From NCBI GenBank assembly GCA_029267445.1, contig JAJUIU010000019.1, positions 1 to 54,921 on the forward strand: a stretch of DNA of 54,921 nt, read 5' to 3'. Shown here piece after piece: positions 1 to 54,921 of the stretch (positions are counted from its first letter, which is position 1; each line of letters begins with the position of its first letter). Source of the stretch: Rhodospirillaceae bacterium (lineage in GTDB: Bacteria; Pseudomonadota; Alphaproteobacteria; Azospirillales; Azospirillaceae). Under the pieces are notes generated by a model. That model saw nothing but the letters and a program-made list of their open reading frames with translations. It ran no database searches and was not told the DNA's origin. The translations under genes were made by a program, and so were the position numbers.

Positions 1-19
1 GAGGGGATATCCAGGCCGA

Positions 20-934
20 TCACGCGCCGACCTCGTCGGGCACGGGCACGCCGGCCCCGCGGCAGGCGGCGGTGAGGGTGTTCAACAGCAGGCAGGCGAT
101 CGTCATCGGGCCGACGCCGCCGGGCACGGGGGTGATGGCGCCGGCGACCATCCTCGCCTCCTCGAACGCCACGTCGCCGACCACGCGGGACTTGCCCTGC
201 GCCGCCAGCGCGGGATCGCGGGCGGGCACGCGGTTGATGCCGACATCGATCACGGTGGCGCCCGGCTTGATCCAGCTTCCGCGCACCATCTCAGGCCGGC
301 CGACGGCGGCGACCAGGATGTCCGCCCGGCGGCACACCGCCTGCAGATCCGCCGTGCGGCTGTGGGCGATGGTGACGGTGCAGTCGGCCTGCAGCAGAAG
401 CTGCGCCACCGGTTTGCCGACGATGTTGGACCGGCCGACCACCACCGCCTCCCGGCCCCTGAGGTCGCCCAGCGCATCCTTCAGCAGCATCAGGCAGCCC
501 AGCGGGGTGCAGGGCACCAGGGCCGGCAGCCCGACCGCCAGCCGCCCGGCGTTCACCACGTGGAAACCGTCGACATCCTTGTCCGGATCGATCGCCGCCA
601 GAACGGCCATGGCGTCGATCTGCGGCGGCAGGGGAAGCTGCACCAGGATGCCGTGGATGGCCGGATCGGCGTTCAGCTGAGCCACGAGGCGCAGCAGGTC
701 GTCCTGGGTCGTCGCCTCGGCCAGGCGGTGGGTGACGGAATGGAAGCCCGCTTCCCGGCTCTGCTCCCCCTTGTTCTTCACATAGATCTGGCTGGCAGGA
801 TTCTCGCCCACGATGACGACGGCGAGGCCGGGGACGAGGCCCTTCTCCGTCCGCAGCCGCTGGACGGCCCCGGCGATCCGGCCGCGCAGGGTGGCGGCGA
901 AGGCCTTGCCATCGATGATCCGTGCCTCGGCCAT
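20..934 (-). CDS. folD: Bifunctional methylenetetrahydrofolate dehydrogenase/cyclohydrolase
   Basis: A 304-residue cytosolic enzyme of one-carbon metabolism that oxidises 5,10-methylene-THF with NADP+ and then hydrolyses 5,10-methenyl-THF to 10-formyl-THF. The substrate pocket motif [11 protein letters not shown] holds Tyr51 and the catalytic Lys55. It is followed by VQLPLPP near 99-104, DKDVDGFH near 118-125, a Rossmann segment with [11 protein letters not shown] near 167-177, and PGGVGPMT near the C terminus. The length matches the family (about 280-305). The ATG at 934 places the conserved core at the expected offset. A 26-base gap separates it from the upstream DUF167 gene on the same strand, so co-transcription is possible but unproven. 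Confidence 0.97.
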
Positions 935-960
935 GCTCGTCCTCGTCCGGTTGGGGCCCG

Positions 961-1293
961 TCAGTTGAGGCGGGGCAGCGCTGCCGCCCAGCCCCCGATG
1001 CCGGCCAGCAGCGCGTCCGTGTCGCCGGAGATGAATAGTATTTTCGACCGGTCCGCGCCACCCGCCGCGACGGCGACGCTGGTCTTCGGCATGCGCCAGA
1101 GCTTGGCCAGCAGGGCGATGACGGCGGCGTTCGCCTTGCCGTCCTCCGGCGCGGCGGTGACCGCGACCTTCAGCATCGCCCGGCCGCCCGGACCCTCCAT
1201 CACGCCGGCCACCGCGTCGCGGCCCGCCCTCGGGCTCACGCGCAGGAACACGCGCACCCCGCCCGGCGCCGCCTCCACGACGGGCGGGGTCAC
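961..1293 (-). CDS. DUF167/YggU family protein
   Basis: A 110-residue small protein with the family hallmark [17 protein letters not shown] near residues 48-64 and an early VRVSPRA-like segment ([10 protein letters not shown]). The fold is known from structural genomics, but no biochemical function is established. The start is a GTG at 1293. The gene follows the yggT-like gene by 13 bases, the common yggT-yggU arrangement, so the two probably form one transcript. Confidence 0.88.
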
Positions 1294-1306
1294 CGGCCCG
1301 ACCCCA

Positions 1307-1600
1307 TCAGATCAGGCCGTAGTTCCGGATCAGGCTCTGAAGGAAGAAGATCGCCAGGATGACGAGGATCGGCGATATGTCGATCCCGCCCAGGTTCGGC
1401 AGCACGCGGCGGACCGGGCGCAGCACCGGTTCCGTCAGCCGGTAGAGCACGTCCGCCACCGTGTAGACGAACCGGTTGCTGGTGTTGATCACGCTGAAGG
1501 CGATCAGCCAGGACAGGATCGCCGAGATGATCAGGACCCAGACATAAAGGTCGAGCACGACGTAGAGGAGCTGGAAGAAGCTGGTGATCAGCGGCGACAT
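1307..1600 (-). CDS. YggT family membrane protein
   Basis: A 97-residue inner-membrane protein with two hydrophobic segments (about 7-33 and 75-95). They are separated by an Arg/Pro-rich stretch and the family signature PNLGGIDISP at about 69-78. YggT proteins have been linked to osmotic tolerance and cell-envelope or division functions, but the molecular role is unsettled. The length is typical of single-repeat family members (about 90-100). It lies directly upstream of the DUF167 gene. Confidence 0.9.
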   Translation of the reverse strand: MSPLITSFFQLLYVVLDLYVWVLIISAILSWLIAFSVINTSNRFVYTVADVLYRLTEPVLRPVRRVLPNLGGIDISPILVILAIFFLQSLIRNYGLI

Positions 1601-1697
1601 CTGCGACCCGGGCGTTGCGTTCGGCGTCCGGGGTGGACCCTAAACGGCGGGGCGGGCCATGTCCAGTAAGGGTGGGCCGATGGGTCCGCGGCTTGCA

Positions 1698-1872
1698 CCC
1701 TTCACCCGGCTCACGCGCGTTCGCCACCCTTTTCCGCAGGGGGAGAGGGTTTACGTGTGACCGCGCTCGATCTCTCTGCCCCGCAGCTGCCGCCGCAGAA
1801 TGGTGACGGCGCCAAGTTCCCCCTCTCCCCTTGCGGGAAAGGGTCCCGAGCGCAAGCGAGGGGGGTGAGGGG
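1698..1872. repeat. Palindromic intergenic repeat, copy A
   Basis: A 175-bp element whose ends are near-inverse (CCCTTCACCC at the left, GGGTGAGGGG at the right). Each arm contains its own hairpin; the right one is CCCTCTCCCC-ttgc-GGGAAAGGG. Two relatives with the same architecture lie at 5041-5236 and 26879-27054. The rest of the 1601-1994 non-coding stretch shows nothing further recognisable up to the tRNA. The form is that of a non-autonomous miniature element: no coding capacity and GC-rich terminal inverted repeats. Confidence 0.8.
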
Positions 1873-1994
1873 TGACGGCGCCCCTTGATGCAAGGCTGAT
1901 TTCCATTCCATTCCCGTCTCTTGACAGGGGCACGGCCGGTGCCCATTATCCCGGCCACTTCGGGCGCCGGCCTTACCCAGCGGCGTCCATGCGT

Positions 1995-2070
1995 GGGGCC
2001 GTAGCTCAGCTGGGAGAGCGACGCGTTCGCAATGCGTAGGTCGGGAGTTCGATCCTCCTCGGCTCCACCA
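1995..2070 (+). tRNA. tRNA-Ala (anticodon CGC)
   Basis: A complete 76-base cloverleaf. The acceptor arm GGGGCCG (1995-2001) pairs with CGGCTCC (2060-2066) with one G-U. It is followed by discriminator A and an encoded CCA. The D-arm TAGCTCAGCTGGGAGAGC and T-loop GTTCGATCC are canonical. The anticodon stem ACGCG/TGCGT closes a 7-base loop TTCGCAA with anticodon CGC at 2028-2030, reading GCG alanine codons, which are abundant in this GC-rich genome. Confidence 0.97.
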
Positions 2071-2260
2071 ATCCCCCCACCGTCTCCCTGCCGCGCGATG
2101 GCGCCGATCCGCCGGCACCCCCAGGAAGCGGCGGGGCCTCCCGCACCAGACCGTTCCAACGGCACACGATTTTGTGTTACAGCAGCATGCGTCGCCGCCT
2201 GTTCCGATCTCGGGGATGGGCCGACCAACATCGCGCCGATGGGGAGGGCGCAGACCCGCA

Positions 2261-2632
2261 ATGCCGACGGAAATCCGCCACATCATCTTCGCGCAGGACG
2301 AGGTCATCCGGGCGATTATCGATTATCATCGCCGGTCTGGGAACATGCTGCCGACCGGCACCATCATCAAGACGACCTTCGAGAAGGAGCCGACGCTCCG
2401 CTGCGGCCTGCATATCGGCGTGGATGCCGACAACTCGCGTCAGGTGGTCTGGATCGAGGAGCCGATCCTGGCCGCCTCGCTGATCTTCTTCTGCATCCAG
2501 AACAAGATCCCGCTGCCGACCAAGGCGTCGAAGACCCTGCAGATCGTGAACGAGCAGATCGCTCTCAAGGTGACCCGCACCCCGCAGGACGCGCGCGGCG
2601 GCGCCGGCGGCGCCCGCAAGGATCGGAGCTGA
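2261..2632 (+). CDS. Conserved hypothetical protein
   Basis: A 123-residue protein not assigned to a functional family. The ATG at 2261 is chosen because the well-ordered sequence begins at MPTEIRHIIFAQDE and a purine-rich GGGGAGGG lies about 12 bases upstream; longer in-frame starts give low-complexity Arg/Pro sequence. The central part looks globular (alternating hydrophobic strands and an amphipathic helix around the PTKASKTLQIVNEQIAL segment). The tail is a Gly/Ala/Arg-rich, probably disordered stretch. It is isolated: a tRNA upstream and a convergent transporter operon downstream. Confidence 0.75.
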   Translation: MPTEIRHIIFAQDEVIRAIIDYHRRSGNMLPTGTIIKTTFEKEPTLRCGLHIGVDADNSRQVVWIEEPILAASLIFFCIQNKIPLPTKASKTLQIVNEQIALKVTRTPQDARGGAGGARKDRS

Positions 2633-2644
2633 CGGCCGCCCGCT

Positions 2645-3325
2645 TCAGTGCGCGGCGTGGGTGACCCGCCGCTCCGCCCAGTGCACGGCGCGGGTCAGCA
2701 CGAAGTTCAGCAGCAGATAGATCGCACCCGCGATCACGAACGCCTCCACCGGTTGGAAGGTGCGGGCGGCGATGGCGCGGGCGACGCCGGTCAGCTCCAT
2801 CAGCGTGATCGTGCTGGCGAGCGAGCTCGCCTGGACCATCTGGATCATCTCGTTGCCGTAGGCCGGCAGCGCCTGCCGCCAAGCGAGCGGCAGCACCACC
2901 CGGCGGTAGAGCAGCGGCCCCGACATGCCCAGCGCCCGCGCCGCCTCGATCTGGCCGTAGGGCACGCTGCGGATGCCGCCGCGGATGATTTCCGCCGTGT
3001 AGGCGGCCGAGTTCAGCATCAGCGCCAGGATGGCGCACCAGAAGGGTTCGCGCAGAATCGGCCACAGAAAGCTTTCCCGGACCGCTTCGAACTGCCCCAG
3101 ACCGTAGTATATCAGAAAAATCTGAACCAGCAGGGGTGTGGCCCGGAAAACGAAGATATAGCCGCTCGCCAGGGCCGAAACCGGGGCGAAGGGCGACAAT
3201 CGGGCCAGCGCCACCGGCAGCGCCAGCACCAGCCCCAGCAGCAGCGCGAGCGCCACCAGCTGCAGGGTGAGCACCGCCCCCGTCAGAAGCTGCGGCAGGA
3301 TCTCGAGCGCGAAGGCCGGGTTCAT
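2645..3325 (-). CDS. Polar amino-acid ABC transporter permease (HisM/ArtM type)
   Basis: A 226-residue inner-membrane permease of the histidine/arginine/opine family. Several hydrophobic helices are visible (about 10-35, 55-75, 90-110, 185-205). The cytoplasmic EAA-like loop reads LPAYGNEMIQMVQASSLAS, the site that docks the ATPase. The start overlaps the stop of the preceding permease by four bases (3322-3325), indicating translational coupling. It is the last gene of the ATPase-lipoprotein-permease-permease set. Substrate specificity cannot be read from the sequence; basic or polar amino acids are the family norm. Confidence 0.92.
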   Translation of the reverse strand: MNPAFALEILPQLLTGAVLTLQLVALALLLGLVLALPVALARLSPFAPVSALASGYIFVFRATPLLVQIFLIYYGLGQFEAVRESFLWPILREPFWCAILALMLNSAAYTAEIIRGGIRSVPYGQIEAARALGMSGPLLYRRVVLPLAWRQALPAYGNEMIQMVQASSLASTITLMELTGVARAIAARTFQPVEAFVIAGAIYLLLNFVLTRAVHWAERRVTHAAH

Positions 3326-4035
3326 CGCCCCGCCTCCCGCCGGACGCCGCGCTCGGCCCCGCGCTCGGCGGCGCGGAAGGCGGCGGCCGACAGGGTGGTG
3401 ATGGCCATGTAGATCACGGCCGCCGTGCAGTAGAAGAAGAACGGCTCGCGGGTGGCCCCGCTGGCGACGAAGGCCATCCGCATCAGCTCCGCCAGCGCCG
3501 TCACCGAGACGAGGGCCGTGTCCTTGATCGTGAGCTGCCAGACATTGCCCAGCCCCGGCAGGGCGTAGCGCAGCGCCACCGGCACCGTGACCCGGCGCAG
3601 GATCAGCCGGCGCCGCATGCCCAACGCCCGGGCGGCCTCGATCTGGCCCTTGGGCACGGCCTGCACGGCCCCCCGGATCACCTCCGCCGCGTAGGCGCCG
3701 CTGACGACGGCCACGGCCGCGACACCGACGGCGAAGGCCGACAGCTCGACCCGGCCGCCATAGCCGAACAGGCCCGCGACCCAGGTGACCATCCCGCTGC
3801 CGCCGAAGAAGAACAGCCAGATCACCAGCAGGGCCGGCACGCCGCGCACCACCGTGGTGTAGGTGTCGGCGGCGAGGCGCAGCGGAAGGCTGCCCGACAG
3901 CTTGGCCGCCGCCGCCGTCGCGCCGAACAGCAGGCCGATGACGAAGGCCAGCGACGCCACCGCGACGGTCACACCGGTGCCGCGCAGGATCTCGTCGCCC
4001 CAGCCGCCGGGGCCGAAGCTCAGCAGCTCCAGCAA
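3322..4035 (-). CDS. Polar amino-acid ABC transporter permease (HisQ/ArtQ type)
   Basis: A 237-residue membrane permease paired with the one at 2645-3325. The EAA loop LPGLGNVWQLTIKDTALVS (about 155-173) and the AARALGMRRRLILRRV segment just before it are typical of the HisQ subfamily. It lies 19 bases after the binding-lipoprotein gene and overlaps the next permease by four bases, so the two subunits are made in a coupled way to form the heterodimeric channel. Confidence 0.92.
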   Translation of the reverse strand: MLELLSFGPGGWGDEILRGTGVTVAVASLAFVIGLLFGATAAAAKLSGSLPLRLAADTYTTVVRGVPALLVIWLFFFGGSGMVTWVAGLFGYGGRVELSAFAVGVAAVAVVSGAYAAEVIRGAVQAVPKGQIEAARALGMRRRLILRRVTVPVALRYALPGLGNVWQLTIKDTALVSVTALAELMRMAFVASGATREPFFFYCTAAVIYMAITTLSAAAFRAAERGAERGVRREAGR

Positions 4036-4054
4036 AGCGGTCTCCGGGCCATGC

Positions 4055-4945
4055 TCAACGGGCGGACGCGTCGAAGCCGAACCACTGCTCGGCCATGCGC
4101 TTCAGGGTGCCGTCCTCCCGCATGGAGTTGAGCGCGGCGTTCAGCGCGTCCAGCAGCCGGTCCTCGCCCTTGCGGACGGCGATGCCCAGGCCCTCGCCGA
4201 AGGGGCCGCCGTCGAAGCCGGGGCCGACGAAGCCCGCCTTCCGGCCCGCCTCGCTGTCGAGGAAGGCCTCCCACGCGGTGGAGTCGGCGAGACCGACGTC
4301 GATCCGGCCGGAGGCGAGGTCCAGGGCCAGGTTCTCCTGCGTGTCGTAGCGCCGGATGCTGACCGCGTCGCCCAGGGCGTCCTCCACGAAGTTGGCGTGG
4401 ATGGTGGCGTTCTGCACGCCCACCGACTTGCCCTTGAGCGCGTCCTTGAGCGCGGCGATCGCCGCCTCCTCCGTGGTGTCGATCTCATCCAGGCCGATCC
4501 GCTCCAGGCCCAGATCGAGCTGGTGCAGCGGGCTGTCGTTCAGCGCCACGAAATAGGCCGGCGTGATGGCATAGCCCTGGGTGAAGTCCACCACCTGCTT
4601 GCGCTCGTCCGTGATGGACATGCCGGCGATGATGACGTCGTACTTGCCGGCCTGGAGGCCGGGGATGATGCCGTCCCAGGCCTGGGCCGTGATGCCGCAC
4701 TCCACCTTCATGCGGGAGCAGACCTCCCGCATCACGTCCATGTCGTAGCCGATCAGGTTCCCGGCGGGATCGACCATGTTGTAGGGCGGGTAGGCGCCCT
4801 CCGTCGCGACGCGCAGCGGGTTCGGCACCGGCTTGTCCGCGGCGGACTGCGCCGTCTGGGCCTGCTTGTCCCCCTCGCCGCAGGCGGCCAGCAGCATGAC
4901 CGCCGCCAGCATCGCCGCGAACCGCCCGAACCCCTTCGCCGTCAT
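4055..4945 (-). CDS. Amino-acid ABC transporter substrate-binding lipoprotein
   Basis: A 296-residue type 3 extracellular solute-binding protein. The start at 4945 gives a clean lipoprotein signal, MTAKGFGRFAAMLAAVMLLA followed by AC; the LLAAC lipobox predicts lipidation at Cys21 or thereabouts and inner-membrane tethering. Conserved binding-protein segments follow: LRVATEGAYPPYNMVD, GYDMDVMREVC, WDGIIPGLQAGKYDVI and ITDERKQVVDFTQGY. Two lobes joined by hinges are expected. It captures the amino acid for the permeases encoded immediately downstream. The 313-base gap to the ATPase gene is filled mostly by repeat copy B. Confidence 0.94.
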   Translation of the reverse strand: MTAKGFGRFAAMLAAVMLLAACGEGDKQAQTAQSAADKPVPNPLRVATEGAYPPYNMVDPAGNLIGYDMDVMREVCSRMKVECGITAQAWDGIIPGLQAGKYDVIIAGMSITDERKQVVDFTQGYAITPAYFVALNDSPLHQLDLGLERIGLDEIDTTEEAAIAALKDALKGKSVGVQNATIHANFVEDALGDAVSIRRYDTQENLALDLASGRIDVGLADSTAWEAFLDSEAGRKAGFVGPGFDGGPFGEGLGIAVRKGEDRLLDALNAALNSMREDGTLKRMAEQWFGFDASAR

Positions 4946-5040
4946 GCGCTTCCCGCCCTTCCGCACTGCAACCCCGTCACCGCCACTGTCCCCACGCGCA
5001 CCCCCGCCCGTCAAGGTCCGTGCCGCACTCCGGCCGCCGA

Positions 5041-5236
5041 CCCCTCACCCGGTTCGCTGACCCTCACCACCCTCTCCCGCAAGGGGATAGGGTTTACCGG
5101 TGCCCAAGGCTCGCCGACGGCATCGCTTGCTGTTGTCAACGATGCCGGTCCCAAGTTTCCCCTCTCCCCCACACGGGAGAGAGCCTGCCCCGGACCCCGA
5201 TCCGGGGGTCCCGAGCGGAGCGAGGGGGGTGAGGGG
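5041..5236. repeat. Palindromic intergenic repeat, copy B
   Basis: A 196-bp element beginning CCCCTCACCCGG and ending GGGTGAGGGG. The left arm folds as ACCCTCTCCCGCAAGGGGAT and the right arm as CCCTCTCCCCcacacGGGAGAG. It sits inside a transport operon, between the ATPase gene and the binding-protein gene, so its stem-loops would be part of the transcript and could affect relative expression or mRNA decay (inference). It shares arms with the copies at 1698 and 26879, while the centres differ. Confidence 0.82.
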
Positions 5237-5258
5237 GATCACGAGCCCAGGCCCAAAG

Positions 5259-6071
5259 TCACCACCGCGTCTCGCGGGCCAGGAACTGGCGGCAGCGTTC
5301 GCTGCGGGCGGCGGTGAACACCGCCTCCGGTGTGCCCTCCTCCTCGACCACGCCCTGGTGCAGGAAGACGATCCGGGTCGCCACCTCGCGGGCGAAGGCC
5401 ATCTCGTGGGTCACGATCAGCATCGTGTTCCCCTCCTCCGCCAGCCCCTGGATGACCCGCAGCACCTCGCCCACCAGTTCGGGGTCCAAGGCACTGGTCG
5501 GCTCGTCGAACAGCATCACCTTGGGTTCCATCGCCAGCATGCGGGCGATCGCCGCGCGCTGCTGCTGCCCGCCGGACAGCTGCGACGGCCACGCGTCGCG
5601 CTTGGCGGCGAGGCCGACCTTGTCCAGCAGCCGCTCCGCCCGTGCGACGGCCTCGTCCCGGGGCACGCCCAGCACATGCACCGGCGCCTCGATCACGTTC
5701 TCCAGCACCGTGCGGTGGGTCCACAGGTTGAAGTTCTGGACCACCATGCCGAGGCTGCGGCGGATGCGGTCGACCTGGGCGCGGTCGGCCGGACGGGTGA
5801 CGCCCTTGCGGTCCCGCGTCATCCGGATCTCCTCCCCGGCGATGGCGACGCGGCCCGAGTCGGGCACCTCCAGCAGGTTCACGCAGCGCAGCAGCGTGCT
5901 CTTGCCCGAGCCCGACGCGCCGATCAGGGCGATCACCTCGCCGTCGCGGGCGGTCAGCGAGATGCCCTTCAGCACCTCGTTGTCGCCGAAGCGCTTGTGC
6001 AGGTCCTCGATGAGGATCGCGGGCGGCGTTGCGGCGGCGGTGGCTGGGGATGCGCTGTCGGTCATGGTCAT
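5259..6071 (-). CDS. Polar amino-acid ABC transporter ATP-binding protein (HisP type)
   Basis: A 270-residue ATPase. Walker [10 protein letters not shown] is at 51-59, the Q-loop near MVVQNFNLW, the signature LSGGQQQR at 165-172, Walker B VMLFDEP at 185-191 and the H-loop in IVTHEM. It includes the HisP-family insertion [17 protein letters not shown] between Walker A and the Q-loop. The start at 6071 (MTMTDSAS) is preceded by only a weak ribosome site; an in-frame ATG six bases later is equally possible. It is first in the four-gene transporter operon and powers uptake through the two permeases. Confidence 0.94.
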
Positions 6072-6188
6072 GGCCGCCCAACCTAACCGCCGCGCGGCCC
6101 GGACGGAAGTCGGAAGCGGCGAAGTTGCCCGCCGTGGCCGCACGGACGTGGTAATCTGGCGCATCCGCCGGCCACAGACCTGGTCCCG

Positions 6189-7160
6189 ATGTCGCAGACG
6201 ATGCCCACCCCGCCGAACAGGAGCACGCACTTCCTGTTCGACCACAAGGTCTTCACGCTGGAGAACTGCCGGTTCCTGGTCTCCAAGGCGACGGACGAGC
6301 CGGTGATGCGCTTCGCGCTGGGCAAGAACGACGCCGAGGTGGTGCTGGACAAGCTGTGCAACGAGTTCGCGATCGATCCCAAGTCGTTCGACGGGCAGCT
6401 TCTGGACATGGTCAAGAAGGGGCTGAAATACGTCCCGGAGATCAGGCCCGGCGACACCATCCCGAACGAGTTGATCGACGGCACGGCGTCCTGGCGGGTG
6501 GACGAGAAGCATTTCATGATCGCCAAGGGCCGGCTGACGGTGCAGCTCGTCACTTGGCTGACCGGCGGCGAGACGGTCATTTCGAGCCCGGAACAGCTCG
6601 CCCAGATCGTCGACGACCCCGCAACCAAGGGCCGGGTGCAGGAGGCGTTCAAGATGATCGCCAACAAGCTGGCCCTGTCCGGCGACGGCGAGGTGGAGGT
6701 CGGTAAGCGGATCGAGAACCTGGCGAAGGAGCTGTCCTACGTCGAGGCGCTGCGCGAGCGGTCCCAGGGGCTTGAGCGGCTGCGCACGGGGCTGGAGGCC
6801 GCCGCCCGCATCTACAAGAACGAGCGCACGCTGAAGGACGAGATCGTGCGGATGCAGACCCTGTCGCTGCCGCCCTTGAAGGACATGGAGGCGCGGTTCG
6901 CCCAGGTGGACGCCCAGACGGGCGAGATCCTGTCCATGCTGAACAAGTACACCCAGAACATCGCCTATATCCGCGAGATGCGGGACGACCTGCACACCTA
7001 CCTGATGCAGTGGGACGAGGTGATCGACGGCTGGACCGGCACGCCGGTGGAGAAGGGCCAGCCGCTGGAGCAGCTTCTGAAGAAGACCTACCAGTATCTC
7101 GCCCGCCGTTTCAGCCAGGCGAACCAGTGGCGGCTGGCCGGGCGCGCGGCGCCACGGTAA
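6189..7160 (+). CDS. Conserved hypothetical protein with C-terminal helical region
   Basis: A 323-residue cytosolic protein, not recognised as a characterised family. The N-terminal half (about 10-150) looks like an alpha/beta domain. The C-terminal half (about 165-300) is strongly helical with heptad-like patterns ([20 protein letters not shown], then [20 protein letters not shown]), suggesting a coiled coil or helical bundle. There is no signal peptide or membrane segment. It is divergent from the transporter ATPase and convergent with ccmI. The gene at 23641-24714 has a loosely similar style (soluble, helical, unknown), but no clear homology could be established by eye. Confidence 0.85.
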
Positions 7161-7197
7161 GGCGCCCCGATAAGGCACACCGGTGAGGCGGTCCGGC

Positions 7198-8424
7198 TCA
7201 GCCGCCCAGCGCCTTCAGCTGCTCCTCGATGCCCGCACGGCGGGGACTGTCGGCGGGCAGCGCCTCCAGCGCCCGCTTGAGCGCCTCGGCGGCGGCCGCG
7301 TTCTCCCCCAGCACCTGCCGGGCGCGGGCGAGCCGGAGCCAGCCGTCCACGTCGCCGGGATTGGCCTCCAGCCGCTGGGCGAGTCCGTCGACCATGCCCC
7401 GGATCATCTGCTGCCGGTCCTCCGGCGACATCTGCTGCACGGCCTGCATCTGCTCCGGCGTCAGGGCCGGCGCACCCGCCTGTGGAGCCGACTCCGACTG
7501 CGGGGTGGCGCGGGGGCCGGCCTGGGCACCTGGCTCCGCCTGGGCGAGCGCGGGCGGACGGGGCTGCGGTGTGGCCCGCACGGGATCGATGCCGATCAGG
7601 ACGGCGCTGTCGTAGATGCGGCGGCGCAGATGGTCGACCCAGGGCGCGTCGGCCGGGCTGTCGGCCAGCAGTGCTGCCCAGCCGTCGATGGCACCCTTCA
7701 CGTCGCCCGCCTGCTGCCGCGCCACGGCGAGATAGTAGCGGGCCCGGAAGTTGCCGGGGTCGGTGGCGATCACCGCCTCGAACACCTTGCGCGCCTCCGG
7801 CGAGACGATGCCCCCGCCGGCCATGGTGAGCTGCTCGGCGAAGCTGCCGGTCAGTTCCGGATCGCCCTGGCTGAGGGCGGAGGCGCGGCGGAAGGCGTCG
7901 GCCGCCTCCTGGTGGCGGCCCATGGCGGCGTAGGTGGCACCCAGCAGCGACCAGCCCTGCAGATCGTCCGGGTTCTGTTCCAGCTTGCGGGCCAGCGAGG
8001 CGGCGGCGGCCACCACGTTCTCAGGCACCTGCGGGATGTCCTGGCGGGCCGAGAGCGGCTGGGCCGGGAGGTCGGGCCGGCCGAGGGGCAGATAGAAAAG
8101 CAGCGCCGCCGCCGGCACCAGGATGGTCAGCGCCATCGCGGCCTTGGGGCTGGCGGCGAGGGTCGCCTTGGCGCCGCCCTTCTCCTCCTCCCGCGCGGTC
8201 GCCAGCAGGCGTCGGCCCACCTCGGCCCGGGCGGCCTTGGCCTCCGCCGCCGTCAGCACGCCGCGCTCCAGGTCGCGGTCGATCTCCGCCACCTGGTCGG
8301 CATAGACGCGGCGGGCGTAGATGGCCGGGCCCGTCTCCTCCACCGGCGGCTTCAGCAACGGGCGCAGCACCAGCGCCACGGCGGCGGCCGTCAGTACGGC
8401 GGCCACGATCCAGAAGACGATCAC
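7198..8424 (-). CDS. ccmI: Cytochrome c maturation protein CcmI
   Basis: A 408-residue apocytochrome c chaperone. The start is the GTG at 8424, overlapping the ccmH stop (TCGTGATCG), because the membrane segment [20 protein letters not shown] follows at once. A second hydrophobic segment lies near 107-125. A periplasmic region with tetratricopeptide-like repeats ([40 protein letters not shown]) presents the apocytochrome to the CcmFGH ligation machinery. A Pro/Ala/Gln-rich linker lies between the repeats. It is last in the ccmC-I gene string. Confidence 0.93.
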
Positions 8425-8912
8425 GACCGCTTCTCCCCGCGTTCCTTGGCGAGCAGGGCGGCGATCCGCGCCTCCTCCTCCGGCGTCAGATCGGCCGAAA
8501 CGGCGACCGCATGGGCGTCCTTCCGCCGACCGCGCAGATAGACCGCCGCACCCGCGCCGGCGATCAGCAGGACCACCGCCGGGCCGAACCACAGGCCCCA
8601 GGTCTCCGGCCTGACCGGCGGGCGCAGCAGCACGAAGTCGCCGTAGCGGTCATGCACGAAGCGGAGCACCTGGTCGTTGCTGTCGCCCGCCACCAGCCGC
8701 TCGCGCACCAGCACGCGCAGGTCGCGGGCGAGGCCGGCATCGCTGTCGTCGATCGACTGGTTCTGGCAGACGAGGCAGCGCAGTTCCTTGCTGATCTCGC
8801 GCGCCCGGGCCTCCAGCGCGGGGTCGGCCAGCTTCTCGTCCGGCATCACGGCAAGGGTCGGGCTCGCCAGGAGCAGCAGGACCAGCGTCAGAAGGGCATG
8901 CCACCGTCTCAT
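8421..8912 (-). CDS. ccmH: Cytochrome c maturation protein CcmH (thiol oxidoreductase)
   Basis: A 163-residue periplasm-facing membrane protein that reduces the apocytochrome CXXCH motif. The sequence shows an N-terminal signal (MRRWHALLTLVLLLLASPTL), then the redox motif RCLVCQNQSI with Cys46 and Cys49, then one C-terminal membrane anchor (about 103-125). The start at 8912 overlaps the ccmG stop in an ATGA-type junction. The charged, Glu/Arg-rich tail ends just before the ccmI GTG start. Confidence 0.95.
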   Translation of the reverse strand: MRRWHALLTLVLLLLASPTLAVMPDEKLADPALEARAREISKELRCLVCQNQSIDDSDAGLARDLRVLVRERLVAGDSNDQVLRFVHDRYGDFVLLRPPVRPETWGLWFGPAVVLLIAGAGAAVYLRGRRKDAHAVAVSADLTPEEEARIAALLAKERGEKRS

Positions 8913-9466
8913 CGGCCCAGCTCCCGCACCATCCCCAGCATCTTCTCCATGTCCTGCGGCATCAGCGGACCGACATGGCGGTAGCGGATGTGCCCGTCGG
9001 CGTCGACCACGTAGGTCTCCGGCACGCCGTACACGCCCCAGTCGATGGCGGCGCGCCCGTCCCGGTCGACGCCGACACGGGTGAAGGGATCGCCCAGGAC
9101 CTCCAGGAAGCGGCGGCTGTCCTCCGGCTTGTCCTTGTAGGCGATGCCGTGGAGGGTGACGCCATGCGCCTTCGCCATCTCCATCAGTTGCGGATGCTCG
9201 ATCCGGCAGGGGGCGCACCAGCTGGCGAAGACGTTCACCAGCTTGGCCCCGCCGCCCTTGAGGTCGGCGCTGGACAGGCCCTGCCCGTCATCGCGCAGGG
9301 CCGGCAGCGCGAACTCAGGCGCGGGCCGGTCGATCAGGGCGGACGGCAACTCGGACGGGTTATGGGCGACGCCGGTGAACAGCTCCTTGAAGTACAGGGC
9401 ATAGGCGAACACGCCCGCGAGGGCGAAGAACAGGACCACCGGCAACAGTATGACCACGCGCGACAT
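8909..9466 (-). CDS. ccmG: Thiol:disulfide interchange protein CcmG/DsbE
   Basis: A 185-residue thioredoxin-fold protein anchored by one N-terminal helix (about 4-25), with its domain in the periplasm. The active site WCAPC lies at residues 83-87, preceded by NVFASW. The cis-proline region reads GVYGVPETYVVD, with the GVPET motif typical of the DsbE subfamily. It passes electrons to CcmH/apocytochrome. The neighbours are ccmF (7-base gap) and ccmH (4-base overlap). Confidence 0.96.
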   Translation of the reverse strand: MSRVVILLPVVLFFALAGVFAYALYFKELFTGVAHNPSELPSALIDRPAPEFALPALRDDGQGLSSADLKGGGAKLVNVFASWCAPCRIEHPQLMEMAKAHGVTLHGIAYKDKPEDSRRFLEVLGDPFTRVGVDRDGRAAIDWGVYGVPETYVVDADGHIRYRHVGPLMPQDMEKMLGMVRELGR

Positions 9467-9473
9467 CTGACGC

Positions 9474-11483
9474 TCATTCCGCAGGTTGAGGCGCGATCCC
9501 GCCGGCCGACGGGGCCTTGCCGCTCTGTCCGCGCCCCTGCGGCACGCCGATGCGGAACCGCCGGTCGCTGAGGCTGACCAGCCCGCCGATCACCATCACC
9601 ACCGAACCGAACCAGATCCAGGGCACCAGCGGGTGGTGATAGAGGCGGACCGTGTGGCCGGTGCCGTCCTCCGTCCTGTCGCCCAGCACGGCGTAGAGGT
9701 CGGAGACGAAGGTGGTGTGGATCGCCGCCTCCGTCGTCTCCATGCGGGCGACGGGATACCAGCGCTGCTCGGGATAGAGGGTGGCGATCACCGCGCCGTC
9801 GCGCAGCACCGTGAAGGTGCCCTGCTCGGTGATGTAGTTGTCGACCCGCAGCTCCTCCACCTTGTCCAGGCGGAACTCGTATCCCGCCACGGTGGCCGTG
9901 TCGCCCACACGCATCACCCGGATGTCCTCGCTCACCCAGGCGCTGGTGCCGACCATCCCGGCGATGGCCACACCCAGGCCCGCATGGGCGATGGTGGTGC
10001 CCCAGGCGCCGTGGGGCAGGCCCCTGGCCCGGGCAATGCTGTCGGCCAGCGGCACGCGGAACAGCCGGATCCGCTCCGCCATCTCCACGATGGCGCCGAA
10101 GAAGGCCCAGGCGGCCATGGCGATGCCGACCAGGGCCAGAACGCTGTCGGCCCCGTGCGCCCAGAGCGCCCACAGCACGACCACCGCGGTCAGCGCGATG
10201 GCGGCCCAGAGCCGGCCGAGCGCCCCCGCCAGATCGGCCCGCTTCCCGGCCAGCAGCGGGCCGACGGCCATCGCCGCCACCAGCGGGATCATCAGCGGCA
10301 CGAAGGTGGCGTTGAAGAAGGGCGGGCCGACGGAGATCTTGGACCCGCCCATGGCGTCCAGCACCAGCGGGTAGAGGGTGCCGATCAGCACCGTCGCCGT
10401 CGCGGTGGAGAGCAGCAGGTTGTTCAGAACCAGCGCCCCCTCCCGGCTGACCGGGGCGAACAGGCCGCCGGTCTTCAGCGACGGTGCCCGCATGGCGTAG
10501 AGGATCAGGCTGCCGCCGGTGGCCAGGACCAGCAGGAACAGGATGGCGATGCCGCGCTGCGGATCGACCGCGAAGGCGTGCACGCTGGTGAGCACGCCCG
10601 ACCGCACCAGGAAGGTGCCCATCAGCGACAGGGCGAAGGTCAGGATCGCCAGCAGGATCGTCCAGGTCTTCAGCGCGTCGCGCTTCTCCACCACGATGGC
10701 GGAGTGCAGCAGCGCCGTGCCGGCCAGCCACGGCATGAGCGAGGCGTTCTCCACCGGGTCCCAGAACCACCAGCCGCCCCAGCCGAGCTCGTAATAGGCC
10801 CACCAGGAGCCCAGCGCGATGCCCAGCGTCAGCGACGCCCAGGCGACCAGCGTCCAGGGCCGCACCCAGCGGCCCCAGGCGGGATCGACCCGCCCCTCGA
10901 TCAGGGCGGCGGCGGCGAAGCTGAAGGTCAGGCTGAACCCGACATAGCCGAGGTACAGGAACGGCGGATGGAAGGCGAGGCCGGGGTCCTGCAGCAGCGG
11001 GTTCAGGTCCTGCCCGTCCAGCGGGGCCGGGTCCAGGCGGATGAAGGGGTTGCTGGTGCCAAGCGTGAACAGCAGGAAGCCGACGCCGATCATGCCCTGC
11101 ACCGCCAGCACGCGGGCCTTCAGCGTCGGCGGCAGGTTGCCCCCGAACCACGCCACGGCGGCACCGAACAGGGCCAGCATCAGCACCCAGAGGATCAGCG
11201 AGCCCTCGTGGTTCCCCCAGGTGCCGCTGATCTTGTAGAGCATCGGCTTCAGGGAATGGCTGTTCTCCGCCACGTTCAGCACGCTGAAGTCGGAGACGAT
11301 GTAGGCCCACATCAGCGCCCCGAAGGCGACCGTGACCATCAGCAGCTGGCCGTAGGCGGCCGGACGGCCGACCTCCATCCAGGCCACGTTGCCGCGCGCG
11401 GCCCCCACCAGAGGCATCACCGACTGCACGATCGCGAGCAGCAGCGCCAGGACGAGGGCGTAGTGTCCGATTTCGGGGATCAT
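9474..11483 (-). CDS. ccmF: Heme lyase CcmF
   Basis: A 669-residue polytopic inner-membrane protein of the heme-handling family. The heme-binding WWD domain is seen as GGWWFWDPVENASLMPWL. Many hydrophobic segments run from residue 5 to about 630, and a large periplasmic loop (about 525-610, RVDNYITEQGTFTVL region) precedes the last helix. It attaches heme from CcmE to apocytochrome c together with CcmH and CcmI. The length (about 650-670) is normal. The 148-base gap to ccmE holds a hairpin repeat. Confidence 0.97.
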   Translation of the reverse strand: MIPEIGHYALVLALLLAIVQSVMPLVGAARGNVAWMEVGRPAAYGQLLMVTVAFGALMWAYIVSDFSVLNVAENSHSLKPMLYKISGTWGNHEGSLILWVLMLALFGAAVAWFGGNLPPTLKARVLAVQGMIGVGFLLFTLGTSNPFIRLDPAPLDGQDLNPLLQDPGLAFHPPFLYLGYVGFSLTFSFAAAALIEGRVDPAWGRWVRPWTLVAWASLTLGIALGSWWAYYELGWGGWWFWDPVENASLMPWLAGTALLHSAIVVEKRDALKTWTILLAILTFALSLMGTFLVRSGVLTSVHAFAVDPQRGIAILFLLVLATGGSLILYAMRAPSLKTGGLFAPVSREGALVLNNLLLSTATATVLIGTLYPLVLDAMGGSKISVGPPFFNATFVPLMIPLVAAMAVGPLLAGKRADLAGALGRLWAAIALTAVVVLWALWAHGADSVLALVGIAMAAWAFFGAIVEMAERIRLFRVPLADSIARARGLPHGAWGTTIAHAGLGVAIAGMVGTSAWVSEDIRVMRVGDTATVAGYEFRLDKVEELRVDNYITEQGTFTVLRDGAVIATLYPEQRWYPVARMETTEAAIHTTFVSDLYAVLGDRTEDGTGHTVRLYHHPLVPWIWFGSVVMVIGGLVSLSDRRFRIGVPQGRGQSGKAPSAGGIAPQPAE

Positions 11484-11517
11484 GGCTGGACACCCTTGGC
11501 AGCCGTGCGTCGGCCTC

Positions 11518-11594
11518 GCCCTTCGACAGGCTCAGTGTGAGGCCGATTGGAGGAGCGGATACCCCATGCCCTCACCCTGAGCCCGTCGGAGGGC
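11518..11594. repeat. Long inverted repeat between ccmE and ccmF
   Basis: The left arm GCCCTTCGACAGGCTCAG (11518-11535) and right arm CTGAGCCCGTCGGAGGGC (11577-11594) are inverse complements at 16 of 18 positions. Pairing continues inward through TGTGAGG and CCTCACC. The CCTTCGACAGGCTCAG core is, as I recall, a frequent intergenic palindrome in alphaproteobacterial genomes. It lies within the ccm transcript, where it would form a strong stem-loop. Confidence 0.75.
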
Positions 11595-11631
11595 GAGGGC
11601 ATGGGCATCGCGGTGACCATCGAAGCGCTGA

Positions 11632-12141
11632 TCATGGCCGCTCCAGCGTGCTGGTCGCCTGGGGGGCCGCCTGGGCGGCGGACGGCGCGATCACGCTGCG
11701 GCCGGGGACCTCCGGCTGGAAATGGCCGGCGCGCTTCAGCGCGTCCGCCACCTCCGGCGGCATGTAGTTCTCATCGTGGCGGGCCAGCACCTCGCGCGCG
11801 ACGAAAACGCCGTCGGGGCCGACCTTTCCCTCCGCCACCACGCCTTGCCCCTCGCGGAACAGGTCCGGCACGATGCCGGTGTAGGTGACCGGGATGGCGT
11901 TCACCGTGTCGGTGACGCGGAAGGCGATGCTGATGCCGTCGGGCAGCTTGCGGACGCTGCCCTCCTCCACCAGCCCGCCCAGTCGCACGTTCCGGTCGCC
12001 CGGCGGCTGGGCCACGATGTCGGAGGGCGAGAAGAAGAACACGATGTTCTCCTCGAACGCCGACAGGGTGAGGGCGGCGGCCGACCCCAGGCCGAGCAGG
12101 GCCAGGGCCACGACATAGAGGCGGCGCTTCTTCCGGGTCAT
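11632..12141 (-). CDS. ccmE: Cytochrome c maturation heme chaperone CcmE
   Basis: A 169-residue periplasmic heme chaperone anchored by one N-terminal helix (about 9-28) after a basic start (MTRKKRRLY). The covalent heme site is the conserved HXXXY motif, ARHDENYMPPE, with His122 and Tyr126. The OB-fold core precedes it. It receives heme from CcmC/CcmAB and hands it to CcmF. The start at 12141 lies 1 base from the ccmD stop, which indicates coupling. Confidence 0.96.
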   Translation of the reverse strand: MTRKKRRLYVVALALLGLGSAAALTLSAFEENIVFFFSPSDIVAQPPGDRNVRLGGLVEEGSVRKLPDGISIAFRVTDTVNAIPVTYTGIVPDLFREGQGVVAEGKVGPDGVFVAREVLARHDENYMPPEVADALKRAGHFQPEVPGRSVIAPSAAQAAPQATSTLERP

Positions 12142-12142
12142 C

Positions 12143-12478
12143 TCACTCTCCTCCCCCACCACCGCCATCGCCGCCCGTGTCACCGCCCGCATCGCCCTTG
12201 GCCGGATCGGCCGAGGAGCCGGGCTTGCGGCCGCCCGCATCGCTTCCGGCCATGGCGAGGTAGGCGGGCATCATCTCCGCGCCGTCCCCGGACTGGCCGG
12301 CCCTGCGCTTGCGGCCGCCGCGCGCGGGCGCGCTGGTCTCCAGCGCCGCCAGGATGGTCTCGTTCTCCCGCAGGCCGCGCAGGCTGAGCAGGAGGAGCGC
12401 CACCAGCACCAGGGCGGCGACACCGTAGCTGCCCCAGACGTAGACGGCGTAGCCGCCCATGGCGAAGAACTCGCTCAT
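12143..12478 (-). CDS. ccmD: Heme exporter protein CcmD with extended tail
   Basis: A 111-residue protein. The first 50 residues show the CcmD pattern: FFAMGGYAVYVWGSYGVAAL, one membrane helix and a basic juxtamembrane stretch LRGLRENE. CcmD usually has about 45-70 residues; here a further 50 or so residues of Gly/Asp/Ala-rich, low-complexity sequence follow, ending in a poly-Gly run. The tail could be disordered or poorly conserved. CcmD helps release holo-CcmE from CcmABC. Its position between ccmC and ccmE is canonical. Confidence 0.88.
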   Translation of the reverse strand: MSEFFAMGGYAVYVWGSYGVAALVLVALLLLSLRGLRENETILAALETSAPARGGRKRRAGQSGDGAEMMPAYLAMAGSDAGGRKPGSSADPAKGDAGGDTGGDGGGGGGE

Positions 12479-12626
12479 CCTCCCGCTCCGCCTCCCGCTC
12501 CCGGTCCAGGACCGGCCCCGTCCGGGGTCTCGTTCCGGAGATGGGGCCGTGCCCTACCCGGTTGAAGGTTCGCGACCAGCGGTCGCAGCGCGGTGGGCGG
12601 GATCGTGCGGGTCATCGTGCGGCCCC
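12479..12626. other. Non-coding gap between ccmC and ccmD
   Basis: 148 bases with no credible gene. The end nearest ccmD is a C-rich run of CTCCCGCTCCGCC-type units, followed by the imperfect palindrome CCGGCCCCGTCCGGGG. ccmC and ccmD are usually adjacent or overlapping in other proteobacteria, so the spacer is unusual, but I see no promoter or terminator in it. Confidence 0.5.
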
Positions 12627-13370
12627 TCACTCGGCGGCGCTGAGTTCCGGCGCCCGGGCGGCCTGGGTCAGGCGCATCGCCTGGACCTTGCGGGCCGCCA
12701 GTTCCGCCCGCATGCGCACGATCACCACGGCGATGAAATAGGCCTTGAAGGCCGCGAACATGATGAACAGCGGCACCAGCATGTCGCCGTAGATCGTCGG
12801 CCCGTCCAGGCGCAGCACGCTGGCCGGCTGGTGCAGGGTGTTCCACCAGTCGACCGAGAACTTGATGATCGGCACGTTCACCACACCGACCAGCAGCAGG
12901 ATGCTGCCGGCCTTGGCCCCGCGCGTCGGATCGTCGAAGGCGTTCACCAGGGCCATGAAGCCCAGATACAGGAAGAACAGGATCAGCACGCTGGTCAGCC
13001 GCGCGTCCCAGACCCACCAGGTGCCCCACATCGGCTCGCCCCAGAGCGATCCCGTGATCAGACAGATGGCGGTGAACCCCGCCCCAAGCGGTGCCGCCGC
13101 GCGGGCGTAGACCTCCGCCAGCGGGTGGCGCCAGACCAGGGCCGCCACGGCCGCCGCCGCCATGGTGGTATAGACGAACAAGCTCATCCAGGCGGCGGGC
13201 ACGTGCACATACATGATGCGCACCGTGTCGCCCTGCTGGTAGTCGGGCGGCGAGGTCACGAGGCCGGTCCACAGGCCGGCGAGCGTGGCGAGGACGGCGA
13301 TGCCGGCCGCCCAGGGCAGGATGACGGCGGCGAGGCGCTGGAACCGGGCTGGATTCGCGAATCGATGCAT
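12627..13370 (-). CDS. ccmC: Heme exporter/ligation protein CcmC
   Basis: A 247-residue polytopic protein with six predicted helices. The WWD heme motif WGTWWVWDARLTS lies at about 115-127. The conserved periplasmic histidine precedes it in VHVPAAW (55-61). It loads heme on CcmE in an ATP-independent way and forms a complex with CcmA, CcmB and CcmD. The ATG at 13370 gives the family N terminus (MHRFANPARFQRL). It is separated from ccmAB by the M23 peptidase and bactofilin genes, although all are on the same strand. Confidence 0.96.
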   Translation of the reverse strand: MHRFANPARFQRLAAVILPWAAGIAVLATLAGLWTGLVTSPPDYQQGDTVRIMYVHVPAAWMSLFVYTTMAAAAVAALVWRHPLAEVYARAAAPLGAGFTAICLITGSLWGEPMWGTWWVWDARLTSVLILFFLYLGFMALVNAFDDPTRGAKAGSILLLVGVVNVPIIKFSVDWWNTLHQPASVLRLDGPTIYGDMLVPLFIMFAAFKAYFIAVVIVRMRAELAARKVQAMRLTQAARAPELSAAE

Positions 13371-13493
13371 GGCGCCCCTTATGTAGCATGGGCGCGGCGC
13401 GTTTCCCACGGTTGGCGGATGGCCCGCACGCCGAATTGATTCAAATCACCGAACCATTCGGCGTGGCGGCGGATCTGCCGGAGCGCGGCGGAA

Positions 13494-14156
13494 TCAGCCC
13501 GCCGCGGCGGCGACCTTCTCGCGCGCGGGTTCGGCCGGCTTGGCCGTGTCGGCGGGCTCGCCGCTGTCGTTGGCGGGCTCCTCCGGCGCAGACTCCGCAA
13601 CGGTTTCCGTCACCTCGACATCGACCACGGACTCCGCCGCCACGGGCTTGGCGGCGCGCGCCGGGGGCTTGCGCCGGGCCACCTCGGCGGTGACGTCCTC
13701 GGCCGGGGTGATGACCGGCGCGGACTCCGTCGCGGCCGTCTCGGCGGCCGGCCCCTCCAGGCGGGGGACGGCGCTGGTGCGACGCCGCACCGCACCCTCG
13801 AAGCTGGCGCCGGGGGCGATCTCCAGCGAGGTCTGGACGATGTCGCCCGAGACGAGGGACCCGCTCAGCAGGAAGACCTCGTCCGCCTCGATGGCGCCGT
13901 CGACCACGCCGTGGACGCGGACGGACCCGGCCTTCACCTTGCCGTGAATCTTGCCGGTGGGGCCGACATTCAGCTTGCTGCAGTTGACGTCGCCCTCGAT
14001 CCGGCCCTCGACATGGATTTCGCCGGGCGTCTCGAGATTGCCGTTCACCACCATGTCCGGACCGATGATGGACGGCATGGCGCGGTCGGGGCCGCCCGCC
14101 GGGCGCATCGGACCCTTCGCCGCCGTGTCCAGCCGGTCCTTAACCTTCGCAAACAT
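13494..14156 (-). CDS. Bactofilin family cytoskeletal protein
   Basis: A 220-residue bactofilin. The central beta-helix core (about 28-125) shows the repeated V-x-G-x-I/L pattern: GEIHVEGRIEGDV, then GKIHGKVKAGSVRVHGVVDG, then GSLVSGDIVQTS. The C-terminal 90 residues are Ala/Glu/Pro-rich and likely disordered. Bactofilins polymerise without nucleotide into membrane-associated scaffolds that localise cell-wall enzymes. Its start overlaps the end of the M23 peptidase gene by 17 bases. That pairing is the known bactofilin-LmdC/M23 arrangement and suggests a shared role in cell shape. Confidence 0.93.
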   Translation of the reverse strand: MFAKVKDRLDTAAKGPMRPAGGPDRAMPSIIGPDMVVNGNLETPGEIHVEGRIEGDVNCSKLNVGPTGKIHGKVKAGSVRVHGVVDGAIEADEVFLLSGSLVSGDIVQTSLEIAPGASFEGAVRRRTSAVPRLEGPAAETAATESAPVITPAEDVTAEVARRKPPARAAKPVAAESVVDVEVTETVAESAPEEPANDSGEPADTAKPAEPAREKVAAAAG

Positions 14157-15561
14157 AGCGGCCCTTCTCCATGAAGCGGAGCGGATCGACGGGACGTCCG
14201 TCGACCAGCACCTCGTAGTGAACGTGGGGTCCGGTGCTGCGCCCGGTGTTGCCCAGCGTGCCGACCTGCTGGCCGTGGTTCACCTGGGCGCCGTCCTTGA
14301 CGCTGATCTGGTCGAGATGCGCGTAGCGGGTGCGGATGCCGAAGCCGTGGTCCACCTCGACCATCCGGCCGTAGCCCTCCTCCCAGCCGGTCTTGGTGAC
14401 CGTGCCGGGGGCGGTCGCCGTGACGGGCGCCCGGTACTGGGAGACCAGATCGATGCCGGTGTGCATGGCCCAGCTGCGGGTGAACGGGTCGCGCCGCTTG
14501 CCGAAGCCGCTGGAGATGTAGAAGTCGTCGACCGGGGCCGACAGCGGCAGCAGCGTGTAGAGCGCCCGCAGCCGGGCCTGCCGCTCCAGCTTGTTCTCAA
14601 GCTGGGCCATCGCCTCCGACGCCACGGCCGGGATCGCCTCGGGCGGCAGCTCGGGCAGTTCCACCATCGGGCCGCCCCGGCCGAACCGCGTGGCGTCGAG
14701 TTCCGCCAGGATCTTGTCGAGGTCGAGCCCGGTTTCCCGCAGCGAGGCCTCGGTCGAGCCGATGCGCAGCTCGGCATGCTCGGTCAGCCGGGCGAGCAGG
14801 GCGACCTGCCCCTCCTCGATGCTGGCCATGCGGCGCTCCGCCTCGGCCTTCGCGGCCATGGCGGCGTCGCGCTCGGCATTGGCGCCGGCCATGGCGACGG
14901 CCATGCGCTGCGTCTCCGCCTGCGCCTCCGCCAGCGCGCGGGCGAGGCCGGAGGTGACGGCGTGGACGTCGGCGGCGCTGGCGCCGGAGGATGTCGCCGC
15001 CACATCGGCGGAGGTCGCCGTCTGGGTCGTCGGCGAATCGGCGAGGGCGCGCCCCGCCTCGGTGATGTTGTCCAGCGACTGGGCCACGCCGGCGAGCGCC
15101 GCGTTCGGCCCCGATTCGCGCAGCTGGGCGAGTTCCTTGCGGGCGGCCGTGACGGCCTGGCGCAGCACGCGGGCCGCTGCCTCCCCCTCGCCGGCGCGGT
15201 CGAGTGCGGCCAGCGCCGTCTCCACCCGGGCCAGAGCCTCGGCGTCGGCGTCGCGCGCGGCGGCGACGGAGCCGCGCAGTCCCTCCAGCTCGCCGGCCAT
15301 GCCGGCAAGCTGGCCGCGCGTCTCCTCCAGCTGGCGGGACAGCGAATCGGCGCCCGCCTGCACGTGGCCGATGATGTCGTTGGAGCGGCCGAGTTCCAGC
15401 GCGGTCAGCCCCCATCCTGTGAGCGACGCGGCGAGGCAGACCGAGATGCCGGCGATGATGAAGGCGGGCCGCAGCCGCTGGCTGGGGCCGATCACGACGG
15501 ACCGGACGCGATCGTCCTCGACGATAATGACGCGTTCGCTACGCGTGAAGAAACTGAACAA
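14140..15561 (-). CDS. M23 family murein endopeptidase with coiled-coil stalk
   Basis: A 473-residue envelope peptidase. A short cytoplasmic tail and one membrane helix (about 34-52) lead to an Ala/Glu-rich coiled-coil region (about 60-290). A C-terminal lysostaphin-fold domain follows. The zinc ligands are His367 and Asp371 (HTGID) and His448 (HVHYE, with His446); His415 (RYAHLDQ) is the further catalytic residue. All are intact, so activity on peptidoglycan cross-links is likely. The start is a rare TTG at 15561 behind a good GGGGAGAGG ribosome site. The overlap with the bactofilin gene supports a functional pair. Confidence 0.93.
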   Translation of the reverse strand: MFSFFTRSERVIIVEDDRVRSVVIGPSQRLRPAFIIAGISVCLAASLTGWGLTALELGRSNDIIGHVQAGADSLSRQLEETRGQLAGMAGELEGLRGSVAAARDADAEALARVETALAALDRAGEGEAAARVLRQAVTAARKELAQLRESGPNAALAGVAQSLDNITEAGRALADSPTTQTATSADVAATSSGASAADVHAVTSGLARALAEAQAETQRMAVAMAGANAERDAAMAAKAEAERRMASIEEGQVALLARLTEHAELRIGSTEASLRETGLDLDKILAELDATRFGRGGPMVELPELPPEAIPAVASEAMAQLENKLERQARLRALYTLLPLSAPVDDFYISSGFGKRRDPFTRSWAMHTGIDLVSQYRAPVTATAPGTVTKTGWEEGYGRMVEVDHGFGIRTRYAHLDQISVKDGAQVNHGQQVGTLGNTGRSTGPHVHYEVLVDGRPVDPLRFMEKGRYVCEG

Positions 15562-15789
15562 TAGACCTCTCCCCGCCCGAGTCCCTGTCGCCCCTCAGAA
15601 ATCAAGGGCTTGTGGTAATAACTTGATACAACCCACCAAGTTTTCCCTGCGGATGCTCTGCCGGCTCACCCGCATGGCAATAATTCTTATTCGTTTGGAG
15701 TAAACTGTACGGATTTAGGCAGGGCCGGGCAAGCAAGGATTCGCCGGCCGCCAGATGAAAGCCACCATCTGTAGTGTCGAATCCGGGCT
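15562..15789. promoter_or_regulatory. AT-richer upstream region of the M23-bactofilin pair
   Basis: A 228-base gap between ccmB and the M23 gene, with a local drop in GC around 15600-15715 (runs such as GGTAATAACTTGATA and AATAATTCTTATTCG on the plus strand). This is the only plausible promoter zone for the minus-strand M23-bactofilin pair and perhaps the downstream ccmC-I genes. No single -35/-10 pair stands out enough to assign. Confidence 0.35.
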
Positions 15790-16455
15790 TCAATCGAGCG
15801 CCGCGCGCAGCGCCGCCGCCGCCGCGAAGGGGGCGAGCGTGATCCCGCCGGCCAGCAGGCCCCCCAGCAGCAGCAGGTGCGGACGCGGGCTGAATCCCTG
15901 CAGCGCGGCGTCGATCGCGGCGGCGGCGAAGATCAGCGCCGGTATGTAGAGCGGCAGGATCAGCAGCGGCATCAGCACGCCGCCGCGCCGGGCACCCAGG
16001 GTGAGCGCGGCACCCACGGCACCGATCAGACTGAGCAGCGGTGTCGCCAGCGCCAGCGTCAGCAGCAGGGCCGCGAACCCGTCCGCCGGCAGGTTCAGCA
16101 GCAGCGCCATCAGCGGAGCCGCCAGGATCAATGGCACGCCGGTGATCAGCCAGTGGGCCGCCACCTTGGCGAGGGCCACCGCCTCCAGCGGCAGCGGCGA
16201 CAGGGCCAGCAGGTCGAGGGAACCGTCCTCGTGGTCCGCCTGGAACAGCCGCTCCAGCGACAGCAGCGAGGCGAGCAGTGCGGCCACCAGGATCACGCCC
16301 GGCGCGATGCGGGCCAGGATGTTCGGCTCCGGCCCCACACCGAACGGGAACAGCACGACGCAGAGGATGAAGAACAATACGGCCGTCGCCGCGTCCGCAC
16401 CCTGGCGCAGCGCGAGGCCAAGGTCGCGGCGGATCAGGCGGAGGAAGATCCTCAT
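15790..16455 (-). CDS. ccmB: Heme exporter membrane subunit CcmB
   Basis: A 221-residue polytopic protein with six hydrophobic segments and the family segment LFQADHEDGSLDLLALSPLP near 70-90. It partners the CcmA ATPase in releasing holo-CcmE. The start at 16455 overlaps the ccmA stop (ATGA-type junction). It differs from the usual ccmABC order because an M23-bactofilin pair follows instead of ccmC. Confidence 0.94.
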   Translation of the reverse strand: MRIFLRLIRRDLGLALRQGADAATAVLFFILCVVLFPFGVGPEPNILARIAPGVILVAALLASLLSLERLFQADHEDGSLDLLALSPLPLEAVALAKVAAHWLITGVPLILAAPLMALLLNLPADGFAALLLTLALATPLLSLIGAVGAALTLGARRGGVLMPLLILPLYIPALIFAAAAIDAALQGFSPRPHLLLLGGLLAGGITLAPFAAAAALRAALD

Positions 16456-17111
16456 GCCATCGCCTCCGCGAAGGCGGCCGCCGGGTCGGGCGCGAAGTCG
16501 GAGACGTCGAGGATGTCCGGATCGGTCAGGTCCAGGTCGGTGTGGGTGGACACGGCGACCATGCCCCCCGCCGCCCGATGGTCCCGGACCAGTTCGGCCA
16601 TGCGGGCCACGGCCGCGCGGTCGAGCGCGGTGGTCGGTTCGTCCAGCAGCCAGAGGGGCACGCGGGCGAGCGCCAGCCGGGCGAGGTTGACCCGCCGCTT
16701 CTGCCCCGCCGACAGGTAGCGTCCCGGCACGTCGGCCAGATGGGCGAGGCCGAAGCGGTCGAGTGCGGCCAGCGCCCGGCCCATGGCCTCGCCGCCGCCG
16801 TCCAGCCCGGCCCAGGCGGCGAGGTTCTCGCGCGCGGTGAGCGCCGGCTTCACCGCGTCCAGATGGCCGACGTAACGCAGACGGGGCGCATGCTCGCCCG
16901 GATCGTCGGCCACCGGCATCCCGTCCCAGTAGAGGCCGCCGGCGAAGGGCCGCGAGAGGCCGGACATCAGGCGCAGCAGGCTGGACTTGCCGCTGCCGTT
17001 GGGCCCGACCAGGACCAGCGCGCCGCCCGGCGGGATCGCGAAGTCGAGCCCGGCGAAGACGACGCGGGCGCCCCGCAGGCAGGTCAGGTCGCGGCCTTGG
17101 AACAGGGACAT
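16452..17111 (-). CDS. ccmA: Cytochrome c maturation ATP-binding protein CcmA
   Basis: A 219-residue ABC ATPase. Walker A is GPNGSGKSS (near 35-43), the signature reads LSAGQKRR (the CcmA version of LSGGQ), and Walker B is LWLLDEPTTALD. The ATG at 17111 begins MSLFQGRDLTCLRG, matching the family; longer upstream extensions are Arg/Pro-rich non-coding. It drives release of heme-loaded CcmE from the CcmABCD complex. The segment upstream holds a strong minus-strand terminator. Confidence 0.95.
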   Translation of the reverse strand: MSLFQGRDLTCLRGARVVFAGLDFAIPPGGALVLVGPNGSGKSSLLRLMSGLSRPFAGGLYWDGMPVADDPGEHAPRLRYVGHLDAVKPALTARENLAAWAGLDGGGEAMGRALAALDRFGLAHLADVPGRYLSAGQKRRVNLARLALARVPLWLLDEPTTALDRAAVARMAELVRDHRAAGGMVAVSTHTDLDLTDPDILDVSDFAPDPAAAFAEAMA

Positions 17112-17190
17112 GCGGAGGGCGGGGGCATGGAAACGTGACGGGCGGGACACCCGCACCTTGCCACGCCTTTTCCCAAAGACAAACGCCCGC

Positions 17191-17234
17191 GCAAAGAAAA
17201 ACGGCCACCGCGGGGGGCATGGTGCGGTGGCCGT
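17191..17234 (-). terminator. Intrinsic terminator upstream of ccmA
   Basis: Read on the minus strand, ACGGCCACCGC (17234 to 17224) pairs perfectly over 11 bp with GCGGTGGCCGT (17211 to 17201), around a 12-base loop. The stem runs straight into TTTTTCTTTG (to 17191). This is one of the clearest intrinsic terminators in the window, yet no minus-strand gene lies between it and the divergent decarboxylase. It must therefore end an RNA starting in the non-coding region: a small RNA or an attenuated ccmA leader. Confidence 0.7.
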
Positions 17235-17325
17235 CAATTTTGACCAGCCGGGGCAAGGCTGGCAGGGGTGCTCCCCAACCCGGGAACCGGGTCCGGTAAG
17301 CGCCGGAAAACACCGTTTTCCGGAC
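17191..17325 (-). ncRNA. Candidate structured small RNA or ccm leader
   Basis: On the minus strand, five hairpins follow one another without coding potential. The stems are CCGGAAAAC/GTTTTCCGG (17323-17303), ACCCGG/CCGGGT (17292-17278), a short GGGG/CCCC (17276-17265), CCAGCC/GGCTGG (17262-17244) and the 11-bp terminator (17234-17201). Perfect inverted repeats look the same on either strand, but only the minus strand ends in a U tract. The 5' end and promoter are not identified. It matches no RNA family that I recognise. Confidence 0.35.
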
Positions 17326-17499
17326 GCGCGCGGCGTCCCCTGGTAATGGAGTTGGCCACGGCGTCTTGTCCGAATCTCAGCCTGAAAGTGGCGAAAATGT
17401 GATTGTCGTCGGACATTCCGTAGATCGTTGACGCCGCTAGGGAAATTCCGGGACTCCGGCATGCGCCGCGATCGGGTTCCGGGCCTGAAAAAACATTAG

Positions 17500-17894
17500 G
17501 TCCGCCGGGCCGTCTGCCCTATATATCGCGTCACTCGCAGCGCACGTGCCTATGGCCCCCACTCCCGTCCGCGCATCAGGACGGCGCCGTCAGCCCGGTG
17601 GGGTTATGCAACGACGTAACGCGTAACCCCGTCCGTCCCTTAAAAAAGGCGGCGTCTGGAGGCTACGATGGTTCATGTTGTTGTCGGTGGGCCGGCCGCG
17701 CCCGCCCTTTTCCGATCCCCCCAGGATTTCCTGATCGGTCAGATCAGTATCTGAGCCGCCCGGGCTTGCCGCGCCTTCGTCGTCCCAATGCGGACGGCCG
17801 AGACGGCTGCCAGGGCGGAACCGGGCTTCGGCCCGGCTGATACCGATTCCCAACTCCGCCATTCCCTGAAATTTCCGCCTCGGAGTCTCGACCG
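17500..17894 (+). promoter_or_regulatory. Long structured leader of the ornithine decarboxylase gene (possible speF-type element)
   Basis: About 370 non-coding bases lie between a TATATA box (17520-17525) and the decarboxylase ATG. Visible structure: CCGTCC/GGACGG (17565-17570 with 17579-17584), GGGGTTA/TAACCCC (17600-17606 with 17624-17630), CTGATC/GATCAG (17731-17736 with 17742-17747) and a UUCG-capped CCGGGC-GCCCGG hairpin (17821-17836). Alphaproteobacterial ornithine decarboxylase genes are known to carry a conserved cis-acting RNA called the speF motif. Assigning this leader to it is inference from gene identity and position, as I cannot align the consensus here. Confidence 0.4.
17668..17754 (+). 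CDS. 28-residue upstream ORF in the decarboxylase leader
   Basis: The peptide begins MVHVVVGGPAAPALFR and ends in LIGQISI before TGA. A consensus ribosome site (CTGGAGG) sits 6 bases before the ATG, better than that of many full-length genes here. The last third of the ORF overlaps the CTGATC/GATCAG hairpin, and the stop lies 141 bases before the decarboxylase start. In Escherichia coli an unrelated leader peptide (SpeFL) controls ornithine decarboxylase by ornithine-dependent stalling; a parallel role is conceivable but unproven. Confidence 0.45.
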   Translation: MVHVVVGGPAAPALFRSPQDFLIGQISI

Positions 17895-19028
17895 ATGACC
17901 GAGAAGATCGCCCGCTTCTTCGCCGAAAACCGGCCCGCCACCCCCTGCCTGGTCGTCGACCTGGACGTGGTCGCGGACAATTACGACCGTCTGCACGGCG
18001 CCCTGCCCGACGCCCGAATCTTCTATGCCGTCAAGGCGAATCCGGCGCACGAGATCCTGTCCCTGCTGGTGGAGCGCGGCTCCTGCTTCGACACGGCCTC
18101 CGTGCCGGAGATCGAGGCCTGCCTCGCCGCCGGCGCCCCGGCCGACAGGATCAGCTTCGGCAACACCATCAAGAAGGCGTCCGACATCGCCCGCGCCCAC
18201 GCGCTGGGCGTGGGCCTCTTCGCCTTCGACAGCGTCGAGGAGCTGGAGAAGATCGCGGAGCACGCGCCCGGTGCGCGCGTGTTCTGCCGCATCCTGACCT
18301 CTGGCGAGGGCGCGGACTGGCCGCTGTCGCGCAAATTCGGCTGCGAGCCGGAGATGGCGCGCGACCTGCTGCTCCGCGCCGCTGGCCTGGGTGTGGTGCC
18401 CTACGGCGTGTCGTTCCATGTCGGCAGCCAGCAGCGCGACGTCGGCCAGTGGGATCTGGCGCTGTCCACCACGGCCGCGATCTTCCGCGACCTGGAGGAG
18501 AAGGGTGTCACGCTGCGCATGGTGAACCTGGGCGGCGGCTTCCCCACCCGGTACCTGAAGGACGTGCCGACCAGCCAGGAGTACGGGGCGGCCATCGCGG
18601 CCTCGCTGCGGCGGCACTTCGGCAACCGGCTGCCGGAGACGATCATCGAGCCCGGCCGCGGCATGGTCGGCAACGCGGGCGTCATCCGGTCCGAGGTGGT
18701 GCTGATCTCCCGCAAGTCGAACCGCGAGGACGACCGGCGCTGGGTCTATCTCGACATCGGCAAGTTCGGCGGCCTGGCCGAGACGATGGACGAGGCGATC
18801 AAGTATCCGATCGTCACCGAACGGGACGGCGGTGCCACCGAGCCGGTGATCATCGCGGGACCGACCTGCGACAGCGCCGATGTGCTGTACGAGAAGACGG
18901 ACTACCGCCTGCCAGTGGATCTGAAGATCGGCGACACCGTGTCGATCCTCGCCACCGGCGCCTACACGACCACCTATTCGGCGGTCAATTTCAACGGCTT
19001 CGCCCCGCTCCGCGCCTACTACATCTGA
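17895..19028 (+). CDS. Ornithine/lysine decarboxylase (alanine-racemase fold, PLP type III)
   Basis: A 377-residue PLP enzyme making putrescine (or cadaverine) from ornithine (or lysine). The PLP lysine is Lys47 in FYAVKANP. HVGSQ, NLGGGFP and IEPGRGM form the barrel phosphate and substrate sites. Cys325 in GPTCDSAD is the second-subunit catalytic residue of the obligate dimer. The short length (about 375-400, no antizyme region) fits the bacterial dual ornithine/lysine group. It is preceded by a structured leader and followed by an intrinsic terminator, so it is monocistronic. Substrate preference cannot be fixed by eye. Confidence 0.94.
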   Translation: MTEKIARFFAENRPATPCLVVDLDVVADNYDRLHGALPDARIFYAVKANPAHEILSLLVERGSCFDTASVPEIEACLAAGAPADRISFGNTIKKASDIARAHALGVGLFAFDSVEELEKIAEHAPGARVFCRILTSGEGADWPLSRKFGCEPEMARDLLLRAAGLGVVPYGVSFHVGSQQRDVGQWDLALSTTAAIFRDLEEKGVTLRMVNLGGGFPTRYLKDVPTSQEYGAAIAASLRRHFGNRLPETIIEPGRGMVGNAGVIRSEVVLISRKSNREDDRRWVYLDIGKFGGLAETMDEAIKYPIVTERDGGATEPVIIAGPTCDSADVLYEKTDYRLPVDLKIGDTVSILATGAYTTTYSAVNFNGFAPLRAYYI

Positions 19029-19062
19029 GCGCGGACGGCGCGGCGCCAAGCGCCACGAACGA

Positions 19063-19096
19063 GGCCCGCCCCCGACCGCGATGGGGCGGGCCTTTC
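19063..19096 (+). terminator. Terminator of the decarboxylase gene
   Basis: A perfect 10-bp stem GGCCCGCCCC (19063-19072) with GGGGCGGGCC (19083-19092), a 10-base loop, then TTTCCCTTTC. It starts 34 bases after the stop codon. Confidence 0.85.
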
Positions 19097-19142
19097 CCTT
19101 TCGCGACCCGCGGGCCCAAGCCCTGGGGTGTGCTGCCCATTC

Positions 19143-19196
19143 GCTGTGCAACTGCGTTATTTTTCTGCAACAGTCGTCACGCAACTGTCGCACAGC
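19143..19196. promoter_or_regulatory. Candidate activator (enhancer) sites upstream of the porin promoter
   Basis: A 7-bp perfect inverted repeat GCTGTGC (19143-19149) and GCACAGC (19190-19196) brackets three GCAAC(T/A)G motifs at 19148, 19167 and 19181. It lies 70-125 bases upstream of the sigma-54-like promoter, where bacterial enhancer-binding proteins normally bind. No exact NtrC consensus palindrome is seen, so the activator is open. Confidence 0.4.
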
Positions 19197-19265
19197 CATC
19201 CCTTCGCACATGCAGCATCTTGAAAAACAGCCGGTTCCGGCGCCTCATTTACGAGGTACCGCGGC

Positions 19266-19281
19266 TGGCATGGCCCTTGCT
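19266..19281 (+). promoter_or_regulatory. Sigma-54-type promoter of the TorF-family porin
   Basis: TGGCATGGCCCTTGCT matches the -24/-12 consensus TGGCACGNNNNTTGCW at every defined position but one (T for C). The invariant GG (19267-19268) and GC (19279-19280) have the required spacing. Transcription would start near 19292. A strong AAGGAG site follows at 19310-19315, 7 bases before the porin ATG. Confidence 0.7.
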
Positions 19282-19322
19282 GACCGCGGCTTCATAACCA
19301 TAAGCCTCTAAGGAGCGGACCC

Positions 19323-20009
19323 ATGCGTATCTCCCGCCTGCTCGGCACCGTCGCCGCCGGCGCCCTGCTGATGAGCGCGCCGTCGGCCTTCGCGCAGGAC
19401 GTCACCTTCTCCGGCAGCGTGACCCTGACCTCCGACTACGTCTTCCGCGGCATCAGCCAGACCGACGAGGAGCCCGCCATCCAGGCCGGCCTGAACCTGG
19501 AACACGCGAGCGGCTTCTACGCCGGCGTCTGGGGTTCCAACGTCGACTTCGGCGGTGACGAGGACATCGAGATCGACTACATCCTCGGCTTCTCGAACGA
19601 GGTCGAAGGTCTGTCCTACACGGTCGCGGGCTACTACTACACCTACCCCGGCGTCGACAGCGACCTCGACTACGACTACTTCGAGGCCGGGCTGAACCTG
19701 TCCTACACGGCGGACATGGTCACCCCGACGGCGTCGCTCTACTACTCGCCGGACTTCTTCGGCGGCACGGGCGAGGCCTGGTACATCACGGCCGGCCTCA
19801 GCGTCGCCCCGACCGACGCCATCTCGGTTTACGCCAATGTCGGCCTGCAGACCGTCGAGGATGTGCCGGACGACGTCCTGGACTGGAACATCGGCGCGTC
19901 CTACAGCGTCGAGGCCTTCACCTTCGACGTGAAGTACACCGACACCGACATCAGCGACTTCGCCCCGGCAGAAGAGCGGATCGTCGGCACGGTCACCTTC
20001 AGCTTCTGA
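19323..20009 (+). CDS. TorF family putative porin (Gcw_chp outer-membrane beta-barrel)
   Basis: A 228-residue exported protein. The signal peptide MRISRLLGTVAAGALLMSAP is followed by SAFA and cleavage before QDVTFSG. The mature part has family hallmarks VTLTSDYVFRGISQTDEEPA near 35-54 and repeated aromatic-capped beta strands, and it ends in a terminal Phe (VTFSF) as outer-membrane proteins do. It is acidic and Tyr-rich. Members of this family commonly sit upstream of glnK-amtB in alphaproteobacteria; here it stands alone behind a sigma-54-like promoter, which fits nitrogen-linked control (inference). A terminator follows. Confidence 0.92.
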   Translation: MRISRLLGTVAAGALLMSAPSAFAQDVTFSGSVTLTSDYVFRGISQTDEEPAIQAGLNLEHASGFYAGVWGSNVDFGGDEDIEIDYILGFSNEVEGLSYTVAGYYYTYPGVDSDLDYDYFEAGLNLSYTADMVTPTASLYYSPDFFGGTGEAWYITAGLSVAPTDAISVYANVGLQTVEDVPDDVLDWNIGASYSVEAFTFDVKYTDTDISDFAPAEERIVGTVTFSF

Positions 20010-20037
20010 TCGGTCCGGCCACGGAACCGACGGGGAT

Positions 20038-20064
20038 GGCCGGCGCCCTCGGGCGCCGGCCTTT
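20038..20064 (+). terminator. Terminator of the TorF-family porin gene
   Basis: A perfect 10-bp stem GGCCGGCGCC (20038-20047) with GGCGCCGGCC (20052-20061), closed by a CTCG tetraloop and followed by TTTCCGTTT. It may also serve the convergent aminotransferase gene, whose stop lies 13 bases further. Confidence 0.85.
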
Positions 20065-20076
20065 CCGTTTCCGGGG

Positions 20077-21279
20077 TCAGGCGCGGGGCGCCATCTCCGC
20101 CAGCGCCGGAGCCAGCCGCCGCATCGCCTCCTCCAGCCGCTCCGCCGAACTCGCGAAGCAGAGGCGCAGCCGATCCTCGCAGCCCGGGCCGAAGGCGCTG
20201 CCGGGGGCGAGACCGACATTGGCGCGGTCCACCAGGGCCTTGGCGAAGGCGAGGCTGTCGGTGACCCCCGCGACCCGCAGGAAGGCGTAGAAGGCCCCGG
20301 CCGGCGGCGTCACCGTCACGCCCGGCACGTCCGCCAGCCCCCGCAGCACGATGTCCCGCCCGCGCCGGCAGCGCTCCAGCATGGCGGCCAGGAACGGTTC
20401 CCCCTCCCGCAGTGCCACCAGCCCGGCCATCTGCACGAATTCCGGCGTGCCGGACGTGTTGATCTGCACCAGCTTCTCGATCACCGGGGACAGCTCCGGG
20501 TGGGTGGTCAGCCAGCCCAGCCGCCAGCCCGTCATCGCCCAGTTCTTCGAGAAGCTGTTGACCACGATCAGCCGGTCGTCCGGCGTGGCGACCTCCAGGA
20601 AGCTGGGCGCCACGGCCCTTCCGCCCAAGGGCGCGTCGTAGACGAGGCGGGTGTAGACCTCGTCCGCGATCAGCCAGACGCCCCGCTCCCGCGCCAGCCG
20701 CAGCACGGCGCGCATGGCGTCGCGGTCGATGGTCCAGCCGGTGGGGTTGCTGGGGGAGTTGACGAACACCGCCTTGGTGCGCGGCCCGATGGCGGCGGCC
20801 AGCCGGTCGAGGTCGAGGCGCCAGCCGTCGTTCCCCTCCGCCAGCGGTACCGGAACCGGGCGGCCGCCCATGACCGCGACGGCGGACATGATGTTGGGCC
20901 AGACCGGTGTCACCACCGCCACCTCGTCCCCCGGCTCGATCAGGGCCTGGACGGTCAGCATGATGCCGCCCATGCCGCTGGTGGTGACGGTGACGCGGTC
21001 CGCATCGACGGCTGCGCCATGGATGCGCGACATGTAGGCGGCCAACTCCTCCCGCAGCTCCGGCAGCCCGCGCTGGCGGCCGTAGAAGACGCGACCGTCG
21101 CGGATGGCCTTGTCGCAGGCCTCTCGGGCGAAGTCGGGCGTGGGCACGTCCCCTTCGCCCACCCAGAGCGGGATCAGGCCCTGCCGTCCGATGCCGTACT
21201 GCACCATCTGGACGATCCGGGTCTCCTCCAAGGCGGCGACGACGGGGCGCAGTCCGGGCAGGTCGTGGAGGACGGTCAT
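20077..21279 (-). CDS. PLP-dependent aminotransferase, class I/II
   Basis: A 400-residue fold-type I aminotransferase. The PLP Schiff-base lysine is Lys245 in NSFSKNWAMTGWRLG. Other cofactor ligands are visible: SNPTG with Asn178, IADEVY with Asp206/Tyr209, and a C-terminal Arg in RLRLCFAS. It belongs to the aspartate/aromatic-like subgroup annotated as pyridoxal phosphate-dependent aminotransferase; the amino donor is not predictable. The start at 21279 (MTVLHDLPGL) removes a Pro-rich upstream stretch that does not look coding. It is convergent with the porin gene. Confidence 0.93.
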   Translation of the reverse strand: MTVLHDLPGLRPVVAALEETRIVQMVQYGIGRQGLIPLWVGEGDVPTPDFAREACDKAIRDGRVFYGRQRGLPELREELAAYMSRIHGAAVDADRVTVTTSGMGGIMLTVQALIEPGDEVAVVTPVWPNIMSAVAVMGGRPVPVPLAEGNDGWRLDLDRLAAAIGPRTKAVFVNSPSNPTGWTIDRDAMRAVLRLARERGVWLIADEVYTRLVYDAPLGGRAVAPSFLEVATPDDRLIVVNSFSKNWAMTGWRLGWLTTHPELSPVIEKLVQINTSGTPEFVQMAGLVALREGEPFLAAMLERCRRGRDIVLRGLADVPGVTVTPPAGAFYAFLRVAGVTDSLAFAKALVDRANVGLAPGSAFGPGCEDRLRLCFASSAERLEEAMRRLAPALAEMAPRA

Positions 21280-21418
21280 CGGTGTGCGGCTTCCGGAACG
21301 GGGGGTGTCTGGCGGGGGCCGCACCTTAGCGCGGCGCCCGGCGCGGGGCCAGCGCCGGTCGGCCGCACCGCATTACCACCAAAGGGGTGTTTCGGCGGGC
21401 GGCGGCATCGGGCTAACC

Positions 21419-23530
21419 ATGCCGGATGACGATCCGCCCCAGCCTATCGCACCCCGAACCGGTTCCATGCCCGCGGCCGACGGACTGACAGCGCGGACCC
21501 CGCGTACCGCCTGGGTCGCGCTGGCGCTGGCGCTGCTGATCACCGGACTCGCCTGGATCACGGTCAGCAAGGCGCTCGACGCGGCGGCCCGGGATCGCTT
21601 CACCTTCCGCCGGGCGGAGGCGCAGTCGGTCATCGCCTCCCGGCTGGCGGCCTATGAGCAGACGCTGTTCGGGGCGCTGGGGTTCCTGAAGGCGTCGGAG
21701 GGCGTCACGGCGGAGGAATGGCGCACCTTCGTAGCGGGCCTGCGGCTGGAAAGCCGGTTTCCCGGCATCCAGGGCGTCGGCTATGCGCGCTGGGTCGAGG
21801 GCGGCGCCGTCGACGCGCTGGTGGCGGAGCAGCGGGCGGCGGGCCTGGAGGATTTCCGCATCTGGCCCGACGAGGGCCGCTCGGAATACACGGCCATCGT
21901 CTTCCTGGAACCGATGACCGCCCGGAACCGGCGGGCGCTCGGCTTCGACATGTTCAGCGAGGCGGTCAGGCGGGAGGCCATGGTCGCCGCGCGGGACACG
22001 GGCCGCACGGCCGTGTCCGGGCGCGTGCAGCTGGTGCAGGAGACCAGCAAGGACGTCCAGGGCGGCTTCCTCGCCTACCTTCCCCATTACGGGAACGGGC
22101 CGGAGCCCGCGACGGTGGAGGAGCGCCGCGAGCGGCTGCGCGGTTTCGTCTACGCCCCGTTCCGCATCCGCGATTTCATGGCCCCGGTCGCCGCGACGGA
22201 GCTGGCCGCGCTGCGCCTGCGCATCCATGACGGTGACGGCATCGGGGAGGAGACACTGTTCTACGACAGCCACCCGGACGCCCCCTGGCCGGACGAGCCC
22301 TATCTCGGCCTGGAGGCGCTGACCACGCTGGAGCTGCCGCATCACCGCTGGACCCTGCGCTGGGCGGCCATGCCCGGCATCGATCCCGACGCGAACCGTT
22401 GGGCGCCGCCGCTGATCCTGGTGATCGGGGGAATCTTCGGCGCGTTGAGCTTCAGCGCCGTGCGCAGCACCGCCGGCCTGCGCCAGGCCGAGGACCACAG
22501 TGCCCGGCTGGGCCGCATCATCGAGGAGGCGGCGACGGAGGTCTATGTGCTGGACGCCCGCGACCTGCGCATCCGGCAGGCCAACCGCGTGGCCCGCCGC
22601 AACCTGGGACGGGAGGACAAGGACCTGTCCGACCTGACGCTGGTCGATATCCAGACGGACATGGACCGCGCCCGCTTCGCCACGCTGACCCGGTCGCTGC
22701 GCCGAGGCAGCGACCATGTCACTTACGATTCCCGGCACCGGCGCGAGGACGGCACGACCTACGACGTGGAGGTGACGCTGCAGCTCCACCCCACCTCCGT
22801 CCCCCCGGTGTACCACGCGCTGGTCGTCGACATGACCGACCGGCGCCGGGCGGAGGCGGCGCTGGGTATCGCGCTGGCGGAGACGCGGGAGCTTCTGTCG
22901 GAGAAGGAGACCCTGTTGAAGGAGATCCATCACCGGGTGAAGAACAACCTCCAGGTCATCTGGAGCCTGATCCGGCTGGAGGCTGCGGACATCCGGGACG
23001 ACGCCGTGCGCGCCCGGCTGGAGACCGTGGCCCGGCGCATCGGCGTGCTGGGCGAGATCCACCAGCAGCTCTACAGCTCCAGCAACTTCGCCCGCGTCGA
23101 CATCGGCGAGCATCTGCGCCGCCTGGGCGACAGCCTGCGCGCGTTGCACGCCCACCAGGATGTGGAGATCGCCATCGACGCCGATCCGCTGCTCTGCGAC
23201 ATCGAGGTGGCGATCCCGCTGGGCCTGATCGCCAACGAGCTGATCTCCAACAGCCTGGAGCACGCCTTCCCGGACGGGCGCGCGGGCCGGGTCACGGCCA
23301 CGCTGCGGGCCCGCGACGGTGTCACCTCCCTGACGGTGGCCGATGACGGGGTGGGAAGCGGCGGCACGGGCCGCACGGGCCTCGGCCTCAGGCTGGTCCA
23401 GGCCCTGACCCGTCAGCTTGGCGGCACGCTGGAGGTGGAGGACGGCCCCGGAACGCTGACCCGCATCGTCCTGCCGGAGGCGACCTGCGCGCCCGAGGCT
23501 GGCGGCTCCCCGCCCGCCGCCGCCCACTGA
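21419..23530 (+). CDS. CHASE-PAS hybrid sensor histidine kinase (HisKA_2 class)
   Basis: A 703-residue membrane kinase. The order is helix (about 36-56), periplasmic CHASE domain (about 75-300, with RFPGIQGVGYARWV), second helix (about 325-348), PAS domain (about 360-475), and HisKA_2 with phospho-acceptor His504/His505 in EIHHRVKNNLQ. The ATPase domain follows: ANELISNS (N box), VADDGVGSG (G1) and GLGLRL (G2). CHASE domains sense small extracellular molecules. No response regulator is adjacent, so it is an orphan kinase. The start is chosen at 21419; an ATG 48 bases later is an alternative. Confidence 0.93.
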   Translation: MPDDDPPQPIAPRTGSMPAADGLTARTPRTAWVALALALLITGLAWITVSKALDAAARDRFTFRRAEAQSVIASRLAAYEQTLFGALGFLKASEGVTAEEWRTFVAGLRLESRFPGIQGVGYARWVEGGAVDALVAEQRAAGLEDFRIWPDEGRSEYTAIVFLEPMTARNRRALGFDMFSEAVRREAMVAARDTGRTAVSGRVQLVQETSKDVQGGFLAYLPHYGNGPEPATVEERRERLRGFVYAPFRIRDFMAPVAATELAALRLRIHDGDGIGEETLFYDSHPDAPWPDEPYLGLEALTTLELPHHRWTLRWAAMPGIDPDANRWAPPLILVIGGIFGALSFSAVRSTAGLRQAEDHSARLGRIIEEAATEVYVLDARDLRIRQANRVARRNLGREDKDLSDLTLVDIQTDMDRARFATLTRSLRRGSDHVTYDSRHRREDGTTYDVEVTLQLHPTSVPPVYHALVVDMTDRRRAEAALGIALAETRELLSEKETLLKEIHHRVKNNLQVIWSLIRLEAADIRDDAVRARLETVARRIGVLGEIHQQLYSSSNFARVDIGEHLRRLGDSLRALHAHQDVEIAIDADPLLCDIEVAIPLGLIANELISNSLEHAFPDGRAGRVTATLRARDGVTSLTVADDGVGSGGTGRTGLGLRLVQALTRQLGGTLEVEDGPGTLTRIVLPEATCAPEAGGSPPAAAH

Positions 23531-23640
23531 CACACCGGTTCCCGCGCGGGCGGCGTGTCCGGGCGGCGTATCCCGCCGATGGGATAGTGTTTCGCGTTCG
23601 GATGGGGCAGTCTGGCGGGACTGACGGGCGGATAGGTGCG

Positions 23641-24714
23641 ATGGCTTCGATCGCGGCGGCGGCGCACGGGAGCGAGGGGGACGGGAGCGACGGGGACGGT
23701 GCCGCGCCCTATTTCGACGACACCGCCCGCGACGCGCTGCACATCCTGCCCATGGCGATGCTGCCGGTGGCGACACCGGGGCTGCGGCGCGCCAAGCTGA
23801 TCAAGAACGCGCGGCTGGAGACGGTGGTCGAGATCTTCCACGACCGCCAGGCGGGCAGCGGGCAGGTGGCGGCGGAGCATCTCGCCTCCGTCTTCCCTGG
23901 CCACAAGGCCGAGCTGCGCGCCGACATGCTGCAGATCGGCAAGCTGACCCGGCTGAACAGCTTCGACATCTACACCCTGCGCAAGGAGCTGCGGCGGCTG
24001 GGCATCGCCGTGAACGACGCCACCCATCTGCGCCTGTCGGACAAGCGGCGGTCGGAGCTGACCACCTACATGACCGCCTTCACGCGCCCGCTGATGCAGC
24101 AGGTCTACGGCTCGGACGACAAGCCGATCTCCGACGTGACGGACATCCTGCAGATGCTGGCGAACCCCGACCGGGAGGAGGCGCTGCGGAACCTGCGGCT
24201 TCTGTCGGAGAAGCTGAAGGTCCAACTGACGGAGATCCCCGCCTTCCTGGAGGATTACGGCGACGTGTTCCTGTCGCTGGCCTATTTCCGCAACTGCCTG
24301 GACACGATCGTTCCCGACGTGCAGCGCTTCATGAAATGGGCGGCGGAATCGCGGGAGAGCGACATGGTGGCCCGCGACCGCAACGTCCTGCGCATGCTGG
24401 ACGAGGTGCGGTCCAAGCTGACGGACATCACCACCTCGCTGACCGGCCGGTTCGAGGCGTTCGACCGGCGCAGCAAGGATTTCTGGCGGGACATCAGTGC
24501 GGAAAGCTTCCGCGCGGTGCGCCAGCAGATCGAGTCCCACCATGTCACCATCGGCGGCGTGCTGTGCGGCCTCGCGGTCAAGATGGCGCTGTGGAAGGAG
24601 CGATTTCCCCAGGGGGGCGGCGGGCCGCAGAAGCGGGTCGAGTTCATCCGCTCCGAGATCATGCCCGGCCTCGACCACATCAACGCGATCGAACGGCAGG
24701 CGGGTGCCGCCTGA
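23641..24714 (+). CDS. Conserved hypothetical helical protein
   Basis: A 357-residue, apparently cytosolic and mainly helical protein, not recognised. After an acidic Gly/Ala/Ser N terminus, a well-ordered region begins at ALHILPMAMLPVATPG. Notable segments are NARLETVVEIFHDRQAGSGQ, TDILQMLANPDREEALRN, VFLSLAYFRNCLDTIVPDVQ and the closing HHVTIGGVLCGLAVKMALWK. There is no signal peptide or transmembrane helix. The ATG at 23641 follows GGATAGG; GTG 23587 and ATG 23602 are in-frame alternatives. It follows the histidine kinase by 110 bases on the same strand, so a functional link is possible. Confidence 0.82.
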   Translation: MASIAAAAHGSEGDGSDGDGAAPYFDDTARDALHILPMAMLPVATPGLRRAKLIKNARLETVVEIFHDRQAGSGQVAAEHLASVFPGHKAELRADMLQIGKLTRLNSFDIYTLRKELRRLGIAVNDATHLRLSDKRRSELTTYMTAFTRPLMQQVYGSDDKPISDVTDILQMLANPDREEALRNLRLLSEKLKVQLTEIPAFLEDYGDVFLSLAYFRNCLDTIVPDVQRFMKWAAESRESDMVARDRNVLRMLDEVRSKLTDITTSLTGRFEAFDRRSKDFWRDISAESFRAVRQQIESHHVTIGGVLCGLAVKMALWKERFPQGGGGPQKRVEFIRSEIMPGLDHINAIERQAGAA

Positions 24715-24775
24715 CTGGCGCGAATCCGGGGATTCCGCTATGGTCTGGACCGCGTGAGCGACCGAGGTCCGGACC

Positions 24776-25015
24776 ATGGTGGACAGCAAACCGATCCTTC
24801 CCTTCGCGGGCGGACCCGTCCCCGGCAGCGTGCCTGACGGTGGACGCCGCGCCCTGCCGCCCGCCGCAGCACCCGGCCCGATCCGCCTGCCGGCGACCGG
24901 CCGGCCCGGCAACCGCTGGCCCACCGCGCGCGAACTGGCGGCCCTGCTCGTGGACGGCATCCTCCGCCTGCCGGAGCGCTACCGCCGGGGCATGTATCTG
25001 GACATCCTGGTCTGA
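24776..25015 (+). CDS. Small hypothetical protein
   Basis: A 79-residue, basic, Pro-rich N-terminal half is followed by an ordered helix pair, PTARELAALLVDGILRLPER, ending YRRGMYLDILV. No family was recognised. A near-perfect inverted repeat, GGTCTGGACC (24742-24751) and GGTCCGGACC (24766-24775), ends one base before the ATG and could be an operator or an RNA hairpin masking the ribosome site. Confidence 0.55.
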   Translation: MVDSKPILPFAGGPVPGSVPDGGRRALPPAAAPGPIRLPATGRPGNRWPTARELAALLVDGILRLPERYRRGMYLDILV

Positions 25016-25194
25016 CCGGAACGGGCCCCGGCGCGACATTCCGGCGCGGGCACGTTTATTAGACAATTCAAGCCTGTCCAGGATTCGCGCGGATCGCCCG
25101 TGAATCGGTGCGCGGTCTATATCGAAGGGGGGAGTATCGGACCGATCTGCCGCCGCATATACCGCAGCGCACACGGCAAACGCGGGCGGACGGC

Positions 25195-25398
25195 ATGGTG
25201 TTCGAGCGGTTCGTGATCCTCTGCTACGAGCGGGCGCGTCGCACCGCCGACGCCGAGGAGCGCGCCCGCTGGATCACGCTGGGCGGCCGCTTCGAGGAGC
25301 TGGCCATGGACGAGGCGCTGCATCGGCTCGCCGACGCCGTGGCGCTCGACGAGGACGGCCGCGTCTCACCCTCGTGGGAGCGCCAGGCGGCGGAATAG
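25195..25398 (+). CDS. Small hypothetical protein
   Basis: A 67-residue protein, MVFERFVILCYERARRTADA onwards, with two amphipathic helices and no recognised domain. The ATG at 25195 is preferred because the helix-forming sequence starts here; a GTG at 25108 would add 29 Arg-rich residues. It is convergent with trpF, whose stop lies 8 bases beyond. Confidence 0.55.
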   Translation: MVFERFVILCYERARRTADAEERARWITLGGRFEELAMDEALHRLADAVALDEDGRVSPSWERQAAE

Positions 25399-25405
25399 GC
25401 GGCGC

Positions 25406-26050
25406 TCAGACGCCCTGCGCCAGCGCCAGGAAATCGCGGATCTTCGCGGGGCTTTTGTGCCCCGGCCGGTCCTCCACGCCGGAGGAGACGTCGACCGCCG
25501 TCGCCCCCGTCTCCCGGACGGCGTCCGCCAGATTGTCGGCGTTCAGCCCGCCCGACAGCATCCAGGGCCGATCCCAGCGCCGGCCACGCAGCAGCGACCA
25601 GTCGAAGGACAGGCCGTTGCCGCCGGGCAGGGAGGCGACACCCTTCGGCGGCTTGGCGTCGAACAGCAGCCGGTCGGCCACCGGGCCGTAAGCCGCCGCG
25701 CGGTCGAGATCGGCGGCGTCGGCCACCTTCACCGCCTTCATGACCTCGATGTTGTAGGCGGCCCGGATCTCGGCCACCCGGCCCGGCTCCTCCTCCCCGT
25801 GCAGCTGGATCATGTCCAGCGGCACCGCCGTGACGATGCGCTCCAGGAACAGGTCGTCGGGTTCCACGAACAGACCCACCACCCGCACCCCCGTGGGGGC
25901 GAGGCGGGAGAGCTGGGCCGCCGTCTCCGGCGGGACATAGCGCGGCGAGCGGTCGTAGAAGACCAGGCCGACATAGCGGGCCCCGCCCTCCACCGCCGCC
26001 ATCATGGCGTCGGGATGGTTGATGCCGCAGATCTTGACCTGGACGGCCAT
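25406..26050 (-). CDS. trpF: Phosphoribosylanthranilate isomerase
   Basis: A 214-residue (beta/alpha)8 enzyme of tryptophan synthesis that isomerises N-(5'-phosphoribosyl)anthranilate to CdRP. The catalytic Cys8 is in VQVKICGINHPD, and the catalytic Asp is in LFDAKPP (about 132-138). The phosphate-binding SGGLNADN and DVSSGVED motifs are near the C terminus. Its start shares one base with the pyrF stop, so it is translated from the pyrF-trpF transcript. trpB and trpA are not next to it in this window. Confidence 0.96.
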   Translation of the reverse strand: MAVQVKICGINHPDAMMAAVEGGARYVGLVFYDRSPRYVPPETAAQLSRLAPTGVRVVGLFVEPDDLFLERIVTAVPLDMIQLHGEEEPGRVAEIRAAYNIEVMKAVKVADAADLDRAAAYGPVADRLLFDAKPPKGVASLPGGNGLSFDWSLLRGRRWDRPWMLSGGLNADNLADAVRETGATAVDVSSGVEDRPGHKSPAKIRDFLALAQGV

Positions 26051-26763
26051 CAGGCGAGTTCCTCCGCGATGCGGCGCGCAGCTGCGGCCGGATCGGCGGC
26101 CCCGGTGATCGGCCGCCCGATCACCAGATGGTCCGCCCCGGCCGCGATGGCATCCCCCGGCGTCATGATCCGCTTCTGGTCGTTCGCGGCGGCCCAGGCC
26201 GGACGGATGCCCGGCACCATCAGCACGGCGTCGCGGCCCAGTGCCGACCGCAGCCCCGCCACCTCGGCCGGGGAGCAGACGACCCCGTCGACACAGGCGC
26301 CCACGGCCAGCCGGGCCAGCCGTTCCACCTGCGCCGCCACGGGCCCGGTCTGACCGACGGCATCGAGATCGGCCGCCTCCAGGCTGGTCAGCACGGTGAC
26401 GGCCAGGACCTTGGGCCGGGGAACGCCCAGCCGCACCGCCTCCTCGGCCGCCGCGTCGGCCGCCGCGCGCAACATGGCGGGGCCGCCGGACGCGTGGACG
26501 GTCAGGAAGGCGGGCCGCAGCGCCACGGCGGCGCGGACGGCACCCGCCACGGTGTTGGGGATGTCGTGCAACTTGAGGTCCAGGAACAGCGGCATGTCCA
26601 GGCCCGCCGTCACCGCCCGCACGCCGTCCGGCCCGTTGGCGACGAAGAACTCCAGCCCCAGCTTCACCCCGCCGACGAGGCCTTTCAGGCTTTCCGCCAG
26701 CGCGCGCGCGGACGCGACCTCAGGCGTGTCGATGGCGACGAAGATGCGGTCGGTCGGCTTCAT
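26050..26763 (-). CDS. pyrF: Orotidine 5'-phosphate decarboxylase
   Basis: A 237-residue pyrimidine-synthesis enzyme converting OMP to UMP. The catalytic tetrad is visible: Lys34 (VKLGLEFF) and Asp62-Lys64-Asp67 in FLDLKLHDIPNTV. The phosphate loop MVPGIRPAW and the C-terminal VIGRPIT are present. The coupling with trpF is a frequent alphaproteobacterial arrangement. Repeat copy C lies upstream. Confidence 0.97.
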   Translation of the reverse strand: MKPTDRIFVAIDTPEVASARALAESLKGLVGGVKLGLEFFVANGPDGVRAVTAGLDMPLFLDLKLHDIPNTVAGAVRAAVALRPAFLTVHASGGPAMLRAAADAAAEEAVRLGVPRPKVLAVTVLTSLEAADLDAVGQTGPVAAQVERLARLAVGACVDGVVCSPAEVAGLRSALGRDAVLMVPGIRPAWAAANDQKRIMTPGDAIAAGADHLVIGRPITGAADPAAAARRIAEELA

Positions 26764-26878
26764 GGGCGGTCCCCGGTCGGCGCGCCAAGGTGGGTGCGCG
26801 GCCCGCGACTATAGGGCCGCGCGCCGCCGGACCCAACGGCCCAGTACGTCGCGGCCATTCCGCCCGCGATGAACCGCC

Positions 26879-27054
26879 CCCCTCACCCGGCTCCCTCCGG
26901 TCGCCACCCTCTCCCGCGAGGGGAGAGGGGGAACTTGGCACCGGCACCGTTCTGCGGTGGCAATCGCGGGCGGAAATGTGATTGAGCGCGACCCAGGTGA
27001 ACCCTCTCCCCTTGCGGGAGAGGGTGGCGAGGCAACGCCGAGCCGGGTGAGGGG
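26879..27054. repeat. Palindromic intergenic repeat, copy C
   Basis: The best-preserved of three copies (176 bp). Arms of about 50 bases are inverse complements: CCCCTCACCCGGCTC at the left end and the inverse at the right end (GAGCCGGGTGAGGGG region). Each arm contains an inner hairpin, CCCTCTCCCgcgaGGGGAGAGGG on the left and CCCTCTCCCcttgcGGGAGAGGG on the right. The centre (about 85 bases) is unrelated to copies A and B. The element fills most of the 306-base gap between thpR and pyrF; nothing else is seen there. Confidence 0.85.
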
Positions 27055-27069
27055 TGCGGCGCCGAGGGG

Positions 27070-27621
27070 TCAGTCCGGGCGCCAGCCGCCGAGGGGGTAG
27101 CTGCGCAGTTCGTGGTAGGCGCTGCCGCCCTTGCCGAGCACGCTTTCGAACAGGACGAACCGCTCAGCCTGGATCGGGCCCGCAAGGAACATCCCGTTGG
27201 CGCCGAGGTACGCTGCCAGCTTCGCCTCCGGCGTGTCGCCCAGCCGGGCCAGGGTGACGTGCGGGGTGAATTTGCGCTCCTCCGGCGGCAGCCCGGCGCG
27301 GACCAGGGCGCTTTCCACCTTGTCGCGCAGGTGCCGCAGCGGATCGGACGGCCGGACCCCCACCCATAGCGTCTTCGCCATATGGCCCCGGCCGAAGGTG
27401 CCCAGCCCGTCCAGCGTGACAGGGAACGGCTGTGTCGTCACCGTGTCCAAGGCCGCGTCCACGTCGTGGGCGGTGTCCTCCGGCACCTCGCCGATGAAGC
27501 GCAGGGTGACGTGGTAGTTCTCAGACTTGATCCACTTCGCCCCCGGCAGGCCGGCCGCGAGGCGGGACAGGCGTTCCCGCACCTCGTCGGGCAGCGGCAG
27601 GGCGACGAACAGCCGGATCAT
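27070..27621 (-). CDS. thpR: RNA 2',3'-cyclic phosphodiesterase (2'-5' RNA ligase family)
   Basis: A 183-residue 2H phosphoesterase. The two catalytic HXTX motifs are both present: YHVTLRFIGE (His37) and PHVTLARLGD (His121). The family is known to ligate tRNA halves with 2'-5' linkage in vitro and to open 2',3'-cyclic phosphates; its physiological role is unsettled. It is co-directional with, and 13 bases after, the aldo/keto reductase gene. Confidence 0.93.
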   Translation of the reverse strand: MIRLFVALPLPDEVRERLSRLAAGLPGAKWIKSENYHVTLRFIGEVPEDTAHDVDAALDTVTTQPFPVTLDGLGTFGRGHMAKTLWVGVRPSDPLRHLRDKVESALVRAGLPPEERKFTPHVTLARLGDTPEAKLAAYLGANGMFLAGPIQAERFVLFESVLGKGGSAYHELRSYPLGGWRPD

Positions 27622-27634
27622 CGGCCAACACCCT

Positions 27635-28681
27635 TCAGGGGCAGGGGTTCGGGTTGGCGGTGTGCACCGCCTCGATCTCGTTCAACACCGCGTCGGGCAG
27701 TTCGATCGCGAAGGCGTCGAGATCGGCGCGGAGCTGGTCCAGGCTGGTGGCGCCGATGATGCTGGCCGTCACGAAGGGTTGCCGGTGCGCCCAGGCGAGC
27801 GCCATCTGCGCCGGGTCGAGGCCGTGGCGCCGGGCGATCGCCACATAATCCCCCACCGCCGCCTCCGCCCGTGGCTTGTCGTAACGGGACGGGCGCGGGT
27901 CAATGGCGCGGCGGGACCCCGGCGGGCGGGCGCCGCCCATGTACTTGCCGGACAGGGTGCCCCCGGCCAGCGGGGAGTAGGCCAGCAGCCCCACATCCTC
28001 CCGCAGCGCCACCTCGGCCAGCCCGTCTTCGAAGGTGCGGTTCAGCAGGTTGTAGGCGTTCTGGATGCTGACGATGCGGGGCAGGCCCAGCCGCTCCGCC
28101 GCCATCAGATGCGCCATCACGCCCCAGGACGTCTCGTTCGACACGCCGATGTGCCGGATCTTGCCCGCCTTCACCAGATCGCCCAGCACGGCCAGCGTCT
28201 CGTGGATCGGCGTGCCGTCCGTCGCCGCCGACGGGCGGGGCATGATCCGGGCGCCGAAGCGGCTGGTGGGCCGGTCGGGCCAGTGGGTCTGGTAGAGGTC
28301 GATATGGTCGGTGCGCAGACGGCGCAGGCTGTCGTCGACGGCCCGGACGAGGTTCGCCCGGTCCAGCTTCGCGCCACCACCGCGCACCCAGCCGAAGCCG
28401 GTTCCGGCGTTGCCGATGGCCTTGGTCGCCAGCACCACCTTGTCGCGGTTGCCCCGGCTGGCGAACCAGGAGCCGATGATTTCCTCCGTCCGGCCGTAGG
28501 TCTCGGCGGTGGGCGGGACCGCGTACATCTCCGCCGTGTCCCAGAAGGTGACGCCGCGGTCGAACGCCAGATCCATCTGGGCGTGGCCCTCGGCCTCCGT
28601 GTTCTGGAAGCCCCAGGTCATGGTGCCCAGGCAGACGGCGGAGACGCGGAGATCGGTGCGGCCGAGGCGGCGGAATTCCAT
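27635..28681 (-). CDS. Aldo/keto reductase (Tas-like)
   Basis: A 348-residue NADPH-dependent TIM-barrel oxidoreductase. The catalytic set is present: Asp48 and Tyr53 (FWDTAEMYAVPP), Lys87 (LATKAIG) and a His in LYQTHWPDR. The insertion between Tyr53 and Lys87 (PPTAETYGRTEEIIGSW) and the overall length place it in the Tas/YghZ-like branch rather than the short aldose-reductase branch. The substrate is unknown. Confidence 0.93.
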   Translation of the reverse strand: MEFRRLGRTDLRVSAVCLGTMTWGFQNTEAEGHAQMDLAFDRGVTFWDTAEMYAVPPTAETYGRTEEIIGSWFASRGNRDKVVLATKAIGNAGTGFGWVRGGGAKLDRANLVRAVDDSLRRLRTDHIDLYQTHWPDRPTSRFGARIMPRPSAATDGTPIHETLAVLGDLVKAGKIRHIGVSNETSWGVMAHLMAAERLGLPRIVSIQNAYNLLNRTFEDGLAEVALREDVGLLAYSPLAGGTLSGKYMGGARPPGSRRAIDPRPSRYDKPRAEAAVGDYVAIARRHGLDPAQMALAWAHRQPFVTASIIGATSLDQLRADLDAFAIELPDAVLNEIEAVHTANPNPCP

Positions 28682-28748
28682 GCGGGACCGTCCTTGGAAG
28701 GGGAATGGTGCTGTGGTGCTCGTCGGTGGCGCCTATCGCTGGCGCCCG

Positions 28749-29861
28749 TCAGGTGAACAGGGTCAGCACGCCGGTGTAACCGTACAGGCGGTTGTTGCTG
28801 ATCTCCCCGTTGGCGAAGAAACCCGCCAGGGGCACGTCGCCCAGCGCGTCCTGGATGGTGCGCAGCTCCTCGCTGTCGTCGCCGAACAGGCTGGGCCCGC
28901 GCGCCACGCAGGAGACGTAGACCGCCCCCTTTGCCGGGCCGGACAGGCGCCGCTTCAACTGGCCCAGCATGCGCTCAAGGTCCTGCTGGGCCGCCGCCCG
29001 GTCCCGCCGTGTGAACAGGATGGCCTGTCCCGGCTCCACCATGTCGCCGATGGCAATCCAGCCGCGCTGCGGATCGATGCCGGTGAGGTTGCGCACCAGA
29101 TAGTCGCCGGTGTCGGAGCCGGGGATGGGCAGGCCCGCGAAGATGTAGCCCGCCACCCGGCGCAGGTCGCGGGCCAGCAGCTCCCCGATATCGGTCTTGA
29201 AGACCTCGAGTGCCGGGTGGCCGTCGATCTCCATGATGACGTTGCGCTCCGCCGCCGTCACCGTGCGCACCGGGCCGATCGGGCTGCAGCCCTGGGTCAG
29301 CGCGGTCGCCACCGGCACCTCGGCGGAGAAGACGACACCGGACACCCCGCCCTCCGCCACCTTGCCGGCCAGATGCGGGAACTCCCCGCGCGAGGAGGCG
29401 AGGCCGCCCACCAGGAACCCCGTGCGGTCGGCGAGGTCGCCCACGATGTCGCCAAGGTTGGGCGTGCGCGGGTCGGCATGGATCAGGGACATGACGGGCG
29501 GGTGGCTTTCCATCCAGACGCCCGCCCCCGCCTCGAACGGGGCCAGCCCGTCGGTCAGGCGCGGGATCAGGCGGAAGCCGTTCGGCGGCAGCGTGCCCAG
29601 CATGGCCGCCACGGCGGGGCGGTCGAACACCTCCCGCCCGGTGCCGCAGATGCCGAGGCCCACCGTGCCGACCCAGAGGTCCACGCCGGTGACACCCCGG
29701 AACAGCGTGGCGATGCTGCCCATCTGGTCGGCCAGATGGTCGGTGACGTAGAGGAAGCCGAGATTGGCCTCCGGCACGAGGTCCAGCCTGTCGAGGCAGG
29801 CCTTGGCCGCGTCGGACCAGTCCGCCCCCTCGCCCACCGCCGAACTGAACCGCCCGTTCAT
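28749..29861 (-). CDS. FIST domain sensory protein
   Basis: A 370-residue soluble protein with FIST-N (about 15-210) and FIST-C (about 215-350) regions: GTVGLGICGTGREVFDR, VTGVDLWVGTVG, then GYIFAGLPIPG and the closing PLAGFFANGEIS. FIST domains are predicted small-ligand (possibly amino-acid) sensors, usually linked to signalling proteins. No kinase, cyclase or receptor domain is fused here, and the neighbours (AKR and tesA) do not explain its output. The closest chemoreceptor is 4 kb away. Confidence 0.9.
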   Translation of the reverse strand: MNGRFSSAVGEGADWSDAAKACLDRLDLVPEANLGFLYVTDHLADQMGSIATLFRGVTGVDLWVGTVGLGICGTGREVFDRPAVAAMLGTLPPNGFRLIPRLTDGLAPFEAGAGVWMESHPPVMSLIHADPRTPNLGDIVGDLADRTGFLVGGLASSRGEFPHLAGKVAEGGVSGVVFSAEVPVATALTQGCSPIGPVRTVTAAERNVIMEIDGHPALEVFKTDIGELLARDLRRVAGYIFAGLPIPGSDTGDYLVRNLTGIDPQRGWIAIGDMVEPGQAILFTRRDRAAAQQDLERMLGQLKRRLSGPAKGAVYVSCVARGPSLFGDDSEELRTIQDALGDVPLAGFFANGEISNNRLYGYTGVLTLFT

Positions 29862-29893
29862 GGCCGACCACCCCTTCCGATCGGTCCAGCCTC

Positions 29894-30589
29894 TCAGCCT
29901 GCGGCGATCCTGTCGAGGGCGCTGGTCACCACCGGCAGGATGCCCTCGACCATGATGGCGACACCCTTGGCGTTGGGATGCATGCCGTCGTCCAGGTTCA
30001 GGGCGGGGTCCAGCGCCACCCCCTCCAGGAAGAAGGGATAGAGCGGCACGCCGTGCTTCTCAGCCAGCTCCGGATAGATCGCGTCGAAGGCGCGGCCGTA
30101 CTCGGACCCCAGATTGCGGGGGGCGAGCATGCCGGCGAGCACGGCCGGCACCCCCTTCTCCTTCAGCGTGGCCAGGATCCTGTCCAGGTTGGCGCGGGTG
30201 GCGGCCGGGTCGATGCCCCGCAGCCCGTCGTTGCTGCCCAGCGCCACGATGACGAGGTCCGGCTTGTCGCCCAGCACCCAGTTGAGGCGGGCGAGGCCGC
30301 CGGCCGTCGTCTCCCCCGAAACGCCGGTGTTGGGGACGGACACGGAATAGCCCTTCGCCTTCAGCGCCGCCTCCAGCTGGCTGGTGAAGGCGGCCTCGCG
30401 CGGCAGGCCGTAACCCGCCGACAGGCTGTCCCCCAATGTGACGATCGTCATGGGGCGCCCCTGTGCGGATGCCGTAGGACTTGCGCCCAAAGCGCCCGTC
30501 AGGAGGACGGCCGCCAATGCCATCACGTTGAAAACCCGGCGGCTGAAGCCATATCCGCTTGAGTTTTCCGCACCGCGAGAATGTGCCAT
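29894..30589 (-). CDS. tesA: Multifunctional acyl-CoA thioesterase/lysophospholipase TesA (SGNH arylesterase)
   Basis: A 231-residue periplasmic SGNH hydrolase. Block I is GDSLSAGYG with nucleophile Ser55, block II has the Gly in SGETTAGG, block III is LGSNDGL, and block V DGMHPNAKG carries the Asp-His pair. The start at 30589 gives a signal with a basic n-region (SRRVF) before VMALAAVLLTGALG and a cut near SASAQ-like ASAQ. This start overlaps the divergent ATPase start codon; an ATG at 30523 would avoid the overlap but lacks the basic residues. The tesA-ybbA-ybbP neighbourhood is conserved in proteobacteria. Confidence 0.9.
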   Translation of the reverse strand: MAHSRGAENSSGYGFSRRVFNVMALAAVLLTGALGASPTASAQGRPMTIVTLGDSLSAGYGLPREAAFTSQLEAALKAKGYSVSVPNTGVSGETTAGGLARLNWVLGDKPDLVIVALGSNDGLRGIDPAATRANLDRILATLKEKGVPAVLAGMLAPRNLGSEYGRAFDAIYPELAEKHGVPLYPFFLEGVALDPALNLDDGMHPNAKGVAIMVEGILPVVTSALDRIAAG

Positions 30590-31340
30590 GCCCGGTTCCG
30601 TCGCTTCCGTCGAGTCCGTCGTCCATCTCGACGACATCCACCTGAAACTGGAGAGCGAGGCGGGGACCGTCAACATCCTGAAGGGAATCAACCTGCGCGT
30701 CGGCCGGGGCGAACGGCTGGGTGTGGTCGGCCCCTCGGGCTCGGGCAAGTCCTCCATGATGATGATCCTGGGCGGGCTGCAGCCGCCCACCAGCGGGTCT
30801 GTAAAGGTCAACGGCCGCGAGCTGACGACCATGGGCGAGGATGAACTGGCGCGCTTCCGGCGCGACCATGTCGGCATCGTGTTCCAGGCCTTCCACCTGA
30901 TCCCGACCATGACGGCGCTGGAGAACGTGGCGATCCCGCTGGAGTTCGCAGGATTGCCCGACGCCTTCGACCGCGCCCGCGCCGGGCTGGAGGCGGTGGG
31001 GCTGGGGCACCGCCTGACCCACTATCCGGGGCAGCTCTCGGGCGGAGAGCAGCAGCGCGTGGCGCTGGCCCGCGCCTTCGCGCCGGAGCCGGCCCTTCTG
31101 CTGGCGGACGAGCCGACCGGCAACCTGGACGGCGACACCGGCCGGGCCGTGATCGACCTGATGTTCGGCATGGCGGAGCGCAAGGGCACCACCATCCTGC
31201 TGATCACCCATGATCCCGGCCTCGCCCAGCAGTGCGACCGGGTGGTGCGGATGAAGGACGGGCTGATCGCCGATGACGGGCTGACGGCCCGTGCCGAGCG
31301 CGCGGCCCAGCATGCGCTGCGCACCGGCACGGCGGAGTGA
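30588..31340 (+). CDS. ABC transporter ATP-binding protein (YbbA/LolD-like)
   Basis: A 250-residue ATPase of the lipoprotein-release/MacB type. Walker A GPSGSGKSS is at 48-56, the signature LSGGEQQR at 150-157, and Walker B with the family ADEPTGNLDG at 173-182. Together with the permease that starts 4 bases after its stop, it matches YbbA-YbbP, a pair found next to tesA in many bacteria. The substrate is undetermined; mechanotransmission or envelope-lipid handling are the family's roles. Confidence 0.93.
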   Translation: MPGSVASVESVVHLDDIHLKLESEAGTVNILKGINLRVGRGERLGVVGPSGSGKSSMMMILGGLQPPTSGSVKVNGRELTTMGEDELARFRRDHVGIVFQAFHLIPTMTALENVAIPLEFAGLPDAFDRARAGLEAVGLGHRLTHYPGQLSGGEQQRVALARAFAPEPALLLADEPTGNLDGDTGRAVIDLMFGMAERKGTTILLITHDPGLAQQCDRVVRMKDGLIADDGLTARAERAAQHALRTGTAE

Positions 31341-31344
31341 TTCC

Positions 31345-33936
31345 ATGGCCGTCGCCGATCTCCCCGCCGCCGGTGGCCTTGGCACCGGTGGCAACGCCGG
31401 GTTCTGGACCAACCTGCGCCTCGCCGTCACCTTCGCGCGGCGGGAGCTGCGTATCGGCCTGCGCGGGTTCCGCATCTTCCTGGCCTGCCTCACCATCGGC
31501 GTCGGCGCCATCGCCACGGTGCAGTCGGTCAGTTTCGGCATCATGGATTCCTTGCGCAGTGACGGGCGCGCCATCCTGGGCGGCGACGTGGCCCTGCGCA
31601 TCCTCTACCGCGAGGCGACACCGGAGCAGATCGCCTGGCTGCGGGAGCGGGGCACGCTGGTGACCTCCGCCGAGATGCGGGCGATGGCGCGCGACCCCGC
31701 CGACTCCGGAAACGCCGCCCTGGTGGAGCTGAAATCCGTCACCGACGCCTACCCGATCTATGGGCAGTTCGAGCTGGCCGACGGGCCGGTGGACATCCAG
31801 GAGGTGCTGGCGGAGCGGAACGGCGTCTGGGGGGCGGTGATCGAGGATACGCTGGCCACCCGCATGGACCTTCAGACGGGCGACCGGCTGGCCGTGGGCG
31901 AGACCACCGTGGAGGTGCGCGGCATCATCGGCAAGGAGCCGGACCGCGCCGGGTCGGGCAGCTTCAGCTTGGGCCCCCGCCTGCTGATCGCGGATGCCGC
32001 GCTGAAGACCACCGGCCTCGTCCAGCAGGGCAGCCTGATCACCTGGTCCTACCTGCTGCGCCTGAACCCCGGGCTGGACCATACGGCCTTCCGGGCGCAG
32101 GTGAAGGAGGCCTTCCCCGATGCCGGCTGGCGGGTGCGGGACTATACCAACGCCGCCCCGCAGCTCGCCCGCTTCGTCGACCAGCTCACCCTGTTCCTGA
32201 CGCTGGTCGGGCTGACGGCATTGCTGGTCGGGGGTGTCGGCGTGGGCAACGCGGTGCGCAGCTATCTGGAGACCAAGACCGCCACCATCGCCACGCTGAA
32301 ATGCCTGGGTGCCAGGGGCGGGCTGATCTTCGAGGCCTATCTGATCCAGATCCTGGCCCTGGCCGCCGTCGGCATCGCGCTGGGCCTGCTGATCGGCACG
32401 CTGGCGCCGATCCTGGCCGGCCGGGCCCTGGCCGACCTGCTGCCGGTGACCGCGCGCATCGGCGTCTATCCGGGTGCGCTCGCCATCGCCGCCACCTTCG
32501 GCCTGCTGACGGCACTCGCCTTCTCGCTCTGGCCGCTGGGCCGCGCGCGGGAGGTGCCGGCCGCCGCCCTGTTCCGCGACGCCGTGGCGCCCAGCCGGGG
32601 CCGCCCGCGTCTGCCCTACATGCTGCTGATGCTGCTGTCCGGCCTGGGGCTCGCGGGGCTGGCCGTGGGCACGGCGGAGAACAAGGTGTTCGCCGCCGCC
32701 TTCGTCGCCGGGTCCATCCTGACGCTGGGCGCGTTCTGGGCGGCGGGCTGGGCCGTGACGCGGATCGCGGCGCGCCTGGGCCGGCCGCGCAGCCCGGTGC
32801 TGCGCCTGGCTGTCGCCAACATCCACCGGCCCGGCAATCCGACGGGCGCCGTCGTCCTGTCGCTCGGCCTCGGCCTCACCGTGCTGGTCGCCATCGCCCT
32901 GATCGAGGGGAACTTCCGCCTCGCGGTGAAGGAGACGATCCCGGAGAACGCGCCCGCCTTCTTCTTCGTCGACATCCAGCCGGACCAGTTGCAGGACTTC
33001 AACCGCACCGTCATGTCCGTGCCCGGCGCCTCGGAGCTGGAGGAGGTGCCGCAGCTGCGCGGCCGCATCTCCACCGTCAACGGCGTGCAGGCCGAACAGG
33101 CGATCGTGAACCGGGAGCATGCCTGGGTGCTGAACGGCGACCGGGGCATCACCTACCGCCGGACCCCGCCGCCCGACGACCAGGTGGTGGCAGGATCCTG
33201 GTGGCCGGCCGATTACGCCGGGCCGCCGCAGCTCGCCATCTACAAGGACATCGCCGACGCCTTCGGCATCGGGCCGGGGGACCGGATGGCGCTGAACATC
33301 CTGGGCCGCGATATCGAGGCGGAGGTCGCGGTCGTGCGCGACCTTGATTTCTCCACGGTCGGGATCAACTTCACCCTCGTCTTCTCCCCCGGCGTTCTGG
33401 AGGGCGCACCCCAGACCTGGCTCGCCACCATCAAGGCGACACCGGAGGCGGAGCTCGCGGTCCAGCGCGCCGTCACCCAGCGCTTCTCCAACATCACGGT
33501 CGTCCGGGTGAAGGAGGCGCTGGAGACGATCAACGACATCCTGGGCAACATCGGCATGGCGGTGCGCGTGACGGCGGCCGTTACCCTGATCGCCGGTACC
33601 TTGGTGCTCGCCGGCGCCATCGCCGCCGGGCACAAGCGCCGGGTCTACGATTCGGTGGTGCTGAAGGTGCTGGGCGCCACACGCGCCACGGTCGCCCGCG
33701 CCTATCTGCTGGAATACGGGCTGCTGGGGCTGATCACGGCGGCGGTGGCGGGCGCCCTGGGCACGCTCACGGCCTGGGCGGTCCTGACCCAGGTGATGCA
33801 GCTGGAATGGACCTTCATTCCGTCGGCCGTGGCGGCGACGACCCTGCTCTGCACCGCCATCACACTGGGTCTTGGTTTCCTCGGCACCTGGCGGGCGCTG
33901 GGCCAGCCGGCCGCGCCGCTGCTGCGGAACGATTGA
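31345..33936 (+). CDS. ABC transporter permease (YbbP-like, FtsX/MacB fold)
   Basis: An 863-residue inner-membrane protein with two FtsX units. There are N-terminal helices near 35-60, a large periplasmic domain (about 65-275), a helix cluster at 280-450, a second periplasmic region (about 530-700), and a last three-helix cluster (about 745-850). The short segment YLETKTATIATLKCLGARGG and its C-terminal echo VYDSVVLKVLGATRATVARA are the coupling loops to the ATPase. The length (about 800-860) is typical of YbbP. Confidence 0.93.
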   Translation: MAVADLPAAGGLGTGGNAGFWTNLRLAVTFARRELRIGLRGFRIFLACLTIGVGAIATVQSVSFGIMDSLRSDGRAILGGDVALRILYREATPEQIAWLRERGTLVTSAEMRAMARDPADSGNAALVELKSVTDAYPIYGQFELADGPVDIQEVLAERNGVWGAVIEDTLATRMDLQTGDRLAVGETTVEVRGIIGKEPDRAGSGSFSLGPRLLIADAALKTTGLVQQGSLITWSYLLRLNPGLDHTAFRAQVKEAFPDAGWRVRDYTNAAPQLARFVDQLTLFLTLVGLTALLVGGVGVGNAVRSYLETKTATIATLKCLGARGGLIFEAYLIQILALAAVGIALGLLIGTLAPILAGRALADLLPVTARIGVYPGALAIAATFGLLTALAFSLWPLGRAREVPAAALFRDAVAPSRGRPRLPYMLLMLLSGLGLAGLAVGTAENKVFAAAFVAGSILTLGAFWAAGWAVTRIAARLGRPRSPVLRLAVANIHRPGNPTGAVVLSLGLGLTVLVAIALIEGNFRLAVKETIPENAPAFFFVDIQPDQLQDFNRTVMSVPGASELEEVPQLRGRISTVNGVQAEQAIVNREHAWVLNGDRGITYRRTPPPDDQVVAGSWWPADYAGPPQLAIYKDIADAFGIGPGDRMALNILGRDIEAEVAVVRDLDFSTVGINFTLVFSPGVLEGAPQTWLATIKATPEAELAVQRAVTQRFSNITVVRVKEALETINDILGNIGMAVRVTAAVTLIAGTLVLAGAIAAGHKRRVYDSVVLKVLGATRATVARAYLLEYGLLGLITAAVAGALGTLTAWAVLTQVMQLEWTFIPSAVAATTLLCTAITLGLGFLGTWRALGQPAAPLLRND

Positions 33937-34092
33937 GCCGCCCCGAACATCCGCACGGCCACATGCACGCGGGGGTGATGGGCTGAAATAGTTCCACCAC
34001 CCCCGCCATCCGTATGGATATATTGCCCCCCGATGGCGTTAACGCATCTGTACGGCCCATGGCCGCGCGGAGCGGCATGGTGGGGGGCGATG

Positions 34093-36069
34093 ATGAAGCT
34101 GAGTATCCGGGCGACACTGCTGGCCAATCTGATCGTTCTGGGCGTCCTGCTGCTGACGACGAGCATCGTCGGCTGGCGGGCCCTTTCGGCGGCGAACGAG
34201 GATCTGCGCATCGTCTACGAGGACGACGTGGTCCCGCTGAACCAGCTCAAGGTCATCTCCGACGCCTACGCGGTGTTCGTCGTCGACGCCTCCCACAAGG
34301 TCCGGAACGGCAACTTCACCTGGGAGGAGGGGCAGAAGTCCGTCGCCGACGCGACGGCCGACATCCGCCGCGACCTGAACGCCTTCTTCGGCCGCCCCGG
34401 CATGAACGCCACGGAGATGCGGCTGGTGCAGGAGCTGAAGTCCCTGCTGGTCCCGGCCGACGCGGCGGTGGAGAAGCTGAACCGCATCCTCCAGGCCCGC
34501 GACTCCGCCGCCCTGGACGCCTTCATCAAGGACGAGCTCTACCAGACCATCGATCCGGTGACCGAGAAGATCGGCTTCCTGATCGTCAATCAGGTCGAGG
34601 ATGCGGAAGCGGCCTTCAAGGACGCCGAGGCGGCCTCCGCCACCGCGATCCTCGTCGCGCAGGCGATGATGGTGCTGGCGGTGATCGCCATCGTCGGCGG
34701 CTGGTTCATCACCCGCGCCCGCGTCTCCCGCCCCCTGGGCGAGCTGACGGACGCGGTCGGGCGGCTGGCCGAGGACGATTACGCCGTCAGCGTGCCGCAC
34801 ACCGGCAAGCAGGACGAGCTGGGCACCATGGCCCGCGCCGTGGAGGTGCTGAAGCGCCACGGCCAGGAGGCGCAGTCGCTGCGGGCCGAGCAGGAGGCCC
34901 AGCGGGCCGAAGGCGAGCGGGCCAAGCGCGCGGCCCTGGAGGCCATGGCCCAGAAGGTGGAAGGGGAGACGCGCGTCGCGGTGGATCGCGTCGCCCAGCG
35001 GACGGAGGAGATGGACGGTCACGCCGGCGCCATGGTGCTGTCGGCCGGCAACGTGTCCAGCAACAGCCAGTCGGTGGCCGCCGCCGCCCAGCAGGCGCTG
35101 CACAACGCGGAGACCGTGGCAGCCGCGGCGGAGGAGCTGTCCGCCTCCATCGGCGAGATTTCCAGCCAGGTGAGCTTCGGCACCAAGGTCAGCCGCAAGG
35201 CGGTGGAGACCGGGGACCGGACCATGGTGACGATCGAGTCCCTGTCGGAATCGGTCGCCCGCATCGGCGAGGTCGCGACCCTGATCTCGGAGATCGCGGC
35301 GCAGACCAACCTGCTGGCGCTCAACGCCACGATCGAGGCGGCGCGCGCCGGGGAGGCGGGCAAGGGCTTCGCGGTGGTGGCCGGAGAGGTGAAGAACCTG
35401 GCGGCGCAGACCGCGCGCTCCACCGAGGAGATCACCCGACAGATCTCGGACATCCAGGCCAGCACGCGGGCCACGGTGGACGCGGTGCGGGAGATCGGCA
35501 CCACCATCCGGGAGATGGACCAGGTGTCGAGCGCCATCGCCGCCGCCATCGAGGAGCAGGGTGCCGCCACCCAGGAGATCAGCCGCAACGTGATCCAGGC
35601 GGCGGAAGCGGCGCGGGAGGTGTCCGCCCGCATCCAGGACGTCTCGTCCGAAGCGTCGGCCACCGGCGACCGCGCCGCCACCGTGCGCACCACCGCGAGC
35701 GACGTGGCGAGCAGCGTGCACGAGCTGCGGCAGGTGCTGGTGCGGGTGGTCCGCACCTCCATGGCCGAGGTGGACCGGCGGGAGAACCCGCGTCTGGCGC
35801 TGGAAGTGCCCTGCACCCTGATGGCGCGCGGGCAGAGCTTCGCCGGCCGCCTGCGCAACCTGTCGGACGGCGGCGCCTATGTGGCGGATGTGAGCGGGAT
35901 CGGGGCGGGCACCGCAGGGCGGCTCGCCATCGAGAGCGCCGGCCTCGACCTGCCCTTCATGGCGCTGGAGTCGGACGAGGGCGGCGTGCATCTGCGCTTC
36001 CAGCTCTCCGAGGCGGAGCGGCAGCGGGTGCACGCCTTCCTGGAACGCAGCGGCGCGCGGGCGGCCTGA
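34093..36069 (+). CDS. Methyl-accepting chemotaxis protein with C-terminal PilZ domain
   Basis: A 658-residue receptor. It has a first helix (about 7-29), a periplasmic four-helix sensor (about 30-180), a second helix (about 183-205), HAMP (about 206-260), and an MCP signalling domain with hairpin tip [20 protein letters not shown] near 397-416. After residue 565, a PilZ domain with the c-di-GMP motifs [13 protein letters not shown] (RxxxR type) and [11 protein letters not shown] (D/NxSxxG type) forms the C terminus. The ATG at 34093 is preferred to 34090 for spacing from the GGGGGG site. Chemotaxis output is thus probably tuned by c-di-GMP. Confidence 0.94.
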
Positions 36070-36078
36070 CCGGTCAGC

Positions 36079-36110
36079 CCAGCGCCATCAGGCCAGCGCC
36101 ATCAGGCCAG
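36079..36110. repeat. Short tandem repeat after the chemoreceptor gene
   Basis: Two exact 14-base units CCAGCGCCATCAGG (36079-36092 and 36093-36106) and a partial third. The array runs into the last codons of the minus-strand gene at 36102, so slippage could alter its C terminus (…LLALA). Confidence 0.6.
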
Positions 36111-36488
36111 CGCCAGCAGCGCCATCACCCGCGCCTCGCTGCGGGCGAGCCGCCAGCCGGAGACGTCGGCCGTGCGTCCGGCCGCGAACTCCGCACGGCA
36201 GCGGTCGCGCAGCCAGCCGCGCACGGCCGCCGGTTCCGCCCCGGACAGGAGCGCGGCGACACCCGGGTCGTCGGCGCACAGGCGGGCCAGCAGGGTGTCG
36301 GCGTCCGCCTCCTCCGGGTGTCCGGCCAGATAGGCGCGGCCGATGGCGCGGGCGGCACCGGGATCGCTGAAGGCGCCCTCCAGCCGGGCGGCCGCGACCT
36401 GACCCGCTGTCGCCTGCGCGGGCAGGCCCACCAGCGCCGCCCCGGCACCCGTGGCGGCCATCAATCCCAGCGCCGCGCGCCGATCCAT
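36102..36488 (-). CDS. Small Tat-signal hypothetical protein
   Basis: A 128-residue exported protein. The start at 36488 gives MDRRAALGLMAATGAGAALV, a twin-arginine-like signal (RR plus a weakly hydrophobic core) with a cut near AQATA. The mature part is about 100 residues and helical, ending GWRLARSEARVMALLALA, a pattern I associate with small Tat-exported partners of periplasmic dehydrogenases, though no dehydrogenase is encoded nearby. The function is unassigned. It is convergent with the chemoreceptor gene. Confidence 0.7.
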   Translation of the reverse strand: MDRRAALGLMAATGAGAALVGLPAQATAGQVAAARLEGAFSDPGAARAIGRAYLAGHPEEADADTLLARLCADDPGVAALLSGAEPAAVRGWLRDRCRAEFAAGRTADVSGWRLARSEARVMALLALA

Positions 36489-36663
36489 CCCATTTTCAGT
36501 TGGCCCTGTCCCACCCATGCGTCCGCTCCCCTGGCGTTCCGTTCGGTCGGAAGGCTAACGGGACTGTGGACGGGAGGGGCAGATGCGCAAAGGGGGTGCC
36601 GGTGGGGGCACCGGTGCCGCTCACATGGAATTGGCTTCCCGGCGAACAGCCTGCCCCCGACCG

Positions 36664-37308
36664 TCAGGCCGTGGTGTCGACCCGCGGCTGCTGGCTCTCC
36701 ACCGGGCCCTTGGCCACACCGACGATGGCCTCGCGCAGCAGCCGGCCATGGATGCTGTAGCCCGCCTGGAGCACCTGCACCACGGTCCCGGCGGGCTTGC
36801 CCGTTCCCTCGATCTCCATCATCACCTGATGGAAGTTGGGGTCGGCGGGCTGGCCCATCGGCTCGAGCTTCTGGATGCCGGCGCGGTCGAAGGCGGAGGA
36901 GAGCTGCCGCTCCGTCGCCTCCACGCCGGTCAGCAGCGTGTTCACCTGCTCGTTGCCCTCCCGCGTCTCGGCGGGAACGGATTCCACCGCCCGGCGCAGA
37001 TTGTCGGCCACGGCCAGCAGCTCCTTGGCGAACTTGGAGACGGCGTACTTGGCCGTGTCCTCCCGCTCCCGCTCGGCGCGGCGGCGGGTGTTCTCCGCGT
37101 CGGCCAGTGCCCGCAGGAGCTGGTCCTTGAGCGACTGGACCTCGGCCTCGAGCTTCGGCACCCGGTCATCCTCGACCGCGCGGGCGGCCGCAGGGGGCTG
37201 TTCCTGTCCGTTGGCGGCGGGCGCCTCGGCCTCGGCTGCCGGGGTGGCGCCGTTGGACGGGGCTTCGGCTTCCGGCCGGGTCTCGGCGGTGGGCTTGGTC
37301 TCGTTCAT
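36664..37308 (-). CDS. grpE: Nucleotide exchange factor GrpE
   Basis: A 214-residue DnaK co-chaperone. An acidic, disordered N terminus is followed by the long coiled-coil helix (about 60-110) and the beta-sheet head with family pattern GVEATERQLSSAFDRAGIQK and FHQVMMEIEGTGKPAGTV. The ATG at 37308 is placed 9 bases after a GAGG site; an ATG at 37338 is an alternative. It is on the same strand as hrcA, separated by 145 bases, consistent with an hrcA-grpE heat-shock unit. Confidence 0.96.
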   Translation of the reverse strand: MNETKPTAETRPEAEAPSNGATPAAEAEAPAANGQEQPPAAARAVEDDRVPKLEAEVQSLKDQLLRALADAENTRRRAEREREDTAKYAVSKFAKELLAVADNLRRAVESVPAETREGNEQVNTLLTGVEATERQLSSAFDRAGIQKLEPMGQPADPNFHQVMMEIEGTGKPAGTVVQVLQAGYSIHGRLLREAIVGVAKGPVESQQPRVDTTA

Positions 37309-37453
37309 GGCGTCTGGCCTCGATTGACTCGTCTGCATGGCGGGTTGGCCGCGGCGCGACGTTTAGGCGTGTTCGCGACGGCTGTCGAGATGGGAAGCGG
37401 GATATGGGGGCGGTTCGGCCCGGTTTCAGCCCGCCGGTGTCAGCCCGCCGGTG

Positions 37454-38509
37454 TCAGCCGATCAGCCGGCCGACCAGCTTCGCGGTGTAGTCCACCATGG
37501 GGATGATGCGGGCGTAGTTGATCCGGGTCGGGCCGATCACGCCGATGGCGCCGATCACCTGTTCGCGCGTGTTGGTGTAGGGGGAGACGATCATCGAGCA
37601 GCCGGCATGGCTGAACAGCTCGTTCTCCGCCCCGATATAGATCTGCACCCCTTCGGCCCGGCCGGTGGCGTCCAGCAGGCGGACCATGGCCTCTCGCGTT
37701 TCCAGCACCTCGAACAGCGTGCGGATGCGCTCCAGGTCGGACAGGGCGGTGACATCCTCCAGCAGCCGGGCCTGCCCGCGTACGATCAGATAGCCCTGGC
37801 TGCCGCGCACATCGGCCCAGGTGGCGAGGCCCGTCTCCACCACCTTGCGCGTCAGATCGTCGAGCTGGGCCCGGTTCTCCTCGATCTCCTTCTGGATGGC
37901 GGCGCGCGCCTCCTCCAGCGTGCGGCCGATCATCCGGGCGTTCAGGAAGTTGGACGCCATGGTCAGCGCGGACACCGGCAGGTCCACCGGGATTTCCACC
38001 ACCCGGTTCTCCACCAGCCCGTTCTCCGTCACCAGCACGACCAGGGCGCGGCCCGGCGCCAGGCTGACGAACTCCACATGCCTCAGCGGCCGGTTCGTCT
38101 TCGGCGCCAGCACCAGCCCGGCGCAGGCCGAGAGGCCGGACAGCATGGTGGTCGCCTCCTCCAGCACCTCCGGCAGCGACTTGCCGCGCGCGGCGCACTG
38201 GGCCTCGATGTTGCCCCGGTCCTCCTCGGAAATGTCGCCGATCTCCAGCATGGCGTTGACGAAGAGGCGCAGGCCCACCTCCGTCGGCACGCGGCCGGCC
38301 GAGGTGTGCGGCGCGGCCAGCAGTCCCAGATCCTCCAGATCCGCCATGACGTTGCGGATGGTCGCGGGGGACAGCTGCAGGCCGAGGCGGCGGGAGATCG
38401 TGCGGGAGCCCACCGGCTCCCCCGTCTCGACATAGGCCTCGACGATGTGGCGGAAAATGTCGCGTGACCGTTGGTTCAGCTCGCCGATCATGCCCGGACG
38501 CAGGTCCAT
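37454..38509 (-). CDS. hrcA: Heat-inducible transcription repressor HrcA
   Basis: A 351-residue repressor of groESL/dnaK-type genes. It has an N-terminal winged helix (LNQRSRDIFRHIVEAYVETG through SPATIRNVMADLEDLGLL), then the GAF-like and dimerisation regions (VLVTENGLVENRVVEIP; EVLETREAMVRLLD) and the family end GPTRINYARIIPMVDYTAKL. No CIRCE operator is visible in this window, so its targets lie elsewhere. The start at 38509 is favoured over the longer Arg/Gly-rich extension. It is divergent from rph in the usual alphaproteobacterial order, but a parDE pair sits in between. Confidence 0.96.
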   Translation of the reverse strand: MDLRPGMIGELNQRSRDIFRHIVEAYVETGEPVGSRTISRRLGLQLSPATIRNVMADLEDLGLLAAPHTSAGRVPTEVGLRLFVNAMLEIGDISEEDRGNIEAQCAARGKSLPEVLEEATTMLSGLSACAGLVLAPKTNRPLRHVEFVSLAPGRALVVLVTENGLVENRVVEIPVDLPVSALTMASNFLNARMIGRTLEEARAAIQKEIEENRAQLDDLTRKVVETGLATWADVRGSQGYLIVRGQARLLEDVTALSDLERIRTLFEVLETREAMVRLLDATGRAEGVQIYIGAENELFSHAGCSMIVSPYTNTREQVIGAIGVIGPTRINYARIIPMVDYTAKLVGRLIG

Positions 38510-38642
38510 CGCCGTCTGTGCGCCTCCGCCACGGGGGCGGCCCCTTTCACGCCAATCCGTTTTGCGGCCGAATGATCCCGCCGCTCTTCCGAATCTAGTC
38601 CGGGCGTCGTGGGGGGTCAACGGCACCCGGATCGCACCACGA

Positions 38643-38679
38643 TGTCAGGAATAGCGCATTTCCTGTTATCGTGTCAGGA
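38643..38679. promoter_or_regulatory. Candidate ParD operator
   Basis: A perfect inverted repeat CAGGAA (38646-38651) and TTCCTG (38660-38665) with 8 bases between. The left half-site TGTCAGGA (38643-38650) is repeated directly at 38672-38679. It lies 23-59 bases before the parD start, as expected for autoregulation by a ribbon-helix-helix antitoxin. Confidence 0.5.
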
Positions 38680-38701
38680 TGCGCATGCGAAGGAGGACCG
38701 A

Positions 38702-38947
38702 ATGAACGTGTCGATCGGCGCGCGCTGGGAAGGGTTCGTGGAACGCATCGTCAAGAGCGGACGCTACGGCTCCGCCAGCGAGGTCGTGCGCGAGGGACTG
38801 CGTCTGGTGGAGGAGCGCGAGGCGAAACTCGCGGCACTGCGGGCCACCATCGACGACGCCCTGGCGGAGGAGGGCCGCTTCTCCGACGAGGAGATCGCGG
38901 CGGCGCTGGACGCGCAGGCGGCCGAGCTCGGGCGCAAGGCTCCCTAG
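38702..38947 (+). CDS. parD: ParD family antitoxin (ribbon-helix-helix)
   Basis: An 81-residue antitoxin and autorepressor. The N-terminal ribbon-helix-helix reads MNVSIGARWEGFVERIVKSG, followed by RYGSASEVVREGLRLVEERE; the acidic C-terminal half (EEGRFSDEEIAAALDAQ) wraps the toxin. A strong AAGGAGG site is 6 bases before the ATG. The stop codon abuts the parE GTG start. It is inserted between hrcA and rph. Confidence 0.93.
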   Translation: MNVSIGARWEGFVERIVKSGRYGSASEVVREGLRLVEEREAKLAALRATIDDALAEEGRFSDEEIAAALDAQAAELGRKAP

Positions 38948-39256
38948 GTGCGGACCCTGGTCTACCGGGCGGCCGCACGGCGCGACCTCATCGCGATCTT
39001 CACATACGTCGCCGGGGAGAGCGGCAGCACCGAGACGGCCCGCCGGTTCGTGGACCGCATTCGGGATCAATGCCGGAAGCTGGCGACCTTGCCGGGGACA
39101 CTCGGCCGGGCGCGGCCCGAACTGCGGCCGGGAATCCGCAGCTTCCCGTTCCAAGGCTATGTCATCTTCTTCCGGGTGACGGACACGGACCTGGAGGTCG
39201 TCACCATCGTCGAGCGCCATCGGGATGTGGAGGCGCTGTTCCAGGAACGGCCTTGA
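38948..39256 (+). CDS. parE: ParE/RelE superfamily toxin
   Basis: A 102-residue toxin starting at GTG 38948. Family features are YRAAARRDLIAIFTYVAGES, a central LPGTLGRARPELRPGIRSFP and the C-terminal FRVTDTDLEVVTIVERHRD. ParE toxins block DNA gyrase; the RelE fold is shared but no ribosome-cleaving residues can be asserted. It is translationally coupled to parD (zero spacing), as in typical type II toxin-antitoxin modules. It ends 84 bases before rph. Confidence 0.93.
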   Translation: MRTLVYRAAARRDLIAIFTYVAGESGSTETARRFVDRIRDQCRKLATLPGTLGRARPELRPGIRSFPFQGYVIFFRVTDTDLEVVTIVERHRDVEALFQERP

Positions 39257-39340
39257 CCCACGCCCGTCCACGGCGATGGACGCGGGCCCCCGGCGGCGGT
39301 ATCCCTGTCGGCCGATCCTCCGAAGCGTCAGAGCCATCCC

Positions 39341-40056
<716 letters not shown>

Positions 40057-40060
<4 letters not shown>

Positions 40061-40677
40061 CCGGCGGCACGGCCCCGCGCCGCTTCGCTGGCGACACCCT
40101 GGTCATCGCCAGCCACAACAAGGGCAAGGTGCGCGAGATCGCGGACCTGCTGGGCGCCTATGTGACGCGGTTCCCCTCCGCCGGCGAGCTCGACCTGCCG
40201 GAGCCGGAGGAGACGGAGACCACCTTCATCGGCAACGCCGCCCTGAAGGCCCGGGCCGCCGCCACGGCCAGCGGCCTGCCGGCCCTGGCGGACGACAGCG
40301 GCCTGTGGGTCGACGCGCTGGACGGCGCGCCCGGCATCTACTCCGCCCGCTGGGCCGGGCCGGAGAAGGACTTCGCGCTGGCCATGGAGAAGGTCCGGCG
40401 CGAACTGGAGGGGGCGGCGGACCGCAAGGGCGACCGGGCGAAGTTCGTCTGCTCCCTGGCGCTCGCGTGGCCGGACGGCCATGTGGAGGCGGTGGAGGGC
40501 TATGCCCACGGCCGCCTCTCGTTCCCGCCGCGCGGCACCAAGGGCTTCGGCTACGACCCGATCTTCATCCCGGACGGCTTCACCTGCACCTATGCGGAGC
40601 TGGAGCCCGACGAGAAGCACGCCATCAGCCACCGCGCCGACGCGTTCCGGCAGCTTGTGGCGAAGTGCTTCGAATAA
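40057..40677 (+). CDS. rdgB: Non-canonical purine NTP pyrophosphatase (RdgB/HAM1)
   Basis: A 206-residue house-cleaning enzyme hydrolysing dITP, XTP and ITP. Motifs are [41 protein letters not shown] (metal-binding Asp pair), [20 protein letters not shown] and the closing [14 protein letters not shown]. The start is a GTG at 40057 that overlaps the rph stop. In most alphaproteobacteria hemW follows directly; here a GxxExxY gene intervenes. Confidence 0.96.
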
Positions 40678-40761
40678 CGTTATTCTCACATCGGTTGCGC
40701 GTGGCCTGTGTTTCACACGGAAGACGCGGACTGACTCACGGACGGGCGCGGACGCGCGGCG

Positions 40762-41142
40762 ATGAGACTTGTGCTCGATCCTGAAATTGAGCGGACTACG
40801 GAAGCCATCATCGGCGCCGCCTTCGAGGTCTCCCATGTTTTGGGTAACGGGTTCGTCGAGGTCGTCTACAAGCGCGCGCTGCTGCGGGAAATGGAGCGGC
40901 GCAAACTGGCGGTCGCCGAGGAGGTGCCCTTCAAGGTGTCGTACAAGGGTGACCCGGTGGGTACCTTCTATGCGGATATCGTCGTGGAGAAACGCGTCAT
41001 CGTCGAGCTGAAGGTGGCCGAGGGCTTTACGGATGCCCACCTTATGCAGGTCGTGAACTATCTCCGGGCCAGCGGGCTGCCCGTTGGATTGCTCTTCAAC
41101 TTCGGGGTTCCGAAGGTCGCCGTGCGCCGGGTTCTCCCCTGA
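40762..41142 (+). CDS. GxxExxY family protein
   Basis: A 126-residue protein with the eponymous motif Gly30-Phe-Val-Glu33-Val-Val-Tyr36 (LGNGFVEVVYKRALLREM). It contains a PD-(D/E)XK-like core: Asp72 in FYADIVVEKR and Glu82-x-Lys84 in VIVELKVAEG, followed by a conserved HLMQVVNYLRASGLPVGLLF helix-strand. This fits a nuclease-like fold, but the biochemical role of the family is not established. It is flanked by inverted TCCGTGTGAA repeats and lies between rdgB and hemW. The upstream ribosome site is weak. Confidence 0.88.
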   Translation: MRLVLDPEIERTTEAIIGAAFEVSHVLGNGFVEVVYKRALLREMERRKLAVAEEVPFKVSYKGDPVGTFYADIVVEKRVIVELKVAEGFTDAHLMQVVNYLRASGLPVGLLFNFGVPKVAVRRVLP

Positions 41143-41174
41143 TCGCCGATCCGTGCCGTCCAGTTCCCGTCCGT

Positions 41175-41251
41175 GTCGTCCGTGTGAAGCATTCCGTACG
41201 TGTCGCCTGTGTGAATCTCCGCGTCGTCCGTGTGAAGCGTTCCGTCCGTGT
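41175..41251. repeat. Direct repeats between the GxxExxY gene and hemW
   Basis: Two 29-base units (41175-41203 and 41223-41251) agree at 27 positions and begin GTCGTCCGTGTGAAGC. The second also forms the right arm of the inverted repeat flanking the GxxExxY gene. The hemW start codon follows within 4 bases, so the repeat has replaced the normal ribosome-binding region. Confidence 0.75.
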
Positions 41252-41254
41252 GAA

Positions 41255-42421
41255 ATGCCTGAAATGCCCGATCCCGGCTTCGCGCTCTACGTCCACTGGC
41301 CGTTCTGCGCGTCCAAGTGCCCGTACTGCGACTTCAACAGCCATGTGAGGGAGCGGGTGGATCACGCGCGCTGGCGGGCGGCACTGCTGCGGGAGCTGGA
41401 CTGGTTCGCCGATCTGACGCCCGGCCGTCGTCTGACCAGCGTCTTCTTCGGCGGCGGCACCCCCTCGCTGATGGAGCCGGCGACGGTGGAGGCGGTGCTG
41501 CGCCGGGCCGACGAACGCTGGGGCCTGCCGGCGGGGACGGAGGTGACGCTGGAGGCGAACCCCACCAGCGTGGAGGCGGACCGCTTCCGCGCCTTCCGCG
41601 CCGCCGGGGTGAACCGGGTCAGCCTTGGCATCCAGGCGCTGAACGACGCGGACCTGAAGGCGCTGGGCCGCCGCCATTCAGCCGGGGAAGCGCTGGGCGC
41701 CATCCGGCTGGCCCGGGCGAGCTTCGACCGGTTCAGCTTCGACCTGATCTACGCCCGGCCCGGACAGACCGGCGCCGCCTGGGCCGAAGAGCTGAACCGC
41801 GCCCTGGACGAGGCGGTGGGGCACCTGTCGCTCTACCAGCTGACCATCGAGGAGGGGACGCAGTTCCACACCCTGCACCAGCGGGGCGAGCTGGTGCTGC
41901 CGGACGAGGACGCCCAGGCCGACCTCTACGAGATGACGCAGGCGGTGCTGGGTGCCGCTGGCCTGCCCGCCTACGAGATCTCCAACCACGCCCGGCCGGG
42001 CGAGGAGAGCCGCCACAACCTGACCTACTGGCGCTATGGCGACTATGTCGGCGTCGGGCCGGGCGCCCACGGCCGGCTGACCCTGCCCGACCGGGGCAAG
42101 GTCGGCACGCGCACCCACCGGGCGCCGGAGGCCTGGCTGGACCTGGTGGAGCGCCAGGGCAGCGGCGCCAAGCCGTTCGAGCCCGTGCCGGCGGACGCGC
42201 GACTGGCGGAGCTGCTGATGATGGGGTTGCGCCTGGCGGAGGGGGTGCCGCTGGCCCGGGTGGTCGCGGAAACCGGCCGCACGCTGGCGGATCAGGTGGA
42301 CCCGGACCGTCTGGCCCGGCTGGAGCGCCAGGGTTTCATCACCCTGTCCGAGGACAGGCTGGCGGCAACGGAGGCGGGACGGGCGCGGCTGAACGCGCTG
42401 CTGGGAACCCTGCTGGCCTAA
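41255..42421 (+). CDS. hemW: Radical SAM heme chaperone HemW
   Basis: A 388-residue protein often annotated as coproporphyrinogen III oxidase-like. The radical SAM cluster motif CASKCPYC uses Cys18, Cys22 and Cys25; FFGGGTPSL is the SAM-binding motif. The fourth cysteine of the true oxidase HemN motif is replaced by Phe (CPYCDF), which identifies the HemW heme-trafficking branch. Start ATG 41255, or 41264 as an alternative, both without a good ribosome site because of the abutting repeats. Downstream lies a convergent MarR gene. Confidence 0.93.
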   Translation: MPEMPDPGFALYVHWPFCASKCPYCDFNSHVRERVDHARWRAALLRELDWFADLTPGRRLTSVFFGGGTPSLMEPATVEAVLRRADERWGLPAGTEVTLEANPTSVEADRFRAFRAAGVNRVSLGIQALNDADLKALGRRHSAGEALGAIRLARASFDRFSFDLIYARPGQTGAAWAEELNRALDEAVGHLSLYQLTIEEGTQFHTLHQRGELVLPDEDAQADLYEMTQAVLGAAGLPAYEISNHARPGEESRHNLTYWRYGDYVGVGPGAHGRLTLPDRGKVGTRTHRAPEAWLDLVERQGSGAKPFEPVPADARLAELLMMGLRLAEGVPLARVVAETGRTLADQVDPDRLARLERQGFITLSEDRLAATEAGRARLNALLGTLLA

Positions 42422-42442
42422 GCGCGAGGCCCGGCCAGTGGG

Positions 42443-42832
42443 TCAGGCGGTGCGGCGGCGCAGGGTCGGCGGCTGTTCGTGCAGCAGGTCGGCGAGGCGC
42501 TCGGCCAGATCGCGGCCCTTGGGCGTCAGCGTAAGGATCTTGCGCCGACGTTCCCGCGGGTCCTCCTCCGACTGGATCAGGTCGTGGCCGGCCTTGCCGA
42601 AGCTGTGCCACTTCGACAGGGCCGCCACGTTGCGCGAGGCGGAGGACTGGGCGATTCCCAGCCGCTCCGACAGGTCCCGGATCGACATCCCCTCGTTCTG
42701 CGCGATCGTCAGGAACGACAGCGCGTACTGGATCGGCAGGTCGGGGTCGAGGGTGCGGAACGCCTCGAGCACCCGGACCAGCGGGTCCAGCTGGTCAGGC
42801 CGCCAGCCTGAAGCCTTCGGGTGGGTCGCCAT
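42443..42832 (-). CDS. MarR family transcriptional regulator
   Basis: A 129-residue winged-helix regulator. The helix-turn-helix reads MSIRDLSERLGIAQSSASRN and the wing follows at EEDPRERRRKILTLTPKGRD. The N-terminal dimerisation helices are short. The start at 42832 has a GGAGG site 11 bases upstream. It is the last of several small minus-strand genes (to 43492); a palindrome in their promoter region (43530-43546) is a possible autoregulatory operator. Confidence 0.88.
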   Translation of the reverse strand: MATHPKASGWRPDQLDPLVRVLEAFRTLDPDLPIQYALSFLTIAQNEGMSIRDLSERLGIAQSSASRNVAALSKWHSFGKAGHDLIQSEEDPRERRRKILTLTPKGRDLAERLADLLHEQPPTLRRRTA

Positions 42833-43076
42833 CCAGATCCTGTCCTCCGGGAGCCGTCCCCGCCGGGAGGCCTCCTCCCGGCAGCGGCCCCGCCGCAATC
42901 GGATCCCGGGCTGGCGGGCGCCAGGCGCCGGGGGTGTAGATCACATGGACACGACCGAGCCAGACGAGGATTTCCCCGTTCTCCCGGCTGACATGCAGGC
43001 CGCGCCGGGATGAGGCCCAGTGCGCCAGCTCAATGAAGATCTTGGGGCCGTTGCCCAGCGAAACGAAGAAGCTCAT
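42795..43076 (-). CDS. Small hypothetical protein (MarR operon)
   Basis: A 93-residue protein starting MSFFVSLGNGPKIFIELAHW; the first 50 residues look ordered (beta-rich, HVSRENGEILVWLGRVHVIY) and the rest is Pro/Gly-rich. A GAGGGA site lies 5 bases upstream of the ATG. It overlaps the MarR start by 38 bases and the upstream small gene by 47 bases, so the three are interlocked. No family recognised. Confidence 0.55.
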   Translation of the reverse strand: MSFFVSLGNGPKIFIELAHWASSRRGLHVSRENGEILVWLGRVHVIYTPGAWRPPARDPIAAGPLPGGGLPAGTAPGGQDLDGDPPEGFRLAA

Positions 43077-43203
43077 GACATCCCTCGAGGGTGCGAATTC
43101 CGTGGTGATGGGCGTGCGCGCCGCCGATGACGCGCGCGAACCGGCCGCGGTCGGCGTAGGAGCCGTTCCACTGGGCGACGAATCGTTCGGTCATCTTGGT
43201 CAT
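43030..43203 (-). CDS. Very small hypothetical protein (MarR operon)
   Basis: A 57-residue protein starting MTKMTERFVAQWNGSYADRG with His-rich centre (GGAHAHHHGIRTLEG). A consensus GGAGG lies 8 bases before the ATG, the main reason for calling it. It overlaps the next gene by 47 bases in another frame, so a frameshift joining the two is an alternative. Confidence 0.45.
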   Translation of the reverse strand: MTKMTERFVAQWNGSYADRGRFARVIGGAHAHHHGIRTLEGCHELLRFAGQRPQDLH

Positions 43204-43231
43204 CACGGAATCCTCCGATGAGGGTTGTTGC

Positions 43232-43492
43232 CTACTGGACGCCGTCTCTATCGCCGATCCGCGGGAGAGATGCAAGGGCCGATGTGTCCCGCGCCTCAAA
43301 AAATTCCGAGGCCGGATGCATTCGGAATGAAACGGGGCGGCGGGGGTCCGCGTGGCGCCGCTCCGGCGGGGCGCAGGCGTCATCCTGCAGCACGTCGCGC
43401 AGCAGGGCGGGCGACAGGCTGTGGACGCCGTCGGCGCCGGGCGCCGCCGGGGTGAGAAGGGCGCGGGCCAGCGCGCCGAGGACGCTGGGCAT
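43232..43492 (-). CDS. Small hypothetical protein (MarR operon, first gene)
   Basis: An 86-residue protein, MPSVLGALARALLTPAAPGA onwards, with a probable helix LSPALLRDVLQDDA and an Arg/Pro-rich middle. The ATG at 43492 is preferred because GGAG lies 5 bases upstream; an ATG at 43504 is also in frame. It lies just downstream of a minus-strand TTGACA box and a palindrome. No family recognised. Confidence 0.4.
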   Translation of the reverse strand: MPSVLGALARALLTPAAPGADGVHSLSPALLRDVLQDDACAPPERRHADPRRPVSFRMHPASEFFEARDTSALASLPRIGDRDGVQ

Positions 43493-43504
43493 GGTGAACT
43501 CCAT

Positions 43505-43872
43505 TCAGCGGGGTTGATGGATTGGCGCACGACATGTGCGATGTCGGGAAACATCCGTGATCGGATATATAATGTCAAGCGGCACCGCTGCGGTTTTCGC
43601 CGCCGCCGCGGGGATTACCACCAACGAGCGATCGGGAGCGGGCCAGTTGGGCTGATGACCCCGCGAAGTGCCGGGACAGAAATCGCGCCCCGTGCCGCAC
43701 CGCAATATAGCCGGAAACTTGGCGCCCGCGGCGGCAGCGTTGCCATGAGGCAACACTGGGAAACTTCGTCCCCGAACCGGCCGGCAGCCATATTGCCAAG
43801 CGCAATATAATCGTAAACCTTCCGTCACATTAATGAAAGAGGCCACTCGGCCCCTTCGAAGGGAGGACGTAC
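43505..43872. promoter_or_regulatory. Divergent regulatory region between the MarR operon and the porin
   Basis: 368 non-coding bases. Minus-strand signals: TTGACA (43573-43578) and the palindrome CGACATgtgcgATGTCG (43530-43546) before the small-gene operon. Plus-strand signals for the porin: TATAAT at 43806-43811, overlapped by the inverted repeat ATATTGC (43790-43796) / GCAATAT (43802-43808). A partial direct repeat of the same CGCAATATA...AAAC sequence lies 100 bases upstream (43701-43720 with 43801-43821). A strong GGGAGGA ribosome site precedes the porin ATG. Confidence 0.5.
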
Positions 43873-45108
43873 ATGCGTGGCACCCTACGGGTTCGCACCC
43901 TCGCGCTCGCCGGCGCCGCCACCCTCGCGCTCATGACCGCGGGGACGGCTCAGGCCCAGACCAATGAAGTTCAGGAACTCCGCAGCCAGGTGAAGCAGCT
44001 CCTCGAGCGCATCGAGAAGCTGGAGAAGGCCCCCGCCGCCGCCCCGACAGCGGCGCCGCCGGCCTATGTCCGTTCCGCCACCCCGAAGGTGACCTTCACC
44101 CTGGGCGGCTGGATCCATCGGGCCCTGATCATCGCCGATGACGGGTTCGACACCGACACCCTGTTCGTCGACAACAACGGCGCCTCCACCCGCCTGCTGG
44201 GCACGGCGACCGGCAAGATCAACGACACCTGGACGGCCGGCACCGTGCTGGAGCTGGAGGCGATCTCCAACAACAGCCGTAGCGCCAGCGTCCAGGCCAA
44301 CGCGCCGGACGCCTTCGCCTTCCGCGAGCGTAAGCTCGAGGTGTGGTTCGAGGGCAAGGGCTTCGGCCGCGTCTGGTTCGGCCAGGGCGACACGGCCTCG
44401 CAGGCCACCTCCGAGGTCGACCTGTCCGGCACCGCCAACCTGGGCGGCTACTCGGACGTGGGCGCCACCTTCGGCGGTCTGCAGTTCCGCAATTCCACCA
44501 CCCGCGCCTTCGGTCCGTCGGTCAACACCGTCACCAACAACTTCGACGGTCTGAACCGCGACGACCGCATCCGCTACGACACGCCGACCTTCAACGGCTT
44601 CCAGGCCATGACCAGCCTGCTGGACGGTGGCGGTTGGGACGTGGCGCTGCGTTACTCCGGCAAGGTGGGCGAGACCACGGTCGGTGCCGCCATCGCCTAC
44701 GCCGATGCGGGCTCGCTCTCGAACGCCGGCGCCGTCAGCCCCGGCACCGAGGAGCAGATCAACGGCTCCGTCTCCGTGCGTCTGGCCAGCGGCTTCAACC
44801 TGACGGCCGCCGCCGGCAGCCGCGAGTATGCGGCCGGCCGCGACTCCGAGTTCTATTATGTGAAGGCCGGCTACATCAACAAGCTGAACAGCCTGGGCAA
44901 CACGGCCTTCGCGATCGACTACTACACCCAGGAGGACAACTTCGTCCTGGGCGACGAGGCCTCGGCCTGGGGTGCGTACATCGTGCAGTACCTCGACGCG
45001 ATCTCCTCGGAGGTCTATGTCGGCCTGCGCAATCACGAGTACGACCAGCCGACCGCGAACTTCGAGGACGTGTTCGGCGTGATCACCGGCGCCCGCGTCC
45101 GCTTCTAA
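43873..45108 (+). CDS. Outer-membrane porin with N-terminal coiled coil
   Basis: A 411-residue exported beta-barrel. The signal peptide MRGTLRVRTLALAGAATLAL continues to TAQAQ; a short coiled coil follows (EVQELRSQVKQLLERIEKLE). An Ala/Pro linker then leads to the barrel, beginning VTFTLGGWIHRALI. The sequence alternates amphipathic strands with Gly/Asn turns and ends in a terminal Phe (ARVRF). The coiled coil probably forms a periplasmic trimer stalk contacting peptidoglycan. Promoter repeats suggest regulated, high expression. A terminator follows. Confidence 0.93.
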   Translation: MRGTLRVRTLALAGAATLALMTAGTAQAQTNEVQELRSQVKQLLERIEKLEKAPAAAPTAAPPAYVRSATPKVTFTLGGWIHRALIIADDGFDTDTLFVDNNGASTRLLGTATGKINDTWTAGTVLELEAISNNSRSASVQANAPDAFAFRERKLEVWFEGKGFGRVWFGQGDTASQATSEVDLSGTANLGGYSDVGATFGGLQFRNSTTRAFGPSVNTVTNNFDGLNRDDRIRYDTPTFNGFQAMTSLLDGGGWDVALRYSGKVGETTVGAAIAYADAGSLSNAGAVSPGTEEQINGSVSVRLASGFNLTAAAGSREYAAGRDSEFYYVKAGYINKLNSLGNTAFAIDYYTQEDNFVLGDEASAWGAYIVQYLDAISSEVYVGLRNHEYDQPTANFEDVFGVITGARVRF

Positions 45109-45132
45109 GCGCGCGTCGCGACGGTACGGAAC

Positions 45133-45170
45133 GGGGGCGGTCGCCGGCTGGCGGCCGCCCCTTTCCTTTT
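45133..45170 (+). terminator. Terminator of the porin gene
   Basis: A GGGGCGG (45134-45140) / CCGCCCC (45155-45161) stem with further pairing inside, followed by TTTCCTTTT, 25 bases after the porin stop. Confidence 0.8.
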
Positions 45171-45209
45171 CGCTGGAACCCGCCGACGCCCCGTCGTAGG
45201 GATCGCGCC

Positions 45210-46685
45210 ATGCGCACCGGCGGCTATGTGACGGAGATCCCCTACACCTGGGCCCATCACGGGGAGATGGCGCCCCCTCGCCTCGCCCTCGCCCTGGCCT
45301 TGGCGGGCGTCGCCCCGCCCGCGGGCCTGCTGACGGGACGCGATCTCGACTGGTGCGAACTGGGCTTCGGCCAGGGCGTGACGCTGGCGGTGCTGGCCGC
45401 CGCCAATCCCGGTGTCCGCTTCCACGGCACGGACCTGAACCCCGCCCATGCCGCCTTCGCCCGCGACCTCGCGGCCGACGCGGGCCTGGACAATCTGGCG
45501 GTCGACGCCGCCGGTTTCGGCGACTACGCGGCAAGCCTTCCCCCCGACCTCCGGTTCGACGTGGTGGCGCTGCATGGCGTCTGGTCCTGGGTGGGACCGG
45601 CGGAGCGGGCGGAGATATTGTCCTTCCTGCGCGATCGGCTGAAGCCGGGGGGCGTCTGCCACATCGGCTACAACGCCCTGCCCGGCCTCGCCCCGCTGCT
45701 GCCACTGCGCGAACTGATGAAGGGGAGACTGGACCGCGACACGGGCCCCCTGCCCGATCGCATCCGCCGGGCCGTCGCCTTCGCGGCACGGCTGCGGGAG
45801 CAGGGCGGCCGCTACTTCCAGGCCAATCCGGCGGCGGACGATCGGCTGGCGGGACTGGCCGGACGGCCGGTGTCCTATCTGGCGCACGAGTACTTCAACG
45901 AATTCTGGACACCGGATTATGTGACGGACGTGGCGGCGGCCATGGCGGAGGCCGGGCTGACATTCGCCGGGCCGGCGCGGGTGGCCGACCGGCTGGACAC
46001 GCCGGCGGCGGGCCCCCTGGCCGAGGGCGTGGCCGCCATCCTGGACGGGTTGGACGATGTCCTGTTCCGGGAGATGGCGGGCGATTTCCTGACCAACCGG
46101 CCGTTCCGCCGCGACCTGTTCGTGAAGAACCCTGAGCACCTGTCCAACGCGGCGCGGGGAGCACTGCTGGCCGCCCTGCCCTTCGCACCCCTGACGGCGC
46201 CGCACCGGCGTCCCGGCGGCGGCACCCTGCCCCATGGGGAGGCCGTGCTGGATCGCGCCGCCGTCCTGCCGTTGCTGGAGCGGGTGGGACCGGCGGGGGA
46301 TGCGGCACTGGTGCCGACGGCGCTTGGCCACCTCGCCCCCGCAGCCGATCCGGACAGCGTGGCGGGGCGGATGGACGCGTGCGCCCGGTTCAACGCCGTG
46401 GCGCTGGAGCGGAGCCTTGCGGCCGACACGGTGGGCGCGCTGGCGAGCCCGGTGCTGGGGGCGGGGATCGATGTGGACCGGGTGGACCGGCTGTTCCTGC
46501 TTGCCCTGCGCCGGGGTGCGGAACCGCCCGCCTTCGCCCTGGAGGCCCTGACCACATCGGGCGGGACGGTGGAGCGGGACGGCCGCGCGCTGGAGGGGCG
46601 GGCGGCGCTGGACGCATTGGCGGACCGCTGGGCCCTGTTCCGCAGCGCCAGGCTGCCGGTACTGGCGCGGCTGGGCGTCGCCTAA
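45210..46685 (+). CDS. Class I methyltransferase with methyltransferase regulatory domain
   Basis: A 491-residue soluble protein. The SAM-binding motif I is CELGFGQGVTLA (Glu50, glycines 52-56), with the acidic partner in HGTDLNPAHA and motif IV in FDVVALHGVWSWV. The middle (about 215-300, VSYLAHEYFNEFWTPDYVTD) matches the predicted methyltransferase regulatory domain family (MethyTransf_Reg). The substrate is unknown; relatives often sit in surface-polysaccharide or signalling loci, which is not the case here. Its stop overlaps the convergent yifB stop by four bases. Confidence 0.9.
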   Translation: MRTGGYVTEIPYTWAHHGEMAPPRLALALALAGVAPPAGLLTGRDLDWCELGFGQGVTLAVLAAANPGVRFHGTDLNPAHAAFARDLAADAGLDNLAVDAAGFGDYAASLPPDLRFDVVALHGVWSWVGPAERAEILSFLRDRLKPGGVCHIGYNALPGLAPLLPLRELMKGRLDRDTGPLPDRIRRAVAFAARLREQGGRYFQANPAADDRLAGLAGRPVSYLAHEYFNEFWTPDYVTDVAAAMAEAGLTFAGPARVADRLDTPAAGPLAEGVAAILDGLDDVLFREMAGDFLTNRPFRRDLFVKNPEHLSNAARGALLAALPFAPLTAPHRRPGGGTLPHGEAVLDRAAVLPLLERVGPAGDAALVPTALGHLAPAADPDSVAGRMDACARFNAVALERSLAADTVGALASPVLGAGIDVDRVDRLFLLALRRGAEPPAFALEALTTSGGTVERDGRALEGRAALDALADRWALFRSARLPVLARLGVA

Positions 46686-48223
46686 CGGCCAGGGGCCACG
46701 CGGCGGTAGCTGAGCGCCTCCGCCACATGGATGCGGCGGACCTGCGGCTCCCCGTCCATGTCGGCCAGGGTGCGGGCGACCCGCAGCACCCGGTGGTAGC
46801 CCCGCGCCGACAGGCGAAGCCGGTCCGCAGCCTCCGTCAGCAGGGCGCGGCCCTGGGCGTCGGGGGCGGCGACCCGTTCCAGGAGTTCGCCATCGGCCTC
46901 CGCGTTGGTGCGCAGGACGGGGGCACCGGCGCTGGCGAAGCTGGCGTAGCGCTGGCGCTGGATGTCGCGCACCCGGGCGACGCGGGCCGCCACCTCGGCC
47001 GAGCCTTCGCGCGGCGGCGGCAACGACAGGTCGGCCGGGCTGACGGCGGGCACGTCGACATGCAGGTCGATGCGGTCGAACAGCGGGCCGCTGATCTTGG
47101 ACTGGTAGTCCATGGCGCAGGCGGGGGCGCGGCCGCAGGCGAGCGACGGGTCGTCCAGATGGCCGCAGCGGCAGGGGTTCATGGCGGCGACGAGTTGGAA
47201 GCGGGCCGGATAGGCGACATGGGCGTTGGCGCGGGCGATCACGGCCTTGCCCGTCTCCATCGGCTGGCGCAGCGCCTCCAGCGTGGCGCGGGCGAATTCC
47301 GGCAGCTCGTCCAGGAACAGCACCCCGTTGTGGGCGAGGCTGATCTCCCCCGGCTTGGCGCGCAACCCGCCGCCGACCAGGGCGGGAAGGCTGGCGGAGT
47401 GGTGCGGGTCCCGATACGGGCGGCGGCGCAGCAGCCGCCCGCCATCGAGCTGGCCGGCGACCGAATGGATCATCGACACCTCCAGCGCCTCCGCCGCGTC
47501 GAGCGGGGGCAGGAGGCCCGGCAGGCGGGAGGAGAGCATGGACTTGCCGGAGCCGGGCGGCCCGACCATCAGCAGGTTGTGCCCGCCACTGGCCGCCACC
47601 TCCAGCGCGCGCTTGGCCGTCTCCTGCCCCTTGACGTCCTTCAGGTCCTTGTGGCCGGCCGCACCGGGGCCGTCCGGCTCCTCCATCGTGGCGGCGGGGC
47701 GGGCGAGGGCCTGGGTGCCCTTAAAGTGGTTGATGACGGCCAGCAGGCTGGGGGCGGCCAGGATCTCCAGATCCTCCCCCGCCCAGGCCGCCTCCCCACC
47801 GCAGGCGGCTGGGCAGATCAGCCCCTTGCCGTTGGCGAGCGCGTTGATCGCGGCGGGCAGCACGCCGGCGACCGAGGCGATGCCGCCGTCCAGCCCAAGC
47901 TCCCCCAGCGCCGTGTAGCCCGCCAGCTCGTCCCCCGGCAGCACGCCCATCATCACCAGGAGGGCGAGGGCGATCGGCAGGTCGAAATGCGAGCCCTCCT
48001 TGAAGACGTCGGCGGGGGCGAGGTTGACGGCGATGCGGCGGGACGGCAGGGCGAGGCCGAGGGCGTGCAGGGCGGCGCGCACCCGCTCCCGGCTTTCGCC
48101 GACCGCCTTGTCCGGCAGGCCGACGACGGTGAAGGCGAGCTGCCCGCCCATCATCTGGACCTGGACGTCGATCTCCAGGGTCTCGATCCCCTGGAACGCC
48201 ACCGTGCCGACCCGCGCCGCCAA
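46682..48223 (-). CDS. comM: YifB/ComM family Mg-chelatase-like AAA ATPase
   Basis: A 513-residue protein with an N-terminal Lon-like ChlI domain (about 20-140), then the AAA core: Walker A GPPGSGKSM at 221-229, Walker B VLFLDELPEF, and sensor segments MNPCRCGH and DLHVDVP. The Mg-chelatase C-terminal region ends the protein. ComM is a hexameric helicase promoting branch migration during natural transformation; the family is widespread in non-competent bacteria too, so its role here is a family inference. Confidence 0.95.
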   Translation of the reverse strand: MAARVGTVAFQGIETLEIDVQVQMMGGQLAFTVVGLPDKAVGESRERVRAALHALGLALPSRRIAVNLAPADVFKEGSHFDLPIALALLVMMGVLPGDELAGYTALGELGLDGGIASVAGVLPAAINALANGKGLICPAACGGEAAWAGEDLEILAAPSLLAVINHFKGTQALARPAATMEEPDGPGAAGHKDLKDVKGQETAKRALEVAASGGHNLLMVGPPGSGKSMLSSRLPGLLPPLDAAEALEVSMIHSVAGQLDGGRLLRRRPYRDPHHSASLPALVGGGLRAKPGEISLAHNGVLFLDELPEFARATLEALRQPMETGKAVIARANAHVAYPARFQLVAAMNPCRCGHLDDPSLACGRAPACAMDYQSKISGPLFDRIDLHVDVPAVSPADLSLPPPREGSAEVAARVARVRDIQRQRYASFASAGAPVLRTNAEADGELLERVAAPDAQGRALLTEAADRLRLSARGYHRVLRVARTLADMDGEPQVRRIHVAEALSYRRVAPGR

Positions 48224-48327
48224 ACGCCACCCCGCCCGAACCCCATCACCCGCATTACGAGTGTAGGCGAGCGGTTCCCGTTACGCCAGCGTGCCGTGGC
48301 GGGGGCGTATTGGGCGCGCCGGTTGCG

Positions 48328-48513
48328 TTACCGGCCCTTGGCGGCGACGGCGAGGGCGTAGAGCAGGGTGCTGCGCTCCGCGATGCGGGGATCGATGTCC
48401 AGGCGGGCCGACTGCGCCCAAAAGCGCATGCGCCGGGCGGCGGCGGGATTGACCATGTCCAGACGGTCGGCCGCGTCGTCCATCCGGTCCAGGATCTCCT
48501 CACGCGTGGTCAT
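48328..48513 (-). CDS. Small hypothetical protein
   Basis: A 61-residue helical protein, MTTREEILDRMDDAADRLDM onwards, ending LLYALAVAAKGR. A GGGGGG site lies 6 bases before the ATG. No family recognised. It is on the same strand as yifB with a 104-base gap. Confidence 0.65.
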   Translation of the reverse strand: MTTREEILDRMDDAADRLDMVNPAAARRMRFWAQSARLDIDPRIAERSTLLYALAVAAKGR

Positions 48514-48661
48514 CGGGCACCCCCCGCCATAGAAGCGCATGCCGTCAATTTAGTGTAACCGACCCGTCCCCGCCAGAGCCGAATCCGCGCGGAAGGATAG
48601 GCCGAAGCTATGACCAATGCGCGGCGGGACCAATCCGCGGGGCGACCAGTGAGCGGCGGGA

Positions 48662-49696
48662 TCAGTGCGCCGCCGGTGCGGCCGGTTTGGGGTCCTGATC
48701 CTTGGCCTTGCCCCGGAAGCGGGCCAGCAGCGGCGCCAAGGCCGGCTCCAGCAGCTTGTGCACCAGCGGGATCAGCAGCGCCCCCAGCGCCAAGCCGAAC
48801 AGGCCGGCGAGCGCGGCCCCCATCAGCCATTCGCCGAAGCCGTGCAGCCCGGCCGGCAGGGCGGCTGCGGCGGCCACGGCCAGATCGTGGATGCCGTGGC
48901 CGAGGCCGGCCAGCCCGAACTCCTCCAGCCCGTGGATGACGATGCCGCCGCCGACCCAGAGCATGGCCGCCATGCCGACCACCGACAACAGGCGCAGGAA
49001 CACCGGCATGCCCTTGACCAGCCCCCGCCCCAGCAGCCGGGCCGGGGCGGCGTTGCCGTCCCGGGCGAGCCAGACGCCGGCGTCGTCCGCCTTCACGATC
49101 AGGGCCACGGCGCCATAGACCACCAGGGTGATGCCGATGCCGACGATGGCGAGCACGGCGGCCTGGCCCCAGAAGCTCGCCGTCTCCGCCGCGACGGTGG
49201 AGAGGGTGATGGCCATGATCTCCGCCGACAGGATGAAGTCCGTCTGGATCGCCCCACGGACCTTCTCGTCCTCCAAGGCGGCGGCGTCGGCGGGCGTGGG
49301 GGCCGTCAGCTTGCCGCCGGGGCCGTGCGGCTCCGCATGGGGCCAGAGGGCCTCGTACACCTTCTCCGCCCCCTCGTAGCAGAGGAAGGCCCCGCCCAGC
49401 ATCAGCAGCGGCGTCACCGCCCAGGGGGCCAGCAGACTGAGCGCCAATGCTGCCGGCAGCAGGAACAGCAGCTTGTTCTTCAGCGAGCCGACGGCGATGC
49501 GGCGGATGATGGGAAGCTCCCGCTCCGCCGCGAAGCCGACGACATAGCGCGGGGTCACCGCCGCGTCGTCCACCACCACGCCGGCCGCCTTCATCCCGGC
49601 CTTGCCCGCCATCACGCCCGCATCGTCGATGCTGGCGGCCGCCACCTTGGCGAGGGCCACCACATCGTCCAGCAGCGCCAGCAATCCCGTGCTCAT
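48662..49696 (-). CDS. DUF808 family inner-membrane protein (YedI-like)
   Basis: A 344-residue membrane protein. The N terminus is typical: MSTGLLALLDDVVALAKVAA, followed by KAAGVVVDDAAVTPRYVVGF. Hydrophobic segments lie near 80-115, 155-200, 235-255, 275-300 and 305-330. The function is unknown. The start at 49696 removes an upstream extension without family similarity. It marks the last core gene before the repeat-rich spacer and the AT-rich island. Confidence 0.9.
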   Translation of the reverse strand: MSTGLLALLDDVVALAKVAAASIDDAGVMAGKAGMKAAGVVVDDAAVTPRYVVGFAAERELPIIRRIAVGSLKNKLLFLLPAALALSLLAPWAVTPLLMLGGAFLCYEGAEKVYEALWPHAEPHGPGGKLTAPTPADAAALEDEKVRGAIQTDFILSAEIMAITLSTVAAETASFWGQAAVLAIVGIGITLVVYGAVALIVKADDAGVWLARDGNAAPARLLGRGLVKGMPVFLRLLSVVGMAAMLWVGGGIVIHGLEEFGLAGLGHGIHDLAVAAAAALPAGLHGFGEWLMGAALAGLFGLALGALLIPLVHKLLEPALAPLLARFRGKAKDQDPKPAAPAAH

Positions 49697-49966
49697 GCCC
49701 GCCCTATCCTTCGTTTCCCGGCCGCACCCAGGCCGCTTCCAGGCCGCGTCCAGGCCGCCAGCGTGACACACCGGCGGTTCGACCGACAGGTGCCGCCGAT
49801 CGGGGCCACCCATTGGGCCACAGACTGGGGGGAGAACAGGCGGGAGCGGCGGAGGGTGCCGGAGGAGATGCGCCGGGGGGCTGCGGGCAGTGGGAATGGG
49901 ACGGCGAGGATGGGCCGGTGGGGCGGTGTGCGGCCGGTCCGCAGGGCGGGGCCGGTGTAGGGATCA

Positions 49967-50003
49967 CGGATGGACACGGATGGAGCCGGATGGACACGGA
50001 TGG
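49967..50003. repeat. 17-bp direct repeat with 20-bp period
   Basis: CGGATGGACACGGATGG occurs at 49967-49983 and 49987-50003. Read on the other strand it contains TCCGTGTC, an 8-base core also present in the repeats flanking the GxxExxY gene at 41168-41251. Confidence 0.7.
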
Positions 50004-50083
50004 GGGCCGGTGCGGGCCCACGTCCTGTCGTGCCCGGCCCCTCGCCGCCTGCCCCCGTCGCCAACCCGACCCCTGACGCCTTT

Positions 50084-50210
50084 AAGGTGACATCTAAGGT
50101 GACAAAGGTGACATCAAAGGTGACAAAGGTGACGTCTAAGGTGACATCAAAGGTGACATGGGAACCGTGGGATTCCAGCCACTTAGGCCCTCTAAGGTGA
50201 CAAAGGTGAC
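50084..50210 (+). repeat. AAGGTGAC array (nine copies)
   Basis: Seven copies begin at 50084, 50096, 50105, 50117, 50126, 50138 and 50150 (spacings 12, 9, 12, 9, 12, 12), then two more at 50194 and 50203 after a 36-base break. The linkers between 12-base steps are ATCT/ATCA. All steps inside the first block are multiples of three, and a Lys-Val-Thr coding reading is open but looks accidental. The regular spacing resembles clustered protein-binding sites (iteron-like) rather than CRISPR. Confidence 0.85.
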
Positions 50211-50402
50211 ATGATTAACGAAAGGCCCGGTCCGCCGGGGCCACCCTCGCGCGCCGTGCCCACGCGCCGGCGCGGCCATTCCCCCGGAATGACCCGCGCC
50301 CTCTTTTCACATGTCCGAGAACCATGCCTGATTCTTAAACTAAATGAGCCCTCGTTAGAAGAGATGAACGAAGGCATATCCCTTGTCCCGCTCTACGAGT
50401 CT

Positions 50403-51365
50403 CTATACTAAGGCCTCAAAGTATCGCGGGATGAAACGCATCAGATCTTTGTACTGCTCTATAGTGCGATTGTCGAATCCAAGGCGCCTTAGCTGTTGCT
50501 TTGCGGATCGGCTCCCCTTGGGTGCCGTCGCAGCAAAATCGAAACGCCGTCTCTCGATGTCTGTCAGGTTGTACTGCGCAATCTGCAGAACGTACTCTTT
50601 CTTGTGAAGTTTCAAGAACGGTTGACGTCGCTTGACTTCTCTCTTTAGGTCGCTTGCAAACTGGCTCCTGCCGAAAAACCCACCGACCGTAACCATCCAG
50701 GCAGAGTCCTTGTAGGCCAATCGGAGTAGTGGAAGAAATTCCCCGTCTGATCGCCCGGCGAAGCCAAATTTAAGGATATTTGCGGCAATGAGAGCAACCG
50801 CCACCGGAAAGCCATTTTTCTTCATTTGCTCAGTTGTAACTCCAGCAGTATGAGCTCCAATCATACTCCGAATTCGCTCAAGTCTTTTTTCTTCCTTACC
50901 AATACCCACTAATTCCTTCGGCATCTCCCCGCCGGTTGTCACAAATACGAAACTGTCAGGTTTCACCGCTGAGGAAAGGCCGATCAGGTCATCTCGAAGG
51001 TTTTCGGAAAGCGCCCCCTCGAAATCAAACCAAATGATTGATGATTCCTGAAATCCACGTTCCACCATGAAATCATCTGCGCCTCCCGTATATATCTCTA
51101 TACTTTCAAACGGCTTGTTAAGATCGCAACGAGCAATCAGTGACTCATCATGCTCGATGCTGATAAACCTATTCGTTGAAAGAAACTTGTTAGCGAGCAC
51201 AAAGTCAAAGAACCGAAAGCCTCCCATCCCAATATAGGGCATCTGGCCGATGTTCATCCCAGCCGCTGATCCCGCCTGGATACAGTCAAGTACAATTCTG
51301 CGTTCAATCTGCTTAGATGGCCGGATTTCATAGGGTATGAACCAAGCCGATGACCGCTTGCTCAT
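50403..51365 (-). CDS. Rossmann/methyltransferase-like protein of unknown role (third island gene)
   Basis: A 320-residue protein, not recognised as a characterised family. The first half shows the strand order of a SAM-type Rossmann fold: MPYIGMGGFRFFDF (44-49 as glycine loop), RFISIEHD (acidic end of strand 2, Asp73), IYTGGADDF, IWFDFEG (111-117) and SFVFVTTGG (139-146). The second half is basic and helical (KREVKRRQPFLKLHKKEY), which could bind nucleic acid. No PD-(D/E)XK, HNH or PLD motif is visible. The start overlaps the GHKL stop by four bases. Low GC matches its two partners. It could be a second methyltransferase or the effector. Confidence 0.85.
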   Translation of the reverse strand: MSKRSSAWFIPYEIRPSKQIERRIVLDCIQAGSAAGMNIGQMPYIGMGGFRFFDFVLANKFLSTNRFISIEHDESLIARCDLNKPFESIEIYTGGADDFMVERGFQESSIIWFDFEGALSENLRDDLIGLSSAVKPDSFVFVTTGGEMPKELVGIGKEEKRLERIRSMIGAHTAGVTTEQMKKNGFPVAVALIAANILKFGFAGRSDGEFLPLLRLAYKDSAWMVTVGGFFGRSQFASDLKREVKRRQPFLKLHKKEYVLQIAQYNLTDIERRRFDFAATAPKGSRSAKQQLRRLGFDNRTIEQYKDLMRFIPRYFEALV

Positions 51366-52690
51366 TCACGCACCACATTCTGAAGGTAGTAATCGAAAAT
51401 ATGCAGCCCGAGCTCTGAATTCGACATTGTTCTGCGACCGAGATAAGCTTTTATCTCCTCAATGTCCTTGACTCTTACTGAATATTGGACAGAAGTGGTT
51501 TCTTTCTTTCTTGGGGCTGCGCGAAAATTCTGAGTTTGCGCCTTGAATGAAAGCAACGCGGTGACAGGCCGTCCTGCTGCTTCCTTAAGTTCATCAGTCG
51601 TTATCTCGGTACCGTCCTCAGAAAATCTCTTGTCTAGAAACGTCGTGATTTGCCTTCCCACGCGAGCCATCACGCGCAATGTGTGTTGCCAGAGTGCGCT
51701 TTCTTGGTTGATCGAAGCTTTCGTTGTTGTCCACGGCAGTCGTTCAGGTTCGTCGGAAATGAAGAAGACGATACCCATAAAGGGTCGATGCTTCGGTTGA
51801 AAGCTTGGAAGAAGGTTACCCCATCCTGTCTGCGAGGATTTATCCGCAAACGCAACTGCACGACCATTGCATAACACGTACCAGCCAGCTGTTTCGGCGG
51901 TATAGAACTTTCCTTGCGGTTGGTACATTCCGGCGATCACGTAACATGAAACACCGTCTTCAGTAAAAGTTTCGGAGGCTACGTTTTCGCCGAAATTTGC
52001 CAGTTTTGCTTCGACTTTCTCACCATTCACAATTATTTCAATTGCGCGGTTAAGAAAATAACTATAGGTCTGAGCAACCCGGCTAACGATATCACCAGCT
52101 ACAGATCCGTCCATTATCTTGCGTTTGATGTCTGGGTAGAGTTCCTTGATTACGATACTCGTTCCATAGTCGCGGCCATGATCGGCAGGAGTCGTATCGA
52201 ATGGAATTTCCCATCTTTCTTCTTTTTTGCGCCCCCATTTATCGACATCAAGGACCATTTTAAAGCCACCGTCTGGGTGGTTTGAGATCATGGTAATACT
52301 GTTACCAATTTTGAAGATTGCGCGCTTTAAACCGATTCCGTATACACTCAACGTATCATCTTTATGCTCAACTGTATCGCTTGTTGATCTCCCAAACTTG
52401 AAGACACCGTCCTTAGCAGAATCTATTGAGATTCCGCCACAGTTATCTTCAATTGAGAATGAGTCTTCTGAAATTTTGATCTCGACTTTGTAAACCGCGC
52501 CCGTGTGAGGAGCGCTAAGCATCCTCATGTAGTCGTCTATTGATCCAAGTTCATGTCTTTGCTGTATGAGTGCCGAGTTGATGGAATTGTCAACAAGGTC
52601 CAAAATCGCGTCAAGGAGGCCGATGTCCCTTGTCAACAAGGAAATGAAAAGACGCTTTTCTGGCTGCGCTAATGCAAATTCTTTTGTCAC
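51362..52690 (-). CDS. GHKL (MORC/MutL-like) ATPase of a modification island
   Basis: A 442-residue ATPase of the HATPase_c_3 type. The N box reads ILDLVDNSINSA (Asp31, Asn35), G1 is EDNCGGIS (Asp82, Gly85-86), and G2 is YGIGLKRAIFKIG (Gly118, Gly120, Lys122). An S5-like second domain follows (about 190-330), and the C terminus has a helical tail. It lacks a histidine-kinase dimerisation domain and the MutL endonuclease motif. The start is GTG 52690, with its GGGAG site inside the last codons of the methyltransferase gene. Such ATPases are known partners in restriction-modification operons. Confidence 0.9.
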   Translation of the reverse strand: MTKEFALAQPEKRLFISLLTRDIGLLDAILDLVDNSINSALIQQRHELGSIDDYMRMLSAPHTGAVYKVEIKISEDSFSIEDNCGGISIDSAKDGVFKFGRSTSDTVEHKDDTLSVYGIGLKRAIFKIGNSITMISNHPDGGFKMVLDVDKWGRKKEERWEIPFDTTPADHGRDYGTSIVIKELYPDIKRKIMDGSVAGDIVSRVAQTYSYFLNRAIEIIVNGEKVEAKLANFGENVASETFTEDGVSCYVIAGMYQPQGKFYTAETAGWYVLCNGRAVAFADKSSQTGWGNLLPSFQPKHRPFMGIVFFISDEPERLPWTTTKASINQESALWQHTLRVMARVGRQITTFLDKRFSEDGTEITTDELKEAAGRPVTALLSFKAQTQNFRAAPRKKETTSVQYSVRVKDIEEIKAYLGRRTMSNSELGLHIFDYYLQNVVRE

Positions 52691-52693
52691 TGC

Positions 52694-53602
52694 CTACTCC
52701 CAAGGCAAATGCACTTTGAAGTGCGCTGGTTTTTGACTTACTTTCTCGGTTCCATCAGGGACATATACTGGAACATCTTCTCTGTGCTTCAATGCTCCAG
52801 ACTTGAGAGCTTTAATCCGCTCTCTTGCAATCTCAATGTATCCTAGGTTGGTTTCGCTACCAACGAAATTTCTACCCTCCAGCAGAGATCCTATGGCAGT
52901 AGTGCCGGACCCCATATATGGATCGAGTACGGTTTCCCCTGGTTTGCTCAGGGCGCGAATCAATCTACGTGTCAGAGCAATTGGAAACTGGCAAGGATGG
53001 GCGGTTTTCTCAACGTGCCCCGCCTTGACATTGGGGATATCCCAAACATCCGCTGGATTTTTTCCTAGCGGATTTCCACTTAACTCACCTTTGCTTGGCC
53101 CTTTGTAGTGCCGCTTGCCGGGATACTTCTGAGGTACTCTAACCGAGTCCAAGTCAAAGTAATAGTCGTCACCTTTTGTGAACCACATGATTACTTCGTG
53201 CCGACCACTGAAGCGCCTTCCGGCGTGGACACCATGACCAAAAGTCCAGATCAGTCGGTTGCGAAGCTTGAACTCCGGGTAGCTTCGAGTGGCGTTGTAT
53301 ATAAGTGTATCGAGTGGCACTATTTCGTTTTTGACAACATGGTACCCCACTTGCCAGCATATACTTCCTCCGGTGCGGACGGTTCGCAATATTTGCGGCA
53401 ATAACGCCTTTTGTGCCTCAATAAAGTCATCTGCGGATGTCGAAACATCGTATTCCTTCCCGATGAAATAGGGCGGAGAGGTAATCAACAAAGATATTGA
53501 TTCGTCCTTGAGGTTAGATATCATCTCCTGCGCTGGACTCAGGAAAATAGTGGCGCTGGAGTTTTTGTAGATATATCGAAAAGATTTTTTTCTATTTTTC
53601 AT
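52694..53602 (-). CDS. Site-specific DNA methyltransferase (beta class, N4-cytosine or N6-adenine)
   Basis: A 302-residue enzyme. The catalytic motif TSPPY is at 41-45, and the SAM-binding motif DPYMGSGTT at 227-235 comes after it, the beta-class order. HPCQFPIALTRRLI (202 onwards) is the usual motif X-like segment. SPPY occurs in both N4-cytosine and N6-adenine enzymes, so the modified base is open. The central part (about 100-190) would hold target recognition. The gene is AT-rich and first in a three-gene operon with the GHKL ATPase 3 bases downstream. No ribosome site is evident at ATG 53602. Confidence 0.94.
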   Translation of the reverse strand: MKNRKKSFRYIYKNSSATIFLSPAQEMISNLKDESISLLITSPPYFIGKEYDVSTSADDFIEAQKALLPQILRTVRTGGSICWQVGYHVVKNEIVPLDTLIYNATRSYPEFKLRNRLIWTFGHGVHAGRRFSGRHEVIMWFTKGDDYYFDLDSVRVPQKYPGKRHYKGPSKGELSGNPLGKNPADVWDIPNVKAGHVEKTAHPCQFPIALTRRLIRALSKPGETVLDPYMGSGTTAIGSLLEGRNFVGSETNLGYIEIARERIKALKSGALKHREDVPVYVPDGTEKVSQKPAHFKVHLPWE

Positions 53603-53741
53603 TGGTTTGGCTTTTCATAAGTGGGCATTTATGGATTTTGTATTGTGGTGTATTTTCCCTTGTACCGTATTCACTTCGATGGCTGACGTGCTTGACTCGC
53701 AAGATCTCAGGAAGAATACGCGTTCGTGGCCCGCCCCCCCC
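53603..53741. promoter_or_regulatory. Probable promoter region of the island operon and right island edge
   Basis: 139 bases between the methyltransferase start and the gyrB stop. The half nearest the methyltransferase is AT-rich (TTTTGTATTGTGGTGTATTT on the plus strand) and the only place for an operon promoter. GC content returns to chromosomal level at about 53725. I see no direct repeat or tRNA end that would mark an integration site. Confidence 0.4.

Positions 53742-54921
<1,180 letters not shown>

Follow-up and report, generated by a model that had tools for sequence, protein, structure and literature searches.

The DNA analysed in this study, referred to as the window, is a stretch of 54,921 nucleotides of contig JAJUIU010000019.1 from a bacterium of the Rhodospirillaceae (assembly GCA_029267445.1). 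Between rdgB and hemW it carries a gene at 40762 to 41142 on the forward strand whose 126-residue product is a GxxExxY protein of the PD-(D/E)XK fold, as judged from profile matches, an alignment and a structural model. Profile searches matched the gene to TIGR04256 at 131.1 bits (cut-off 35) and to PF13366 at 128.5 bits (cut-off 22). The neighbouring genes encode RNase PH, RdgB/Ham1 and HemW by profile; rdgB lies to the left (40057 to 40677, forward strand) and hemW to the right (41255 to 42421, forward strand), with an ATG at 41255 or 41261 as read by eye. Two adjacent small open reading frames upstream of rph (38609-38947 and 38948-39256) resemble a ParD/ParE toxin-antitoxin pair by eye.

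The gene is bracketed by inverted repeats. The left arm (40712 to 40757, forward strand) consists of TTCA followed by tandem CACGGAA, CGCGGAC, CACGGAC and CGCGGAC units; the array of four units begins at 40716, and positions 40712-40748 were the part aligned in bracket scoring. Three copies lie on the reverse strand to the right of the gene. The inner copy at 41150 to 41191 is the reverse complement of the left-arm units (41169-41191 by repeat search, the whole by sequence), the second at 41218 to 41236 is the closest match to the left arm (95% in the repeat search), and a distal TCCGTGTGAA copy at 41245 to 41254 ends immediately before the hemW ATG if the start codon is placed by eye at 41255. 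The repeat search reported inverted arms 23 nt (87%) and 19 nt (95%) in length; to the right it also found a direct repeat of 34 nt. A preliminary description of this DNA had noted that 40710-40730 and 41218-41238 agree inversely at 19 of 21 positions and that additional arm copies lie on the right; the same count was obtained here, and the direct repeat with the inner and distal copies bears out the second point.

Brackets were scored by aligning the 400 nt upstream of a gene with the reverse complement of the 400 nt downstream. The bracket in the window gave a local alignment score of 37. None of 2000 dinucleotide shuffles scored as high (maximum 36), and among 514 windows of matching geometry elsewhere in the stretch 2 did, both at one place (arms near 14820 and 15800). 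TCCGTGTGAA occurs four times in the 4.23-Mb genome, three times forward and once reverse, always at this locus, so that a genome search with this decamer for further copies of the arm, a step that the preliminary description had proposed, found none. Two other hairpins in the stretch (1696-1874 and 26874-27059), with CCCTCTCCC/GGGAGAGGG arms and scores of 53 and 72, are unlike the units of this element.

The predicted structure of the protein (pLDDT 95.5) has a PD-(D/E)XK-type nuclease fold, and residues invariant in a 46-row alignment include G28, E33, Y36, D72, E82, K84, Q96 and Y100. The fold of the model and the invariance of D72, E82 and K84 agree with the PD-(D/E)XK-like core that had been proposed. 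The solved structure nearest to the model was SSO0001 (4ic1; Z 10.7, rmsd 3.2 over 98 residues), which we take to be a Cas4 protein, and the next match scored 8.2; the Holliday junction resolvase Hjc (1gef) scored 7.5, a range where matches may be generic according to the tool's own warning. The top chains of the fold search are presumably nucleases of the PD-(D/E)XK fold, and we take the invariant D-ExK and Q...Y residues to be Cas4/RecB-like nuclease motifs. A sequence search with the protein returned no solved structure at E<=1, and its profile searches returned PF13366 and TIGR04256 only, with no known transposase and no HUH Y1 transposase. Membership of Cas4 itself was considered and was not accepted, since the hits to PADLOC Cas4 profiles were weak.

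GxxExxY genes are patchily distributed, with TIGR04256 matches above the cut-off in 22 of 59 genomes of the host family and, across the phylum, in 32 of 200. The host genome has five such genes. Four of them are bracketed, each with its own unit (CACGGAC type in the window, CACGGAG at L006, GC-rich at L007 and CACAGAT at L009), and the unbracketed gene, L005, has a 31-nt inverted pair that lies entirely upstream. Among 62 Pseudomonadota loci, 48 scored at least 32 and 50 scored above all 50 of their shuffles. A survey of named taxa covered 80 loci in 17 phyla, three of them archaeal; the 80 ranked highest among at least 588 relatives of one clade-A query and are not a random sample. Three were lost to short flanks, and of the 77 scorable loci 64 reached a score of 32, compared with 8 among 1299 control windows drawn with matching geometry from the same contigs; 69 of the 77 scored above all 100 shuffles, and 13 scored below 32. 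The preliminary description had suggested looking for repeats around GxxExxY genes in other taxa, and the 64 of 77 named and 48 of 62 Pseudomonadota loci show that they are common there. The bracket in the window is one case of a wider rule for GxxExxY genes.

The same architecture was seen on extrachromosomal and viral DNA. All five viral loci found in IMG/VR scored above their own shuffles; in four the arms are long and A+T-rich and use a different vocabulary. A copy on a Bacteroides plasmid likewise had a bracket above its shuffles. Eight plasmids in PLSDB encode a GxxExxY relative, and the PLSDB plasmids gave no DNA match to the one hairpin tested or to the element of the window. The viral loci L384-L387 are GxxExxY genes on contigs of 50-80 kb, with inverted arms of 66-91 nt whose tandem units are A+T-rich and bear little resemblance to those of cellular loci. 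It should be noted that L385 equals L386 in its arms and that L361 resembles L377. Arm to arm, the elements have a median length of 474.5 (quartiles 458 and 531, n=108).

The arm units follow the pattern C-[AG]-C-n-[AG]-A-[GT] and are about 9 nt long, with spacings mostly of 8-10 nt (89, 145 and 76 of 377 spacings); those in the window end mostly in C. Tandem pairs of the same unit occurred at 1.73 per kb near the gene versus 0.116 elsewhere. The unit varies between loci yet is mostly common to both arms of a locus, orthologous copies included, and the modal unit was identical in both arms at 88 of 103 loci versus a shuffled mean of 11.4 and maximum of 22. At three orthologous sites, where the arms vary from genome to genome, a locus's own arms paired better than swapped arms (n=18, p 2e-4; n=6, p 1.6e-3; n=9, p 2e-4; 1, 1 and 2 loci were lost where the search motif missed the ORF), and bases outside the units paired too, though such arm-matching tests favour the own partner because arms were selected for pairing. 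The same-geometry control windows of the named survey are free of that bias.

The unit also goes with the type of protein. Two protein shapes were distinguished, D.G[YF]R.D with units ending in G and VG.Y.AD with units ending in T or C. The comparison used 140 of 142 loci, omitting the partial genes L030 and L031, and the score cut kept 112, of which 65 had the first shape and 21 the second by strict motif counts; 17 loci were missed by the strict motif and 6 more had no countable unit. Exceptions to the rule were L115 and L123, with the D.G[YF]R.D shape and T-ending units, and L134, which was scored as the VG.Y.AD shape though it reads like D.G[YF]R.D. Conversely, L066 was scored as D.G[YF]R.D though it reads like VG.Y.AD. 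On a protein tree that is poorly resolved, the last base of the unit changed 3 times versus a mean of 17.3 and a minimum of 13 with shuffling. Unit type and protein clade go together.

One explanation for paired arms around a small gene is an element that acts at the RNA level, like the intervening sequences (IVS) of 23S rRNA, in which the gene lies in a loop, RNase III cuts the stem and the RNA stem is what is selected. GxxExxY elements do have the same anatomy as the Coxiella IVS described in PMC4990558. Genes of the four-helix-bundle family TIGR02436 are bracketed too, at 18 of 29 loci with a score of at least 32 and at 22 of 29 above all 100 shuffles; that survey took 30 loci (L147-L176), of which 1 was lost, and used shuffles alone as its control. 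Their arms have units of 7-8 nt with a vocabulary differing from that of GxxExxY, although L163, one of the 18, is not unit-like by eye. At one further place (G087:C41:115775-118796) a GxxExxY gene lies within about 2.4 kb of a four-helix-bundle gene.

Maintenance of an RNA stem would predict more G.U than A.C pairs on the sense strand. Of the 62 Pseudomonadota loci 48 entered this test and 43 survived its cut; of the 30 four-helix loci 26 entered and 17 survived. Stem mismatches across 107 GxxExxY loci were 124 G.T versus 129 A.C (p 0.80), and those of the 17 TIGR02436 loci were 6 G.T versus 21 A.C (p 0.006), as if the antisense strand were paired. The reading of the arms as an RNA stem is not supported by the GxxExxY counts, which suggest instead that the pairing is probably maintained as DNA, via recognition, a cruciform or arm-to-arm copying. 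The predicted RNA fold of the window element was barely better than its shuffles (z -1.7; 4 of 100 shuffles equally good). Rfam searches found no rRNA in the stretch from 39000 to 42500 and none in 20 sources, 19 of which were GxxExxY loci and among which L147 was the one TIGR02436 locus. The protein in the window did not match the S23p profile TIGR02436, which had 0 matches in the host genome. The existence of gene-less hairpins with target duplications, described below, is also at odds with an RNA-level element, and we regard that explanation as quite unlikely.

The history of the copy in the window can be read from its relatives. HemW was detected in all 59 genomes of the host family, and the 30 best loci were compared, that is the window and 29 relatives. 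The junction is closed in 18 of the 29, with an rdgB-hemW gap of -1 to 47 nt. Four relatives (L179, L185, L186 and L188) have another small gene at the junction, with a gap of 534-612 nt; that of L185, the one tested, belongs to the glyoxalase family by profile. In 6 no rdgB lay near enough for the junction to be judged. One relative, from a different genus, has a GxxExxY element there as in the window, with 78.3% identity over 2995 nt. The preliminary description had set two outcomes against its own reading, the absence of the repeats elsewhere and the presence of the gene at this junction in all relatives, and neither was found. Its proposal of a mobilised nuclease cassette is supported as regards the nuclease fold, the inverted arms, the closed junction and the same architecture in other taxa. 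It is not supported as regards recent mobility of this copy, given that a second genus has a copy at the same junction, that gene-bearing copies have no clear excess of target-site duplications and that many are orthologous across related genera. We infer that the copy in the window has been a long-term resident of the rdgB-hemW junction after horizontal arrival.

Such residence appears in other groups as well, as many gene-bearing copies are orthologous over wide groups of related genera. Duplications of at least 7 nt were found at 4 of 93 gene-bearing copies versus 1.6 expected (shuffled maximum 5.1), which is no clear excess; the 93 are those that passed from 80 named and 29 selected Pseudomonadota loci. 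These observations, together with unit types that follow the protein clade, are what would be expected of a resident, non-mobile unit whose nuclease reads the arms as an operator or self-target, in the manner of an autoregulated, restriction-like or toxin-like system, with co-inheritance explaining why clade and unit co-vary. However, the protein family is scattered over phyla. A tree of 80 named and 25 selected Pseudomonadota loci, one of which fell out to leave 104 rows, required 36 phylum changes, compared with a possible minimum of 16 and with a mean of 50.2 and minimum of 45 for shuffled labels; since this is fewer than with shuffled labels, phylum is still partly clustered, and 56 of the 101 inner branches of the tree are unresolved. 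That gene-bearing copies have moved is suggested by this scatter together with the junctions that are closed in relatives.

Two sites in genus g11, probably Azospirillum, for which 45 genomes were available, also speak to loss. No clean empty site for a gene-bearing copy was obtained at either. At the L023 site, 24 regions without the full element have decayed arms, nothing readable or a toxin-antitoxin-like pair; about 11 of the 24 (L237-L242, L249, L252, L255, L257 and L258) have antitoxin-like and PIN-like genes by eye, and the pair at L238, taken as an example, is MazE and PIN by profile. At the second site, whose right neighbour is prmA-like by eye, 10 genomes (L324-L331, L333 and L334) have nothing left of a former element but its right arm, which adjoins an insert of about 1.4 kb with no relation to it. 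Arm remnants after loss at these two sites, the phylum changes on a tree with few resolved forks, and gene-less hairpins in many places, two of them with empty sites, weigh against a strictly resident unit, and we consider that explanation rather unlikely.

In g11 the arm sequences are also present at places remote from the gene. Of 36 such places selected, 35 were hairpins of about 110-260 bp, although this is no unbiased rate because the places were hand-picked from BLAST and pattern hits, often for paired hits. The 16-mer CACGGATTTCACGGAT had a median of 7 copies in the 25 gene-bearing g11 genomes versus 0 in the 20 without the gene (p 9e-5; p 0.038 once up to 4 hits per genome were subtracted for the gene's own arms, with phylogeny uncontrolled), and its reversed control had 0 copies in all 45. 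In a second genus of 23 genomes with a different unit, the arm pattern was present in 17 genomes. Thirty places were taken there and 2 discarded as duplicates; of the 28 distinct places, 14 were short hairpins, 1 had a distant partner and 13 had no partner.

Insertion of such hairpins can be read directly at two of seven solo sites. At L283 a 211-bp hairpin is flanked by two copies of GGGATTGCG (9 bp), whereas five related genomes lack the insert and carry a single copy. At L290 the hairpin is flanked by GTCACGGTCC (9-10 bp), and four genomes are empty, with a single copy differing by 1-2 bases. The other five sites (L282, L285, L286, L289 and L292) gave no readable empty site; at L300, GCATAAAGG lies on either side of a hairpin by eye. 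Dispersal of the hairpins is demonstrated at L283 and L290, in one genus.

The L283 and L290 inserts have outer ends, CARGGCAATCGC, beyond the units. The duplications adjoin these ends, which were not seen on gene-bearing copies, and therefore another transposase could move the hairpins. This raises the possibility that the arms are parts of common MITE-like hairpins which some unrelated transposase mobilises, with GxxExxY a passenger or a gene that uses them to land. Clean duplications at outer ends unlike the arms would fit such a scheme, as would the 6 of 20 g11 genomes that retain 4 to 20 CACGGATTTCACGGAT copies without the gene, and so would the genes at L013, L068 and L088 that lie between repeated flanking blocks. 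(These blocks are themselves hairpin-like and the arrangement resembles a compound element, with direct-repeat scores of 250, 103 and 186.) However, most GxxExxY genes examined are bracketed, in 17 phyla and on viral contigs, and a unit that follows the protein clade is unexpected for a passenger. We judge this explanation very improbable.

The explanation that we narrowly favour as probable is that the locus forms a minimal DNA element with inverted repeats, some 470 bp long, which encodes a single protein, a Cas4/RecB-like nuclease that acts on the element's own arms. In this model the nuclease would bind the units of its arms, which resemble terminal inverted repeats, and would cut or nick at the arms or at a hairpin or cruciform that they form. 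Repair or replication of the cut could then homogenise both arms, so that pairing would be kept while the unit drifts, and could also spread the element and gene-less hairpins. After horizontal transfer, a copy could stay at one place for a very long time and then decay to arm remnants. A broader version, which we advance tentatively as a possibility short of probable, is that these are widespread minimal mobile elements of bacteria, archaea and viruses in which a lone PD-(D/E)XK nuclease recognises and co-rewrites its arms and moves both element and hairpins, with the S23p IVS as a parallel design.

The data presented in this study point to bracketed GxxExxY genes as minimal selfish DNA elements of a kind about which little is known. 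A family known mainly by the name of its motif gains a testable partner in its own flanking repeats, its elements become a possible source of the hairpin repeats scattered in genomes, and a puzzle is posed as to how arms hundreds of bases apart change sequence together. In a literature search that had most subscription papers outside its scope, the text available mentioned GxxExxY in passing, and neither any of six repeat strings nor PDDEXK_3 was found in it.

Several known systems share parts of this design. Cas4 proteins carry four cysteines for an Fe-S cluster. The GxxExxY protein of the window resembles Cas4/RecB-like nucleases in its fold (4ic1), in its D-ExK and Q...Y invariants and in its weak PADLOC Cas4 hits, but at 126 residues it has no cysteine for an Fe-S cluster, and it is linked to repeat arms of its own. 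Insertion sequences and MITEs share with these elements the terminal inverted repeats, gene-less derivatives and, at the two solo sites, duplications of 9-10 bp, whereas the GxxExxY unit has no known transposase and its gene-bearing copies no clear duplication signal. In REP/REPIN-RAYT systems an HUH Y1 transposase is accompanied by hairpins that carry no gene, lie scattered over the genome and have ends similar to those of the gene-bearing copy. The dispersal of arm-type hairpins in two other genera is similar, though this does not extend to the TCCGTGTGAA of the window, and the GxxExxY enzyme differs in being a PD-(D/E)XK protein rather than an HUH Y1 enzyme and in having tandem units as arms on either side of its gene.

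The IVS of 23S rRNA differs in that the GxxExxY family is unrelated to S23p and that the GxxExxY stems have no RNA-strand bias, but in layout it is a close parallel. According to PMC4990558, where IVS with an S23p ORF are termed selfish, the Coxiella IVS is 428 nt long and has a 28-bp terminal stem, an ORF in the loop and tandem heptamers before that ORF. Both kinds of element are thus some 430-500 nt long with one small ORF between inverted repeats and short tandem units before it, and one genomic design joins two orphan families, GxxExxY and the four-helix-bundle S23p.
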